Made by a program: the position numbers and the translations under genes
From: Phycisphaerales bacterium
GTDB lineage: Bacteria > Planctomycetota > Phycisphaerae > Phycisphaerales > UBA1924
Reading direction: 5' to 3'
Assembly: GCA_026982335.1 (NCBI GenBank)
Contig: JALSHH010000021.1
Location: 1-64,000 of the forward strand
Length of the DNA: 64,000 nt
The notes under the pieces: generated by a model
Databases searched by the model: none
Seen by the model: the letters and a program-made list of their open reading frames with translations, nothing else
What the model was told of the DNA's origin: nothing
Shown here: piece by piece, positions 1 through 64,000 of the stretch
How positions within the stretch are numbered: the stretch's first letter is position 1
How the letters are laid out: each line of letters starts with the position of its first letter

Positions 1-380
1 CACCCGCGACCGCTGGCTCTACTCATTTTGCCGTTTAATCTTTCCCGCGCCAAGATGAAATCTGCACGCGCCAGCCCGAGCGGGCGTCGGGGGTGGTGTT
101 GCAGTTAAAATCTGCCAGGCAGGGCCTTTCTGTGGGAATGAATATGGCTGTTCTTGGACTGTCGCATATTCGTAAAGAAGAGGGGGTTGTTTGGAAGCAT
201 TTTTTTGATTTTGCCGTACTTTGATTTGCTTTCCAACAAAATTTCTATTCATACGCCTGACGGCATTTACGAATCTGCCGACACTTTTTACTCGAAGGCG
301 GTTTGAGGAACTCAGATTATGTGGTCCATGATCTCACTTGATAGGGCAAGGAAGTATTTGGGCTCCTAAACTCTTCACCT

Positions 381-2090
381 ATGACCGATTCCATGAAAAC
401 CGCCAGTTGCATCACTCGTTTCGCACCTTCGCCCACTGGGCATTTGCATATTGGCGGGGCCCGCACGGCCTTGCTTTGCTGGGCATTTGCCAAGAAGGCG
501 GGTGGCAAATTTGTGCTTCGGATCGAGGATACAGACCAGACACGCTCGTCGGCGTCTTCAATGAAGGGCATCCTCGAAGACCTTGCGTGGCTTGGGATCG
601 AATGGGATGAAGGGCCCGAGTTGGAATATAAGGGTCAGACACTCGGCGGCGACCCACGCGATGTCGGCCCATTCTTTCAGGCGCAGAGGCTTGATCTCTA
701 CAACACACACATCCGTACACTCATCGAAGAGGATAAAGCTTACCCGGCGTTTGAAACACCTGAAGAGCTCGAAGCACTCCGCAAAGAGGCCATCGCGACC
801 AAGACCGGGTACAAGTACAACCGGGCGGGGCTTGAGGTGCCGCTTGAGGAGCGTATCGCACGGGTTGATGCCGGTGAGCTTCATGTTGTTCGGCTCAAGA
901 TGCCCGATGAACCCATCACCGTTCATGATGCAATTCTTGGTGAGGTGACGGTAGAGCCTGAGGAGTTCGATGATTTCATTATTCGCAAACGCGATGGGTT
1001 CCCGACCTATCACCTCGCGGTGGTGGTTGATGATGCGTTGATGGGGGTGACGCATGTGCTGCGTGGGCAGGAGCATTTGATTAATACGCCGAGGCATATC
1101 GCGTTGCAGCGGGCGTTGGGGTTTGATACGCCGAGTTATGGGCATATGCCTCTGATTTTTAATCCCGATGGGTCGAAGATGTCCAAGCGGGACAAGGACA
1201 AACTGGCCAAGAAGGCGGTCAAGGAACAAGGGATTGAATCATCGCCAATCGAATCAATGAATGACGAGGACTTCGCAGCGTGGCTCAAGGACAAGACTTG
1301 CCAACTTGCTTCGGACGATTTGATCGCGCTGGCCAAGGTGCTTGGGATCACGCTTCCTGAGATTGATGTTGAGGATTTTCGCCGCGCTGGGTATCTGCCC
1401 AAGGCGCTCAATAATTACCTTGCTTTGCTGGGGTGGAATCCAAAGACCAAGAACGATGATGGTACCGATCTCGAACGCTTCGACATGGATTACCTCGCGT
1501 CGCACTTTTCGATGGCTGGCATGGGTAAAGGGCAGTCGAAGTTTGATCGGGTAAAACTTTTGAGTTTCAACAGCGACGCAATCGCCGCTCTCACCGATGA
1601 CACATTTGCCGAGATTTGGTATGACTGGGCGGTGCAATACGATCCGGAGCTTGCCAATCGATTCGATGCCGATGCGATGCTGACACTTGCCCCAGCGGTG
1701 AAGACGCGATGCAAGACGCTGGCCGACGGACGCGGGGTCGTTGGCTTTGCGTTGGTCGCTGACGATGCGATTCAATACGACGGCAAGGCCGTCCACAAAG
1801 CCCTCATCAAAGGCGACAAAAAAGGACTCGAACTCCTGCTCGGGTTCCGAGCCGTGGTCGAGGCGATGGATGACTTCTCGGCTCAAGCCATCGAACAAGC
1901 CGTGAAGGACTTCGCCGAGTCGCAGGGTGTCGGGATGGGCAAGGTTGCCCAGCCGTTGAGGGTCGCGGTGACAGGCGCGGCCGTTTCGCCGCCGTTGGGT
2001 CAGACGCTGGGGATTCTGGGGAAGAAATCGGTGCTCAATCGGATCGATCGGTGCGAGGAGTCGGTATACTCGATGGCAACCAAGGAGTAA
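381..2090 (+). CDS. gltX: Glutamyl-tRNA synthetase
   Basis: N-terminus TRFAPSPTGHLHIGGARTAL (HIGH motif), LRIEDTDQTRS, KMSKRDK signature; class Ic GluRS architecture. Confidence 0.97.
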   Translation: MTDSMKTASCITRFAPSPTGHLHIGGARTALLCWAFAKKAGGKFVLRIEDTDQTRSSASSMKGILEDLAWLGIEWDEGPELEYKGQTLGGDPRDVGPFFQAQRLDLYNTHIRTLIEEDKAYPAFETPEELEALRKEAIATKTGYKYNRAGLEVPLEERIARVDAGELHVVRLKMPDEPITVHDAILGEVTVEPEEFDDFIIRKRDGFPTYHLAVVVDDALMGVTHVLRGQEHLINTPRHIALQRALGFDTPSYGHMPLIFNPDGSKMSKRDKDKLAKKAVKEQGIESSPIESMNDEDFAAWLKDKTCQLASDDLIALAKVLGITLPEIDVEDFRRAGYLPKALNNYLALLGWNPKTKNDDGTDLERFDMDYLASHFSMAGMGKGQSKFDRVKLLSFNSDAIAALTDDTFAEIWYDWAVQYDPELANRFDADAMLTLAPAVKTRCKTLADGRGVVGFALVADDAIQYDGKAVHKALIKGDKKGLELLLGFRAVVEAMDDFSAQAIEQAVKDFAESQGVGMGKVAQPLRVAVTGAAVSPPLGQTLGILGKKSVLNRIDRCEESVYSMATKE

Positions 2091-2092
2091 GC

Positions 2093-2989
2093 ATGGCCGT
2101 CCCGACACTCGATATCCACTTCGGCGATAATCTCGAAGTGCTCAAATCGTTCGATACTGGATCATTCGACATGATCTACATCGACCCGCCCTTCAATACC
2201 GGCAAAACGCAGGCCAGAACACGCATCAAAACCATCCGCGATGACGATGGCGATCGAAAAGGATTCAAAGGTCAGCAGTACCGCACCGTCCGGATGGGCA
2301 CGAAAACCTTTGTCGATACCTTTGATGATTTTATGCTCTTTCTTGAGCCCAGAATCCTCGAAGCCCAGCGCCTGCTCAAACCCAATGGCAGCTTCTTCCT
2401 GCATCTTGATTATCGAGAAGTGCATTATGCTAAGGTGATGTGTGACATGATCTTTGGGCGAGACTCATTCCTCAACGAGATCATCTGGGCGTATGACTAT
2501 GGCGCCCGCTCGAAGAAGAAATGGTCGTCCAAGCACGACACGATTCTGTGGTACGCGATGAATCCCAAGGACTACACCTATCGGTACGACGATATTGATC
2601 GGATTCCGTATATGGCACCGGGATTGGTGACCAAGGAGAAGGCCGAGCGTGGTAAGACGCCTACGGATACCTGGTGGCACACGATCGTCTCGCCCAATGG
2701 CAAAGAGAAAACCGGATACCCAACCCAGAAGCCTCTGGGTGTGATTAATCGGATGATGAAAGTGCATACGAACCCCGGCGATCGAGTCTTGGATTTCTTC
2801 GCAGGCAGCGGGACGATCGGCGAGTCCGCGATCCGCATGGGACGCAGTGCAGTGCTTGTGGACCAGAACGAGGAGGCGATGGAAGTGATGGCCAAGCGAT
2901 TGGGATTTGCCCAGCCAAGGTTTCATGGATGGGAGCCGGGGGAAGGGTGCGAGGTAGAGCCAGTTTTTCTCGGTGCGATTCCCGCGTGA
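2093..2989 (+). CDS. DNA (adenine-N6 / cytosine-N4) methyltransferase, beta-class motif order
   Basis: DPPFNTGKTQ catalytic motif IV near N-terminus and VLDFFAGSGTIGESA (AdoMet motif I) near C-terminus; ATG 2093 with AAGGAG RBS just upstream. Confidence 0.9.
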   Translation: MAVPTLDIHFGDNLEVLKSFDTGSFDMIYIDPPFNTGKTQARTRIKTIRDDDGDRKGFKGQQYRTVRMGTKTFVDTFDDFMLFLEPRILEAQRLLKPNGSFFLHLDYREVHYAKVMCDMIFGRDSFLNEIIWAYDYGARSKKKWSSKHDTILWYAMNPKDYTYRYDDIDRIPYMAPGLVTKEKAERGKTPTDTWWHTIVSPNGKEKTGYPTQKPLGVINRMMKVHTNPGDRVLDFFAGSGTIGESAIRMGRSAVLVDQNEEAMEVMAKRLGFAQPRFHGWEPGEGCEVEPVFLGAIPA

Positions 2990-3573
2990 ATGAGTTGAAG
3001 CGCGATGAACTCATCGAGGCGATTGATCGGCTGGGGTCTGATTCGCTTGATGTCGGCGAGCGGGCGAGGCTGATGGGGATTATTCATTATGAATCGGCTG
3101 TGGGGCAATGGAGGCCGATCTCCATATGGAGCATGCTCTGGCGGTCGTTGAGTTATGGCTCCATAGCTGTTCGCCGTCTCGGCTTTGTTCCAGAAGAGGA
3201 TATTCGACGATTTCGCGAGACCGAACGATTGCTTGGATCATTTTTCACTGTTGTCGTGGGAAGTATTTGTTTCACTCTCTTCTTCGCTGCCCTTGCCTTT
3301 CCCCTGCTCAAAGCAGCTAAGCATTTTGGTATTGGATCGGGCGGGTTTATTTTCGTTTCAGGTCTTCTGGGTGGCTTGTTTTTCTACCTGCTCACCATCC
3401 GGATGTTCAAGCACACACCAGCGGAACCCCAAAATGCTCAACGGTTTCGGCCTTGGTGTATCGGTTGCGGGTACGATCTCGAAGGGCTTGAATCTGCGCT
3501 GGGCGATGAGGTTTGGGTGGGGTCGAGGAACTGTCCTGAGTGCGGGCAGCAATACCCGGCGGTGGGGGAATAG
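2986..3573 (+). CDS. Hypothetical membrane protein with C-terminal zinc-ribbon-like CxxC pair
   Basis: GTG start overlapping the MTase stop; two hydrophobic segments; C-term WCIGCGYDLEGL...NCPECGQQYP. Confidence 0.65.
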   Translation: MNELKRDELIEAIDRLGSDSLDVGERARLMGIIHYESAVGQWRPISIWSMLWRSLSYGSIAVRRLGFVPEEDIRRFRETERLLGSFFTVVVGSICFTLFFAALAFPLLKAAKHFGIGSGGFIFVSGLLGGLFFYLLTIRMFKHTPAEPQNAQRFRPWCIGCGYDLEGLESALGDEVWVGSRNCPECGQQYPAVGE

Positions 3574-3594
3574 AGAGCGGTTTGGCTGCGTACA

Positions 3595-5376
3595 ATGACT
3601 CATATGAGGAGCCAGCGCATGACTGAAGCAGTGGAATCACGCCATTTTATTCAGCAGATCATCGACGCCGACATTGAAACCGGCAAGTGGGGAGCCCCCG
3701 GCGATCGTTCGATCGTCACGACGCGGTTCCCGCCTGAGCCAAACGGGTATCTGCACCTTGGGCACACCAAAGCCATCTGCCTGAGCTGTGGGATTGCCCG
3801 CGAGTATGGCGGGCGGTTCTTCCTGCGCTTTGATGACACCAACCCGGCCAAAGAAGAACAAGAGTTTGTCGATTCGATCAAGCATGATCTCGAATGGCTC
3901 GGCGCGACCTGGGAAGGGGAGGCCAAGTTTGCTTCGGATTATTTTGATCAGATGTATAGCTGGGCGATCGAGCTGATCGAGAAGGGATTGGCGTATGTCG
4001 ATGACCAGAGCGTCGAGGAGATTCGCAGCGGTCGCGGCAACCTCAAAGACGGCGGCCAAGAATCGCCCTTCCGCAATCGGAGTGTTGAAGAAAACCTTGG
4101 TCTGTTTGCACGGATGAAGGCGGGCGAGTTTGAGAATGGGTCACGGGTACTTCGGGCGAAGATTGATATGAACTCGCCGAACATGAACCTGCGAGACCCG
4201 TTGATCTACCGCATTGTCAATGCGCCTCACCATCGGACGGGTGACACTTGGCATATCTACCCGATGTACGACTGGGCGCATGGTTTAGAGGATTCGATCG
4301 AAGGCATCACCCATTCGCTCTGCACACTTGAGTTCGAGGATCATCGCCCGCTGTACGACTGGTTTATTGAGGCGATCAATCAAGGGCGAAACGATGAGGA
4401 CAAGATTCACCATCCTCAGCAGATCGAGTTCTCGCGCTTGTTCTTGTCGTATACGAATATGTCCAAACGTTTCATGCGTCAGTTGGTCGAAGAGAACCAT
4501 GTTCAAGGGTGGGACGATCCGCGGATGATTACGGTGGCGGGTTTTCGCAGGCGAGGCTATACCCCTGAATCCTTCTGGAAACTCGCTGAAGATGTCGGGA
4601 TCACCAAATTCAACGCGATGGTCGATTTCTCACGATTGGAGAACATGGTCCGTGAAGACCTCAACGAACGGGCACCGCGACGGATGGTCGTGCTCGATCC
4701 GATCAAGCTCATCATCACCAACTGGGACGAGCATGGCGATGCCGATCGTGTCGAGGCGATGGAGGTTCCGAATCATCCCAAGGACGAATCGTTTGGATCG
4801 CGGACGATCAATTTTGCTCGTGAGCTTTGGATCGAGCGAGAGGATTTTATGATCGATCCGCCCAAGAAGTTCTTTCGGCTTGGTCTTGGGCGCGAGGTGC
4901 GTCTGCGCTGTGGGTATTGGGTGAAGTGTCATGACTACAAGCGCGATAGCGATGGCAATGTCATTGAGGTGTATTGCACCTACGACCACCAAACCAAAGG
5001 CGGCAACAATCCACCACCCGAAAGTGATGGTCAGGTCCGTAAGGTCAAAGGCACGATCCATTGGGTGAATGTCAACGATGCGGTTGATGCTGAGGTTCGG
5101 TTGTTTGATCGGTTGTATATGGCCGAGCGCCCCGGCAAGAAGACCGGCGACCATCTTGACGATCTAAATCCAGATTCGCTTAAGATCGTTTTTAATGCCA
5201 AGATCGAACCGGGGTTGGTGCAGAAACGGGATGACGAACCGAACTGGGAGGACGGCATTCGGCGATTCCAATTTGAGCGGACCGGGTATTTCTGCGTGGA
5301 TGCGGATTCGACGCCTGAGAAGATGGTGTTCAACCGGACGGCTTCGTTGCGCGATTCATGGTCGAAGCAAAAGTGA
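3595..5376 (+). CDS. glnS: Glutaminyl-tRNA synthetase
   Basis: TRFPPEPNGYLHLGHTKAI, FDDTNPAKEEQEFVDSI, LSYTNMSKRFM; GlnRS-type full length. Confidence 0.96.
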   Translation: MTHMRSQRMTEAVESRHFIQQIIDADIETGKWGAPGDRSIVTTRFPPEPNGYLHLGHTKAICLSCGIAREYGGRFFLRFDDTNPAKEEQEFVDSIKHDLEWLGATWEGEAKFASDYFDQMYSWAIELIEKGLAYVDDQSVEEIRSGRGNLKDGGQESPFRNRSVEENLGLFARMKAGEFENGSRVLRAKIDMNSPNMNLRDPLIYRIVNAPHHRTGDTWHIYPMYDWAHGLEDSIEGITHSLCTLEFEDHRPLYDWFIEAINQGRNDEDKIHHPQQIEFSRLFLSYTNMSKRFMRQLVEENHVQGWDDPRMITVAGFRRRGYTPESFWKLAEDVGITKFNAMVDFSRLENMVREDLNERAPRRMVVLDPIKLIITNWDEHGDADRVEAMEVPNHPKDESFGSRTINFARELWIEREDFMIDPPKKFFRLGLGREVRLRCGYWVKCHDYKRDSDGNVIEVYCTYDHQTKGGNNPPPESDGQVRKVKGTIHWVNVNDAVDAEVRLFDRLYMAERPGKKTGDHLDDLNPDSLKIVFNAKIEPGLVQKRDDEPNWEDGIRRFQFERTGYFCVDADSTPEKMVFNRTASLRDSWSKQK

Positions 5377-5649
5377 AGTTGGTGTTGAAGATCGGCGCAA
5401 TATGCTGGTTGCCTTTGTGCCAAGTTGCGGTCCGATTGTATCGTTTGTGCCGACTGGGACTACATGTCCCCAGATCAGATCCATGTTGAAGTCAAGATTC
5501 ACCCGCATAACCGGCAGGGATTTCACATGCTCTCACGGCTTGGGTTTGAATCAGGCCCATCAAACCACCGATGAACTGGGAAGAAGCCCGGGATTGTGAT
5601 CTGGGCGCGGTGATAGTGGGCAGTGATTGCCAATCTTGGAGAACACGCT

Positions 5650-6705
5650 GTGGAACTCGATGCCATCCTTCGTCAAGCACATGAAGCCGACGCTTCGGAT
5701 ATTCATATTGTCTCGGGTGAACCCGCCTCAATGCGAGTGCATCAGGTGATCAAACCCATGGGGGATGTTCCGATGGACCCTATGGTGGTCGCGGAGATGT
5801 TCAAGAGCATGTCCAACAAGGAGGTGCTTGAAATCTTTGCCCGTGATAAGGATGCGGATTTTTCATATGAGGTTCCTGGACTTGCCCGATATCGTGTCAA
5901 TGCTCATATGCAAAAAGGTGTGATCGGATTGGCGATGCGTGCGATCAAGACCAAGGTGCCGCCCTTGAGCGCCTTGGGACTGCCCGAAGTCATTGCCCGA
6001 CTAACTTATCTCCCGCGTGGGTTGGTACTCGTCACCGGCGATACTGGTTCAGGGAAATCAACCACGCTCGCGGCGATGATCCAGTCGATGAATCAGCGAT
6101 ACTCCAAGCACATCATCACCCTCGAAGACCCGGTCGAATATATGTTTGAATCGGACCAATGCCTGATCGAACAGCGTGAGCTCGGGCGAGACATGATCAG
6201 CTTTACCTCTGGACTCAAGCATGCGCTCCGTCAGGACCCAGATATTATTCTCGTGGGCGAAATGCGTGATTTGGAAACGACTTCACTGGCGATCTCGGCA
6301 GGTGAAACCGGGCATTTGGTGCTGTCTACGCTGCACACGGTCAATGCTTCGCAAACGGTGTCTCGTATTATTGACATGTACCCATCGGGTCAGCAGAGCC
6401 AGATTCGCTCGATGCTCTCGACGACCTTGCAGGCCGTGGTTTCACAAACGCTCTTTACCCGCTCGGATCGCCCAGGGATGGTGCCTGCGGTGGAGACGCT
6501 CTTATGCACGCCTGCGGTTCGCAACCTGATCCGTGAAAACAAAATCTTCGAGATTCCCAATGTGATCGAGACCTCGCGGGCGATTGGAATGAGCTCGTTG
6601 GATTCGTCAATTGCCGAGCTGTATTTTAACGGGACGATTTCCAAAGAGGACGCGATTGCCAAGGCTGTCTTCCCCGACAAGCTCGAACGCCAGCTTGTTG
6701 CCTAA
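5650..6705 (+). CDS. pilT: Type IV pilus retraction ATPase PilT
   Basis: GDTGSGKSTTLAAM Walker A, IITLEDPVEYMF, DPDIILVGEMRDLETT, AGETGHLVLSTLHT motifs. Confidence 0.95.
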   Translation: MELDAILRQAHEADASDIHIVSGEPASMRVHQVIKPMGDVPMDPMVVAEMFKSMSNKEVLEIFARDKDADFSYEVPGLARYRVNAHMQKGVIGLAMRAIKTKVPPLSALGLPEVIARLTYLPRGLVLVTGDTGSGKSTTLAAMIQSMNQRYSKHIITLEDPVEYMFESDQCLIEQRELGRDMISFTSGLKHALRQDPDIILVGEMRDLETTSLAISAGETGHLVLSTLHTVNASQTVSRIIDMYPSGQQSQIRSMLSTTLQAVVSQTLFTRSDRPGMVPAVETLLCTPAVRNLIRENKIFEIPNVIETSRAIGMSSLDSSIAELYFNGTISKEDAIAKAVFPDKLERQLVA

Positions 6706-6730
6706 AGCCATGAAGTAGGGAGAAGTTCTG

Positions 6731-7957
6731 ATGCCAAACTATCGTTTCCAAGTCAAATCACAGGACGGCAAGATCCAATCAGGCACGATGGCTGCCGACA
6801 GTGCTGCTGCTGCTGCTGCGATTCTGCGTAATCAGGGCGTTCATGTGATGGCGGTCGATCAAGACAAGGGGGTACACAAATCAGATGGGCTGATGAGCAC
6901 CCTCTCGGCAATGAACAACAAGAGAGCGACACAGAAGAATGTGCTCGATTTCACCACCCAGCTTTCAGTCATGATTCGCGCGGGGATCAATCTTCGTGCC
7001 GCCCTCGATGGCATCGCCGACCAGACCGATCATAAGGTTTTCAAGAAGGTTATCAATGAGCTCAAGGCCGATGTCGAGAGCGGCAAACAGTTTTCGGATG
7101 CCTTGGCCAAACACCCGAAGCTCTTCGGTCCTCTTTATGTCAACATGGTTCGGGCATCGGAAATGTCGGGGTCATTCTCGGAGATGCTCGATCGCATCGG
7201 TGGATACATCGCCCAGCAGATCGAAACCAAGAAAATGGTGATCGGTGCTTCGATTTATCCTGCGATCATTGGTGGCATGGCCGTTACGGTGACGGTCTTC
7301 CTGCTTACCTTCGTGCTCCCCAAGTTCTACACGATCTTTGAGGGCAAAGAGGATGTGCTCCCTTGGGCAACCAATTTTCTGATGATGCTCTCGAAGACGC
7401 TGACCGATCAATGGATGTTTCTCCTCGGCGGGGTTGCGGTCATCGGCGGAGCGAGTTTTGCTTTTGTCAAAACGGAGGTTGGGTCTTTTTGGGTGGACAA
7501 AATGAAACTTACCATCCCAGTGATCAAAGGCATGTTCCGGTCGCTGTATATTACCCGGTCACTCCAGACCATGGGTCAGCTCATCAACGCCGGCGTGCCC
7601 ATGCTCGATACCCTGACGATCACCTCTGAAATTTCGGGAAACAAAATTTTTGAGGGCATGTGGCGCAAAGTGCATGGGTCAGTCAAGCAAGGGCGAAAAA
7701 TTGCGGAACCACTTCAGGGCAGCACAATTTTACCAAAAGCGGTGATTCAAATGATCGCTGCAGGTGAGGAGTCCGGTAAGCTTGGAGAGGTGCTCGATGA
7801 GATATCGGTCTTTTATGCCAAGCAGCTCAAAGACCACATCAAAGCGGTTACCGGAATGATCGAGCCCATCATGATCATTCTAATGGGTTCAATCGTTGGA
7901 TTTATCGCCATGGCGATCATCCTTCCGATCTTCAAGATGAGCCAGCTCGTGTCGTAA
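6731..7957 (+). CDS. pilC: Type II secretion/type IV pilus inner membrane protein PilC/GspF
   Basis: GspF-type duplicated membrane domain; FTTQLSVMIRAGINLRAALDGI and AGEESGKLGEVLDEI; follows pilT. Confidence 0.92.
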   Translation: MPNYRFQVKSQDGKIQSGTMAADSAAAAAAILRNQGVHVMAVDQDKGVHKSDGLMSTLSAMNNKRATQKNVLDFTTQLSVMIRAGINLRAALDGIADQTDHKVFKKVINELKADVESGKQFSDALAKHPKLFGPLYVNMVRASEMSGSFSEMLDRIGGYIAQQIETKKMVIGASIYPAIIGGMAVTVTVFLLTFVLPKFYTIFEGKEDVLPWATNFLMMLSKTLTDQWMFLLGGVAVIGGASFAFVKTEVGSFWVDKMKLTIPVIKGMFRSLYITRSLQTMGQLINAGVPMLDTLTITSEISGNKIFEGMWRKVHGSVKQGRKIAEPLQGSTILPKAVIQMIAAGEESGKLGEVLDEISVFYAKQLKDHIKAVTGMIEPIMIILMGSIVGFIAMAIILPIFKMSQLVS

Positions 7958-8029
7958 TGGATGCTTGATGGACAGCAGCGATCGTTGACGAGCGCGATGC
8001 GCCACGATGAGCAAGGGAGAAGTTTGACC

Positions 8030-8746
8030 ATGCGAAACCGATTATCGAATTCCAGACAATCAAGGGGGCGAAGAGGTCAAGGTGGGTTTACACTCATCGA
8101 AACCTCCATGGCCACTGTGATTATCGGGGTCGGGGTCCTTGCGATGGTCGATGCGCAATCTGCGTTTATTGTTTCCAATCAATGGTCGTCACATGCAGCA
8201 AGTGCCACCTTCCTTGCCAACGAAATCAGAGAGCTCACACGCAACCTGCCCAAGCACGATCCAGTCAACGGCATCACCCTTGTTGATGATGGAAGTGGGA
8301 ACATGATCCTCTCCGGATGGGGATATGACGCTGGGGAGGTGACTGTTGGCGACTTCGATGATGTTGACGATTTCGATGGCATCACCTTCTCATACATCGG
8401 TACACCCGGTCTTGTCGACAATGATCTCCCGGGGCCGATCAATGCCTTTGGGGAGGTTATTCCTGCGCTCTCGCATGATGGTGTCGAACAGGGATTTACC
8501 GATGCCGACCAACTCTTTAGTGGTGATGCGATGCGCGGATGGTTTCAAACGGTATTCGTCGAAAAAATAGATCCATTCGATACATCAATCGTTCACGATG
8601 ATGCGTATTTCGAAGTGCCAAATGGAGCATTTCCTGGGCGAGAAGTCGATGAGTATCCATTGCGCGTGAGCGTACTGGTGTTTTATCAGGGGGTTAACGA
8701 TATCCAGGCGGACTTGGTGACGACCGTGTCTTGGATCATTCCCTGA
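8030..8746 (+). CDS. Prepilin-like protein (PilV-like minor pilin)
   Basis: GGFTLIETSMATVIIGVGVLAMV type III signal; position after pilC. Confidence 0.8.
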   Translation: MRNRLSNSRQSRGRRGQGGFTLIETSMATVIIGVGVLAMVDAQSAFIVSNQWSSHAASATFLANEIRELTRNLPKHDPVNGITLVDDGSGNMILSGWGYDAGEVTVGDFDDVDDFDGITFSYIGTPGLVDNDLPGPINAFGEVIPALSHDGVEQGFTDADQLFSGDAMRGWFQTVFVEKIDPFDTSIVHDDAYFEVPNGAFPGREVDEYPLRVSVLVFYQGVNDIQADLVTTVSWIIP

Positions 8747-8772
8747 GAAGGGATGTGAGAGGTTGAGAAGTT

Positions 8773-11724
8773 ATGACAAGCCCTGCACCCACACATCGCA
8801 TAATCAAAGCCCGACGATTCATTCGTCGATCTCATCAACGCAAGGTGATTGGCCTTCGACGGGGGATCGCTTCGGTATTGGCGATGATGTTTTTGATTAT
8901 TTTTGGATCTTTGGTCGCTGCAATGGCAGTTGCCTCGACAGGCAATATTCGCACAGCAAGCATGCATTTGCATGTGATGCGCGCCATGAGTGCTGCCGAG
9001 ACAGGTCTGGCGGTCGCTGAGCATCGGCTCAATGAGGCCTCGTCACGGTTCATCGTTGCAGAGAGTGACATTGATGCTGATGTTTCATGGGCATTGTGGA
9101 TGGGTGATAGTGCTTTGATTGGCGCTTACCAAGTTGCACCCCCACGCGAGGGATATTCCGAGGCAGTTTTGCCCGTGGGAATTGCCGAGGCCTTGGTCAA
9201 TGCGCATAGCGCTGACATCAATATTCTTACTGGTTTTGATTTTGTTGATGACCCCCGAATCGAGTCGGCGCCAGGTGGAATCCCATCTGGTGTGTATCAA
9301 TCTGTTGGGTGGGTCAATACTCCTGCGGTACTTCTCGAGTCTTGGGATAATCCTGAGAGTAGCAATCCGCCACCAGCATATCAGATACGGTATGCGCCAC
9401 TTGCCGGTGGAGAGTATATTCGTGTGATTGTTGAAGGCATCGTTTATGACTTTCAGCGAAACAACAAACCAATTCGCCGAACCATCACACGAGATTATAA
9501 AATAGTCAAGTCGGTCGATCAGGCCATTATTTCGCATTCCAAAATACTCATCGGGAAGAATGTGCAGATCGAAGGTAAGCTCGGGGCACGGTTTGATGAA
9601 GTTGATTTCGCGAATGGTGATCCGATCGTTATGCGGTCAGATTTTTTCGGGCTCGATCCGATCCTTGACCAGAAGATCACGGAGTTTTGGACGGGGATTG
9701 CCGCCTTTGATACTGATGGCGACAATCGGCTTCGATATGGACATCCCATCGAGAGCACAGGGATACCTGCCGATCAAGATTACGATGGCGATGGAGAACT
9801 TGACGGTGCATTTAATGATGCAAGCAACGATGGGTTCCTTGATGAGATGGATATTTTTATCCGTCATTACGATACCAATTCGGATAATCGTGTTACACTC
9901 TCTGCCGATCTGATCTTGGGCACGCGTGCCGGGCTCGATGCCAGCGAACCCGAATTCGTTGGGCCAAGTGGGGAAGCGATTGACGAAGATCTTGCTTTGC
10001 TGATTGATGGGGGAAAACCAGATCGTAACGAAAATGGAATCTATGGATTTATTGATACGAATGGGAATCGGATTTATGAGCCGGCCGATGAAGATCCTGC
10101 TGATTATGACCAGATCCATGGGACCTTTCCAGATTCAGAACTGGGATGGCGTGATGGATATCTCGATGCAATGGACCAGTATGCCAAAGTACGAGGTGGG
10201 TTAATCTTTAAAGTCTCAGCCAACGATTGGGAAGATGGGCAAGGTCCAATCGAAGAGCGCCTGCGTGGAACGATTGTTCCAGATGAAGATGACCCCGCAT
10301 TGATTTTCAATGCCGACAATCTTGTTTTGCCTGATATCAACTCATCAAGCTTTGCTGATACTGAGAATGCTTTGATTGCAGCTGCCGATGGTGATCCATT
10401 TTGGCAACAGGTCGCTGATCAATTGGGGACGGATGTAGCTTCTCTTGCGACTTGGACATTGGCCCAGAATCCCGTGGATGATGATGCTCCACATCTTTTC
10501 CCAATCTGGGAAGATGAGGATTTTGATGGATTGCCTGATAACTCGGCATGGGCATACTACGAAAAATCGCCATTTAACTCGCCGAGTTATTCGGATATCT
10601 ACTGGAGGCCGGTGTTCGAGAACATGGTCTTCCGAAATGTCAAAGTTCCGATGGGGCTCAATGGGCTTTTCGTTAACTGCACTTTTGTAGGTGTAACCCA
10701 TGTGCAGACCCACTCTGAAAATACCCACCCACTCTGGTCGGAATATGGAACCAATCTTTTGGATCCCATGGGTATGCCTACACCCAAGTTTCCACGGATT
10801 ATCTATGGCGATGATGCGGGGGAGGATGCTGCCAACTCACCACCGACACTTCCGCCCTCTGCCATTCCGCCTGTCGAGTATATTCTGATGACCGACGCAT
10901 CGATTTCCCCGCTCGATGTCGGCGATGTGCCATTGAGTGAGATTGGAACCTTTGGGGCCAGCTATAACCTTTTGCCCGAGGCCATCATCATTGACGGCAA
11001 GAGGGTCATCGATACCAAAGCATTCTCCAACAATATTCGATTCCACGATTGCCTCTTCGTCGGGTCAATCGTTTCTGATACCCCCACCAACTACACTCAG
11101 GTACGCAACAAGCTCCAGTTCACCGGCGCGACCCAATTCACAACGGAGCATCCGACTGAACCTGAAAATGGATACTTGAATCCAGACCCAATGGATATGG
11201 ACGATATCCTCACAAGTTCGATGATGCTCCCCAACTATTCTGTTGATCTTGGGTCATTCAACTCGCCACCGGAACAGGACATTGTGCTTCAAGGTGCAAT
11301 CATCGCCGGCGTACTCGATGCCCGCGGAAACACGACTATCGATGGAGCACTTCTGCTGACTTTTGATCCAAACTATGGGGAGGGCCCCTTGATCGATGTC
11401 TTTGGCAATCCGATTGGTAATCCGGCGGGGTTCAATGCTTCACTTGGATACTTCGGTAGCGCTGACGGCGACTTTGAATCCATCGATCCCGCAGACCTGC
11501 CCATCATCGGAGGTGTACGCATCGTCGGGTGGGATACCACTGGCGATGGGCTTGCCGATGTCTCCTATACCGAGCCTCAACCCCCAGGGTCAACCCCAGT
11601 GCCGTTCAACGGATTCGGTAAGATTCGACTTCGCCATGTCCCGGGCATGCGCCTGCCTTCGGGGTTGATGCTTCCGCTGGCGATGCCTCCAGTTCGTGGA
11701 ACTTACCAGGAAGGTGCGATATGA
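8773..11724 (+). CDS. Large PilX-like pilus-associated protein with EF-hand/dockerin-like calcium-binding motifs
   Basis: N-terminal RRGIASVLAMMFLIIFGSLVAAMAVAS hydrophobic helix, then AETGLAVAEHRLN; repeated DxDGDN / DYDGDGELD-type loops. Confidence 0.75.
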   Translation: MTSPAPTHRIIKARRFIRRSHQRKVIGLRRGIASVLAMMFLIIFGSLVAAMAVASTGNIRTASMHLHVMRAMSAAETGLAVAEHRLNEASSRFIVAESDIDADVSWALWMGDSALIGAYQVAPPREGYSEAVLPVGIAEALVNAHSADINILTGFDFVDDPRIESAPGGIPSGVYQSVGWVNTPAVLLESWDNPESSNPPPAYQIRYAPLAGGEYIRVIVEGIVYDFQRNNKPIRRTITRDYKIVKSVDQAIISHSKILIGKNVQIEGKLGARFDEVDFANGDPIVMRSDFFGLDPILDQKITEFWTGIAAFDTDGDNRLRYGHPIESTGIPADQDYDGDGELDGAFNDASNDGFLDEMDIFIRHYDTNSDNRVTLSADLILGTRAGLDASEPEFVGPSGEAIDEDLALLIDGGKPDRNENGIYGFIDTNGNRIYEPADEDPADYDQIHGTFPDSELGWRDGYLDAMDQYAKVRGGLIFKVSANDWEDGQGPIEERLRGTIVPDEDDPALIFNADNLVLPDINSSSFADTENALIAAADGDPFWQQVADQLGTDVASLATWTLAQNPVDDDAPHLFPIWEDEDFDGLPDNSAWAYYEKSPFNSPSYSDIYWRPVFENMVFRNVKVPMGLNGLFVNCTFVGVTHVQTHSENTHPLWSEYGTNLLDPMGMPTPKFPRIIYGDDAGEDAANSPPTLPPSAIPPVEYILMTDASISPLDVGDVPLSEIGTFGASYNLLPEAIIIDGKRVIDTKAFSNNIRFHDCLFVGSIVSDTPTNYTQVRNKLQFTGATQFTTEHPTEPENGYLNPDPMDMDDILTSSMMLPNYSVDLGSFNSPPEQDIVLQGAIIAGVLDARGNTTIDGALLLTFDPNYGEGPLIDVFGNPIGNPAGFNASLGYFGSADGDFESIDPADLPIIGGVRIVGWDTTGDGLADVSYTEPQPPGSTPVPFNGFGKIRLRHVPGMRLPSGLMLPLAMPPVRGTYQEGAI

Positions 11725-12359
11725 AGGACCCAAAGAAGAATCGAAACACTTTCAGGCTTTTCGCCAAGGGGCGAACCCGATGCGGATTTTCCATGGTCGA
11801 GGTGCTGATTGCCTTGACCATTTCGGCCACCTTGCTCACGGCAACCATGGCTGCCCTTGATGGATCGTTCAAATCCTACACCGTGACGACGGAAGGCGCA
11901 TCGACCAATGTCGTCGCCCGCATTGTCATGCAGCGACTCACAGCCATGATTCGCACCGGCGACGAGTTCGGTCCATATCCGGTCAATCCCATCACCACCC
12001 CTACGCTCGAATCGGATTGGATCGAATTCGTTTCCTTCCGTGATCCGGTCAGTAATACCGAGCGAATTACCAGACTCGAACGCCGGGAAGGCGATCCCGA
12101 GACTGGGCCTTTCGAGCTTTGGTACATCGTCACCACCTACATCAACGGCTCATACGACAGCGAAATCCAAGCACCCTTGCTTGTCAACCTCAACGATGTC
12201 GTTTTTACGATGAACTACGATGTCGGTCCAAGGCTCAAACGCGTAACGGTCGATCTCATCATTCAACCAGATGATCTCCAAGATGTCGCTTTGGGATCGG
12301 CCCTTGAAGCTCCCGTCATTCGCCTCGTCGCCAGCGCTGCCCCAAGACTCAACGACTAG
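11721..12359 (+). CDS. Prepilin-type N-terminal cleavage/methylation protein (PilW-like)
   Basis: CGFSMVEVLIALTISATLLTATMAAL; ATGA overlap with previous gene. Confidence 0.8.
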   Translation: MKDPKKNRNTFRLFAKGRTRCGFSMVEVLIALTISATLLTATMAALDGSFKSYTVTTEGASTNVVARIVMQRLTAMIRTGDEFGPYPVNPITTPTLESDWIEFVSFRDPVSNTERITRLERREGDPETGPFELWYIVTTYINGSYDSEIQAPLLVNLNDVVFTMNYDVGPRLKRVTVDLIIQPDDLQDVALGSALEAPVIRLVASAAPRLND

Positions 12360-12376
12360 GCCCGGTTGACCGAAGA

Positions 12377-13417
12377 TCAATCACCATACCCGTCAGGATG
12401 GGCCTTGAACCAGTTGAATGCGCTGGCGACTACTTCATCAATATCCGTAATCTGTGCTTCCCACCCGAGGGTCGATTTGATCTTCGTCGGATCGTTATAC
12501 AGGGCAATCGCATCACCTGCCCGCTTGGGTGCATCGTGGACGGCAAAGTTTACGCTTGAGACGCGCTTGACCGAATCAAGAATTTCGCGGACTGAATATC
12601 CCTTGCCGATCCCGACATTGAACGCCTCGACTTGTCCGATCTGGGTCGAATCCATTGCCAAGGCATGGGCCGAGATCAAATCCTCGACATGGACATAATC
12701 GCGGATGTTGGTGCCATCGGGCGTGGGATAGTCGGTGCCGAAGATTGACATCGAATCGCGTTTGCCCAATGCCGCATCGATGGCGACAGGGATCAGGTGG
12801 GTCTCGGGAGTGTGGTCTTCGCCGAGCATTCCGGTGCGATCTGATCCGGCAACATTGAAATACCGCAGCATCGTCAGGGCAATCGGATTGTCCTGCATTT
12901 CACGCTTGGTTGCGTAGTCCTTGAGGATGTGCTCGAAGTGGAGTTTGGTGAAGCCATAGGGTGAAGTGGGAGATTGGGGACAGTGTTCGGGGACGGGGAT
13001 CATGCCCTCTGGTGGATCGCCATAGGTGGCACAGGAGGAGGAGAAGATGAATCGTTTGATGCCCCTGCCGCCATGAGCCGCATCACAGGCATCGAGGAGC
13101 CCAATGCCCGAGCCGATGTTATTACGGTAGTACCACAACGGGTCTTCAACCGATTCGCCTACATAGGCGAGTGCCCCAAAGTGCATCACGGTGTCGAGTT
13201 CGTGGGTATTGAGGGTGTCGAGGACGGTTTTTGTATCGCCTAGGTCGCTGTGGACAAAGGTGAAGGAGTTGGGATAGGCGAATCTGAGCATATCCATTGG
13301 CTTGCGGTGCCCGCGATGGAGGCTATCGAGGCTGACGACGGTATGCCCATCTTTGAGGAGCCTCTGGCAGGCGTGGGATCCGATGTATCCGGCGCCGCCG
13401 GTGACGAGAATGGGCAT
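12377..13417 (-). CDS. galE: UDP-glucose 4-epimerase
   Basis: MPILVTGGAGYIGSHACQRLL, SSSCATYGDP, SPYGFTK (YxxxK); extended SDR. Confidence 0.94.
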   Translation of the reverse strand: MPILVTGGAGYIGSHACQRLLKDGHTVVSLDSLHRGHRKPMDMLRFAYPNSFTFVHSDLGDTKTVLDTLNTHELDTVMHFGALAYVGESVEDPLWYYRNNIGSGIGLLDACDAAHGGRGIKRFIFSSSCATYGDPPEGMIPVPEHCPQSPTSPYGFTKLHFEHILKDYATKREMQDNPIALTMLRYFNVAGSDRTGMLGEDHTPETHLIPVAIDAALGKRDSMSIFGTDYPTPDGTNIRDYVHVEDLISAHALAMDSTQIGQVEAFNVGIGKGYSVREILDSVKRVSSVNFAVHDAPKRAGDAIALYNDPTKIKSTLGWEAQITDIDEVVASAFNWFKAHPDGYGD

Positions 13418-13563
13418 GATGGGCTCCTGGGCTCCGTTGGGTTCTGACTGTTGACCAATTCGTGATGATTCTACGAACCCCGAGTGCGGATAGATCAGAA
13501 ATGTGGTCGATGATCTGAACGCGGCTCATTGAAAATCCATACAATGAGCATCACAGAGCCCAT

Positions 13564-14445
13564 TTGGCAAGGAGTATGATGGCCGATTCGTTCACATCCG
13601 ATTTTAAACGCTTTTTTTCACGGGGGTTAGCGATTTTGCTTCCCACCGCGGTGACCCTCTGGCTGCTTTGGCAGGCGTTTGGGTTTGTGTTCAATAATGT
13701 TGCTCAGCCGATCAACCGTGCCACTCGATTTGCAGTGATTTGGGTGGTGCCCAAGGTGATGGACGAGGATAAGCTCCCCGAGTGGTTCCAAGTGACCGAT
13801 CAGCGGGTGCTCGATACGCGGGTGAGCCGGGATATTCGTCCTACGGTATCGGATGAGTCGGTGCGTCTGGATCTTCGCCGGGAGTATTTGGCCAAGTTTT
13901 GGAAGGAGCATCCGTATCTGAATCTTACCGGGCTATTCATTGCGATTATGCTCATTTACCTCGCAGGCGTGCTGCTGGGCAACATCATGGGCAAATCCGT
14001 CTACGCCCGTGTTGAACGATTTATCACCCGTATCCCGGGATTCAAACAGGTCTACCCCCATGTGAAACAAGTGATCGACATGATCATGGGGGATAATAAA
14101 CTGGCCTTCAGTAAGGTCGTGATCGTCGAGTATCCATCGGCGGGGATTTGGACGGTCGGGTTCCTGACGGGTAATTCGCTTCGCGAGATCGATAAACTTG
14201 CAAACGATACAGTCGTGTCGGTCTTCATTCCCACCTCGCCGACGCCTTTTACTGGATTCACAATCAATTTGCCTAAGGAGAAGGTCGTCGAGATTGCAAT
14301 GTCGATCGAAGAGGCGTTGCGATTTGTGATTACGGCGGGCGTACTCGCGCCGGAGGTGATGGCGAAAAATGCGGATGGTGACCCAACCCTCGCTGCGATC
14401 GCCGATCAGTTGTCCACCGATTCTGAGCCTAAATCATCGAGTTGA
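13564..14445 (+). CDS. DUF502-family membrane protein
   Basis: RFFSRGLAILLPTAVTLWLLW, YARVERFITRIPGFKQVYPHVKQV, VGFLTG...VFIPTSPTPFTGFTINLPKEKV typical of DUF502. Confidence 0.85.
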   Translation: MARSMMADSFTSDFKRFFSRGLAILLPTAVTLWLLWQAFGFVFNNVAQPINRATRFAVIWVVPKVMDEDKLPEWFQVTDQRVLDTRVSRDIRPTVSDESVRLDLRREYLAKFWKEHPYLNLTGLFIAIMLIYLAGVLLGNIMGKSVYARVERFITRIPGFKQVYPHVKQVIDMIMGDNKLAFSKVVIVEYPSAGIWTVGFLTGNSLREIDKLANDTVVSVFIPTSPTPFTGFTINLPKEKVVEIAMSIEEALRFVITAGVLAPEVMAKNADGDPTLAAIADQLSTDSEPKSSS

Positions 14446-14456
14446 TTCTCCATATT

Positions 14457-15299
14457 TTAGAATCGAATCGTAATCCCGGTAAACAGATTCACATCGTCCC
14501 CGTCCCCAGTAAGCCCGATGTTGATCCCGGCATCGAGAATCGTGTTCTTGGTAAGATCATAAGTCGCTCCCACCCCGAGGATACCCTTGAAATCGACATC
14601 TGAATCAGTGCTGGAAATACCGATCCCTTCAAGATAGGTCCTCGTTTTTTCAGTGACATCAAATCCGAACACCCCGGTGGTGATGAACTCGGCGGCGTAG
14701 TCCTCATCGTCCGCGTCATCCACAAAGTCAGTCTCGAACATCAGCCCAAGCCCGACCCCTTCGCTGATCTGGGTCGCAAACGGAAAAATCACCCCGCCCT
14801 CGACCCGACCATTGCCCAGATCATCCGAAGCGGTGGGTAACTTGATGAACGGCATGATCCCAAAGGCCGTATCGCCACCATCGTTGCCCCAGAGGTTGAT
14901 CTTGAGTCGAAGCTGGGTATCGCCGATTCCACTTTGTGTTTGCGTGTCATTATCGGCGCTGGTGTAAGGCGTGAAGACGAGTTGGAGATCCATGTTGTTG
15001 AGTAATCCGAGTTTGAGGTTCGTCTGGGCATAGGCCCATGCGTCCTCATCCCCGTTTCTGGAGTAGTCCACGAAACTCATCTCGATCTGCACCGCCCCAG
15101 CATCGACGGTGTAGGGGCTTTCGGTGAAATCAGGGCGATCGGCACTCATCGGCCTCCAGAGTTCGCGGGGGGTTGGATTGAAGAGTGAATACTCACTCTT
15201 GTCGGGCTTTGGCAGATCAGGTTCGATTGCCGGGCCTGAGGCTGCAAGTGCAGGTAGTGACAGAAGATAGGTTGAGAGAACAAGGGCGTCATGGTTCAT
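14457..15299 (-). CDS. Putative outer-membrane beta-barrel/transporter (MetA-pathway-like)
   Basis: RPMSADRPDFTESPYTVDAGAVQIEMSF followed by beta-rich barrel-like sequence; internal ATG chosen at 15299 with signal peptide. Confidence 0.7.
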   Translation of the reverse strand: MNHDALVLSTYLLSLPALAASGPAIEPDLPKPDKSEYSLFNPTPRELWRPMSADRPDFTESPYTVDAGAVQIEMSFVDYSRNGDEDAWAYAQTNLKLGLLNNMDLQLVFTPYTSADNDTQTQSGIGDTQLRLKINLWGNDGGDTAFGIMPFIKLPTASDDLGNGRVEGGVIFPFATQISEGVGLGLMFETDFVDDADDEDYAAEFITTGVFGFDVTEKTRTYLEGIGISSTDSDVDFKGILGVGATYDLTKNTILDAGINIGLTGDGDDVNLFTGITIRF

Positions 15300-15327
15300 G
15301 GGGGAGCCTTCCTGATTTCGTGCGAGG

Positions 15328-15371
15328 GCGAGTCGTAGCAATGGCTACGACTCGCTGTAGCCTGTGCTACA
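15328..15371. other. Two adjacent perfect hairpins with shared, competing stem sequences
   Basis: GCGAGTCGTAGC-AATG-GCTACGACTCGC (12 bp) directly followed by TGTAGC-CTGT-GCTACA (6 bp). Confidence 0.7.
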
Positions 15372-15460
15372 TTCCGGGTCAAGCTCGTCAAGGTGCTGTA
15401 TGCGTGAGGATTGTCTGATGCCACGCCCGGCTTTCGCTATGGGCATCGTGGGCCAGGCAC

Positions 15461-15494
15461 AAATAAAAACCCCAAATCGCAACGATTTGGGGTT
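15461..15494 (-). terminator. Intrinsic terminator downstream of tRNA-Ile
   Basis: Minus strand: AACCCCAAATCG-TTG-CGATTTGGGGTT followed by TTTATTT. Confidence 0.9.
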
Positions 15495-15515
15495 CATGGA
15501 TATTGAGAACATCAA

Positions 15516-15588
15516 TGGGCCCGGACAGACTTGAACTGTCGACCTCACCGTTATCAGCGGTGCGCTCTACCAACTGAGCTACGGGCCC
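15516..15588 (-). tRNA. tRNA-Ile (anticodon GAT)
   Basis: GGGCCCGTAGCTCAGTTGGTAGAGCGCACCGCTGATAACGGTGAGGTCGACAGTTCAAGTCTGTCCGGGCCCA; 73 nt cloverleaf, CCA not encoded. Confidence 0.97.
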
Positions 15589-15831
15589 GACGGGTCACGA
15601 GTATAGCCCCCGTATTGACGATCTTCGACGCCCATCCACAATCGTCAGCGCAAGATTTAGACTGATTTGGTATCTTTTTGGGAAAGAATCCTGCATGAAA
15701 CGAGGTTTCTCTGTTGAGAGACGCGAAATCGGCTTTCAACAGAGCAATCTGGAGCAAAGATTCTACAATACACGAGCGATCAGTCTGATTTTTCAACATG
15801 ATTGCCGACCCAGCCGCACAAGGAGCCGACC

Positions 15832-16743
15832 ATGATCAGGACAGATATCAACTACAATAACATCATCGATGGCGACGATGCCAAGCGCGCCCAAAAGGCG
15901 GCAGACGACTCTGCGGAACTTCACCATACAGAAATTGATGCTGAAACTTTTTATGTCACCCAACACTACGAGCGATACACCGAGGAAAACCATCGTGTCT
16001 GGAAGACCATGTGGGAGAAACGCTGGTCGGTGCTTGAAGGGCAGGCTTCCAATACTTACCTCACCGGGCTGCGGGCAATTCGATTGACCCCCGACCGTGT
16101 GCCGTTACTCTTTGGTGAGGTGGATGATCCGTTTGAGCCCGGGCGAAAGATCAAAGGGATCAACGAATACCTCAAAGAGCTCACCGGGTGGCAATCCCGA
16201 GGCGTCCCCGGATACCTCCCCCCCAAAGCATTCTTCTGCTGTCTGAGCCGACGCGAGTTCCCGTCGACGGTCATCATCCGCCCCGAAGAAAAAATCGACT
16301 ACCTCCCCGAGCCAGACATCTTCCATGATGTGTTCGGACATGTCCCGCTCCATGCCGATCCGGTCTTTGCCGACTTCCTCCAGACCTACGGCAAGGCTGC
16401 CTTGCTCGCTGGTCCAGAACATGAAGAAGCATTGGCGCGGTTGTTCTGGTTCACGGTGGAGTTTGGGTTGATTTCCGAAGACAATCGGCTCAAAATTTAT
16501 GGCTCAGGAACCATCTCCTCCCACGCCGAATCTGAATATGCACTCAATGCCAAAGAGGGCAAGGGCGCGGGCAAGATTCAGCGCCGAAAGTTTGATCTTC
16601 AGCAGGTGATCGAGACGCCTTTCGAGATCGATCATTTCCAAGACATCGTGTATGTGCTCGACAGTTTCGAACAGCTGCGCGATGCGATGACCGAATATGC
16701 AAACCAAGTTTTAGAAGATACTGACACGCCTGCAGGTGCGTGA
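15832..16743 (+). CDS. phhA: Phenylalanine 4-hydroxylase (biopterin-dependent aromatic amino acid hydroxylase)
   Basis: EPDIFHDVFGHVPLHADPVFADFLQTYG, LFWFTVEFGLI, GSGTISSHAES; canonical AAAH core. Confidence 0.95.
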   Translation: MIRTDINYNNIIDGDDAKRAQKAADDSAELHHTEIDAETFYVTQHYERYTEENHRVWKTMWEKRWSVLEGQASNTYLTGLRAIRLTPDRVPLLFGEVDDPFEPGRKIKGINEYLKELTGWQSRGVPGYLPPKAFFCCLSRREFPSTVIIRPEEKIDYLPEPDIFHDVFGHVPLHADPVFADFLQTYGKAALLAGPEHEEALARLFWFTVEFGLISEDNRLKIYGSGTISSHAESEYALNAKEGKGAGKIQRRKFDLQQVIETPFEIDHFQDIVYVLDSFEQLRDAMTEYANQVLEDTDTPAGA

Positions 16744-16782
16744 TCGGACGCCTGCGATGCGGGCAAAGGAAAGGAAAGTGTT

Positions 16783-17040
16783 ATGCAAGCAAATGAAGGT
16801 GGTGCGGATCGTGCTGCACGAGTCGTTCTCGGGATCGTTGTCTTGGTCGTGGCCTTTGTCGTGCTCGATGCGATGGCGGGCGCCATTTTCGGGATCGTCG
16901 TTGCGGTAGTGGGTGCGATCATGGTGCTGACGGGGCTTTGTGGGTTCTGCCCGGCGTACAAACTTGTTGGACTCAGTACTTGCAAAAAAAAAGAATGCTG
17001 TGGGTGCGGCACAGGGTCGTGCAAGAGTGAAGGTGAATAA
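16783..17040 (+). CDS. DUF2892-like small membrane protein with Cys-rich tail
   Basis: DRAARVVLGIVVLVVAFV...VGAIMVLTGLCGFCPAYKLVGLSTC, YgaP-like membrane domain. Confidence 0.8.
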   Translation: MQANEGGADRAARVVLGIVVLVVAFVVLDAMAGAIFGIVVAVVGAIMVLTGLCGFCPAYKLVGLSTCKKKECCGCGTGSCKSEGE

Positions 17041-17088
17041 TCCCTCATGGAGTATTTGGTGGTTCGGCGAGTCGGGCCATTGCCAAGT

Positions 17089-18006
17089 ATGAACGAATCT
17101 GATCTCCACACCCATATCTACGCTCGCTCGGGAAACCTCATCGCTGGCGGGTCCAACGAGATTATCGTTGGACCCGGCGATGATTGTGCCGTGATCCGCT
17201 CTGGAAGCGGCGAACTCTCCCTCCTCACCGTCGATCAACTCGTCGAAAGGCGACATTTTACGAGCGATACCGATCTCAACCTCATCGCTCGTAAAGCCAT
17301 CGCCCGATCGGTATCGGACATCGCCGCGATGGGGGGGGGGCCGAGCTGGGCATTGGCAACGGGTGTATTACCCAAAGATTACCAACACGCCGACGCACTC
17401 TTTGATACCCTGAGCAAGTGGGCACAGCACTGGCATTGCCCACTCATCGGCGGCGACATCGCGGTCCACGCCTCACCAGACCATCCCCTCACCCTGACTG
17501 TTACCGTCGGGGGCTCGATGCCGACGGGCACATCGCCTGTCCTTCGATCTGGTGCTGAGCCTGGCGATCTGCTCTGTGTCACTGGGCCCCTGGGTGATTC
17601 ATTCAGGAGCAATCATCATTTGACTTTTGAGCCTCGGATTGAAGCCGGGCGATGGGCAGCGATAAACAACGCCCACGCGATGATGGATATTTCCGATGGG
17701 CTTGGTCGAGATTCCAATCGTATGGCCAAGGCTTCCAATGTTCGCATCGAGATCCATGCGAGCAAATTGGCGATGAATCCCGGGTGCAAAAATTGGAAGC
17801 AGGCAGTGAGCGAAGGTGAGGACTACGAGCTGTTGATTGCACTTGATTCCAAGACATTCGCCGATGAGACATCGACCCAACTCTCCCAACTTTTGGACCC
17901 AATTGGAACTGTTCGAGCTTGTGAACCTAATGAAAAACCCGGAGCAAGGATTGTCGATTCGGATGGAACTTTGCATGATGCTTCGCAACTCGGATGGGAG
18001 CATTGA
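17089..18006 (+). CDS. thiL: Thiamine-monophosphate kinase
   Basis: VGPGDDCAVI, TVDQLVERRHF, RKAIARSVSDIAAMGG, MMDISDGLGRD, GEDYELLIAL. Confidence 0.93.
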   Translation: MNESDLHTHIYARSGNLIAGGSNEIIVGPGDDCAVIRSGSGELSLLTVDQLVERRHFTSDTDLNLIARKAIARSVSDIAAMGGGPSWALATGVLPKDYQHADALFDTLSKWAQHWHCPLIGGDIAVHASPDHPLTLTVTVGGSMPTGTSPVLRSGAEPGDLLCVTGPLGDSFRSNHHLTFEPRIEAGRWAAINNAHAMMDISDGLGRDSNRMAKASNVRIEIHASKLAMNPGCKNWKQAVSEGEDYELLIALDSKTFADETSTQLSQLLDPIGTVRACEPNEKPGARIVDSDGTLHDASQLGWEH

Positions 18007-18048
18007 GCAACCAATTCCCGGTGCTACCAAGTGCCACCACAAGAGTTG

Positions 18049-20592
18049 CTACTGCTTGGGCTTGCCGTTGCTTTTGCCTTTGCTTTTGCTTTTGCCGCCC
18101 CCCTTTTTCTTCTGTCCCGGACCGGCTTTGCTCTTGGCATCGCGTCGATAATCCGTCTTGCCTTTATCGCGTGATTTTGATTTTCGGCTGCGTCGCTGAG
18201 CGCCGGGTGTTTTTTTGAACCCAGCGCCTTCGGTTTCGCCAAGTCCACCAAACGACTCGCCGCCGAGGGTAAGGTTGGCTGCCGGTCCTTTGCGTTTGCC
18301 CGCTGCGCGTCGGTCGCCGTCGGCGACCGTCAAATCCATTCGTCGCGTTTGCAGATCGACATTGGCGACCATGACCGTTAACCGATCGCCGATCGAGTAG
18401 CTTCTTCCCGAGTGGATATCGACCATTGCTCCGGTCCGATCGTCGATTTTCCAGGTTGGTGGGCGTTTGGTGCGGGTGGTGTCGCCGATGAGGTCCTTCT
18501 TGGCGATCATCCCGTCGGCGAGATACTTCTCGATTTGGACATAGATGCCCTTGGGTGAGATGCCGGTGACGCAGGCTTCGAAGGCTTCACCGATGTGCTC
18601 GACCATGAGTTGGAGCACGAGGAACGCCCGCAGCTCGCGCTCAGCGTTGGCGGCGTTGACCTCGGTGTTCGAACAATGTGTTCCGATCTCGGCGAGCTCG
18701 TCTCGGCTTGGGCAATAGGGATCATCGCGTAGCTCACGGCCGAGGGCTTTCTTTTCGCCATCGGTTTGGGGGCGGTTTTGACCATTGTTTGTACGCTTGA
18801 GGTAGGCATACATTGCACGATGAAGCGTCAAGTCCGGATAGCGCCGGATCGGGGAGGTGAAGTGGGCGTAGGCGTGCGAAGCCAAGGCATAGTGCCCGAT
18901 GAGCGCGGGGGAATACACCGCTTTGGTCATGGTGCGCAAGACCGCAGTATGTACCGCTCGCGAGGCGGGTGTGCCTGCCGTCGTATCGAGCAGTGTTTGG
19001 AGTTCTTCACGGGTGGGCGATTTGGGGATTGTGAATCCTGCGACCTTGGCCGTCTTGCGCAGATCATCTACATCGCCCGGGGTAGGTTCGGGATGCGTTC
19101 TTCGCAAGATTGGCACATCGAGCTGTTCGAAAAGCACTGCCATTGACTCGTTGGCCTCAACCATGAACATTTCGATGAGTGTATGGGTGAAGGCGTCGTC
19201 TTCTTTCTGAGCGTCGATCACTTTGCCATCGTCGTCGAAGATCAGATCAACCTCAGGCAGATCGAGATGGATCATCCCGGCCTTGTGCCGGCGTGCCTGG
19301 ATTAATCGCGAGAGTGTCTCCATATCCTTGACCGCTTCAATCAATTCCTCGGTATGGGGCGTATCGGTTTTGGCATGGACTTTGGCTTCTTCGAGATCAC
19401 CATCGATGAGGGCTTGGGCTTCGAGATAGGTCATCCGTTTGCGTGATTTGATGAGCGACTGGCACACGCCTCGCCCGACCACATTACCCATGCGGTCGTA
19501 GCGGATAATCGCCGTCTTGGCATAGCGCAGTACGCCCTCTTGCAACGAGCAAATCCCGTTCGAGAGCACCTCGGGGAGCATCGGGATCACCAATCGAGGG
19601 AGATAGATCGAGTTGCCCCGTTCCTTGGCTTCGATATCCAAAGGCGATCCGGGCTCGATGTAATGGGCGACATCGGCGATGTGGATCCCCAGCTCCCACC
19701 CGCCGTTGTCGAGCCTTTTGAGTGAGATTGCATCGTCATAGTCCTTGGCATCTGGGGGGTCGATGGTGGTGATGAACTCATCGGTGAGATCGCGACGCAT
19801 ATCGAGCGCATCGATCCCGTTGGCTTCGTATTGCGCCATTTCCTCATCAAATCGGCGCGTCGCCTCGCGTGCCTGTTGGACACAGTTTTCAGGGAAGTCA
19901 TTGCTTGGGAGTGAATATGCCGCGATGACCGCCTGTGTTTCGACATCGGGTTCGCCGGCTTCGCCGAGGACTTTGGTGACCACTCCTCGGGCCAAGCGTC
20001 CGTTCTCTGGATATTCGATGATCTCGATAACGACCTTGTCGCCGTTTTTGACATTCTTCGATTCGGCGTCGCGGATCACGATTGGTTCGGTGAGTTCGCG
20101 TCCATCGGGATAGACGATCCATTGGCCGTCGCGTTTTTCAATTTCACCGGTGAAGTTGGCGCGTTTGCGGGCGATGATCTCGAGCACCTCGCCAGCGTAC
20201 TGGCGCTCCATCGTGCCCAAGCGATGTTCGCGGCGCTGATCGCGCTCGAAGTAGACCCTGACTGTATCGCCGGTCAAGGCTCCGCCGGTGTACTGAGGGG
20301 GGATGAAAATATCACTTCCATGCTTGGCCTGCGCAGGGATGACAAATCCGACCCCCGAAGCGGTGCCTCGGAACTGTCCGATCAGCTCACCTTCGTTGGG
20401 ATGGAACGGGAGCTGAATCTTCCCGGTTTCCGAAAGATCAATGAGCCCTTCCTCAGCGAACTCACGGATCGCCATGGCGAAGTCCTTGACATCTTCGATG
20501 TTGAGCTCTTTGGCGACGAGCGGGATCGGTTTGGGAGTGTAGGTATCGTGCGAAATGTGGGAGATCAAGCGATCTCGATATCGGCCGAGCAT
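18049..20592 (-). CDS. rnr: Ribonuclease R (RNB family)
   Basis: TIDPPDAKDYDDAISLKRL catalytic Asp cluster, S1 domain, Lys-rich C-terminal tail; longer start at 20688 possible. Confidence 0.93.
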   Translation of the reverse strand: MLGRYRDRLISHISHDTYTPKPIPLVAKELNIEDVKDFAMAIREFAEEGLIDLSETGKIQLPFHPNEGELIGQFRGTASGVGFVIPAQAKHGSDIFIPPQYTGGALTGDTVRVYFERDQRREHRLGTMERQYAGEVLEIIARKRANFTGEIEKRDGQWIVYPDGRELTEPIVIRDAESKNVKNGDKVVIEIIEYPENGRLARGVVTKVLGEAGEPDVETQAVIAAYSLPSNDFPENCVQQAREATRRFDEEMAQYEANGIDALDMRRDLTDEFITTIDPPDAKDYDDAISLKRLDNGGWELGIHIADVAHYIEPGSPLDIEAKERGNSIYLPRLVIPMLPEVLSNGICSLQEGVLRYAKTAIIRYDRMGNVVGRGVCQSLIKSRKRMTYLEAQALIDGDLEEAKVHAKTDTPHTEELIEAVKDMETLSRLIQARRHKAGMIHLDLPEVDLIFDDDGKVIDAQKEDDAFTHTLIEMFMVEANESMAVLFEQLDVPILRRTHPEPTPGDVDDLRKTAKVAGFTIPKSPTREELQTLLDTTAGTPASRAVHTAVLRTMTKAVYSPALIGHYALASHAYAHFTSPIRRYPDLTLHRAMYAYLKRTNNGQNRPQTDGEKKALGRELRDDPYCPSRDELAEIGTHCSNTEVNAANAERELRAFLVLQLMVEHIGEAFEACVTGISPKGIYVQIEKYLADGMIAKKDLIGDTTRTKRPPTWKIDDRTGAMVDIHSGRSYSIGDRLTVMVANVDLQTRRMDLTVADGDRRAAGKRKGPAANLTLGGESFGGLGETEGAGFKKTPGAQRRSRKSKSRDKGKTDYRRDAKSKAGPGQKKKGGGKSKSKGKSNGKPKQ

Positions 20593-20778
20593 AGGAATCC
20601 TGTTCTTTTGTGTGTATTCGTTGGGATGATGGTAGCGTCTGATCTCTTCGGTGGCCCGGCTTGCCGAGCCGGGTTCTTTGTTACTCATTCTTTATTGCTC
20701 ATTGTGCCCAAGGAAGGAGAGACCCGGCTCGGTGTGCCAAGCCACCGGCAGACATCCCGCCTGTCTACCATTCTCTCT

Positions 20779-21570
20779 ATGCCTATCTCGGCCAAAGAGC
20801 TCTCATTTCGATATTCCAAAGGCCCACTGGTCCTCGAGGGCATCTCCTGCACGATCGCCCAAGGCTCGATCACGGCCATCGTTGGACCCAACGGCTCGGG
20901 CAAATCCACCCTGATTCGACTCCTCGCCGGGCTCCGAACCCCCAAATCGGGCACGATGATCCTCGATGATCGCCCCTTGCCATCCATTTCTCCCAAAGAC
21001 CGGGCCAAGTTGATCGCCTTCATTGAACAACGCCCCAACCTCGCTTTCGATTTTGCAGTTCGCCGAGTCGTTGAGTTCGGTATCCATGCCCAAGGTTCAG
21101 ATGCACGCCGGGTTGATGCAGCTTTGGAGCGCTTTGAACTTACCGAAATCGCATCCAAACCCTACGGGCACCTGAGTGTGGGTCAGCAACAACGCGTCTC
21201 AATCGCCCGAGCATGGGTTCAAGTTGCCCACAACCCCTTGGGATACCTGCTGGCTGACGAACCCTGTTCGGCGATGGATCCTCGGCATACCCAATCGACC
21301 ATGGCCGCCTTGCAGTTGCTTGCCGAGTCCGGGATCGGGGTGGGGGTGGTGATTCACGATCTGACCAGCGCGGCAAGATGGGCCGACCGTGCGATCGTGC
21401 TCGATCAATTTGGACAAATCGCTGAACAGGGGGCTGCCGATATGGTGTTGATCGATAAAGTGCTCTCCAAGGTCTTTGAGGTTCAAATCCGCAGGCATCA
21501 GCTCGATTCCGGACATGCGGTGCTGATTCCCGATGATGATTCTGCTCAATCCGATGCCTCATTGACCTGA
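20779..21570 (+). CDS. ABC transporter ATP-binding protein (FecE/BtuD-like)
   Basis: IVGPNGSGKSTLIRLLAGL Walker A, LSVGQQQRVSIARAW signature, LLADEPCSAMD Walker B. Confidence 0.88.
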   Translation: MPISAKELSFRYSKGPLVLEGISCTIAQGSITAIVGPNGSGKSTLIRLLAGLRTPKSGTMILDDRPLPSISPKDRAKLIAFIEQRPNLAFDFAVRRVVEFGIHAQGSDARRVDAALERFELTEIASKPYGHLSVGQQQRVSIARAWVQVAHNPLGYLLADEPCSAMDPRHTQSTMAALQLLAESGIGVGVVIHDLTSAARWADRAIVLDQFGQIAEQGAADMVLIDKVLSKVFEVQIRRHQLDSGHAVLIPDDDSAQSDASLT

Positions 21571-21590
21571 TTGCTTGATATACTCTGTCA

Positions 21591-22442
21591 ATGTTCATGC
21601 GGGTCGTCAATTTCTTGCTTACTAATCCGATCCTGCTCATCATTATTCTTGGTGGGATTTTCAATGTCACCGTGCGCATTGCGCAGAAAATGAAAGAACA
21701 ACGCGCCCGGCGTGATGCCCTCCATGAGATGGCCCGTCGGAAACAAGAGGCTTTGCGGACTGGGCGAAGTGTGGCAGAGCCTGAGTCTTCAGCGATATCA
21801 CCCGCACCTGTACATGATGCCCAAGCCCAACGCCGAGAGCGGATCGAAGCACTCCGACAAGAACGGATGGAACAACTCCGGGCTTTGCGTGAAAAACGCG
21901 CCAGATCATCTTCGGGATCTGGACAGCCAACCGCCTCGCCTGCGCGCGTTTCGCAGAATCATCCCAATATGCCTCCAATTCCGGTGCAGGAGCATCCGCA
22001 GCAGCCTCAGTCACCAAGACCACCAACGCCCCATCAACAGCCCCAATCTCGCCCCCAATCTCGCCCCCAACCTCGTCCTCAGCAATCCACTCAACCACCT
22101 CGGCACCGGCAGGTTGTGGCCACTTCTCAACAAGCCCAAAGTACCCGTCGAAGAGCGGATCAGGTTCAATCGCAAGAGAGCCGCTCTCAGACCATGCGTC
22201 AATCGAAGCTCCAATCCAAGCCTCAGGAGCGCTCAGCGGGCAACATCGAAACCGTTCGTGGGGCTTCCAGATCTGCTCGTCCCCATCTTTCTAAACCTGA
22301 GCAAACCAGAACGGTTGGCTCGGCCCGCTCGATGCTTCGTTCACGAACTTCGCTCAAGCAGGCAATGGTTTTGCGCGAAATCCTCGATACTCCGATTGCC
22401 CTGCGGGATCAGGACATTGCCTCAGGGTCGCTCTTTTCCTAA
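21591..22442 (+). CDS. Hypothetical protein: N-terminal TM segment plus P/Q/R/S-rich disordered region
   Basis: FLLTNPILLIIILGGIFNV then coiled R/E-rich and PQSRPQSRPQPRPQQ low-complexity region. Confidence 0.6.
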   Translation: MFMRVVNFLLTNPILLIIILGGIFNVTVRIAQKMKEQRARRDALHEMARRKQEALRTGRSVAEPESSAISPAPVHDAQAQRRERIEALRQERMEQLRALREKRARSSSGSGQPTASPARVSQNHPNMPPIPVQEHPQQPQSPRPPTPHQQPQSRPQSRPQPRPQQSTQPPRHRQVVATSQQAQSTRRRADQVQSQESRSQTMRQSKLQSKPQERSAGNIETVRGASRSARPHLSKPEQTRTVGSARSMLRSRTSLKQAMVLREILDTPIALRDQDIASGSLFS

Positions 22443-22570
22443 AAGGCAAAGACACCGGTGGTGAAGAGCATTTTGCATCGTTGTGTTGTTCTTTTCACAT
22501 CTTCTTTGGTTGACAAGCGGGTTAACAAGCGGGAGGTTTGCCGAGGACGCATCACTGGCTTCGGGTTGGG

Positions 22571-23917
22571 TTACTTCCCGACGCAGAAGGTTGCAAAGAC
22601 TCGTCCGAGCACATCGTCGGGTGAGATATCGCCGATCAACTCGCCCAAAGCATCAAGGGCTGTTCGCAGCCCTAGGGCGACAAGTTCGGGTTCTTCGATG
22701 ATTCCTTTTTGAGGATCGAGTCGATCACGGGCCGACTCAATTCCGTTATTGGCATCCATGAGTGCTCGCCGATGGCGAGGGACAAAAACGCCAACTCCCG
22801 AACCCGTGCGATGCGTTGTTGCATCGGCGATCGCTCGGCGGAGTGAGCCTAAAGCGGTGCCGTCGAGGGCACAGACTGCAAGTCCATCGACCCGATCTCG
22901 TGGCACGGGTAAGTCCGATTTGGTGCGTATACGAATGATCGGCTTTCCCGGGGGGAATGAACTATATGATTCCACGAATTGTCCCTCAGGATCGCACCAC
23001 AAGATTGTTGCAGCCTCCTTGATGATCTCCCTGGCCCGGTGCTGGGCGCTGGCATCAATCGCGTCGAGTGCTCGCTCATCGAGCCCAGCCAAGTCGGTCA
23101 GGTCCACAGCTCCTGCGCCGGGGACATGCTTCGAAAGGTCCAAAGATTCGGTAATGGCATCGCGGGTGGTGCCTGCTCGCTCAGAAACAGCTGCGCGGTG
23201 CACGCCGAGGAGTGCATTGAACAGCGAACTCTTGCCTGCGTTGGGTTTGCCAACAAGCACAACTTTCGGGCAATGCGTATGGACTTGATCGCCACGCACG
23301 CTGCCAATCTGATCGAGTATCTCGGTTTGGAGTGTGCCGAGCCGAGCGTCAAGCTCGATCGGTGCGATGGGGATGACATCCTCCTGATCGGAAAAATCGA
23401 CCCCGGCTTCGACCAAGGCGAGCAGTGTGGCGATTTCTTTAGCCCATGTGTCGCATTGGTGCCCATAGGACCCATTGAGTAATGCGTCGGCAGCTTTTAG
23501 AGTTTCGCGATGTTCTGCTGCGATCCGTAAGGCGATCCCTTCAGCTTGCCCGAGCGTAATTCGATGATTCAGGTAAGCCCGGGCGCTAAACTCACCGGGT
23601 TGGGCAAGGGTGATGGGTTGAGTTGAGAGCACTCGGTCGAGTACCCGGTGAGTGAGGGATGGATTGCCGGAGATGATGAGTTCGACGGTGTCTTCACCGG
23701 TGTAACTTGCAGGGTTAGGGTACCACAGAATCTGCATCGGTAAGGATTGGCCATTGCCAAGATCACAGCGGACGGTGTACATTCCCCGAGTCGTCAGTTT
23801 GGTATCGAAGAGTTTGTGCGCACAATCGAGGGTATCGGGGCCGGAGATACGGATGACTGACCGCAATGAGGTACCCGGAGCCGAACATGGCGCTGCGATG
23901 GTTGAACCTGTGGGCAC
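22571..23917 (-). CDS. mnmE: tRNA modification GTPase MnmE (TrmE)
   Basis: GKPNAGKSSLFNALLG G1, AGTTRDAITE, DLAGL, C-terminal ILGRVFATFCVGK (FC[IV]GK). Confidence 0.95.
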   Translation of the reverse strand: MPTGSTIAAPCSAPGTSLRSVIRISGPDTLDCAHKLFDTKLTTRGMYTVRCDLGNGQSLPMQILWYPNPASYTGEDTVELIISGNPSLTHRVLDRVLSTQPITLAQPGEFSARAYLNHRITLGQAEGIALRIAAEHRETLKAADALLNGSYGHQCDTWAKEIATLLALVEAGVDFSDQEDVIPIAPIELDARLGTLQTEILDQIGSVRGDQVHTHCPKVVLVGKPNAGKSSLFNALLGVHRAAVSERAGTTRDAITESLDLSKHVPGAGAVDLTDLAGLDERALDAIDASAQHRAREIIKEAATILWCDPEGQFVESYSSFPPGKPIIRIRTKSDLPVPRDRVDGLAVCALDGTALGSLRRAIADATTHRTGSGVGVFVPRHRRALMDANNGIESARDRLDPQKGIIEEPELVALGLRTALDALGELIGDISPDDVLGRVFATFCVGK

Positions 23918-23942
23918 AGCACGCCTCCATTATTTATTGAGA

Positions 23943-26102
23943 TTACATTTTTCCGCGTCGACTGCGCTTTGACGCCGGGTTGATTTGTCCTGGTCCCTTT
24001 TCTTTGAGCTGTTTCTGTGCCTCGGCTGCTTCGGTCATTCGCTGGAGGAATCCTGGTCCTTTTTCTTTTTGGGCTGCCCGGATATTTTCAATTTCGAGCA
24101 TTCCATGTTTTTCCATATGGGCACGAATCCATTTGTTCTCAAGGATACCCAACGCCGAGTTGGTGATGAAGTAAAGGGCCAAGCCTGACGGAGCAGCGTA
24201 CATCATCACAGGGAACAAGATGACCATCATCACCTTCATCATTTTTTGTTGTGATTCCTGCTCGGGGGTCAGGGTTGCCTGGGTTGGAGGCGTGAGATAC
24301 TTCTGGTGGAGGTAAAACACTACGCCAAGGAGCAGCGGGAGGATATTGATCGAATCAACCATGCCCCACATGGGGATACTGAAATGCATGACGGAGGGGA
24401 GTGGGATCGCGCCGTCGGGTGCGGAGAGATCATTCATGAACTGCCAGTTGAGGACATTTTGGAACACGCCATAAAATGCAGGTTCGTGGCGAAGCTCGGT
24501 GGCAAAGAAGAGCACGGCATAGAGGGCAATCCACACCGGAGATTGAAGGAACATAGGTAAACATCCAAGCAAGCCTGCTGGTGAAATCCCTTCTTCTTTC
24601 CAGAGTTTGGCCATTTCGGCCTGTTGCTTTTTCGAGTCGTTTTTATACTTCTCTTTGATTAGTTTTTGCTTGGGGGCCATCGCCTGCATCTGGACGCTAA
24701 AGCGTTGGACACGGATCTGCGACCAGCGTGTCACAGGGTGAAGACATCCACGCACAAGGACCACGAGGAGCAGAATCGAGACGGCCCAGTCGCCGACAAT
24801 GGCGTGGAAGGTTCGCAGGACGCCGATGAGGATGTCGGTGAGCCAACTAAAGGTGCATGGGGCACAGATGCCGCCAAGGTTCGAGACGACCATTTCAGGC
24901 ATGTTGAGTGATACGATCTCCGGTTCGGCGCTCATAATTACCCGATTACGCGGCCCGGCATAGACTCCAAGAGTATTGGATGCTGATTGCCCCGGAGTAA
25001 TGAGATACTCCTTTCCGGTCATCAAGAGCACCTGAGTTACATCAATCGGCGCAGCATAGAGGTTGAGTGCGACACGCTCGATCATGGTAAATCCGGTGAG
25101 GAGCTTGTCTTCGGGCGATTGAATCGCCAAAGGATCAAACTTGGGGTGCATGACCACGGCAAAGTATCGATCAGTTAGTGCCAACCACGACAAACGCTGG
25201 GCACCTTCGAGTAATTCATTATTGGGCCAGATGAGCATTCGTGAGGGATAGGCCTTGCCGTATGGCCCTGCGATTTTTTTGCCCAGAAGTTTGTTTCGGC
25301 TTTTGAGTTTTTCATCGACTTGCACCGTCATTGAGGTGCCCTGCTGCTCGGGTGGGAGCAAGAAACCATATCGCACTCGTCGACGATCTCCGCCATAGGA
25401 CGATCCGGCTTTGGGCATGTCGATCGCACCCGTCGAGATCAGGCGTGCCTGGATCGGGTCACTGCTGAGGTTTTCAATCGTCTCATCGAGATAGAACCCG
25501 TGCTGTTCGTTGGGTTTGAGTGTGAATCGGCGTTCGATGCGAGCGATCGGGTTACCCATCGTGTCGTCGATGAAGGCTTCAAATATGCCGGGAGAAATTT
25601 CGTTCCAGATGGAATAGGTCCAACCCGAAAGGTCGATCGTTGTGCCGTTGATTTCGGCGGCGAAGGCGGCGAAGGGGACAGCAAAGTAGGTTGTACCCGG
25701 CTGTTCATATTTGGCCTGGAGGGTTACATGCACCTTGAGGGCCACAGTTTCAAAATCGTCAGGAAGTTTGAGTGATTCGATCCCAGCACCCAATGGTGAG
25801 AAAGTCAGGGCGATTTTTTGATCCAAATTATTGAGATCCCCCAGCGGGGTATATTCACCAGATGAAGGTTTGGCAGGGCGCACGACATAAGGCGAATCGT
25901 CAGCAGGTTCGGAGACCGAATCAACAGGTGAAGCCGATGGGGCGTCTTGCACAAATGACACCGGAGTTGTGCTCATGTCCGTCGAGGTGATGCCGACAAA
26001 GCGCAGCATCATCAGCATAAAGGCCAAGACACAAACAAAGGCGCCAAAGCTCCAGAGAGAGACTCGGGCGTAGCGGAAGAGAGAGAGAGGCGATGCGTTC
26101 AT
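23943..26102 (-). CDS. yidC: Membrane protein insertase YidC
   Basis: Periplasmic beta domain plus DWAVSILLLVVLVRGCLHPVTRWSQIRVQRFSVQMQAMAPKQKLIKEKYKND; adjacent to mnmE. Confidence 0.95.
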   Translation of the reverse strand: MNASPLSLFRYARVSLWSFGAFVCVLAFMLMMLRFVGITSTDMSTTPVSFVQDAPSASPVDSVSEPADDSPYVVRPAKPSSGEYTPLGDLNNLDQKIALTFSPLGAGIESLKLPDDFETVALKVHVTLQAKYEQPGTTYFAVPFAAFAAEINGTTIDLSGWTYSIWNEISPGIFEAFIDDTMGNPIARIERRFTLKPNEQHGFYLDETIENLSSDPIQARLISTGAIDMPKAGSSYGGDRRRVRYGFLLPPEQQGTSMTVQVDEKLKSRNKLLGKKIAGPYGKAYPSRMLIWPNNELLEGAQRLSWLALTDRYFAVVMHPKFDPLAIQSPEDKLLTGFTMIERVALNLYAAPIDVTQVLLMTGKEYLITPGQSASNTLGVYAGPRNRVIMSAEPEIVSLNMPEMVVSNLGGICAPCTFSWLTDILIGVLRTFHAIVGDWAVSILLLVVLVRGCLHPVTRWSQIRVQRFSVQMQAMAPKQKLIKEKYKNDSKKQQAEMAKLWKEEGISPAGLLGCLPMFLQSPVWIALYAVLFFATELRHEPAFYGVFQNVLNWQFMNDLSAPDGAIPLPSVMHFSIPMWGMVDSINILPLLLGVVFYLHQKYLTPPTQATLTPEQESQQKMMKVMMVILFPVMMYAAPSGLALYFITNSALGILENKWIRAHMEKHGMLEIENIRAAQKEKGPGFLQRMTEAAEAQKQLKEKGPGQINPASKRSRRGKM

Positions 26103-26201
26103 GCGGCGAGATTCCAGCGTGTGTATTGAGAACTCAAAATAAACAAAGTCAACGGAGAAAGCAGATCAGATTGCGTATCAAACCAGCCACCGGTCTTCAT
26201 A

Positions 26202-27023
26202 CTATCGACCTTCATAGAGTCGATCGCCGAGATAGTCATTGAGATCGGAAATCCCCTTGATTTTGTCAGCGGTCTCTTTGATGTCATACTCGACCCGGCA
26301 GAACTCGACTTGGCCAGGTGACAAAATCACATAACTCGCTTTGGGGTTCATATCTCTTGGCTGACCAACCGATCCGACATTGATCACCGCCTTTTCGTCG
26401 GCGATAAACTTGAACACCGGTTCGTCGCCGATCTCCGAAGGCGGATAAAAATCGGGTTCATTGGAAAACACTCCAGGCACATGGGTGTGCCCGACCAAGG
26501 CGATCTGATCGACACGGTCAAAGACAGCGTCCATCTTGTCGGGCGCGTCATTGACATCATCGGGGAAAATATATTCATTGATCGGGCGGCGTGGCGAAGC
26601 GTGCACCGCCAGAATCGGAGTCTGATCCCCGCACAAGTCTTCGACTGCACGCACACGCAGCGATCCAAGGAATGCATAACGCTGGGCCCGTTTGGCATCA
26701 TCAGGTTCGGCGTCGAACTGCTCGCGTGTCCAATAGGCTGCGTCTTCTGCGACCTTGTTGAAGTTGGTGGGTTCGTAGAGTACCCCAAAGTCATGGTTGC
26801 CCATCAGCGTCCATTGGCAGTGCGCCTGGACCAGATCGACACATTCGAGGGGCTCGGGGCCATAACCGACAATGTCTCCTAAGCAGACAATTTGTTCGAT
26901 TCCTCGAGATTTGATGTCGGCGAGGACATTTCGCAGGGCGGCAGCGTTGCCGTGGATATCACTGATGACAGCTGTGGGCACGACGGATCTCTCGAAAGGG
27001 TAAGGATTTGCGTTGCTCGCCAT
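26202..27023 (-). CDS. Metallophosphoesterase family protein
   Basis: AVISDIHGNAAALRNVL, CLGDIVGYGPEP, MGNHDFG, LVGHTHVPG. Confidence 0.9.
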   Translation of the reverse strand: MASNANPYPFERSVVPTAVISDIHGNAAALRNVLADIKSRGIEQIVCLGDIVGYGPEPLECVDLVQAHCQWTLMGNHDFGVLYEPTNFNKVAEDAAYWTREQFDAEPDDAKRAQRYAFLGSLRVRAVEDLCGDQTPILAVHASPRRPINEYIFPDDVNDAPDKMDAVFDRVDQIALVGHTHVPGVFSNEPDFYPPSEIGDEPVFKFIADEKAVINVGSVGQPRDMNPKASYVILSPGQVEFCRVEYDIKETADKIKGISDLNDYLGDRLYEGR

Positions 27024-27248
27024 TCATGAGGAGCAATGGGCAGGCGTGAACTGTAGAAGCACCGCCCCCGATGGGCAATACCTTTATCGCAGTTCACCCG
27101 TCCCGATTTCTCTTTCTGATTCGCCGGTGGATATGATGAGATGGGCCAAGATGGCCGATGAACCACATGGATATCCGGGCACTCGATACAGTCTTCAAGT
27201 GCACAAAACCGGTTCTTACGACTGTAGACGCATGTCAGGGAAAGACTT

Positions 27249-27845
27249 ATGGCTTCAGCTTCAGTAAGTTATCAACGGACCCGCGAGATGACCATCGATG
27301 AGCTTTTGCTCGAAAATCGGATTGTTTTCCTCGTCGGTGAGATCAACCACGCCTCGGCTTCGCGCGTCATGATGCAAATGCTCTATCTCGAGAATCAGCG
27401 CCGAAATCAGGAAATTAACTTCTATATCAACTGTCCCGGAGGCGTCGTGGATGACACGCTCGCCCTTTACGACACCATGCGTTTCCTTTCATCGCCGATT
27501 GCGACCTACTGCATCGGACGGGCATACTCAGGTGGATCGATTTTACTTACCGCGGGAACGAAAGGCCGACGGTTCATTCTGCCTCACGCCAAGGTCATGA
27601 TCCATCAGCCCTATGGTGGGATCACTGGGCAGGCAGAGGATATTCGTCTCCAAGCCGAGCAGATCATCAAGACCAAGCAGACCCTCATTGATATCCTTGC
27701 CAAGCACACTGGGCAAGATCCTGAAAAAGTTCGAGAAGACTCTGAGCGAGATATGTATTTCGATGCTCAAGAAGCCAAAGACTATGGGCTTGTTGATGAG
27801 GTTCTTACCGAACCTCCCGAAATTCCCACTGTCTCAACAAGCTAA
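27249..27845 (+). CDS. clpP: ATP-dependent Clp protease proteolytic subunit (paralog 1)
   Basis: NCPGGVVDDTLALYDTMRF, IGRAYSGGSILLTAG (Ser), MIHQPYGGITGQ (His). Confidence 0.93.
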   Translation: MASASVSYQRTREMTIDELLLENRIVFLVGEINHASASRVMMQMLYLENQRRNQEINFYINCPGGVVDDTLALYDTMRFLSSPIATYCIGRAYSGGSILLTAGTKGRRFILPHAKVMIHQPYGGITGQAEDIRLQAEQIIKTKQTLIDILAKHTGQDPEKVREDSERDMYFDAQEAKDYGLVDEVLTEPPEIPTVSTS

Positions 27846-27899
27846 AGTGACTCGTTGTTTGATTCGACCATGTATTCCCACCCAAAAAGGTGAACCCAT

Positions 27900-28517
27900 A
27901 TGACCAACCCAAGTGCACATCTCGTTCCGATCGTGATTGAACAATCCGGCCGAGGCGAGCGCTCGTACGATATCTTCTCACGCCTGCTCAAAGACCGCAT
28001 TATCTTTGTTACCGGTGGCATCATGGACGAAATGGCCAACCTCATTGTGGCCCAGCTCCTCTTCCTTGCCAACGAAGATGCCAAAGCAGACATCCACCTG
28101 TATGTCAACTCACCCGGTGGTTCGGTTACCGCGGGGTTGGGCATTGTCGATACGATGAAGTTCATCAAACCTGATATTTGCACTTACATCATCGGCCAAG
28201 CCGCCTCGATGGGATCGGTGATTGCCTGTTCGGGCGCCAAAGGTAAGCGCTACTGTCTCAAGAACGCACGCAACCTGATGCACCAGCCTTTGCTCTCGGG
28301 GGTGATGGAAGGACAGGCGACGGATCTCGAGATCGAAGCCAAGGAAATGCTCCGGCTGCGCGATCGGTTATACAGGATCTATGCCGATTCCACCGGGCAG
28401 GATCCGGACAAAATCAAGAACGACTGTGATCGCAACCTTTGGCTCGATGACCAAGAAATGATCGATTACGGGCTCATTGATTCGGTGCTCGAAACCATGC
28501 CCGTCACCGAAGGGTGA
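27900..28517 (+). CDS. clpP: ATP-dependent Clp protease proteolytic subunit (paralog 2)
   Basis: [49 protein letters not shown], ClpP-type Ser/His/Asp. Confidence 0.95.
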
Positions 28518-28530
28518 GAATGGGGTATGC

Positions 28531-29586
28531 TCAAGGCATATCAACGATCACTGCGGTCTGCTCTTCGTCTTGGGCAATACGCAGGGCGTTGATCGCGTCG
28601 TCGAACTTAAATCGTTTGGTAATCAACCCCGAGAGGTCGATTCCGCCAGTCCCCATCGCGTTGAGTCCCTCAGCAATGTACCCGCATCGGGCTCCAAAGA
28701 CTTGGAGCTCATTGGCGATGATTGGCGAATAATCAATCGGTTCGATCTCGTCAAGGGTAGAAATTGGGTCGCCTTTGAGCACAATGGTGCCCCGCGGGCG
28801 GACCATCCGCATCGCAACTTCGAAACTTTTGGGATCGAGGGTGGTGTCGATCACCACATCTTGATCCTGGCGACGCCCCACATCATTGAGGTGGCGATGC
28901 TTGATTCCCCATTTGGCGCAGAGTTCGAGTCTTTGAGCGCTGGTGGCCAGCAGACGAACCGATGCGTTGAGTTTGGTCATCACCTGAGCGCATAAAAGGC
29001 CACTGAGTCCATCGCCGAGTACGGTGATGAATGGTTTGCCTTCGAGGTGAACGATCTGCGATGCATGCACAGCCCCGGCCAAGGCCAGGGCGAAGACCGC
29101 CTGATCGTCCTCGATCTCGTTGGGCACCTTGATGAGGTTCCTCGTTTCGAGCACAAAGCGCTCGGCGAGGCATCCATCGCGGTTGCGCAGTCCAAGAACA
29201 GCACGATCCGCATCATGATTTGAAAGCCCCCGGCGGGCAAGTTCCGACTCCGGATCGGTGATATTGACATTGCCCACCACACGAGCACCGATCCATGAAG
29301 AATCTGCCGAGTGTTCGACAACCCCCACGAACTGGTGTCCCAAAGTGCCTTGATGGTTCATCTTGGATCGGCACGCTGCGATGTCCGCTGGGCCGATAAG
29401 CACCCGTGTCGGACGGATCAGCGCCTGGTCATCAGCAAGCACCGGCTCGGGTGCACTGCGATCAAGAAAGACCTCTGTATTGAGCATACGAACTGCGAGC
29501 AACCGATGCCCTCCCGATTTTTCAAACATCAATGCGCCATCAACACGAACACAAACAGTATCGAATAGATTGCCCACCCGATACAC
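28531..29586 (-). CDS. Medium-chain (zinc-type) alcohol dehydrogenase-like protein
   Basis: LGHQFVGVVE, VLGDGLSGLLCAQV Rossmann; MDR fold; start uncertain (29529 possible). Confidence 0.78.
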   Translation of the reverse strand: MYRVGNLFDTVCVRVDGALMFEKSGGHRLLAVRMLNTEVFLDRSAPEPVLADDQALIRPTRVLIGPADIAACRSKMNHQGTLGHQFVGVVEHSADSSWIGARVVGNVNITDPESELARRGLSNHDADRAVLGLRNRDGCLAERFVLETRNLIKVPNEIEDDQAVFALALAGAVHASQIVHLEGKPFITVLGDGLSGLLCAQVMTKLNASVRLLATSAQRLELCAKWGIKHRHLNDVGRRQDQDVVIDTTLDPKSFEVAMRMVRPRGTIVLKGDPISTLDEIEPIDYSPIIANELQVFGARCGYIAEGLNAMGTGGIDLSGLITKRFKFDDAINALRIAQDEEQTAVIVDMP

Positions 29587-29652
29587 TGACTTCTGCGAAA
29601 CGGGTGATTCTCGGACGCTTGGAGATCGTTTTTGCCCGACCGTCCTAACAGA

Positions 29653-30465
29653 TCAATCGTCGATGACCGGATCCATTCCCACCGGGGTCGATGTGGTCTC
29701 GTTGGGAGGAGAGGGTATCATCGGAAGATACTCGACAAGGCGCTTCTTGCGGTTGAACACCGGGTAGGTATAAGGCTGGGCGCCGGCGAAGATATCCTCG
29801 GTCGAGTTATACCAGTCGATCCAAGCACGCCGATCGAGCCCAAAGTTTTGTCCTGTAAGAATCAAGAGCGAGTGTTGAACACGATTGTTGACCACCAGAC
29901 GCGAATCTCGCAGTGCATTGATGAGGGCTTGAACGACGATATTTTGGCGATACTGCCCCAGTGCGTCGGCAGCAGCCGCACGGACATCGGCTTCTAACTC
30001 GTTGTCGCTGTTGATTGCTTTGATCAAAGGTGTGATTGCATCAGGGCTGTGTACCCGTTGGAGAGCGCGAGCCGCTTCGATGCGGACAACCTTGTTCTTA
30101 TCAGTGAGTGCATTAATTATCAGCCTAACATGCTCAGGGTCGCCATGTCTTCCCAGTGCACGAACCGCTGCGCTGCGTACGCCAGGATCCGGATCATCCA
30201 TCGCATCAAGATAGAGTTCAAGATACACTCCCTGACCACCAAAGTCGGCGTTTGAGAGCAAAGTGGTGCCGCGGTATCGATTCTCGGCACTGTAGGGGTC
30301 GGTTGCCATTTCCGCAGCTTGGGCGGGTGAGACTTGTGCCGCAAAAACTTCAAACAAACTGGTCGTTCCACGGGGGACATGGTCGAAGGTGCCGCACCCT
30401 AGTAAGGCAAAAGCAACCAGGAACAACGGAGCAAGTGATTGAGAAACAGTGGTGCGCATGGACAA
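29653..30465 (-). CDS. HEAT-repeat lipoprotein
   Basis: FLVAFALLGCG lipobox; DPDPGVRSAAVRALGRHGDPEHVRLI, KNKVVRIEAARALQRV repeats. Confidence 0.8.
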   Translation of the reverse strand: MSMRTTVSQSLAPLFLVAFALLGCGTFDHVPRGTTSLFEVFAAQVSPAQAAEMATDPYSAENRYRGTTLLSNADFGGQGVYLELYLDAMDDPDPGVRSAAVRALGRHGDPEHVRLIINALTDKNKVVRIEAARALQRVHSPDAITPLIKAINSDNELEADVRAAAADALGQYRQNIVVQALINALRDSRLVVNNRVQHSLLILTGQNFGLDRRAWIDWYNSTEDIFAGAQPYTYPVFNRKKRLVEYLPMIPSPPNETTSTPVGMDPVIDD

Positions 30466-30902
30466 GTATATCGAGCCAATTATCCAAACAAGATAAAACC
30501 GAGAATTGCCATGTGATTCTCAATACCAACCAGGGCGCAAAGAACCTCTCGCAGATTTTCTGCTGGATTCTGTTTTTCGTGGGCCAATTTCAACAGAAAG
30601 AGCGTGCGATACAGTGACGAATACAAATATGGGGGGCAGGTCAGTCACCGGGTGTGCCTTTTCTTCGATTCCCTTTGTTCTCGGACGCCGCATTGGGGGT
30701 TGAGTATGAGGGTGCAAGTCGGTTCTCAGGTTCATTTTGGATATCTTCGCATGGACATTGCGATGGGTTGGTTGGTGCAATCAGATCGGCGGGCTGCCAG
30801 CAAATCGTACTGATGCGCTTTATTGGGATCGATTTTGGAGAAAATGAGACCGATCCATCTGTCGGTACATCGGATGTGTGTATACCTAAGGAGGCACATG
30901 GT

Positions 30903-31388
30903 ATGGGCATCAAACTCGGAGAGCTCCTCGTTGAACAGGGGGCGTTGAGCGTATCACAGCGCGATGAAATCCTTCAGATCCAGCATACGGTTCGTCGCCC
31001 TTTCGGCGTGATCGCGGAGGAACGCTTTGGGGTTTCGCCTGAAGATATCGAGCAGGCATGGGCATCACAGTATGCGATGATTGCGGCACGGGTTGATCCG
31101 TTGGCGATTGAAATTGAACCGCGCATACTGGGTTTACTCACTGAACGCCAAGCCTGGCAGTTTGGGTTGATCCCGCTGGGTGAATACGACAACGAGATCA
31201 AGTTTGTCACTTCGATGGAGTGTTTGGCGCGGGCGCTGCGTTTTGTGGGATGGCGAATCCCCGCATTGTGTACTTTTGATATTTGTGATTTGCACACACT
31301 CAAATGTGGGCTTGCAATGCATTATCCGATTGAACAGATGGATATGGGGTTGATGGACCAGATCATCAGCCGACGGTCGGTGGCGTGA
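30903..31388 (+). CDS. Standalone MshEN (GspE/PilB N-terminal) domain protein
   Basis: IKLGELLVEQGALSVSQRDEILQIQ matches LGxxLxxxGxLxxxxxxxxLxxQ; AAGGAGG RBS at about 30887; no ATPase domain. Confidence 0.75.
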   Translation: MGIKLGELLVEQGALSVSQRDEILQIQHTVRRPFGVIAEERFGVSPEDIEQAWASQYAMIAARVDPLAIEIEPRILGLLTERQAWQFGLIPLGEYDNEIKFVTSMECLARALRFVGWRIPALCTFDICDLHTLKCGLAMHYPIEQMDMGLMDQIISRRSVA

Positions 31389-31433
31389 ATCAAAAGAGTT
31401 TGTTGCAAAACCGACCAATTTACGAACAAGAAA

Positions 31434-31461
31434 ACAGGGCCGATCCTTCGATTGGCCCTGT
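31434..31461 (-). terminator. Intrinsic terminator downstream of the Lys/Ala repeat gene
   Basis: Minus strand ACAGGGCCAATCGAAGGATCGGCCCTGT followed by TTTCTT; 12-bp stem with wobble. Confidence 0.85.
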
Positions 31462-31523
31462 CCGTTTGCAGCTTTGGGAATACGCCGGGTCCAACAACCT
31501 ACCCGGTTTTGGCAAGCTTGCGA

Positions 31524-31922
31524 TTAGCGGCGAGTTGCACGACGCTTGGTGGTTTTTTTGCGTGTGGCTTTCTTTTTTGCGGTTTTCTTCGCGGCTTTTT
31601 TCTTGGTTGCCTTCTTGGCGACTTTCTTCTTGGCAGCTTTCTTTTTCGTTGTTCTCTTCTTGGCGGTCTTCTTGGCCGTCTTCTTCTTGGCTACTTTTTT
31701 GCGGGTCGCTTTCTTCTTTGCAGCTTTTTTCTTGGTTGCTTTTTTCTTGGTTGCTTTTTTCTTGGCGACTTTCTTGCGGGTTGTTTTTTTGGCTACCTTT
31801 TTCTTGGCTGCTTTTTTACGGGCTGCTTTTTTACGGGTTGCTTTTTTCTTGGTTGCCTTCTTGGCTGTTTTTTTACGCGTAGCCTTTTTCGCTACTTTCT
31901 TCTTTGCTTTTTTCTTTGCCAT
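31524..31922 (-). CDS. Histone H1-like Lys/Ala-rich repeat protein
   Basis: Whole protein is KKA(T/A)(K/R)KK(A/V/T) repeats: MAKKKAKKKVAKKATRKKTAKKATKKK... Confidence 0.85.
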   Translation of the reverse strand: MAKKKAKKKVAKKATRKKTAKKATKKKATRKKAARKKAAKKKVAKKTTRKKVAKKKATKKKATKKKAAKKKATRKKVAKKKTAKKTAKKRTTKKKAAKKKVAKKATKKKAAKKTAKKKATRKKTTKRRATRR

Positions 31923-32568
31923 TTGCGAGTCTCCTCGTTGGTCCGTGGTTGTTTCACATTGAAACCGATTTGTTCACAGTGAATATCGGCTTACTACAAA
32001 CGCTTGTCAATCATTCCACAGAACACATCGGTGCATTCTGTAGCATTTCTTGAAGAACAGCGCCAACTTTGCGCAACTTCGAGAGATCAACAGCATACAT
32101 CAACATCGCGCATCGTGCACGCAAAGTCGAAGACGGAGCACATCAAATACAATCGTAAAGAGTGATTCGTATCAACGATTGTGTGCCATGACCACGGGTA
32201 CTCATGTTCGAGCGCAACCAAAATCATTTTATTGTGCACAGGTAGCCTCATGACGGACGGCGCCCACGAGGAGTTCTTTGCAATGTGTTGTACTCAAAAA
32301 GCCAAAGCAATGCGGTGAGTGCGAGATCATGGCGATCAATCAATGATGATGAAAACAGCATCGTTGTCATCACGACTTGACAGACAACTTCGCACATAGT
32401 TCGACGCAGTTCGCAGCATGATCGATGCGGTTTCGTGCGCAATCGTTTCGTGAACTTTTCAACGCCAATCCAGTTTTTTGTAAAATCAATGCGAACAATC
32501 AACTCGATAGACGCAGATAATCGCATCGTCTTGCAATTATTGATGCTTTGAGATCATCAGGAGTTTTT

Positions 32569-33819
32569 ATGCCAAGCGCACTCAGCACCATCAACACGCA
32601 CACCACCACCAACGGGCTGGTCATCATCACCGAACCAATGAGCGGGGTGCAATCCGCTGCGATTCGTTGGGTGATCCCCGCAGGCGCCATCTTTGAAGAT
32701 ATCCACAATTTGGGAACTTCGAGTGTTTGTGCGGAGATGTTGATGCGCGGAGCTGCAACGCTTGATTCCAAAGCGCAGGCAGACGCGTTCGATCATGCTG
32801 GCGCATTGCGCGAGATCAACAACTCAATTCGGTACATGCAGCTCTCGGCATCGATGATCGGACAACGCATCGACGAGACGATTCCATTGCTTGTCGATAT
32901 GGTGCGCAACCCAATGATGTCGAGCGATTCATTTGCACCATCGTGCGAGTTGGCAGCCCAAGCGATCGCATCGTTGGCGGACGATCCGCAACAACGAGCA
33001 GTTTTGGCTGCGAGAGAGCGTCACCTGCCTTCACCATTTGGACGCAACACATTGGGCACCATCGAAGGCGTGCAATCGCTCACGCATGACGCGCTGAACA
33101 ACTGGTGGAATGCGCACGCGAAGCCTGCGGGATCGGTGCTTTCAATCGCAGGTGACATCGACACGCAGCAAGTCATCGAGCAGATCGAATCGTTGACATC
33201 GGACTGGTCTGGAAGGGTTGACCAACCCAAGCCCATCGGCGATCCATCACGCGGATATGCCCATATCGACGATGATTCGAGTCAGGTACAGATTCTGATT
33301 GTCCATGACGGCCCACACGAAGGGCACGAAGATTCGATGCTTGAGAAGCTCACGATCTCAGTGCTCTCAGGTGGGATGTCCGGGCGACTCTTTACTGAAG
33401 TCCGCGAGAAACGAGGACTCTGCTACAGCGTCAGCGCCTCGTTCCGCGCCGACAAAGATCGGGGTATCGTGAGCAACTATGTCGGTACCACACCCGAACG
33501 GGCTCAGGAATCGCTCGATGTGTTAATGGATGAGATCCTGCGTATCGGTGAGGGGAATGTCACCGACGAAGAGCTCATACGCGCCAAAACCGGGTTCAAG
33601 AGTCGGCTGATCTTTTCAGGTGAATCCACCAGTGCTCGGGCGGGTGCGATTGGATCTGACCACCTCAATCTGGGGAGAACTCGAACACTTGAAGAGGTGA
33701 TTGAGCAGGTCAATGCGGTGGGTTTGGATGAACTCAATGCGTATTTGACGCGTCGGGCGATCGGTAAGCCGACGATTCAGACGCTGGGACCAGATGCACT
33801 CAAGGCACCCATGTATTGA
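32569..33819 (+). CDS. M16 family peptidase-like protein, apparently lacking HxxEH
   Basis: M16 fold: RWVIPAGAIFED...; REKRGLCYSVSASF...GIVSNYVGTTPERAQESLDVLMDEI. Confidence 0.88.
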   Translation: MPSALSTINTHTTTNGLVIITEPMSGVQSAAIRWVIPAGAIFEDIHNLGTSSVCAEMLMRGAATLDSKAQADAFDHAGALREINNSIRYMQLSASMIGQRIDETIPLLVDMVRNPMMSSDSFAPSCELAAQAIASLADDPQQRAVLAARERHLPSPFGRNTLGTIEGVQSLTHDALNNWWNAHAKPAGSVLSIAGDIDTQQVIEQIESLTSDWSGRVDQPKPIGDPSRGYAHIDDDSSQVQILIVHDGPHEGHEDSMLEKLTISVLSGGMSGRLFTEVREKRGLCYSVSASFRADKDRGIVSNYVGTTPERAQESLDVLMDEILRIGEGNVTDEELIRAKTGFKSRLIFSGESTSARAGAIGSDHLNLGRTRTLEEVIEQVNAVGLDELNAYLTRRAIGKPTIQTLGPDALKAPMY

Positions 33820-33846
33820 TGAAAATGCTCTTGATGAATTGGTCAG

Positions 33847-35424
33847 GTGGATGCTTTCTTGGTGTCCAAAGCTTGGTTCTGTCGATACACTGACATGGTG
33901 AAAACGCCCGGAAACTCGGACATCTCGATCAATCAGACCAGCCTGTCTCGGCTTACAATTGAACTCGGCGGGCAACGCCCGTTTCTCATCGGAATCGGTG
34001 GGTGTGGGATGTCTGCACTCGCCAGGTTGATCGGCGAAGCGGGTTTAGACATTCGCGGGTGCGATTCGACACCCTCGCCCATCACTGAGGCGCTCTCGCA
34101 AGCGTCGATTTCGGTTGGATTCGATGAATCGGCGGCCCAACTCCCCGAAGATGTCGATGTGGTCATCGCCTCGGCAGCCATCAAACCAGACCACCCGATG
34201 ATGATCGAAGCCACTCGGCGCGGGCTCACCATCATGAGCTATCCCGAAGCGCTCGGCGTGTGTATGCGCGGGCGTACCGGCATTGCCATCGCGGGAACCC
34301 ATGGCAAGTCAACGACCACGGCGATGCTTGGGTGTGCACTCACCGATGCCAAGATCGAGCCTTCGGTTATCGTCGGGGCCACTTGCCCACAACTGGCCAA
34401 CGGGGCGCTGGGTGAAAATCGCTCGCCGGTTGGGTATCGTGTAGGTGAATCAAAGATTCCCAATGGGGATTGGACGGGTTGGCCGGGGGTATTGCTGGCC
34501 GAGGCGTGCGAGTTTAATCGGTCGTTTCATCATCTGCGCCCGACCATCGGGTCGATCTCGCAGATTGAAGCGGATCATCTCGATATCTATGGTTCACTCG
34601 ATGCCGTCGTCGAAGCATTCGCCGAGTTCGCCCAGCTCATCGCGCCCCGAGATCAGGGGGGGAAGCTCATCATTGCCCACGATGGTGCCCACCGGCGCGA
34701 GGTGACGGCCGGATTAGCGTGCAGCGTCGAAACCATCGGGTTCAACCCGACTGCCGACTGGATGATCGGATACGAACCAACCACCGGTGAAGTGTCCGTC
34801 TGTGAACCAGAGGGGGTCACGCGATCATGGGCATTGACCATGCCGGGCGAACACAATGCGTTTAACTCAGCAATGGCGTACGCGATCGGTCGATCGGTCG
34901 GGGCGGATGGTGAACTGCTTGCTCAGTCATTCCAAGCCTTTGCCGGGCTTGATCGACGCTTGCAACTGCTCGGCACCCGCGATGGCGTGCGCGTTTATGA
35001 CGACTATGGGCATCATCCTACCGAGATCGATGCGACTTTGCGAGCATTGGTCCAGCGTGAGAATCCGCACAAGATCGGTGGGCGATTGATTTGCGTGTTT
35101 CAGCCTCACCAGCATTCGCGGACACGGTTCTTTCTTGATGAGTTCGCGACGAGTTTCGAGCACGCGGACATGGTGATTGTGCCTCATATTTACTTTGTGC
35201 GTGATTCCGAGATTGAGAAGCACCGTGTGAGCTCGGCCGATTTGGTCGATAAGCTCCGCGCCCGCAAAGTCCGTGCAATGCACCTTTACCCCTTCGAAGC
35301 CATCATCGAACAGCTCGAGAACCTGTGCCGGCCTGGCGATTTGCTGGTGGTGATGGGGGCCGGTCCGGTCTGGAAGATCGGCAAAGGGTATTTGGAAGGC
35401 AAGATGGATGGAGGCGTTGTGTGA
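33847..35424 (+). CDS. murC: UDP-N-acetylmuramate--L-alanine ligase
   Basis: IGIGGCGMSALARLI, AGTHGKSTTTAMLG, YDDYGHHPTEIDATL; Mur ligase; start possibly 33898. Confidence 0.95.
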   Translation: MDAFLVSKAWFCRYTDMVKTPGNSDISINQTSLSRLTIELGGQRPFLIGIGGCGMSALARLIGEAGLDIRGCDSTPSPITEALSQASISVGFDESAAQLPEDVDVVIASAAIKPDHPMMIEATRRGLTIMSYPEALGVCMRGRTGIAIAGTHGKSTTTAMLGCALTDAKIEPSVIVGATCPQLANGALGENRSPVGYRVGESKIPNGDWTGWPGVLLAEACEFNRSFHHLRPTIGSISQIEADHLDIYGSLDAVVEAFAEFAQLIAPRDQGGKLIIAHDGAHRREVTAGLACSVETIGFNPTADWMIGYEPTTGEVSVCEPEGVTRSWALTMPGEHNAFNSAMAYAIGRSVGADGELLAQSFQAFAGLDRRLQLLGTRDGVRVYDDYGHHPTEIDATLRALVQRENPHKIGGRLICVFQPHQHSRTRFFLDEFATSFEHADMVIVPHIYFVRDSEIEKHRVSSADLVDKLRARKVRAMHLYPFEAIIEQLENLCRPGDLLVVMGAGPVWKIGKGYLEGKMDGGVV

Positions 35425-36362
35425 GTGTGCCGACGACTGAGCTTACCATCGAACGCGACGCCTTGATTCCGACCTGGTTCCATATCGGAGGCCGGGCGAC
35501 GCGGCTCGCCACACCCGAATCAACAGGCGAGCTTATTGCGTGCTTGGCACTCGATGACGAGTTCAAAGTCCTCGGTGAGGGCGCGAACTTGCTCGTCGAT
35601 GATGCGGGTGTGTCGAATCTGGTGGTGTCGATGCAGACTGATGGGTTTCGTCAGATCGAGATCGACACGGTAACGGGTGTTGTTCGGGCTGGTGCGGGGG
35701 CTTCGCTGCCGAGTTTGATCAACCGATGCGTCCGTGCCGGGCTTGGGGGGCTTGAAGTGCTCGCTGGGATTCCCGCGACGGTGGGGGGGGCAGCGATTAT
35801 GAACGCGGGTGGGCACTTTGGGGCAATGAGCGATGTGGTGCTCGCAGTGTCGGCTCTTGACCGCGCCGGGCGCGAGCATGTATACGAGCGATCCCAGATT
35901 GACTTTGATTATCGCCAATCCCGGCTCAATCACTTGATTGTCACCCAAGTTATCTTTGGGCTTACCAAAGCCGACGCAGGGGAAGTGAAGGAGTCGCTCA
36001 ACAGGTGTATGGATTACAAAACCAAGTCCCAGCCGCTCGGTGAGAAATCGGCCGGGTGTGTATTCAAGAACCCGGTACTTCTTGAGTCCATCACGGGCAT
36101 CGCCGAATCGGGCGAGCGGGTGGGGGCGGGGATGCTCATTGACCGGGCCGGGTGCAAGGGGATGAGCATTGGGGGCGCCACTGTTTCCGATCTCCATGCC
36201 AACTTTATCACCACTGCACCTGATGCGAGAGCCCGTCAGGTCATCGAACTCATCACCAAGGTACAAACCAAGGTTTTCGAAACCTTCGGCGTCTGGCTCG
36301 AGCGAGAACTTGTGATCTGGACCGATCAGTCCACCGATCTTGCACCGGGGGAATACCTATGA
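35421..36362 (+). CDS. murB: UDP-N-acetylenolpyruvoylglucosamine reductase
   Basis: LGEGANLLVDDAGV, LAGIPATVGGAAIMNAGGHFGAMSD, SAGCVFKNP, SDLHANFI; GTG start overlapping murC stop. Confidence 0.95.
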   Translation: MSVPTTELTIERDALIPTWFHIGGRATRLATPESTGELIACLALDDEFKVLGEGANLLVDDAGVSNLVVSMQTDGFRQIEIDTVTGVVRAGAGASLPSLINRCVRAGLGGLEVLAGIPATVGGAAIMNAGGHFGAMSDVVLAVSALDRAGREHVYERSQIDFDYRQSRLNHLIVTQVIFGLTKADAGEVKESLNRCMDYKTKSQPLGEKSAGCVFKNPVLLESITGIAESGERVGAGMLIDRAGCKGMSIGGATVSDLHANFITTAPDARARQVIELITKVQTKVFETFGVWLERELVIWTDQSTDLAPGEYL

Positions 36363-37327
36363 CCAGTGTGCTGATTCTCGGTGGCGGTCCAGATGCCGAG
36401 CGTGAAGTCTCGATTGCCAGCGCCAAGGCGATCCACCAGGCGTGTCTCGATGCGGGGCTCGATGCGTCGCTTTTGATTGTTGATCGCCCGACACTCGATG
36501 AAGTTCAATCATGGCGGGCCGATGTGGTGTTCCCTGCCTTGCACGGGCGTTTTGGCGAAGGTGGCGGGTTGCAGCAGTTGCTCGAACAATGCAACATTGC
36601 GTTCATCGGGTGTAAATCCCAAGCGTCGCGTTTGGCAATGGACAAGATGGGCACCAAACTCATTGCGGCCCGGTGCAGTATCTCGACCCCGGCAGCGTGC
36701 ATCTTTGATGTGGAAGATATTGATGTATCGGGGGTTTCGATTTGTCCGTTGGGTTTGCCGGTGGTGATCAAGCCCGTTTCGGAGGGGTCGAGCGTTGGAT
36801 TGCACATTTGCCATGATGAGCTTCAATGGAAGAGGGCAACCGAGCAAGTTCGGGCAGATTTCAAAGCCCACCAGAGTCGCGTCTACATGGTCGAGCGGCT
36901 TGTTGAGGGGCGCGAGATGACGATCTCCGTGTTGGCCGATGGTTGTGATCATCTCAGGGCATTGCCGGCAATCGAAATCGCCCCCGCCCAAGGCGTATAT
37001 GATTTTCAGGCCAAGTATGAACGAAACGACACGGTCTATACACCCAATCCCGACATCACGGATCAAGCACTTGCCGGGATGGCGGGCGATGCGCTGCGCC
37101 TCTGCAAGGCTTTGGGTGTTCGGCATCTGGCGCGGGTAGATTTTCTGCTCACCGATGAGGCCCATTGGGGGCTTTTGGAGGTCAACACGATGCCCGGATT
37201 CACCCGGAGTTCATTGATGCCCATGGCTGCTGCTGCCGATTCGATGGAGATGCCCGACTTGTGCGCTCACCTTGTGCGATGCGCCCTTGAAGATCATTCC
37301 AAGACACATCCTAGGGTCCAGTCCTGA
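36359..37327 (+). CDS. ddl: D-alanine--D-alanine ligase
   Basis: LGGGPDAEREVSIASAKAI, FPALHGRFGEGGGLQQLLE, KPVSEGSSVGL, LEVNTMPGFTRSSLMP; ATGA overlap with murB. Confidence 0.94.
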   Translation: MTSVLILGGGPDAEREVSIASAKAIHQACLDAGLDASLLIVDRPTLDEVQSWRADVVFPALHGRFGEGGGLQQLLEQCNIAFIGCKSQASRLAMDKMGTKLIAARCSISTPAACIFDVEDIDVSGVSICPLGLPVVIKPVSEGSSVGLHICHDELQWKRATEQVRADFKAHQSRVYMVERLVEGREMTISVLADGCDHLRALPAIEIAPAQGVYDFQAKYERNDTVYTPNPDITDQALAGMAGDALRLCKALGVRHLARVDFLLTDEAHWGLLEVNTMPGFTRSSLMPMAAAADSMEMPDLCAHLVRCALEDHSKTHPRVQS

Positions 37328-37356
37328 TAGTCACTTCCGAAAGAGAGAACGAACCG

Positions 37357-38229
37357 ATGGCACGCAAAAAAACAACAAAGAAATCATCCAACCGCGACCC
37401 CGAGCGTGCCGATCGCAACAAGCGAATCATGATCGGAGGCGCGATCATCATCGGTGCCGGGGCGGTCTTTGTGGGCGCTGCGATGGGAATCGGCGAGCTT
37501 GATCGAAGGGCTGCCGAGTTCATCATGTCGACGAATCCGCCGGTGGTGATTGATTGGCCGACGGATGTTCAAGGTACGACATGGATGCCCATGATCGAGC
37601 GCGAACGGATCCAAACTCAGCTTGCCCGTGCAGTTCAAGGAGGCAAGGCCCTTTCGCGGGCACCGCTCGAAGAGGCGGGGCTTGCGTTGATGCGATCGGG
37701 ATGGATCGAGGGCACGCCGAGGGTTCGGTGGACGAGCGAGGGCAAGATCGAGGTGCAGGCCCATTGGCGTGTGCCTGTGGCAGCGGTGCGGGTGGGAACG
37801 CGCGAGATCGTGATTGACCGGCAGCGCCATGCCCTCCCGCTCGATTACAATATCGGGCAGAGTAATCAGCTCTACTTTGTGCATGTTGATGCCCGTCAGC
37901 CTGCCATTGGTGAGCAATGGCGTGGGACGGATATTGAGGACGGGCTCGAGCTCTTGTTTGTGCTTGAAGAAGAAAATTTGCTTGAGCAGGTTGCCGGATT
38001 CGATCTTGGCCAGGGCGAAAAGTCGGGGACGATTCGGATCATCACCACGCGAAACTCAAAGATCATTTGGGGGGCAGGGCCTGGGCGAGAACGCCCGGGT
38101 GAGGTGCCGACGAGTGTAAAAACCGGTCGACTCAAAATCTTTTACGAAAAAACAGGATTGATTGACGGCGGGTTCCAATACATTGACATCAGTGGCCCCA
38201 CGATGACCAAAATGCGAGCCGAGGGATGA
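37357..38229 (+). CDS. FtsQ-like single-pass membrane protein
   Basis: Lys-rich N-term, one TM (IIIGAGAVFVGAAMGIG), periplasmic domain with RVRWTSEGKIEVQAHWRVPVAAVR; sits after murC-murB-ddl where ftsQ is expected. Confidence 0.55.
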   Translation: MARKKTTKKSSNRDPERADRNKRIMIGGAIIIGAGAVFVGAAMGIGELDRRAAEFIMSTNPPVVIDWPTDVQGTTWMPMIERERIQTQLARAVQGGKALSRAPLEEAGLALMRSGWIEGTPRVRWTSEGKIEVQAHWRVPVAAVRVGTREIVIDRQRHALPLDYNIGQSNQLYFVHVDARQPAIGEQWRGTDIEDGLELLFVLEEENLLEQVAGFDLGQGEKSGTIRIITTRNSKIIWGAGPGRERPGEVPTSVKTGRLKIFYEKTGLIDGGFQYIDISGPTMTKMRAEG

Positions 38230-38254
38230 ACGCTCGGTTTTGTCCTAAAGTTCT

Positions 38255-39121
38255 GTGATGGATCACCCTGCCAAGACCCAACCTGCCAAGTCCCAATCCG
38301 AGCAATCAAGATCGCCGGGAGCGCCGGCGTTCATGCACCCCGATCAAGAAACAGGATCGCTCGACCGAGATCTCTTTGGAAACCCACCGAGGCGTCATGT
38401 GGATTGGTCTCATCGCCGGGGTGAGCCTCGGGTTTTTACGCTCATGTGGATGATGTACCTCATGGGGTCGACGGTCATCATGTTTGCATCGATGGCCACG
38501 GCCTACTCGATCAGTCCGCACATCACGCGCCCGGCAGCGAGGACAATGCTGATTGTCGTGGTGCTTGGGTACAGCGTGCTTTGGGCGATGGTTCGGTTCT
38601 CGCAGCAGCAACGCGCCTGGTCGCATGTTCGATTTGCGCTCCGTGATGCGGTGGTGTTGTTTATTCCGATGCAGGCGGTGATTTGGCCTCAGGCGCTGCC
38701 GGTATTGGCCCATTGGCCTGTGGATGTGGTTGCAGCCATCTCGGTGATGTCTCTTGCTTGGATATTGATGCTTGCCGGGGTCATTGCGCTGGGGTCGGCG
38801 TCGATCGAGCGGAACCATGGCAAAGAGTTGGTTCGGGTTGTGTGGATGTTTTTGGTTCTACTGATTGTGTTCATGGCTCCGCTCATCGGGAGCCTGCAAA
38901 CCAGTGGAGCTGCGATTGGTGTTGATCGTCCACGGGTAGGATGGTTGCTCTCGCCGGTGACGGGGCTTCTCGAGATTGTGCGTGACCGGAGGGAGCTGGG
39001 GGTGAGCGCTCGCGTATTTGTTGAGCATTGGCGGATGATCATCGCCCTTTTGTGCGTCGGGGTGGCTTTGCTTTTGATCGCACGGGCCCAAGAGCTTGCA
39101 CGGGGTCGATACAGTGCTTAG
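38255..39121 (+). CDS. Hypothetical multi-pass membrane protein
   Basis: Several hydrophobic helices; no family recognised. Confidence 0.6.
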   Translation: MMDHPAKTQPAKSQSEQSRSPGAPAFMHPDQETGSLDRDLFGNPPRRHVDWSHRRGEPRVFTLMWMMYLMGSTVIMFASMATAYSISPHITRPAARTMLIVVVLGYSVLWAMVRFSQQQRAWSHVRFALRDAVVLFIPMQAVIWPQALPVLAHWPVDVVAAISVMSLAWILMLAGVIALGSASIERNHGKELVRVVWMFLVLLIVFMAPLIGSLQTSGAAIGVDRPRVGWLLSPVTGLLEIVRDRRELGVSARVFVEHWRMIIALLCVGVALLLIARAQELARGRYSA

Positions 39122-39172
39122 GATACTGGAAGCTTCCGAAATAGGAAGCCTGTGTTTCCAAAGGAGCCGATC

Positions 39173-39640
39173 ATGGATGTGATCACTACAGACGAAAAAG
39201 ACAAGATCAAAGCCAAACTTGATGCATTGATCGCCAATCGACCCGTGATTGCTGATCGGATCGCCGAGGCGCGGGCCTTGGGAGATCTCAAGGAAAATGC
39301 CGAATATCATGCTGCCCGCGAGCAGCAGGGCATGGAAGAAGCCGAGATCCGTCGGCTTGAAGAGCGACTCGCCAGTGCCCAAGTCGTTGATAGCTCAAAG
39401 ACCGCCGATGGGGTGGTCTTCATTGGATCGACCGTCAAACTTCGTGAAGAGGGTGACGACGAGATCGAGACTTATCGACTTGTGGGGGAATCTTCCGATG
39501 GGGGCAATGATGAGGACATCATCGAAGTCACCGCGACAAGCCCGATGGGCGAAGCGTTGATGAAGGCTCGGGTCGGCGAAACCGTTCGCGTCAATGCTCC
39601 CAGAGGTGTCAAACGCTTCGAGATTCTCGAAATTATCTGA
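39173..39640 (+). CDS. greA: Transcription elongation factor GreA
   Basis: [68 protein letters not shown]. Confidence 0.95.
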
Positions 39641-39699
39641 TCGGACAGCCGATTCTGGAACACGATTCTGGAACACTTTGACTGAAATCCACGCCGGGC

Positions 39700-39734
39700 G
39701 CATCCCAAGGAGACTTGGGATGTATTTTCTTTGA
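39700..39734 (+). terminator. Intrinsic terminator after greA
   Basis: CATCCCAAG-GAGA-CTTGGGATG followed by TATTTTCTTT. Confidence 0.85.
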
Positions 39735-39775
39735 GCTATACTGCGCACAGAACCATCAAGAATCGGAGCAATGAG

Positions 39776-40705
39776 ATGACGATCAGTCGACACCATTTTT
39801 TCACCAGCATCTCACGCCGATCGGCAATTGCAGCGGTGCTCATCGCCGGGATTGGCATGGGCATGGGCGGATGTGTGAGTTCCCTGGGTTTTGGACCTAG
39901 GGCACATCACACCTATTCTACGCTCCTGCCTCACATTGCAGGCTCGGCACTGCGTATCGACACCGCCAATGGGTCGATCGAGGTGATCGGGGTCGATCGG
40001 GCCGATGTCTCGATTGTCGTCGATCTTCATGGGTACGATGCGATTCGATTGGAGCTTGCCACGGTCCATACCGATCGACTCGATGATGGCACCTTGAGCA
40101 TCTCGGTCCACTGGCCCGATGGTAAACGAAAATGGAACGAAGGTGCGTCGATTTCGGTTGAGCTTCCCAACGCCAATGGCATCGAAGCCCATACATCCAA
40201 CGGCAACATCATCGTCGTCGGAATCTCAGGACATGCCGATCTTCAATCGAGCAATGGGTCAATCAAGGTCGATCGGCACGATGGTTCGATTTATGCCGAT
40301 ACGAGCAATGGGAAGATTCAGGCCGAACGCGTCAGTGGCGAGATCGAGATGTATTCATCCAACGGGGGCATCGTCGTTACCGATGCCTTTGGACCCATTC
40401 GCGTTGAAACATCCAACGGCAACGCCTATGTCTCCACCATGGACGGCAACGAAGGGCCTATCCGCATTCGCACATCCAATGGGCGGGTTGATCTCGATTT
40501 GGGCGATGGATTCATCGGCATCCTTCAATGTCAAACAAGCAACGGCAAAGTTCAAGTGACCGGACTTGATGATGCCCAGCTCATTGAGGTTTCCAAACAC
40601 AAGGTTGAGCTTCAAATCGGAGAGTCAGACGAGATATCCGCAATCAGAACAAGCAACGGCTCGGTGCGTGTCCGTGGGAAGCACACCGAGCCGATGGATG
40701 ATTGA
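39776..40705 (+). CDS. DUF4097-like beta-repeat lipoprotein
   Basis: GIGMGMGGCVSS lipobox; ladder of (T/S)SNG(x)I/V units. Confidence 0.75.
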   Translation: MTISRHHFFTSISRRSAIAAVLIAGIGMGMGGCVSSLGFGPRAHHTYSTLLPHIAGSALRIDTANGSIEVIGVDRADVSIVVDLHGYDAIRLELATVHTDRLDDGTLSISVHWPDGKRKWNEGASISVELPNANGIEAHTSNGNIIVVGISGHADLQSSNGSIKVDRHDGSIYADTSNGKIQAERVSGEIEMYSSNGGIVVTDAFGPIRVETSNGNAYVSTMDGNEGPIRIRTSNGRVDLDLGDGFIGILQCQTSNGKVQVTGLDDAQLIEVSKHKVELQIGESDEISAIRTSNGSVRVRGKHTEPMDD

Positions 40706-40758
40706 TTTGGTTTTTCGATTTAGTCGAAAAGAACGATCGAAGAATAAAGAGCAGTGCC

Positions 40759-41598
40759 TTATGGTGCTGCTTCTTCTTTGGCTTCTTCTTTGGCCTTGGT
40801 TGCTTTGATCAACGCTTCGATTGCGGGGGGGAAGGCAAAGACCGAATCGTCGACCTTGTTGTATTCTGCGCTGTCAAAGGTGAAAAGGATTTCGGTTGGG
40901 CCCATTTTTTGAATCATGGTTGTGGGCTGGAGGTACCCGCCGAGCTCTTTGTAATCTTTGAGGACAGTGGTGGTGGTAATTTTGCCCATGGGTGAATCCA
41001 TCTCATTTTCTGAGCCAAGGGTAAGTCCGGTTTCCACCGAGTAGTATTCGGTGGATTCAGTACCATTGTTGTCCACCATGCGGATTTTGTGGGCTGCCTG
41101 TCCTTCAAACTCAGTTTCTTCGAGATATTCGATGATTTTGTTGTTTTTGCGGAAGTTGAGCGCTTTGTGGAGGTCGGCTTCTTTGATGATGTCTTGAGCT
41201 TCTTCGGGTGGGAGGATGCGTGGTCCGCCCATGGGGTCCGACGACCAGGCGATGCCCTCGTTGAGTCCTTGGAGGGTGGTGCCCATGCCGGAGATATCAA
41301 TTTTGAATAAGAATTTGCCCGGCATCGAGGTGTAGGCCTCGACGACACCCGAGATGCCCGCCATCGGGACCGAGATTGTGCCAGTGATTTTCTGGGACTT
41401 GATAGATTCAAGTTTTTCCGTTCCGCCGAGTGCTTCGATTGACGCCTCGATGATCTTGATCGCTTTGGCGTCGTGATTTTCATCGCCCAAGGTGATGGAT
41501 GCCGACGCGGTGGCGGCCAGCGGGCTTGCGGGAATACCTGAGATGGTGGCGATGCTCAGGGCGATCGCTGCTGCTTTGAGAAATGGTCTGGTTTTCAT
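40759..41598 (-). CDS. Outer membrane lipoprotein-sorting/LolA-like periplasmic protein
   Basis: Signal peptide; EALGGTEKLESIKSQKITGTISVPMAGISGVVEAYTSMPGKFLFKID typical of LolA-like DUFs. Confidence 0.6.
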   Translation of the reverse strand: MKTRPFLKAAAIALSIATISGIPASPLAATASASITLGDENHDAKAIKIIEASIEALGGTEKLESIKSQKITGTISVPMAGISGVVEAYTSMPGKFLFKIDISGMGTTLQGLNEGIAWSSDPMGGPRILPPEEAQDIIKEADLHKALNFRKNNKIIEYLEETEFEGQAAHKIRMVDNNGTESTEYYSVETGLTLGSENEMDSPMGKITTTTVLKDYKELGGYLQPTTMIQKMGPTEILFTFDSAEYNKVDDSVFAFPPAIEALIKATKAKEEAKEEAAP

Positions 41599-41647
41599 GG
41601 TGTTTTCCTTTGGGTTTTCTTTGTGAGTTGGCTTGTGAGTTGATGTT

Positions 41648-43117
41648 TTACTCTTTGGCAAGGGATTCTACGATCCATTGTGTTGCTGCATGTTTGGGCG
41701 AGTCAATGCCTTTGAGCAAATCTTCACGGGTCAGGGGGATTTGGTGGTCGGGGACAACGCCGCCGTGTTCGAGTTGATATCCCGTCGAAGTGACAAAGTC
41801 AGCAATCGCGTGGAGCAGGACATCACCCGATGGGAGTTTGTCCATTCCTGCGGGCAAGGCCATTCCTGCCGAGCGGGTGCCAAAGACTTGAATGCGTCCG
41901 AGCGATTGCAATCCGCCAGCGAAGACTTCCGAAGTGCTGGCGGTACCCGAGTCGGTCAGGACAGCGATGGGGCCGACGAATGGATCGATTGGCTCGCCCC
42001 AAGTGGTGACGACGACGGGTTCGACATTGAATGAGAGCTCAGCGCCGCGCATCTTCATTGTGCCCAGTGACCCCTTTTCATCCATCAGGAATCGGCTGAT
42101 TGCTGACGAGAGGGCGCCGATTCCTCCAGGATTGCCTCGCAGGTCGATGATGATTCCATCGACATCGCGAAGTTCGTACATGGCCTTTTCGAACTTGGAG
42201 GCAATGGGCATCATCCAAACATTGAATTTGATGACGCCGATGTCAATGGGGTTGCCAGATGCTGATTCAGTCGTAAATCTTGACCAGTCCAAGTGTGTGC
42301 TCATTGGTGGGAGGTTGCCGAATTTGACAAACTCGCCGGGCATGGGTTCACGGGTGATTTCGAGTTCAACCTCGTTGTCATCACCGTCGAGGAAGGTCAG
42401 GTCGATTGTGGAGTTTTCCGGGCCCATGAGTTGGGTTGTAATCATGGAGACGCCATAGATTTCAATTTCGTCTTCGTCAATGGATTCGGCGAGCTCTTCG
42501 AGTTGATCCTGAATGACATTGGACCGAACCTGGGCGAGGATCCACCCGGTTTGCACGCCCGCGTGCTGGGCAGGGCTGTCGTTGCGGACTGAGGAGACCA
42601 CCGCTTGCCCATCGATGATACGCACATCAATTCCAGTGTCGGCGTCACCTTGCCCATCGGACGCCGATTCATCGGGGATGATCGCGTCGGTATTTGAAAT
42701 GGGCGCATCGTTCGAGGAGGTATTTGGAGAAGTGGAATTGTCGTGTGCGGTTGTTTTCGTTGGAGCCTCGGTGGAGGCCTGGGGGATGATCCCGAAGTGG
42801 GATTGTCCAAGTCTGCCCAGCGCTTCGTTCATAACCATGCGAATCTCGCGTCGGTTCTGAGCATTGGCAGCTTGTGGGCGAAGTTCCTCGCGGACGGCTT
42901 GCCAGTCAACGCCATTGAAATCAGGGTCGAAGTGGGTGTCGTAGATTATTTGCCACATGGTATCAAAGTCGGCCAAGGCATCTGTTTGAGAAACGGTCCG
43001 TTGGACAGTTGCTTCTTTTTCAACCTTGCAGCTGCCGGTGCACCCGGCGAGTGTCATGATCGTGATGCCCGCAGCGATGAGACCCAGCCGGGTCCGCTTG
43101 GTGATGTGTTTACTCAC
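41648..43117 (-). CDS. S41 family (C-terminal processing) peptidase
   Basis: Lipobox TLAGCTGSC; PDZ-like region; GIIIDLRGNPGG, VLTDSGTASTSEVFAGGLQSL. Confidence 0.88.
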   Translation of the reverse strand: MSKHITKRTRLGLIAAGITIMTLAGCTGSCKVEKEATVQRTVSQTDALADFDTMWQIIYDTHFDPDFNGVDWQAVREELRPQAANAQNRREIRMVMNEALGRLGQSHFGIIPQASTEAPTKTTAHDNSTSPNTSSNDAPISNTDAIIPDESASDGQGDADTGIDVRIIDGQAVVSSVRNDSPAQHAGVQTGWILAQVRSNVIQDQLEELAESIDEDEIEIYGVSMITTQLMGPENSTIDLTFLDGDDNEVELEITREPMPGEFVKFGNLPPMSTHLDWSRFTTESASGNPIDIGVIKFNVWMMPIASKFEKAMYELRDVDGIIIDLRGNPGGIGALSSAISRFLMDEKGSLGTMKMRGAELSFNVEPVVVTTWGEPIDPFVGPIAVLTDSGTASTSEVFAGGLQSLGRIQVFGTRSAGMALPAGMDKLPSGDVLLHAIADFVTSTGYQLEHGGVVPDHQIPLTREDLLKGIDSPKHAATQWIVESLAKE

Positions 43118-43263
43118 AGAGATGGCTCCAGAAAAAGGATCGCGTCATAGTTGGCCTCAACCCTCTCTGGGCCTAGCGTCTGAGAGTATATGTATGGTTT
43201 TGTTGGATAGAAGTTTCATGGTGGAAAAACCAATCGACGAGCAATGCCGATTTGAGCCCTCAC

Positions 43264-43944
43264 TCAGTGATGCACCGTCTGATAGACCCGAACAACCCAT
43301 TCCGGGGTGTGTTTGTGGAACTTCTTGAGTTTTGCACTTTTGCGGATGTAGTACAGCGCGGTTCCGCCCTGAAAGAGGATTGCCAGCACAATCATGCCCA
43401 CATAGATCAATGCGGTCGCCATTTGCTCAAATACGATCAGATCATCCATCATTCCGGTGAGCTCGGGAGTGCTTTGCATCATTGGGTCAGAAGCCATCGC
43501 CGATTCGATCATGGTTTTCTTCGGGGCTGCAACAAGCATCAAGATCGCGTAGATGATCAGGGTCGAGCCCAAAGCAAGCTGATTGATCGCAAGTTTTTTT
43601 GGTGCCCAAGGCTTGAGGGCTTTGAGTGATCGTTTGAGGGTGAGTTCGCGCGTGCCGATTCCTGCCAGGGCGATGGTGAAGATCAGCATCGGGGTGTTGC
43701 CAATCGCAAAGGGCAACGAGAGCGCGCCTGCGAGCAGCGTTGCCCAGCCTGAGAAATGCGCATACCGGACCGCTTTTTCGATCGGCCTGGCCCGTTTGGA
43801 TGCGAGTCGAATCTGATCGAGGTGCGCATTGCTCAGTGGGTTGGGATCTCTAGGATGCGCGATGGGCGTTGGGGAGGGAGGCTCGGGTGAGGAAAAGCGC
43901 AGAGGAGTATCCTCGGATTGGAGATTGATCGGCAGCGAGCTCAT
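43264..43944 (-). CDS. Hypothetical membrane protein
   Basis: About four TM segments; no family recognised. Confidence 0.6.
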   Translation of the reverse strand: MSSLPINLQSEDTPLRFSSPEPPSPTPIAHPRDPNPLSNAHLDQIRLASKRARPIEKAVRYAHFSGWATLLAGALSLPFAIGNTPMLIFTIALAGIGTRELTLKRSLKALKPWAPKKLAINQLALGSTLIIYAILMLVAAPKKTMIESAMASDPMMQSTPELTGMMDDLIVFEQMATALIYVGMIVLAILFQGGTALYYIRKSAKLKKFHKHTPEWVVRVYQTVHH

Positions 43945-44076
43945 ATCTCTTTTTTATCGCTTTGAGACGATGCTCTCTGTGGCGATGGTACGGTGTATTG
44001 GGTAGATTGGGCGGGCGCATCAGTGCAGATAGATGCCCGCGTCCGAGAACTGCGGGCGATGGTTGCGGGATACACG

Positions 44077-44109
44077 AAAAAAGCTGCCCGGGGTACGGGC
44101 AGCTTTTTC
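44077..44109 (-). terminator. Bidirectional-looking intrinsic terminator
   Basis: AAAAAGCTGCCCG-GGGTA-CGGGCAGCTTTTT, 13-bp perfect stem. Confidence 0.9.
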
Positions 44110-44142
44110 GATGATCGAGTTTGTGGATACTTTGCTCGTTGA

Positions 44143-44826
44143 TTACCGCCGGCGACGGACGCTTATCAAGCCTGCGATGCCCAAGAGTCCCAAAGTCCCC
44201 GGGGTGGGAATTGCAGGGTTGGCACCAGCGACGGTGAGGGAGACAGATTCGCCGCTTTGGAGGTAGATCGTGACCGTGGCAGCGTCGGCGTGCCAGTCGG
44301 GTGAGTCCACCATCGCGAAGAAGAAACGAGATTCTTCTTCGACATCGAGCATGCCATCGAAGTCGAAGCTGAGCATATCACCATCTTCGCTACGAGAGGC
44401 AATGCTTGGGCCTTCGTCTCCCGGTGCGGTGACTTCATTGCGGTATTCGACGCGTGTTTGTAGTCCTTCGTACCCACTGACTTCAATATGGGAAATAGCA
44501 CCCATCAGTTCGGGGTTTGGGTTAAGTAGGCGATAGTTGAAAGTCAGATTCCCGGTCTCAAATGAGCGGACAATTCTTGTCATCAGGGTGCCCTGATACA
44601 AAGGTGATTCGACGCGTCCTTCACCTTGGCTCCAGATAGAAAAATCCTGAAGGGAATCGTTCAAAGTGGCCCCGATGAGTTCGGGCATTTGGGTGTTTGT
44701 AATACCACTGAGTGTGTCGGTGAAATCACCTGGAGCGAGATCAACCACCGAGCCAGCATAAGCAGTCGAGCTGCATGCCACAACCGTCAAAAAGCGTATA
44801 CATTTTTTTATATTGATTTGTCTCAT
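44143..44826 (-). CDS. PEP-CTERM-like sorted protein (paralog A)
   Basis: Signal peptide; C-term IPTPGTLGLLGIAGLISVRRRR. Confidence 0.78.
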   Translation of the reverse strand: MRQINIKKCIRFLTVVACSSTAYAGSVVDLAPGDFTDTLSGITNTQMPELIGATLNDSLQDFSIWSQGEGRVESPLYQGTLMTRIVRSFETGNLTFNYRLLNPNPELMGAISHIEVSGYEGLQTRVEYRNEVTAPGDEGPSIASRSEDGDMLSFDFDGMLDVEEESRFFFAMVDSPDWHADAATVTIYLQSGESVSLTVAGANPAIPTPGTLGLLGIAGLISVRRRR

Positions 44827-44970
44827 ATCGAAACCCTCTGCGTCCTAAACCGAGTATGTCCCCGACGATATTCGAAAGGTACATCCAAAATGGAAGAGTG
44901 CCAGAAAAGGTGTGATAATTGATTTGGAGTTTCCAAGTATTTTTCGGCTGAACAATCGTGGATCACAAAT

Positions 44971-44997
44971 GAAAAAGAGCCCCCTTTGCAGGGGGCT
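44971..44997 (-). terminator. Intrinsic terminator after PEP-CTERM paralog B
   Basis: Minus strand AGCCCCC-TGCAAA-GGGGGCT then CTTTTTC. Confidence 0.85.
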
Positions 44998-45043
44998 TGG
45001 TGAGTCCCAAAGGTCTCGGTATACCAGAGGTTTGATCTCGAGC

Positions 45044-45718
45044 CTATCGACGGCGACGCATGGTCAGGAGACCTGCAGCAGAAAGAAGTCCCAAGGCACC
45101 GGGTGCGGGGACGGCGGGATTGGCACCGACGATACTCAAAGAGACGGATTCGCCGCTTTGGAGGTAAATTGTTGCCGTGGCGGCATCAGTATACCACTCA
45201 GTTGAGTCGACCATGGCGAAGAAGAAACGCGAATCTTCTGCGGTATCAAGCATGCCGGCGAAGTCGAAGTTCAGAATGTCTCCATCTGCACTGCGTGATG
45301 CGTTGCTCGGGCCATCAACACCCGGTGAGGTGAGTTCATTGCGGAACTCTACACGGGTCTGGAAACCTTCGTACCCACTGACTTCGACATTTGAGATCTG
45401 GCCAGCAAGCTGTGCGTTCGGGTTGAGGATTCGATAGTTGAAATGGATTTGTCCAGTTTGGTATGAACGGACAACGCGTGTCATGAATGTACCTTCATAC
45501 AAAACCGCGCCATTGACCGCATCGTTACCCGCGTAAATCGTGAAGTCCTGGAAGATATCGGATTCAGTTGCACCGATGAGTTCGGACATTTGGGTATTCA
45601 TGATGCCGCTGAGGCCGCTGGTGAACTCGTTTGGAGCCAAATCAATCACTGGACCGGCAAGTGCTGACCCGCAGGCCATCAAAATCGCTGCACCGATTGT
45701 TGTTTGCGTCAGGTTCAT
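45044..45718 (-). CDS. PEP-CTERM-like sorted protein (paralog B)
   Basis: Signal peptide; C-term VPAPGALGLLSAAGLLTMRRRR; colinear with paralog A over its length. Confidence 0.78.
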   Translation of the reverse strand: MNLTQTTIGAAILMACGSALAGPVIDLAPNEFTSGLSGIMNTQMSELIGATESDIFQDFTIYAGNDAVNGAVLYEGTFMTRVVRSYQTGQIHFNYRILNPNAQLAGQISNVEVSGYEGFQTRVEFRNELTSPGVDGPSNASRSADGDILNFDFAGMLDTAEDSRFFFAMVDSTEWYTDAATATIYLQSGESVSLSIVGANPAVPAPGALGLLSAAGLLTMRRRR

Positions 45719-46120
45719 GTTTTTTTCTCCTCTTTTTGTCTCGTATCATCCACGAACTCATAGTGGACACTTGAAGATACAGCCATCCAAGCGGAGTGCC
45801 AGCGGACTTCAGGTAATTATTGCCGATTTGCAAGTTATTGGTCGTTTGTAACTTCCTGTAAACAGAAGTCTTATGAAGGCTGGTCGTTTGGCGGGATTTT
45901 GGTTGGGTCTGAAAGGGGGGTGTGGCGAGGGGCTTTACGAGGCACGATTGGGTAAGGCATGTGGTGTTTGGTGTGGGTTTTCCTCATGAAACGATTGACC
46001 ATCTCCAGGTCTCTACGGGGAGATCACGCCTTGTTGTGGAGAATCCCGGTTTTCTCGCCGATGGGGGATACACTCGATGCATAGGTCATAGATGTGCGTC
46101 TGATAGGGAGGGTTTGATCC

Positions 46121-46855
46121 ATGAAAGGCATGATTTTGGCAGGTGGGCTTGGGACGCGATTGCGTCCGATGACGCTGGTCACCAATAAACACCTGCTACC
46201 TGTTTATGACCGTCCGATGGTCTATTACCCGCTTCAATGCCTCGTCAACGCGGGTATTACTGAGATTATGATTGTTACCGGCGAAGAGAATGCAGGGGAT
46301 TTCATCAAACTTCTTCGTGATGGGAAGGAGCTTGGGCTTACTCGACTCGAATACGCTTTCCAGGTTGGCGAGGGGGGGATTGCCGATGCGCTTCGACTCG
46401 GCAAGCACTTTGTTGGTGATGATCAAGTTTGTGTTATTCTTGGGGACAACATCATCGAGTACAACATCAATGATGCGGTCGACGACTTTCGCAACCAGAA
46501 AGACGGGGCGAAGGTGTTGCTTAAAGAGGTGCATGATCCCGAACGCTTCGGGGTGGTCGAGTTTGGTGACGACGGCGAGACCATCACCAACATCATCGAA
46601 AAACCCAAAGACCCCCCAAGCAATATGGCGGTTACCGGGTTGTATATGTATGACTCCGATGTGTTCAATATTTGTGAATCATGCAAGCCCTCCGCCCGAG
46701 GCGAGCTTGAGATCACCGATGTCAACAACGAATACCTCCGTCGCGGCAATCTGACTTGGGCGCAGCTCAACGGATGGTGGACTGATGCGGGGACGATCGA
46801 AAGCCTGCACCGCGCATCGAATCTGATTGCGGGTACGGGCGCCAATAAAGTCTAA
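46121..46855 (+). CDS. rfbA: Glucose-1-phosphate thymidylyltransferase-like nucleotidyltransferase (short form)
   Basis: MKGMILAGGLGTRLRPMTLVTNKHLLPVYDRPMVYYPLQCL, VILGDNIIE, GWWTDAGTIESLHRAS. Confidence 0.88.
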   Translation: MKGMILAGGLGTRLRPMTLVTNKHLLPVYDRPMVYYPLQCLVNAGITEIMIVTGEENAGDFIKLLRDGKELGLTRLEYAFQVGEGGIADALRLGKHFVGDDQVCVILGDNIIEYNINDAVDDFRNQKDGAKVLLKEVHDPERFGVVEFGDDGETITNIIEKPKDPPSNMAVTGLYMYDSDVFNICESCKPSARGELEITDVNNEYLRRGNLTWAQLNGWWTDAGTIESLHRASNLIAGTGANKV

Positions 46856-46869
46856 CGGGAAATACCATC

Positions 46870-47889
46870 ATGGGACAGACCATCCTTGTCACCGGCGGTG
46901 CCGGGTTCATCGGTTCGAATCTTGTTCGATATATCCTCGAAAACCGACCTGATGATCGTGTCATCAATCTTGACGGACTGACCTATGCAGGCAATATGGA
47001 ATCGCTTGCCGGGTGTATTGATGAGCCACGCCATGAGTTTGTGCACTGCAGCATCGGCAATATCGAAAAACTCGATGAAGTGATGCCTAAAGCCGATGTT
47101 GTTTTGCACCTTGCTGCGGAATCGCATGTTGATCGTTCGATTCATAATCCATCACTTTTTCTTGAGACGAATATCATTGGTACTCAGTGCATGCTTGATT
47201 CGGCGAAGAAGCATGACATCAAAAGATTTGTCTATGTCTCCACTGATGAGGTTTACGGCGAGCTTCCGCTCAATGACAAATCGCAGCTTTTTACCGAGTC
47301 GACACCATTGGCACCCAACTCGCCCTACGCCGTTTCCAAAACTGGAGGTGATATGCTCGCCCGTGCCTATCACCACACTTACAACATGAACATTGGCATT
47401 ACCCGATGCTCAAACAACTTTGGCCCATACCAGTTCCCCGAGAAGGTCATCCCGCTGTTTGTCAATAACCTGATCGAAGGCAAGAAGGTGCCTTTGTATG
47501 GTGATGGTCGCAATGTTCGTGACTGGCTTCATGTGCTGGATCATTGCGAAGCCATTTGTCGGGTGCTCGATGACGGTAAGCCCGGCGAGGCGTACAACAT
47601 CGGGGGTAATAATGAACGCTCGAATCTCGAACTTACCAAGATGCTCATCGAGCTTTGTGGACGAGATGAGTCCTTTATAGAGCAGGTCCCCGATCGGCTT
47701 GGGCACGACATGCGCTATGCCATCGACGCAACCAAAATCCGTGATGAGTTGGGGTGGGAACCTACGCGTTCGGCTTGGCCAGAAGCGCTGGAGGCAACGG
47801 TGCAATGGTACAAAGATAACCGTGCCTGGTCTGATCATGTGCGTACTGGTGAATATCGCCGATTTATGGATCAAAACTACACCCTTTAG
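46870..47889 (+). CDS. rfbB: dTDP-glucose 4,6-dehydratase
   Basis: ILVTGGAGFIGSNLVRYIL, VYVSTDEVYGELP, SPYAVSKTGGDMLARAYHHTY, CSNNFGPYQFPEKVIPL. Confidence 0.95.
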   Translation: MGQTILVTGGAGFIGSNLVRYILENRPDDRVINLDGLTYAGNMESLAGCIDEPRHEFVHCSIGNIEKLDEVMPKADVVLHLAAESHVDRSIHNPSLFLETNIIGTQCMLDSAKKHDIKRFVYVSTDEVYGELPLNDKSQLFTESTPLAPNSPYAVSKTGGDMLARAYHHTYNMNIGITRCSNNFGPYQFPEKVIPLFVNNLIEGKKVPLYGDGRNVRDWLHVLDHCEAICRVLDDGKPGEAYNIGGNNERSNLELTKMLIELCGRDESFIEQVPDRLGHDMRYAIDATKIRDELGWEPTRSAWPEALEATVQWYKDNRAWSDHVRTGEYRRFMDQNYTL

Positions 47890-48115
47890 GGCTGATGTCC
47901 GATAAGTCGTGTAGGACATGGTTTATAGCTCGGAGGCTCCGAGTTGGATGTGATTCCTGATTTTTGAGCGAGAAAACAGGACGATCAAGTGCGATATCAT
48001 TTGACCATTGAGGACAAGAGGGTACGATTGCTGCTGTCTCGTCGTGTAAATTGCGATGAGACGATAAAAATGTGGTGCAGCAGCGTGTTTCTTTTTCTGA
48101 TACTGTATCGCGCAG

Positions 48116-50485
48116 GTGTCCAATCACAACGCACACAACGCACATAAGGGATATGCCGTGGCGGAACAAGCAACTGATCAAACGAATGGGGCCGGGACTC
48201 AGAAGCATCCGGATCAAAGCGGACTCGAAGCTTTTGTCTACGACGATAAGATTGTTCGCATGTTTGCGTGGGCGACGGTCATCTGGGGGATCGTCGCATT
48301 TCTCGTTGGTGTGATTATCGCGATTCAACTCGCCTTCCCGCAGGCAGGGTTTGGGATTTCATTCCTGAGTTTTGGACGCTTGCGTCCCTTGCATACCAAC
48401 GCGGCCATCTTTGCCTTTGCAGGCAATGCGGTATTCGCGGCGGTCTATTACTCTACTCAGCGACTTTGTAAGGCCAGGATGTATTCTGACCTGCTTTCCA
48501 AGCTCCATTTCTGGGGGTGGCAACTTATTATTGTCTGTGCAGCACTCACTTTGCCATTGGGCATCACCCAAGGTAAAGAGTACGCCGAGCTTGAATGGCC
48601 CATCGACATCATGATCGCGGTCGTCTGGCTTGTGTTCTTCGGGGGCAACTTCTTTATGACCCTGATTCATCGGCGAGAACGGCATATTTATGTCGCCTTA
48701 TGGTTCTATATCGCCACCATTGTTACGGTCACCGTCCTTCATGTTTTCAACAATCTTTGGGTTCCTGCGGGTCTGGTTTACCTTGTTCAGCATGGTCAAA
48801 TGCCATCGCCTGAGCTGGCGCTCAAGTCCTATCCGATTTATGCTGGTGTGCAAGATGCGCTGATGCAGTGGTGGTATGGGCATAATGCAGTGGCGTTCTT
48901 TCTGACGACGCCATTCTTGGGGTTGATGTATTACTTCCTACCCAAGGCGGCCGAGCGCCCTGTGTTCTCGTACAAGCTTTCGATCATTCACTTTTGGTCA
49001 TTGGTCTTTATTTACATCTGGGCCGGCCCGCACCATTTGCATTACACCGCACTGCCCGAGTGGGCATCGACCGTCGGCATGGTTTTCTCGGTCATGCTCT
49101 GGATGCCGTCGTGGGGTGGGATGATTAATGGGTTGATGACCCTGCGTGGTGCTTGGCATCGCGTCTCGACTGATCCGATCCTCAAGTTCTTTGTTGTGGG
49201 CATTACTTTCTATGGCATGTCCACATTCGAGGGGCCTTTGCTCTCGATCAAATCCGTCAATTCGCTCTCGCACTATACCGACTGGACGATCGCACATGTT
49301 CACGCCGGCGTGCTGGGTTGGAATGGGTTCATGACTTTCGGCATGCTCTACTGGATGATGCCTCGGCTTTTCCAGACCGAGCTCTACTCCAAAAAACTTT
49401 GTGCAATGCATTTCTGGATCGGTACAATTGGGATGGTGCTCTATGTCTTGGCGATCTACGCTGCGGGCATCACCCAAGGGTTGATGTGGCGTGCGTTTGA
49501 TGCCAACGGGCGTCTGTCCTATCCAGACTTTGTTGAAACCGTTACCGTGTTGATTCCGATGTACTGGATTCGTGTGGTTGGTGGTTTGTTGTACCTTACT
49601 GGTGCATGTATTGGGCTTTACAACATGTTCATGACTTGGCGTACACGCCCAGAGAAGTACGAGGAGACAGTTCACTACGCACCTGCGCTGAGCAAGGGGT
49701 ATAAGGGGGATCCACCTGCCAAAGTTCGGCTTGGCACCAATACCAAGCTTGGTGTGGCTGGTGATAAATTCCTTCAGGGAAACTGGCATCGCAGTCTTGA
49801 GCGCAAACCAGTCAAGTTCACGATTTGGGTGTTTGTCGCCATCGCAATCGGTACACTCGTCGAAGCAATCCCGATGTTTATGGTCTCATCGAATGTCCCA
49901 ACCATCGCCACGGTCGAGCCTTACACGCCTTTGGAGCTCACCGGACGCGATATCTATATTTCGGAAGGGTGCTACAACTGTCATTCGCAAATGATCCGTC
50001 CGTTCTTGTGGGAAACGATGCGTTATGGCGAGGTCTCTAAGCCTGGAGAGTTCGTCTATGATCGTCCATTCCAGTGGGGGTCTCGACGCATCGGTCCTGA
50101 CCTGGCGCGTGAGGGCGGGTTGCGAACGCACCTTTGGCATTACCTCCACTTCAAAAACCCTGCCGATGTTTCCGAGAATTCCATCATGCCTCGGTACCCT
50201 TGGCTGCTCTCGGGCAAAATCAACTTTGAGGAAATCCGTGGGCGGGTCGATTCAATGGCGCTCTTGGGCGTTCCCTATGGGGACTTGCTTAATGAGGGCA
50301 AAACGGTTGAACATGCCAAAGATCAGGCCCTTGTGATTGCTCTTGAACTTGAAGAGCAAGGTGGTCCACCTGCTGAAGAAACAATGGACAAGAAGGTCAT
50401 AGCGTTGATCGCTTATCTCCAGCGGCTGGGAACGGATATTTCCAAAGAACCCGTTGAAACCGACGCGGAAGAGGTGTCGCCATGA
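48116..50485 (+). CDS. ccoNO: cbb3-type cytochrome c oxidase, fused subunits I and II (CcoN-CcoO)
   Basis: Subunit I core (HFWSLVFIYIWAGPHHLHYTALPEWAS, HAGVLGWNGF) fused to CcoO (GRDIYISEGCYNCHSQMIRPF, heme c CYNCH). Confidence 0.94.
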   Translation: MSNHNAHNAHKGYAVAEQATDQTNGAGTQKHPDQSGLEAFVYDDKIVRMFAWATVIWGIVAFLVGVIIAIQLAFPQAGFGISFLSFGRLRPLHTNAAIFAFAGNAVFAAVYYSTQRLCKARMYSDLLSKLHFWGWQLIIVCAALTLPLGITQGKEYAELEWPIDIMIAVVWLVFFGGNFFMTLIHRRERHIYVALWFYIATIVTVTVLHVFNNLWVPAGLVYLVQHGQMPSPELALKSYPIYAGVQDALMQWWYGHNAVAFFLTTPFLGLMYYFLPKAAERPVFSYKLSIIHFWSLVFIYIWAGPHHLHYTALPEWASTVGMVFSVMLWMPSWGGMINGLMTLRGAWHRVSTDPILKFFVVGITFYGMSTFEGPLLSIKSVNSLSHYTDWTIAHVHAGVLGWNGFMTFGMLYWMMPRLFQTELYSKKLCAMHFWIGTIGMVLYVLAIYAAGITQGLMWRAFDANGRLSYPDFVETVTVLIPMYWIRVVGGLLYLTGACIGLYNMFMTWRTRPEKYEETVHYAPALSKGYKGDPPAKVRLGTNTKLGVAGDKFLQGNWHRSLERKPVKFTIWVFVAIAIGTLVEAIPMFMVSSNVPTIATVEPYTPLELTGRDIYISEGCYNCHSQMIRPFLWETMRYGEVSKPGEFVYDRPFQWGSRRIGPDLAREGGLRTHLWHYLHFKNPADVSENSIMPRYPWLLSGKINFEEIRGRVDSMALLGVPYGDLLNEGKTVEHAKDQALVIALELEEQGGPPAEETMDKKVIALIAYLQRLGTDISKEPVETDAEEVSP

Positions 50486-50733
50486 GAATGACTGAAATTG
50501 TTTCATTTCTTGACCTCTCGGTATTTCCGAGTGTGGCCCTCGTGTTTTTCCTCGTAGCATTTATCGCCATTCTTTGGAAGACATTGACCAAATCCAAGCA
50601 AGAGATCGAAGCTCAGGCGAGCATTCCACTTGATGACGATGTCATCTTTACGCCACGCGTTTTGATTCAATCAAATAATGAAGATCTGCATCACGCAGAG
50701 TGCCATGCAGATAAGGGGGCAACCCATGGCTGA
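50482..50733 (+). CDS. ccoQ: CcoQ-like small subunit
   Basis: Single TM small protein between ccoNO and ccoP; ATGA overlap. Confidence 0.7.
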   Translation: MRMTEIVSFLDLSVFPSVALVFFLVAFIAILWKTLTKSKQEIEAQASIPLDDDVIFTPRVLIQSNNEDLHHAECHADKGATHG

Positions 50734-51340
50734 TCAGAAGAACGACCGATATGACGAGTTGATGTCCCACAACTATGATGGGATTCAGGAGTACGACAAC
50801 CCAATTCCGGGGTGGTGGCATTTGATTTTCTTGGGCACATGCGTTTTTGCGGTGCTCTATATCGTCATTGTCCATTTTACACCCATTGTTCCATCACGCG
50901 AAGAGGCATACAACCGGAAAGTTGCAGCTGCGGAAGAGGCACAGTTCGGTAAACTTCGTGAAATGCCCATGGATGAGATAAAGATCCGTACCATTATGGG
51001 GAATGATGCTTGGCTCAGCACGGGACAGAGCATCTTCAATGGTACATGTACTGTTTGTCATGGGAAAAACGCTGAAGGAATCAGTGGGTTGGGGCTCAAT
51101 CTTACTGATGATAACTATTTGTATGTCAAAAATATTATGGACATTGTCGATCTCGTGACCAATGGCACTGAGAACAAGAAAATGCCGGCCCAGACCAATC
51201 TCAATCCAAATGAAATTGCCATGGTGGCGGCTTATGCAGCGTCGCTGCGTGGCAAAAATGTACCCGGGCCAGAAGGTTCGGATGCAGGAGAAGCCATTGA
51301 GCCTTTTCCAGATCCTATCATGGATCAGAGCGGCGGATAA
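50726..51340 (+). CDS. ccoP: cbb3-type cytochrome c oxidase subunit III (CcoP-like, one heme c site)
   Basis: YDNPIPGWWHLIFLGTCVFAVLYIV (CcoP N-term), single CTVCH heme motif. Confidence 0.9.
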   Translation: MADQKNDRYDELMSHNYDGIQEYDNPIPGWWHLIFLGTCVFAVLYIVIVHFTPIVPSREEAYNRKVAAAEEAQFGKLREMPMDEIKIRTIMGNDAWLSTGQSIFNGTCTVCHGKNAEGISGLGLNLTDDNYLYVKNIMDIVDLVTNGTENKKMPAQTNLNPNEIAMVAAYAASLRGKNVPGPEGSDAGEAIEPFPDPIMDQSGG

Positions 51341-51386
51341 TTCTTCGTTCGCTTAGCTAATATCATACGCATGCAGGCGGGGTGAA

Positions 51387-52826
51387 TTGGCGATCGGAGA
51401 TGGCATGCCGGATAATGTGACGAACCTTGCGCCTGAAGAGCGCGTGTTGTCCACGCTCAATGAGGATGGGTCTCGTCGATGGGTTAACCCGCGCCCGTCG
51501 AAGGGAAAGTTTTTCTACGCCCGTAGGATTGTTGCCTATATATTGATTGTTGTTTTTTCGGCGGTTCCTTGGATTTCGTTCAAAGACAAGCCATTGGTTT
51601 TTCTCGATGTTGTTCATCGGGAATTTACTTTTTTTGGCAAGACCTTCCTTCCAACCGACACTCTTTTGTTGGCGATCTTGCTCATAATTCTCTTTGTAAC
51701 TATCTTTCTTGTCACCGCACTCTTTGGTCGCATATGGTGTGGATGGGCCTGTCCGCAGACCGTCTATATGGAATTTTTGTATCGTCCGATTGAGTGGCTT
51801 TTCAATGGTACTCCGGGCAAGCGTAAACCCAAAAAGTTCCTTGGTCTTCGCAAATTTCTTCAGTATGCTGTTTATTTTGTGATTTCACTGCACCTTGCAC
51901 AGACTTTTCTTTCGTACTTTGTCGGGGCGCATAATCTTAGTGATTGGATATTGGGTCCACCGACAGATCACCCTGCAGCCTTCATCATTGTCGCGGTCAC
52001 CACTGGGCTGATGATGTTGGATTTTGCCTATTTTCGCGAGCAGGTCTGCTGTGTGATGTGTCCATATGCGCGCATGCAAAGCGCCCTACTTGATAAGGAC
52101 TCTCTGACGATTACCTACGACAAAAATAGGGGGGAACCTCGGGGTCGCATGCCTAGAAAGTCGAAAGGATCATCTGAGGAGCCCATCAGTCTTCCAGTTC
52201 TCGGTGATTGTATCGACTGTACCATGTGTGTCCAGACATGTCCCACTGGAATCGACATTCGCGACGGACTTCAGCTCGAATGCATTGGATGCGCTCAGTG
52301 TGCCGATGCGTGCAATGTTGTGATGGAGAAGATCGGTCGGCCGCTTGGTCTGATCCGCTATGCATCCGAACGGATGATTGAAGGCGAGAAAACTCATTTT
52401 GTTCGTCCCCGGATCATTATTTATCCACTGATTTTGGCTGTGGGATTGGGGGCTTTTGTTTTTCTACTTTCGACCAAGCCGAGTGCGGATGTTTTGTTTA
52501 TTCGTGGGCAGGGACAGGTGTTTAATATTCTTGAGCCGGATCGGATATCCAATCAGGTTCGCGTGCGAATATCAAATCGAACGGATGTACCTGCAACATA
52601 TACTGTGACAATCGTCGATCCGCCGGGAGTGCACATCGATGGTTTTACTTCTATGAATATTGGCGCAACCGAAACTGTTTCAGAAAATTTGCTCATTGTT
52701 GCTCCGTTCTCAATATTCCAAAATGGCGAACTTGTTGTTTCGATCAAAATTGTGGACGATCAGGGCAACTTTGAGATCATTAAAGCCTATAAGCTACTCG
52801 GGCCAGCGAGCCTGCCAAAGGATTGA
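51387..52826 (+). CDS. ccoG: cbb3 oxidase accessory protein CcoG (FixG-like polyferredoxin)
   Basis: RIWCGWACPQTVYMEFLYRPIEWL, CIDCTMCVQTCPTGIDIRDGLQLECIGCAQCADAC. Confidence 0.95.
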   Translation: MAIGDGMPDNVTNLAPEERVLSTLNEDGSRRWVNPRPSKGKFFYARRIVAYILIVVFSAVPWISFKDKPLVFLDVVHREFTFFGKTFLPTDTLLLAILLIILFVTIFLVTALFGRIWCGWACPQTVYMEFLYRPIEWLFNGTPGKRKPKKFLGLRKFLQYAVYFVISLHLAQTFLSYFVGAHNLSDWILGPPTDHPAAFIIVAVTTGLMMLDFAYFREQVCCVMCPYARMQSALLDKDSLTITYDKNRGEPRGRMPRKSKGSSEEPISLPVLGDCIDCTMCVQTCPTGIDIRDGLQLECIGCAQCADACNVVMEKIGRPLGLIRYASERMIEGEKTHFVRPRIIIYPLILAVGLGAFVFLLSTKPSADVLFIRGQGQVFNILEPDRISNQVRVRISNRTDVPATYTVTIVDPPGVHIDGFTSMNIGATETVSENLLIVAPFSIFQNGELVVSIKIVDDQGNFEIIKAYKLLGPASLPKD

Positions 52827-52830
52827 GTAC

Positions 52831-53376
52831 ATGAGTGAACAACAGAAGTCCATCACAAAGATCTTCACATTGGGTAATCGCTGGCCTTGGATAATTGTCG
52901 GGATGCTTGTTTTTCATGCTTCAATCATTTTGGGCACGATCGCGGTGGTTTCAGCGCGACATGATCTTTATGTCGAACCCGATTATTATGCCAAGGCGAT
53001 TGATTGGGATAATCAGCGTGCTATGCGAGAAATGGCTGATACCATGGGGTGGACAATTGGGCTGCAAGTTCAGAAAAAAGAGGGTCATGCTGAGGGTCAT
53101 GCTGAGGGTCATGCTGAGATAGGACAGACGATTCAAGTTTCGATTCATGATCGTGACGGCCAACCAATCGATGGTGCCCTTGTCGAGGCAGAAGTGGTTC
53201 ACCCGGCCCATGCCAATGATCGTATTCATCTTGTTCTTTTGAGTGTGGGCGATGGGCAATATCGGCGGGACATCACAATGAATATTCCCGGTTTTTGGCA
53301 GGTTAATCTGGCGATTCGGTACCAGGGGATCCAGGCGATGGTTCGCCGAGAGATTGAAACTCGAGAGAACCCGTGA
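52831..53376 (+). CDS. fixH: FixH/CcoH family protein
   Basis: WPWIIVGMLVFHASIILGTIAVVSARHDLYVEPDYYAKAIDWD; HAEG tandem repeat. Confidence 0.88.
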   Translation: MSEQQKSITKIFTLGNRWPWIIVGMLVFHASIILGTIAVVSARHDLYVEPDYYAKAIDWDNQRAMREMADTMGWTIGLQVQKKEGHAEGHAEGHAEIGQTIQVSIHDRDGQPIDGALVEAEVVHPAHANDRIHLVLLSVGDGQYRRDITMNIPGFWQVNLAIRYQGIQAMVRREIETRENP

Positions 53377-53383
53377 GCATGCG

Positions 53384-54196
53384 ATGGATGTGATTGCCGA
53401 TTCTAATATCCAAGGTATCCTTCCTTTGATCATTGCGGTGTTCTCCGCTTCGGTTCTTGGAAGTCTTCATTGTGCGGGTATGTGTGGCGGGCTCATGTTC
53501 TTCGCATTGGGAGCGGATCAAAAGGGCGCCAAGGAAGTACTTTTGCGTCTTCAGAGCGCCTATCACGGCGGGCGTTTGCTCACCTACACACTTTTGGGCG
53601 TTATTGCAGGATTCGTCGGTCAAGCGATTGACTTTGGAGGTGGATTTGTAGGTGTCCAAAAGGGAGCGATGCTCTTTGCTGGGGTGATGATGATTGGATT
53701 CGGGCTCATCACACTCGCCCGCATCCGAGGAGTGAAGATCAAGCACATTGGGGTGCCCGGGGGGGTGCGTCGGTTGATCGAAGGTGCCCAGCGCAGCGCC
53801 TTTGGATTGACACCCTTTAAACGGGCGCTGGCGATCGGTCTGCTCACCGCGCTACTACCTTGCGGGTGGTTGTATGCCTTTGTATTTTTGGCAGCGGGCA
53901 CCGCCAGCCCGATTTGGGGCGGGCTGACCATGACCGCCTTTTGGATGGGTACGCTTCCGGTGATGGTTTCGCTGGGCGCGGGTATCCAGATGCTCACTGG
54001 TCGGCTTAATGCCAAGCTTCCGGTCATCACTGCTGTTGCGGTGATCGTGGTGGGGGTGTTCACAGCCATGGACGGGTTTGGGGTTTCAGAGATCACCCGC
54101 GAGTCGTTGGGGATTGATGATTTGCCCGATGCTGTTCCTCAAGCTGGTGAGGTCGATTGCCCGCTCTGTGAAACGGAAGATGTAGATGGTGGATGA
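53384..54196 (+). CDS. Sulfite exporter TauE/SafE-like (UreH-like) membrane protein
   Basis: GSLHCAGMCGGLMFFALG, LLTALLPCGWLYAFVFLAAGTASPIWGGLTMTAFWMGTLP. Confidence 0.85.
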   Translation: MDVIADSNIQGILPLIIAVFSASVLGSLHCAGMCGGLMFFALGADQKGAKEVLLRLQSAYHGGRLLTYTLLGVIAGFVGQAIDFGGGFVGVQKGAMLFAGVMMIGFGLITLARIRGVKIKHIGVPGGVRRLIEGAQRSAFGLTPFKRALAIGLLTALLPCGWLYAFVFLAAGTASPIWGGLTMTAFWMGTLPVMVSLGAGIQMLTGRLNAKLPVITAVAVIVVGVFTAMDGFGVSEITRESLGIDDLPDAVPQAGEVDCPLCETEDVDGG

Positions 54197-56633
54197 CATA
54201 TCGCCAGCAGACATTCTGTGCGATCATTGCACACTCCCTGTACCAGCAGGGTTGATCGAGCCCGGAGCCGAGCATCAGTTCTGTTGTAATGGGTGCAAGT
54301 CGGTCTGGAATGTGCTCCATGGTGCGGGTCTTGAAGGGTACTACAGCGTTCGCGATGCGGTAGATCCCAACGCCCAGCGTGTCACTTCGACCCAGGCATC
54401 CTACGAAGAACTCGACGATCCCGCTTTCCAGAGCACTTGTGTCGAAAACCTCCCCGGCGGGTATGCCCAGACTGATCTGCTGCTTGAAGGTATGCACTGT
54501 GCTGCTTGCGTCTGGCTGATCGAACGATTGCCGACGGTGCTTGAAGGGGTCGTCGAATCGCGTGCCAATATCCGCCGGCGAACAGCCACTGTTCGGTATC
54601 GCCCTGATCAGGTCAAGCTCTCCGAGGTCGCCCGTGGGCTTGATCAAATCGGATATGCAGCCCATCCGGCACGCGGAGCAGCTGCGCGCGAAGCGCGGGT
54701 GAAAGAAGATCGCAAGTTTCTTATTCGTGTTGGCGTTGCTGGCGCGATTGCGGGTAATGTCATGCTCTTGGCGATCGCTCTCCACAGCGGTGCGCTCGAA
54801 GGGATGTCCGATACTTGGAAAACTACTTTCCGATGGTATTCGATGGTCTTAGGTGTGCTTTCGTTGCTTTGGCCCGGGCGTGTATTTTTTACTGGTGCCA
54901 TCGCTGCGGTGCGCATGCGTGTTGCCCACCTCGATATCCCGATTGGACTTGCCTTGGCGGTGGGGGGGCTGTGGGGGGCATACAACACCATTGCAGGCAC
55001 TGGCGAAATTTACTTCGACTCGCTTTCGGTTTTGGTTTTCTTCCTGCTCGTTGGGCGATGGATCCAGCATCGCCAACAGCGCAACGCATCTGATCATGTC
55101 GAGTTGATGCTCACCCTTACGCCGACCAATGCCCTCAAGGTCAACGACGACGGCTCGACTACTCGTGTGCCCATCGAAGCCATCGAAGTGGGCATGCTCG
55201 TTGAGGTCGAAGCGGGCGGGTCTATTCCTGCTGATGGTGTTATCGAAACGGGCGAAACCAGTCTCGATACTTCTTTTATCTCTGGCGAGTCTCGCCCGAT
55301 CCCCGCGAGCATCGGCGATGAGGTCGTCGCTGGAGCAACGAACCTGCGTTCGCCGATCCGCATGCGCGTGACAGCAGTGGGGGAATCGACTCGCGTGGGC
55401 AAACTCATGCACCTTGTCGCTTCGGCCTCGGCAGAAAAAGCTCCAATTGTGCAACTTGCCGATCGCATCGCATCGAGATTCGTCCTCATCGTCATCACAC
55501 TTGCGCTCATCACGCTGGTGTTTTGGACGATCAGGATTGATCTCAACCAAGGCATCGAACTCGCCACTGCGTTGTTGATCGTCACCTGTCCGTGTGCTCT
55601 GGGGCTTGCCACTCCGATGTCGATGTCGATTGCGATGGGGCGGGCAGCCAAGGCGGGCATCTTGATCAAATCTGCATCGGCGATCGAAGCAATGGCCAAG
55701 CCGGGCATCATGATTCTTGATAAGACCGGTACCATCACCAAAGGGCAGATGAGTTTGATTAACGCCGAGTGTGATCCGGAGTTGCTCAAAATGGCCAGTG
55801 CGATCGAGGCCCATTCAAACCATCCAATCGCCCGTGCGATCGTTGATTCGGTTGATGAATCGGTCGGCGAGGGCGATCGGCTCGAAGCTGCCGATATCAA
55901 CCAAACCATCGGGGCGGGTATTTCAGGCGTGGTCGATGGGCAAACAATCACCATCGGCTCACCGGGATATATCGACTCGATCCATCGACTCGATTCCAAA
56001 GCCCAAGCAGCGATCGAACGGATGATCGAGCAGGGGTTGACCCCGATTGTTGTGCACGCCGATGCGTTTGGGTTCGGTGTTTTGGGTATTGGTGATCCCA
56101 TTCGCCAAGAAGCACCCGATGCGATTGGGTCCCTCGAAGACGCTGGGTGGGATTTGAGTTTGTGTTCGGGGGATCATCCCCAGATTGTTGTCAGCGTTGC
56201 CAAAGAGGTTGGCATCAACCAAGCAACGGGTTCGGTCTCGCCCGAAGGCAAGGCCAAGCGTGTTCGTGACCTCCAATCGGAGACCGATTGCCGGGTTGTG
56301 ATGGTCGGTGATGGGGTCAATGATGCTGCTGCCTTGGCCAGCGCTGATGTGGGCATTGCTGTCCATGGCGGGGCCGAGGCCTCGCTCGAAGCTGCCGACA
56401 TTTATCTCACCAAGCAAGGCGTTGCCCCATTGGTTGATCTTGCATCGCTCAGCGTCCACACGATGCGGACGATTCGCCTCTGCCTTGTTTTTTCGGTGTG
56501 CTACAATGCCATGGCTGCGATTTTGGCCATGACTGGGATCATCAATGCCCTTATCGCGGCCATCATCATGCCGATCAGTTCGCTCACTGTTGTCGCGCTG
56601 AGCACACGCAAGTGGAATGGGCCAAGCACATAG
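54186..56633 (+). CDS. ccoI: Copper-translocating P-type ATPase CcoI
   Basis: CDHCTLP...FCCNGCKSVW N-term metal site, CPCALGLATP, DKTGTITKG, MVGDGVNDAAAL; flanked by cco genes. Confidence 0.95.
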   Translation: MVDDISPADILCDHCTLPVPAGLIEPGAEHQFCCNGCKSVWNVLHGAGLEGYYSVRDAVDPNAQRVTSTQASYEELDDPAFQSTCVENLPGGYAQTDLLLEGMHCAACVWLIERLPTVLEGVVESRANIRRRTATVRYRPDQVKLSEVARGLDQIGYAAHPARGAAAREARVKEDRKFLIRVGVAGAIAGNVMLLAIALHSGALEGMSDTWKTTFRWYSMVLGVLSLLWPGRVFFTGAIAAVRMRVAHLDIPIGLALAVGGLWGAYNTIAGTGEIYFDSLSVLVFFLLVGRWIQHRQQRNASDHVELMLTLTPTNALKVNDDGSTTRVPIEAIEVGMLVEVEAGGSIPADGVIETGETSLDTSFISGESRPIPASIGDEVVAGATNLRSPIRMRVTAVGESTRVGKLMHLVASASAEKAPIVQLADRIASRFVLIVITLALITLVFWTIRIDLNQGIELATALLIVTCPCALGLATPMSMSIAMGRAAKAGILIKSASAIEAMAKPGIMILDKTGTITKGQMSLINAECDPELLKMASAIEAHSNHPIARAIVDSVDESVGEGDRLEAADINQTIGAGISGVVDGQTITIGSPGYIDSIHRLDSKAQAAIERMIEQGLTPIVVHADAFGFGVLGIGDPIRQEAPDAIGSLEDAGWDLSLCSGDHPQIVVSVAKEVGINQATGSVSPEGKAKRVRDLQSETDCRVVMVGDGVNDAAALASADVGIAVHGGAEASLEAADIYLTKQGVAPLVDLASLSVHTMRTIRLCLVFSVCYNAMAAILAMTGIINALIAAIIMPISSLTVVALSTRKWNGPST

Positions 56634-56642
56634 GAATGGATC

Positions 56643-56843
56643 ATGTCTGTATTGTTCATTATGATCCCGGTTGCACTGATCCTTGCGGGCCTTGGCATTG
56701 CTGCCTTTGTCATCGCAGCCAAACGAGGGCAGTTCGACGATCTTGATACCCCCGCCATTCGCGCGGTCTTCGATGACGACGAGGCGATTCCTTCACGCAA
56801 ATCATCCACCCAAACCGATCAGGAAACCAAAGCCGATGAATAG
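56643..56843 (+). CDS. ccoS: cbb3-type oxidase assembly protein CcoS
   Basis: MSVLFIMIPVALILAGLGIAAFVIAAKRGQFDDLDTPAIRAVFDDD, canonical CcoS. Confidence 0.93.
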   Translation: MSVLFIMIPVALILAGLGIAAFVIAAKRGQFDDLDTPAIRAVFDDDEAIPSRKSSTQTDQETKADE

Positions 56844-57486
56844 GCCGATGAATAAAACCAAACTCGTTTCGATTTTATGCTGGGCAGGAGGTTTCGTCGG
56901 CGCAGCGGCGCTGATGACGGGATGTGATGGGACATGCCCATCGACCCCGCCAGCTTCTTCAACTCCGGCTGCCCAAGTTTCCTGGACGCCAGTAGGTGAA
57001 GATCCGCTCGACGAGCAAACCAATGCCCAACGCGCTCGGGCATTCGATGCGCGTACCGCAATGGAATCGGCACTCAAAGCTAAGCTGATGGGTTCGATTC
57101 AGGCCGACGGTCCTCAAGGAGCCATTGAGGTGTGTTCGACCAGTGCCCCTGAAATTGCGTCGCAGATTAGCGCCGAGTATGGCGTTTCGATTGGACGCAC
57201 TTCGTTCAAACTTCGCAACGAAACCAACACACCCCCAATTTGGATCGAGTCCGTGGTTGAAACGCGCCAAGATGAGCCGAGTACCTTCATCGGTTCGGAT
57301 GGGACGCTTGCAGCAGCCTACCCCATCAAGATTGCAGCTGCATGTTTGATATGTCATGGCCAACCAGAAGCCATCGCCGACGAGGTACGGGCATCGATCG
57401 AAGCGATCTATCCCAACGACCAGGCGACGGGGTTTGCACTCGGGGATCTGCGTGGATGGTTCTGGGTCGAAGTTCCCCCGCAATAG
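56836..57486 (+). CDS. DUF3365 (Tll0287-like) monoheme lipoprotein
   Basis: LMTGCDG lipobox; CLICHG heme motif near C-term followed by YPNDQATGFALGDLRGWFWVEV; ATG overlaps ccoS stop. Confidence 0.82.
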   Translation: MNRPMNKTKLVSILCWAGGFVGAAALMTGCDGTCPSTPPASSTPAAQVSWTPVGEDPLDEQTNAQRARAFDARTAMESALKAKLMGSIQADGPQGAIEVCSTSAPEIASQISAEYGVSIGRTSFKLRNETNTPPIWIESVVETRQDEPSTFIGSDGTLAAAYPIKIAAACLICHGQPEAIADEVRASIEAIYPNDQATGFALGDLRGWFWVEVPPQ

Positions 57487-57518
57487 GCCCAGCGGCGCGG
57501 GGAACAGGATCGGGAAAA

Positions 57519-57591
57519 TGGAGCGGAGGAGAGTCGAACTCCCGGCCTTTCGATTGCGAACCGAACGCTCTACCAACTGAGCTACCGCCCC
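57519..57591 (-). tRNA. tRNA-Ala (anticodon CGC)
   Basis: GGGGCGGTAGCTCAGTTGGTAGAGCGTTCGGTTCGCAATCGAAAGGCCGGGAGTTCGACTCTCCTCCGCTCCA; G3-U70 alanine identity pair present. Confidence 0.96.
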
Positions 57592-57693
57592 GATCAAAAT
57601 GATTGCGCGATTCTATACCCAATAGTCCGCTGAATCACCCGTCTCATTGAACCCGTTGCTTGTTTCTCTCCCTCCCATTCTCAATAATCACCC

Positions 57694-58572
57694 ATGCCCT
57701 CTCCTACGACCCCTGCGGTTGAAATCAATCATGTCTCCTACACCTACCCGGCATCAGGGGTTGGCACCTCGCCGATGCCTGCGATTGACGATGTTCACTT
57801 TACGATCGACCAGCACACCAAGCTCGGCATCCTCGGCCCCAATGGAGGGGGCAAATCCACACTCATCAAACTCATCTTGGGCATCATCAAACCGGCCCTG
57901 GGTACCGTTCGCATATTTGGACAAACACCTGTCCAGGCGCGACAAAGTGGGCTTATCGGGTATCTCCCCCAACGCATCGAAGCAGAATGTGATTGGCCCA
58001 TCAGCGTTGAGCAGGTCGTCGGACTCGGACGCGCAAGCCACACCAAGCCTTGGAAAAGACTCACCTCCGGCGACCACGACGCGATCAACCGTGCCATCAA
58101 ACTCGTCGAGATCCAAGACTTCGCCAATCGACCCATTGGGGCGCTCTCAGGCGGAGAGCTCCAACGGGTGATGATCGCCCGGGCCATCGCAGGCAACCCA
58201 AAGCTCCTCGTCCTCGACGAGCCGACGGTCGGCGTTGATATCACCGGCCAGCAACGCTTTGGGCAGCTTATCGACACCCTGTACAAGGAACTCGACCTGA
58301 CCGTCATCGTCGTTTCGCATGACATGCGCGCCATCGCTGCGGTCGCCGATCGTGTCGCCTGTCTTTCGCGCACGCTCCACTTCCACGCAGCTCCCGACGG
58401 GCTTACTCCTGCCGTGCTCGCTCAGGTCTTCGCCCACGATGTCGCTGGGGTCTTTGGCGACATCCACATCGATGCCCACCTTGCGGAGGGCTGCGACGAT
58501 CCAGATCACGCCCACCAACACCAACACGATTGCGGCTGCAACGATCACCAAGCCAAGGAGGGCGGTTCATGA
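57694..58572 (+). CDS. Metal (Zn/Mn) ABC transporter ATP-binding protein
   Basis: LGPNGGGKSTLIKLILG, LSGGELQRVMIARAI, VLDEPTVGVD; His/Cys-rich C-term DDPDHAHQHQHDCGCNDH. Confidence 0.9.
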   Translation: MPSPTTPAVEINHVSYTYPASGVGTSPMPAIDDVHFTIDQHTKLGILGPNGGGKSTLIKLILGIIKPALGTVRIFGQTPVQARQSGLIGYLPQRIEAECDWPISVEQVVGLGRASHTKPWKRLTSGDHDAINRAIKLVEIQDFANRPIGALSGGELQRVMIARAIAGNPKLLVLDEPTVGVDITGQQRFGQLIDTLYKELDLTVIVVSHDMRAIAAVADRVACLSRTLHFHAAPDGLTPAVLAQVFAHDVAGVFGDIHIDAHLAEGCDDPDHAHQHQHDCGCNDHQAKEGGS

Positions 58573-59435
58573 ACGAACTCCTCCCTCCAATCCTCGCTGC
58601 CCTGGTGATCTCGATCATGGGCGGGGCACTGAGCATTTTCGTCGTCCTCAAACGACTCGCCTTTATCGGCCAAGGCATCTCCCACGCAGCCTTCGGAGGC
58701 GTAGGCATTGCCCTCGTTTTGGGTGTGCATGGTGCAACGACCATGGGGGCCATTGGTCAACTCGGCATCGTCACTGTCTTTTCGATCCTCGCCGCCCTGT
58801 GGATTGCCGCCCTCACCCGCACCCACAAAGGGCGAGCCGACACCGCCATCGGTGTCGTGCTCTCGGCTTCGATGGCGTTAGGCTTTGTGCTCTTCACCTT
58901 CGCCGAATCCGGGCACAGCCATGACGAACACGGGCACGCACCAGCAGCGCACCAAGACGAACACCACCTCATCGAAGAAATCCTCTTCGGCAACATCCTC
59001 AATACGGATTGGTCCAAGGCTTCCATTGCCATTGGTGTCGCCATTGCTCTTCTTGGGATCGTCTGGTTCATCCGCCGACGATTGATCTTCTGGGCCTTTG
59101 ACGAACCGGTAGTCGATGCTTTCGGGCTCAATTCCAAACGGATCACCAACCTATTCTTGGCGATCCTCGCCATTGCCATTATCATGGCCATGCAGATCGC
59201 AGGGGTGGTACTGGCTGCGGCGATGCTCGTGCTCCCAGGGGCAGCAGCCCTCAACTTGAGTGCCAAACTCAAACCTGTTTTTATCTACTCGATACTGATT
59301 GCTGTTGGTGGAGCAGCCTTGGGTATGTTTATCGGCTTCGAGGGTTCATTCCCGATCGGCCCAACCATCGTGTTGACCCAGAGCGCGATGTATCTTGCCA
59401 CACTCGTCACCAAGTTTGCATTAGGCAGGCAATGA
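58569..59435 (+). CDS. Metal (Zn/Mn) ABC transporter permease (ZnuB/MntB family)
   Basis: ABC-3 family: GGALSIFVVLKRLAFIGQGISHAAFGGVGIAL; ATGA overlap with ATPase gene; His-rich loop. Confidence 0.9.
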   Translation: MNELLPPILAALVISIMGGALSIFVVLKRLAFIGQGISHAAFGGVGIALVLGVHGATTMGAIGQLGIVTVFSILAALWIAALTRTHKGRADTAIGVVLSASMALGFVLFTFAESGHSHDEHGHAPAAHQDEHHLIEEILFGNILNTDWSKASIAIGVAIALLGIVWFIRRRLIFWAFDEPVVDAFGLNSKRITNLFLAILAIAIIMAMQIAGVVLAAAMLVLPGAAALNLSAKLKPVFIYSILIAVGGAALGMFIGFEGSFPIGPTIVLTQSAMYLATLVTKFALGRQ

Positions 59436-59466
59436 TCCTGCCCAATAACTATTTGAAAGAGACACC

Positions 59467-59652
59467 ATGAAAGCAGAAACCATCCTCGCCGAGTTCAACA
59501 GAATTCGTAAAGACCTCGACGAAGACAAATCCGACATCGAGTGGCTTACTTTGCACCATGCTTTTTGTTTCATCTCCTACAAGATGGGCGATTTTCAGGA
59601 GTACCTTGACGATCAGGCCCAGCGTGGGGCCTTCGATGAGTTCGAGGATTGA
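59467..59652 (+). CDS. Small hypothetical protein
   Basis: 61 aa acidic ORF starting just after the permease; MKAETILAEFNRIRKDLDEDKSDIEWLTLHHAFCFIS. Confidence 0.5.
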   Translation: MKAETILAEFNRIRKDLDEDKSDIEWLTLHHAFCFISYKMGDFQEYLDDQAQRGAFDEFED

Positions 59653-59794
59653 TCGACCAGATCGCCCAAAACTGCCTGTTTGGGGGCAAAGTATGCAACC
59701 ACTCTTGCAATCAACCCGAATATGCCGATAATGGATTTATGGTCAAGGCAGCAGGGTTGCAAGTGATGGAAACCATTACAACCACCCAGACGAT

Positions 59795-60070
59795 TGGCCA
59801 CGACCGTGGCGCTCCGGAGGACATCCGATGCACCAACGGGCGATGAGCCCCGAGTGACGGCTTGGGGAGAAGAACTCCGGCGGCGGGCATACTCCCGTGA
59901 CGGCTGGGCTGGAAATTTTCTTCAAGGAGGTGATTCAGTGAACAAGTATGAATGTACGAAGGGGTTGCGCCCTTAGAGCGACAACTCGACGGAGTTGCCC
60001 ATTGCGCAACCCTCAGATTACAGATGCCATAGCGCATGGGCCGTTTCCAAATCCGGAAGCGGCCTTTTTC
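59795..60070 (+). ncRNA. Candidate structured RNA / mini-ORF RNA (unassigned)
   Basis: Two related hairpins sharing GTGACGGCT, super-Shine-Dalgarno AAGGAGGTGATTCAG, nested hairpin, intrinsic terminator; 5' end unknown; does not match RNase P, tmRNA or SRP conserved motifs that I know. Confidence 0.4.
60038..60070 (+). terminator. Intrinsic terminator
   Basis: GGCCGTTTCC-AAATCC-GGAAGCGGCC followed by TTTTTC (one G-U pair). Confidence 0.85.
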
Positions 60071-60195
60071 TGTCCCCCTTTTTTCCGTCTCCAATGCATT
60101 GGCCATATCCAGCTCTGTTTCTACATGTGAGTACACTCTTTTCTCCTCCCTCCGAAAGCCCGGAGGAGGAGAGTTTGCAAGAAAACATGAGCTGC

Positions 60196-62058
60196 CTAGT
60201 CACTTGCAGGCATCTTAATCATGTCACGAATCCGCTTGGCATCGTCACGCCGATTGTGATGTTCAAGTTCTTTGACCAATCGCCAATGCACCTTGTAATA
60301 GTTCGACTGCTTGGCAAAGTTCGTCGCCATGTCATCGGGTCGCCGAACTTTGCGGGCGGTTTCTTCCAAGAGTCGCAAATACGCGTCGCGCTTGCCGTTG
60401 GCTGCGAGCATCTTGCCCATGGCGCTGAGGGCATCGTCCGCCATTGGTCCATCATTAAGGAAGTTGTCGAGCACATCTTGATACGCAATCCATGCCATCT
60501 CAGGTTTGCCATTGGCATTCCAAAGCTCGCCCTGCTCAAATCGAACCGCAGCGGCCAGATCAGGACGAGCACGAAACTGTCCAAAGGCCCACTCCCACAT
60601 CTGATGCTGCTCGCCCGCATCCTTGACCGTGGAGATCAGATCAACCAAGAAATCAAACGAAAAATCCTGATGCGTCCTACCCGCCATCTGCAATGCAGCC
60701 CGCGCCCACACATCCATATCCTTCTGAGACATCTTCCCCGATGCCGCGATCTGGGTCACTTCATCCCATGCACCCGGCACGCCAGGGCACTTGTTGAGCA
60801 TCTGACGCAGAAACGCCAACCGATCCTCGACCGAATCGGTTCTTGGCTTGCGGGCATTGCCCTTCGTATCGAGCTCCATGCTCGCAGGCGGCTTCCAAAA
60901 TCCGCTGTTCATCCGATCCACCACACGCCGAACCGCCTGGACATGATGCACCTGTTGGGCTGTTGCGCTGATAGCAGCGTCCATGATTCCAAGACGCCCA
61001 TCGGAAATTTGCGATCCCGTTTGCGGATCACGAATATTCCCCCGCAGGTTCTGATACTCGGGATACCGCCCAGCATCAAAGTTCCAGTGTGCCCGTCGTC
61101 CGCGTATCTCAAGAAACCCAACCCACGCATGTGAAACATCAGCCCCCTTGGCCACGACATACCCCGAAGGTATACCACAGGCCTTAGCAACACTCATCGC
61201 ATAGTACGCCTGGTCGGCGCACACTCCACCATATTTCTTGATTTGCTCAAGCGAATAGTTCCCCACCTCGGTGACTCGCTTGGGCTTGCCCGAGCGATAG
61301 TGCTCCTCATCATACATGATCTCAAAGAACCGCTGACCGATTCCCGGGTTTGTGCGATAACTATTGTGGGCCCATTGAAGCTGGTCGATCGACTCGGTGA
61401 CATCGACCACAAAGACCAACAAAGAAGCGGGGAGATCGTTGGAGGGAATGTACATCGTGTGGGCGTTGTTGACAAAGAAATCAAAGATATCAATAGGGTC
61501 GGCCCCTTTGGGCGTATTCTCGTTGATGCGCATGGTGTATTTCGATCCATCATCAGGCCGATCATGCACCACACAAATCGCAGCAGCCAACGCCGGGAAC
61601 GCCCTAACCTGATCACCACGCTGGGTCATCAACTCCATCGCAACACGCACTACCGCCCGCGTGTTATCCTGTTGATCCACAAGCAGCCCGAGTTCTTGGA
61701 GGAAGGCTGGCGATTTGGCAAACGCGCTGACCACCGCTTCGGGATTATGATGCCCAGACGCATGCACGAGTTCTAAGATGCTGATGACCGATTCGCTGCG
61801 CACCATCGCATCGAGCTGGCGAGCGCCAGCATGGGCCGAGACATAATCACCGAGCCGATACGCTTGCGAGATCGCGTCCTTGAGCGATTTGATATCTGCG
61901 ACCGAACTGAGGATTGCGTCGGTCTGTGCGATGGTGTCTTTGATGAACTGATCGGTTCGTTTGCGTGATTGGGCATTGGCGTGGGTGCTTACGAATCCGA
62001 GAAAGATCACCGAGTAGGCCAACAAGAGGAACAATCGGGACGAAATCATGCGTGTCAT
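60196..62058 (-). CDS. Secreted transglutaminase-like protein
   Basis: Signal peptide; Cys-His-Asp pattern GGVCADQAYYAMSVAKACGIPSGYV / SHAWVGFLEIRG / HWNFDAGRYPEYQ. Confidence 0.75.
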   Translation of the reverse strand: MTRMISSRLFLLLAYSVIFLGFVSTHANAQSRKRTDQFIKDTIAQTDAILSSVADIKSLKDAISQAYRLGDYVSAHAGARQLDAMVRSESVISILELVHASGHHNPEAVVSAFAKSPAFLQELGLLVDQQDNTRAVVRVAMELMTQRGDQVRAFPALAAAICVVHDRPDDGSKYTMRINENTPKGADPIDIFDFFVNNAHTMYIPSNDLPASLLVFVVDVTESIDQLQWAHNSYRTNPGIGQRFFEIMYDEEHYRSGKPKRVTEVGNYSLEQIKKYGGVCADQAYYAMSVAKACGIPSGYVVAKGADVSHAWVGFLEIRGRRAHWNFDAGRYPEYQNLRGNIRDPQTGSQISDGRLGIMDAAISATAQQVHHVQAVRRVVDRMNSGFWKPPASMELDTKGNARKPRTDSVEDRLAFLRQMLNKCPGVPGAWDEVTQIAASGKMSQKDMDVWARAALQMAGRTHQDFSFDFLVDLISTVKDAGEQHQMWEWAFGQFRARPDLAAAVRFEQGELWNANGKPEMAWIAYQDVLDNFLNDGPMADDALSAMGKMLAANGKRDAYLRLLEETARKVRRPDDMATNFAKQSNYYKVHWRLVKELEHHNRRDDAKRIRDMIKMPASD

Positions 62059-62140
62059 GGGCTGGAATACTCCTGTGGGATACCGAATTGTAGGGAGGTC
62101 AATCCCGCTCTATTCGTAGCACAATCTCTAGAGTTGCATG

Positions 62141-62173
62141 AAAAAAACCGACCCCGGGAAATCCGGGGCCGGT
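62141..62173 (-). terminator. Intrinsic terminator after hppA
   Basis: Minus strand ACCGGCCCCGG-ATTTC-CCGGGGTCGGT followed by TTTTTT. Confidence 0.9.
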
Positions 62174-62196
62174 GAAAGATCAATCACGATCCAGTA

Positions 62197-64000
62197 TCAG
62201 ATTCCCAAGATGCCGCCGAGGATATCACCGTAGGCGACGATCAGTCCTGCAAACACCACTGACACAATTGAGATCAGTTTGATGAGGATATTGAGTGCAG
62301 GGCCGGAAGTGTCCTTGAACGGATCACCAACAGTATCACCTACGACGGTTGCTTTGTGATCATCCGAGCCTTTGCCGTAGACGATGAGATCAGCGTGGCT
62401 ACCAGCGACGGCTTCCTTGGCACGATCCATAATCGCATCGCGGACAGTATCAGGGATTTTGGTCGAGTTGCCTGTACCATCAACCATTTCCTGAGCAGTT
62501 GTCGCGCCGTAGGACTCAAGGAGCTTTTTGGCATTGTCCCAGGCACCGCCAGCGTTGGCCATGAAGACTGCGAGTGCAAAGCCGGAGGTCAAACCACCAA
62601 CGAGCATGCCCATCACGCCAGGAACTGAGAGGGTCAGCCCGACGAGGATCGGAACAGCAATGGCCAAGATCGAAGGGACAACCATTTCCTTTTGTGCACT
62701 TGAAGTCGAGATTGATACACACTGGGCATAATCAGGGTAGTGATGTCCATCAAGATCAACGCCTCTCATTGGCCAGTTATCTGGGTTGGCCAAGTCCTCT
62801 TCGGACATACCGTCATTGCGAAGTGCCTGACGGATAAATCCAAACTGGCGCCGACATTCTCCCATCATGGCATAGGCCGCACGCCCAACGGCATTCATCG
62901 TTAGCGCACAGAAGAGGAATGCGAGCATCGCACCAATGAACACACCACCAAGAAGTTTCGGATTGGCGAGTGTCACATCATAAAAAGCCAGTACATCCTT
63001 GATTTGTCCACGCTGTGTCGATGCCAGTGTCGCTTGCCATCCGTCGCCTGCGATTTCATAGCGGGAATCGTGGCTCGCAGTTAACGCAAACACATCACCC
63101 TTTTTAACATCCTTGATCTTTGATTTGTGCTTACCGTCAGCGTACACCACATCGAGGAGCATACCGCCGTCGACCACATCGTCTTCCGCACCAGGGGTGA
63201 TCACAGCATACTTGCCATAACCCTGATGCACTGCGAAGCCGATCTCTGAGCCAGCAGGTTCAACAAAGGCCGACCCATCGCCATAGAAGTTCTTGGCTTG
63301 TGTACCAATTTGAACCTGCACGATCTGGATGTACGCAGCAAACAACGCCATTGCGGTCAGGGCTGCCGAACCAATCGCAAATCCCTTGCCTGTCGCAGCA
63401 GTTGTGTTACCTAACGAATCGAGCATATCAGTGCGTTCACGAACAATCGGCTCTTGGCCGGTCATTTCCGCGTTGCCGCCTGCATTGTCTGCAATAGGGC
63501 CATATGCATCGGTTGCAAGTGTAATCCCCAGTGTTGAAAGCATCCCGACGGCGGCGATTCCTACGCCGTACAAGCCCATCAAGAAGGAGTCGCCGCCACC
63601 GGCAAACGAAAATGCCAGAATAATCGCGGCTACCACAGTCAAAAGCGAAGCCCAAGTCGATTTCATGCCTTCTGCAATACCAGCAATGATCACGGTTGCC
63701 GGACCGGTGAGGGCTTGTTCAGCGATACGCTTGGTCGGAGGATGCTCGTAAGAAGTATAATATTCGGTTGCATGGGCGATCACCAGCCCTGAGAGCAAGC
63801 CAGAGCAGATCGAGAGGCCAAGTCCCCACCAAGTGGTGACTCCTTCAAGCTCTGCAGCGTCATTAAAGATGAACCAGAGAAGTGCAAATGCACCAAGAAC
63901 GATCAATGCCGACGCGATATATACGCCTTTGTGCAGACCCTTGAGGAGTTGTGAAAAGGTGGCATTTTCTTTGGCCTTGACAGCAAAAATTCCTGCGATT
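62197..64000 (-). CDS. hppA: Membrane-bound ion-translocating pyrophosphatase (partial, runs off window)
   Basis: GPIADNAGGNAEMTG, GNTTAATGKGFAIGSAALTAMALFAAY, FMANAGGAWDNAKKLLE, DHKATVVGDTVGDPFKDTSGPALNILIKL; frame stays open to base 64000 (the TTG at 63906 is internal). Confidence 0.95.
   Translation of the reverse strand, partial: IAGIFAVKAKENATFSQLLKGLHKGVYIASALIVLGAFALLWFIFNDAAELEGVTTWWGLGLSICSGLLSGLVIAHATEYYTSYEHPPTKRIAEQALTGPATVIIAGIAEGMKSTWASLLTVVAAIILAFSFAGGGDSFLMGLYGVGIAAVGMLSTLGITLATDAYGPIADNAGGNAEMTGQEPIVRERTDMLDSLGNTTAATGKGFAIGSAALTAMALFAAYIQIVQVQIGTQAKNFYGDGSAFVEPAGSEIGFAVHQGYGKYAVITPGAEDDVVDGGMLLDVVYADGKHKSKIKDVKKGDVFALTASHDSRYEIAGDGWQATLASTQRGQIKDVLAFYDVTLANPKLLGGVFIGAMLAFLFCALTMNAVGRAAYAMMGECRRQFGFIRQALRNDGMSEEDLANPDNWPMRGVDLDGHHYPDYAQCVSISTSSAQKEMVVPSILAIAVPILVGLTLSVPGVMGMLVGGLTSGFALAVFMANAGGAWDNAKKLLESYGATTAQEMVDGTGNSTKIPDTVRDAIMDRAKEAVAGSHADLIVYGKGSDDHKATVVGDTVGDPFKDTSGPALNILIKLISIVSVVFAGLIVAYGDILGGILGI

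Follow-up and report, generated by a model that had tools for sequence, protein, structure and literature searches.

Several bacterial small RNAs, such as SgrS/SgrT, RNAIII and SR1/SR1P, are stand-alone RNAs of a regulatory type that also encode a short peptide, while the tmRNA is a single-copy structured RNA with a short ORF that ends in a helix. Few strongly structured RNAs are present as a single copy throughout an entire bacterial phylum; examples are RNase P, tmRNA, SRP and 6S, and they are mostly central to the cell. From the Planctomycetes, a candidate RNA termed the Rhodopirellula-1 motif has been reported, which is also found in Proteobacteria, is listed as probably cis-regulatory, and is without an Rfam number (PMC2864571).

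Here we analyze a stretch of 64,000 nucleotides from a Phycisphaerales bacterium, hereinafter the window, which carries an uncatalogued RNA that comparison across genomes identifies as a stand-alone, single-copy gene found across much of Planctomycetota. That the structured RNA family and its micro-ORF are genuine is near certain. An earlier note on this DNA had proposed an undescribed structured RNA bearing no likeness to tmRNA, 6S and other known families, and model searches with Rfam 15 agree with it. At gathering thresholds, the window as a whole gave two tRNAs and nothing else, and 30 loci with distant members of the family likewise gave tRNAs only; positions 59650-60190 yielded only chance-level matches. 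Neither Rfam (RF00023) nor ARAGORN matched a tmRNA at the locus, and the 6S model (RF00013), which detected its controls, matched nothing in the window or in the genome to which it belongs. The CC2171 model (RF01867) scored 17.8 bits at the locus (E 0.14) against a gathering score of 75; it matched Caulobacter alone among the controls and nothing in the organism's own genome. The absence of a gathering-level model match thus rules out CC2171, tmRNA and 6S as identities for the locus. A type I toxin-antitoxin RNA was also rejected: the hydrophobic membrane peptide of such systems was not found, the encoded peptides being short, polar and mostly basic. A literature search found no description of this RNA in the papers it covered; the Rhodopirellula-1 motif, by its published description, would differ in its probable cis-regulatory role and its occurrence in Proteobacteria as well (PMC2864571).

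Organization of the locus

The predicted transcript and its parts, all on the plus strand, are as follows:

59739-60070 (+): whole predicted transcript, ~332 nt; start placed by the -10 box and P1, end by the terminator
59705-59732 (+): promoter-like -35 TTGCAA and -10 GATAAT with a 16-nt spacer, from a promoter scan; both boxes recur in homologs
59740-59746 (+): 5' strand (TGGTCAA) of P1, the 5'-terminal closing helix; partner 59794-59800
59763-59779 (+): hairpin within P1 (GTGATGG AAA CCATTAC), variable among relatives
59794-59800 (+): 3' strand (TTGGCCA) of P1; covariation on a MAFFT alignment
59801-59842 (+): H0, hairpin of varying length, CG/CG at its base; covariation; absent from Planctomycetia-type copies
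59848-59867 (+): H1, hairpin with a GACG-type loop (YGACGG); covariation
59876-59908 (+): H2, two-part hairpin; asymmetric internal loop with GACG; covariation
59888-59893 (+): apical loop of H2 (CATACT), complement of ORF bases 59945-59950 (AGTATG)
59923-59938 (+): extended anti-16S sequence CAAGGAGGTGATTCAG, predicted ribosome-binding site, from pairing with the 16S tail
59938-59976 (+): micro-ORF VNKYECTKGLRP, GTG start and TAG stop; conservation of frame, stop and synonymous codons
59962-59969 (+): 5' strand of H3, GGGTTGCG, formed by the final ORF codons; partner 60005-60012; compensatory pairs
59982-59997 (+): inner hairpin of H3 with a CGACGG loop, directly after the stop codon; covariation
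60005-60012 (+): 3' strand of H3, CGCAACCC; covariation
60038-60069 (+): intrinsic terminator, from a terminator scan

The two related hairpins, the Shine-Dalgarno sequence, the ORF from GTG 59938 to TAG 59976, the nested hairpin and the terminator noted earlier are all present as placed. H1 and H2 share a GACG(G) motif in the window, and H3 spans 59962-60012 overall, enclosing the hairpin at 59982-59997. Two details of that description change: its parts do lie at 59795-60070, but the RNA is predicted to begin about 55 nt earlier, with the promoter-like boxes and P1, and the "very strong Shine-Dalgarno" is there but is in fact an extended anti-16S sequence.

Distribution and genomic context

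Blastn recovered 18 core-covering homologs in 60 related genomes, one further match being to the flank only; their alignment delimits a conserved body of ~200-225 nt, with core lengths of 201-226 nt. A DNA pattern built on the Shine-Dalgarno sequence and the ORF returned 82 loci among 85,462 species. Of these, 80 are labelled Planctomycetota (Phycisphaerales, Planctomycetaceae, Kuenenia and others) and two carry other labels, one a cyanobacterium and the other a deltaproteobacterium, which may be mis-assigned bins. A covariance model from 19 sequences (R1), with which the window locus scores 192 bits, found matches in 104 of the 394 Planctomycetota genomes searched. With a broader model from 36 sequences (R2), 192 of 348 genomes had a match, covering 130 of 223 genera. 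Homologs, whose absence the earlier note had named as a refutation, are abundant, and with either model the copy number is nearly always one per genome. Nearly all weak matches inspected by eye retain the Shine-Dalgarno sequence, the ORF and H3; three weak R1 matches (L180, L182 and L197) were rejected as false, as they lack the Shine-Dalgarno sequence. No match was found in the plasmid collection searched.

Several good genomes from the genus of the window gave no match to R1 or R2, and whole families of Planctomycetota gave none to R2; hence, the RNA is widespread and not universal, being either dispensable or divergent beyond the reach of the models. Four genomes of that genus at 92-94% completeness (G006, G011, G013 and G020) match neither model, and in this sub-clade the RNA has apparently been lost or has diverged.

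The short ORF, the helix over its end and the terminator downstream are the classic parts of a leader or attenuator, and on that reading the RNA would regulate the gene that follows it. In the window, the next downstream gene is on the opposite strand, and its product matches the transglutaminase core slightly below the Pfam cut-off. Across the family, by a simple and imperfect ORF calling, the first downstream ORF of at least 120 aa lies on the same strand in 42 loci and on the opposite strand in 35 of the 77, and falls into 49 clusters, so that no same-strand gene is conserved there. Such variation in both strand and gene points to the RNA being a gene of its own, as the earlier note had argued from the antisense neighbor, and the leader reading, already largely refuted by context, is scarcely credible.

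Upstream, an ABC transporter operon (ABC_tran, ABC-3) with a small protein is common to many relatives, within the near lineage only. This protein (59467-59652, plus strand), which follows the ABC-3 operon, is conserved, has 61 aa (MKAETILAEFNRIRKDLDEDKSDIEWLTLHHAFCFISYKMGDFQEYLDDQ...) and is without a Pfam match. Elsewhere in the window, 54186-56843 (plus strand) encodes a heavy-metal P-type ATPase and, after it, a FixS/CcoS cbb3-oxidase maturation protein.

Conserved structure and the ends of the transcript

On a covariance-model alignment of 83 sequences, 94.7% of the cells are paired and two-sided changes occur in 34 of 39 pairs; double changes number 358 cells as against 91 in shuffles (0/500). 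Since this alignment is fitted to the structure, we repeated the count on a structure-free MAFFT alignment of the first 19 sequences, where two-sided changes are seen in 27 of 39 pairs and double changes in 62 cells versus 14.5 in shuffles (0/500). Sliding the helix partners on the MAFFT alignment collapses the covariation. Covarying hairpins, which had been named as the support to look for, are thus evident on both alignments. In H1, all 7 pairs show two-sided changes with 97.9% of cells paired (83-sequence alignment), and H3 shows compensation from C-G to U-A and from G-C to A-U. The 332 nt from 59739 to 60070 fold better than 100 of 100 shuffles (z -2.96), and their centroid fold contains the covarying helices. 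We rejected a possible pairing between H2 and the 3' strand of H3 (CAGCC/GGCUG), since it disappears in loci where that strand is CGCAACCC, as in the window. Two loci, L031 (about 7094-7271, minus strand) and L080 (about 6650-6816, plus strand), have an extra hairpin-forming insert inside H3, directly after the stop; a terminator scan of this pair was negative.

A -35 TTGC and a -10 GAT(A)AT/GATACT stand at the same place across homologs of the family, the Phycisphaerales members having a -10 box GATAAT or GATACT upstream of the body. Within ~6-10 nt after the -10 box comes the P1 strand, usually UCGCGG, whose partner, CCGCGA, lies at the entry to H0. In a separate MAFFT alignment of 53 sequences, pairing is preserved in 93.7% of P1 cells, and 5 of its 6 pairs show two-sided changes; the hairpin inside P1 has such changes in 6 of 6 pairs but merely 63.6% of its cells paired. 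In copies without P1 and H0, a -10 box lies near H1 in 11 of 25 versus 10 of 175 control stretches. The conserved -10 box and the covarying P1, together with the -10 box near H1 in the copies that lack P1, indicate that the 5' end is fixed. At the other end, an intrinsic terminator is found at most 150 nt past H3 in 120 of 135 loci, compared with 49 of 675 control stretches. Taken together, the promoter, the 5' helix and the terminator predict a discrete transcript.

This bears on the possibility of a dual-function base-pairing sRNA, in which loops or other unpaired segments would regulate mRNAs in trans while the micro-ORF serves as a separate second function. The comparative evidence of promoter, 5' helix and terminator points to the stand-alone transcript unit of such an sRNA, and the terminator, the conserved GACG loops and the single copy speak in its favor; a short ORF that would be translated is likewise supported by comparison. 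However, among single-stranded stretches the anti-16S site, a ribosome-binding site, is the most conserved, and the close overlap of ORF and helix makes separate functions less likely, so that we regard this reading as improbable.

The anti-16S site

The 16S rRNA of the same genome ends at its 3' terminus in GGCTGGATCACCTCCTTTCT. All 83 sequences offer a stretch of 16-19 contiguous nt able to pair with this tail, G-U pairs being allowed. The 14-mer AAGGAGGTGATYCA occurs at two places in the genome, the RNA locus and, complemented, the 16S 3' end. Across the phylum, AAGGAGGTGRTYCAGTG is present in 27 of 247 genomes, never twice in one, and lies inside the covariance-model match in 23 of these 27; for the remaining four, the place of the match is unlisted or the genome was outside the model search.

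The length and uniqueness of this complement would suit a decoy that ties up 30S subunits or the 3' ends of pre-16S rRNA, with the ORF as a by-product. Such a decoy would not account for the selection on the frame and stop of the ORF, nor for those several families that shorten or alter the complement yet retain the start codon; accordingly, we see very little chance of its being correct.

Single folds had suggested that an upstream strand sequesters the Shine-Dalgarno sequence, and this was rejected: together with the start codon it has an unpaired value of 0.345 compared to 0.367 with shuffled flanks, no extra hiding being predicted. Since the site is no more paired than with shuffled flanks, it is not itself the gate.

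The micro-ORF and its overlap with the fold

Reading from GTG, 81 of 82 ORFs reach an in-frame stop after 10-14 codons, as against 0 of 82 in either of the other two frames. The spacing from GTG to TGT changes by threes only, the anchor codon lying 9, 12 or 15 nt from GTG. A leucine is retained in 69 of 70 distinct ORFs, using five codons, the threonine codon varies at the third position, and each of the three stop codons occurs. The search pattern demanded GTG, TGT and GGG, which makes their invariance partly one of construction; in loci found by the covariance models, the start codon is also ATG or TTG. By this comparison, the micro-ORF is under coding selection. The earlier alternatives of an autonomous small RNA or a short-peptide transcript would hence both apply, as a structured RNA with a micro-ORF. 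The 60-codon frame at 59794-59976, which the earlier note had set up as a possible refutation should it prove a conserved protein, is rejected as a gene, because lengths upstream of GTG vary among homologs by non-multiples of three; the frame is kept only from GTG to the stop, and it is the 12-codon ORF that is conserved.

Typical peptides are VTQCDCTGGLRR or VNKYECTKGLRP, with an end D-C-T-x-G-L-R conserved within Phycisphaerales, where the peptide may matter. Across families, the peptide is almost wholly different (VSNLSQDLNMRSNDRTLRR, MMIVRGSIRRWVR, VGSPNRRPSS, VAYNIGWLP) with the surrounding RNA frame kept: far members retain the start, the anti-16S site and the stop at the H3 5' strand while the peptide drifts, and in several families the start codon is kept with a shortened or altered anti-16S complement. 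In one family of the same order, L151 (about 2397-2647) and L155 (about 2390-2614) have a Cys-rich micro-ORF of 32-33 codons (VIELCTPRPGGKCCCGDSCDGNCCCGRKRIGLR), with the same GLR-stop end within H3.

The ORF is also woven into the fold. Its final codons (GGG-CUG-CG) form the 5' strand of H3, an overlap shown by comparison, and, as that strand covaries, these codons are selected twice. Codons 3-6 in turn are complementary to the H2 loop, with the loop/ORF pairs CAUACU/AGUAUG in the window and GUACAG/CUGUAC, AUACA/UGUAU, CAGUCA/UGACUG, GUCACA/UGUGAC and ACUGA/UCAGU in homologs. The mean best pairing of loop and ORF is 5.68 as against 5.20 +- 0.08 with partners permuted (0/300), in a test that treats related sequences as independent and with a pairing register that slides; for these two reasons, we grade the loop-ORF contact as supported and not as proven.

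The main rival to our preferred reading is a micro-protein gene, in which the gene makes the peptide as its product and the role of the structured RNA is confined to controlling or protecting its mRNA. The signs of coding selection at the leucine, threonine and stop codons agree with it, as do the Cys-rich versions of L151 and L155. Against this, nearly all of the peptide has changed across families while the RNA frame remained constant, and the constancy of some codons is accounted for by pairing at the RNA level. We thus consider a micro-protein unlikely, if still the foremost of the alternatives.

A possible ribosome-responsive switch

In our preferred reading, the locus is a stand-alone structured RNA that also codes, and the ribosomes that translate its micro-ORF would switch its fold; on this reading we are evenly balanced between belief and doubt. 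The RNA would be transcribed from its own promoter, close its 5' end through P1, fold into H0-H3 and stop at the intrinsic terminator. The 16-19-nt complement would be strong enough to draw 30S subunits, and ribosomes would then translate the 9-14 codons. Given that the H2 loop is able to pair with the early codons and that the final codons make up one side of H3, any ribosome translating the ORF would by this geometry have to disrupt the loop-ORF contact and unwind H3. Two states would result, one ribosome-free and fully folded, and the other ribosome-engaged, with the H2 loop and the H3 3' strand released. The RNA would report translation capacity in trans through these released segments or through a protein that reads the GACG-loop hairpins. 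We infer the switch as its function, and any target in trans, from this arrangement. The retention of start, anti-16S site and stop under a drifting peptide favors translation itself over any one fixed peptide. The fuller proposal, that the RNA samples free 30S subunits and that translation of the micro-ORF toggles the fold to signal translation capacity in trans, we advance more tentatively, with belief falling somewhat short of doubt; if true, this would be a coding RNA with translation as its input, not a peptide as its purpose.

Comparison with known systems

In the Rfam consensus of the Caulobacter sRNA CC2171 (RF01867), the same anti-16S stretch appears with GUG after it, as AAAGGAGGUGAUCCAGUG, and there is also a GC-rich terminator; the likeness is confined to what any perfect 16S complement would give. 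The presence of AAAGGAGGUGAUCCAGUG raises the question of whether CC2171 is also a coding RNA with an anti-16S site. With tmRNA, the Planctomycetota RNA shares its single copy, its structured nature and a short ORF with its end in a helix, but unlike tmRNA, it has its own predicted ribosome-binding site and start codon. In contrast to SgrS/SgrT, RNAIII and SR1/SR1P, the codons of its ORF serve as one side of a covarying helix and are able to pair with a loop, and it combines a 16-19-nt complement of 16S rRNA with a phylum-wide range. Thus, three features that are seldom combined come together here: a near-complete complement of the 16S 3' end, a micro-ORF under selection, and covarying helices built from ORF codons. 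As a member of no curated family, this RNA offers a clear and testable target for the genetics of Planctomycetota, and, if the switch holds, it would represent a new way to couple translation to RNA structure.
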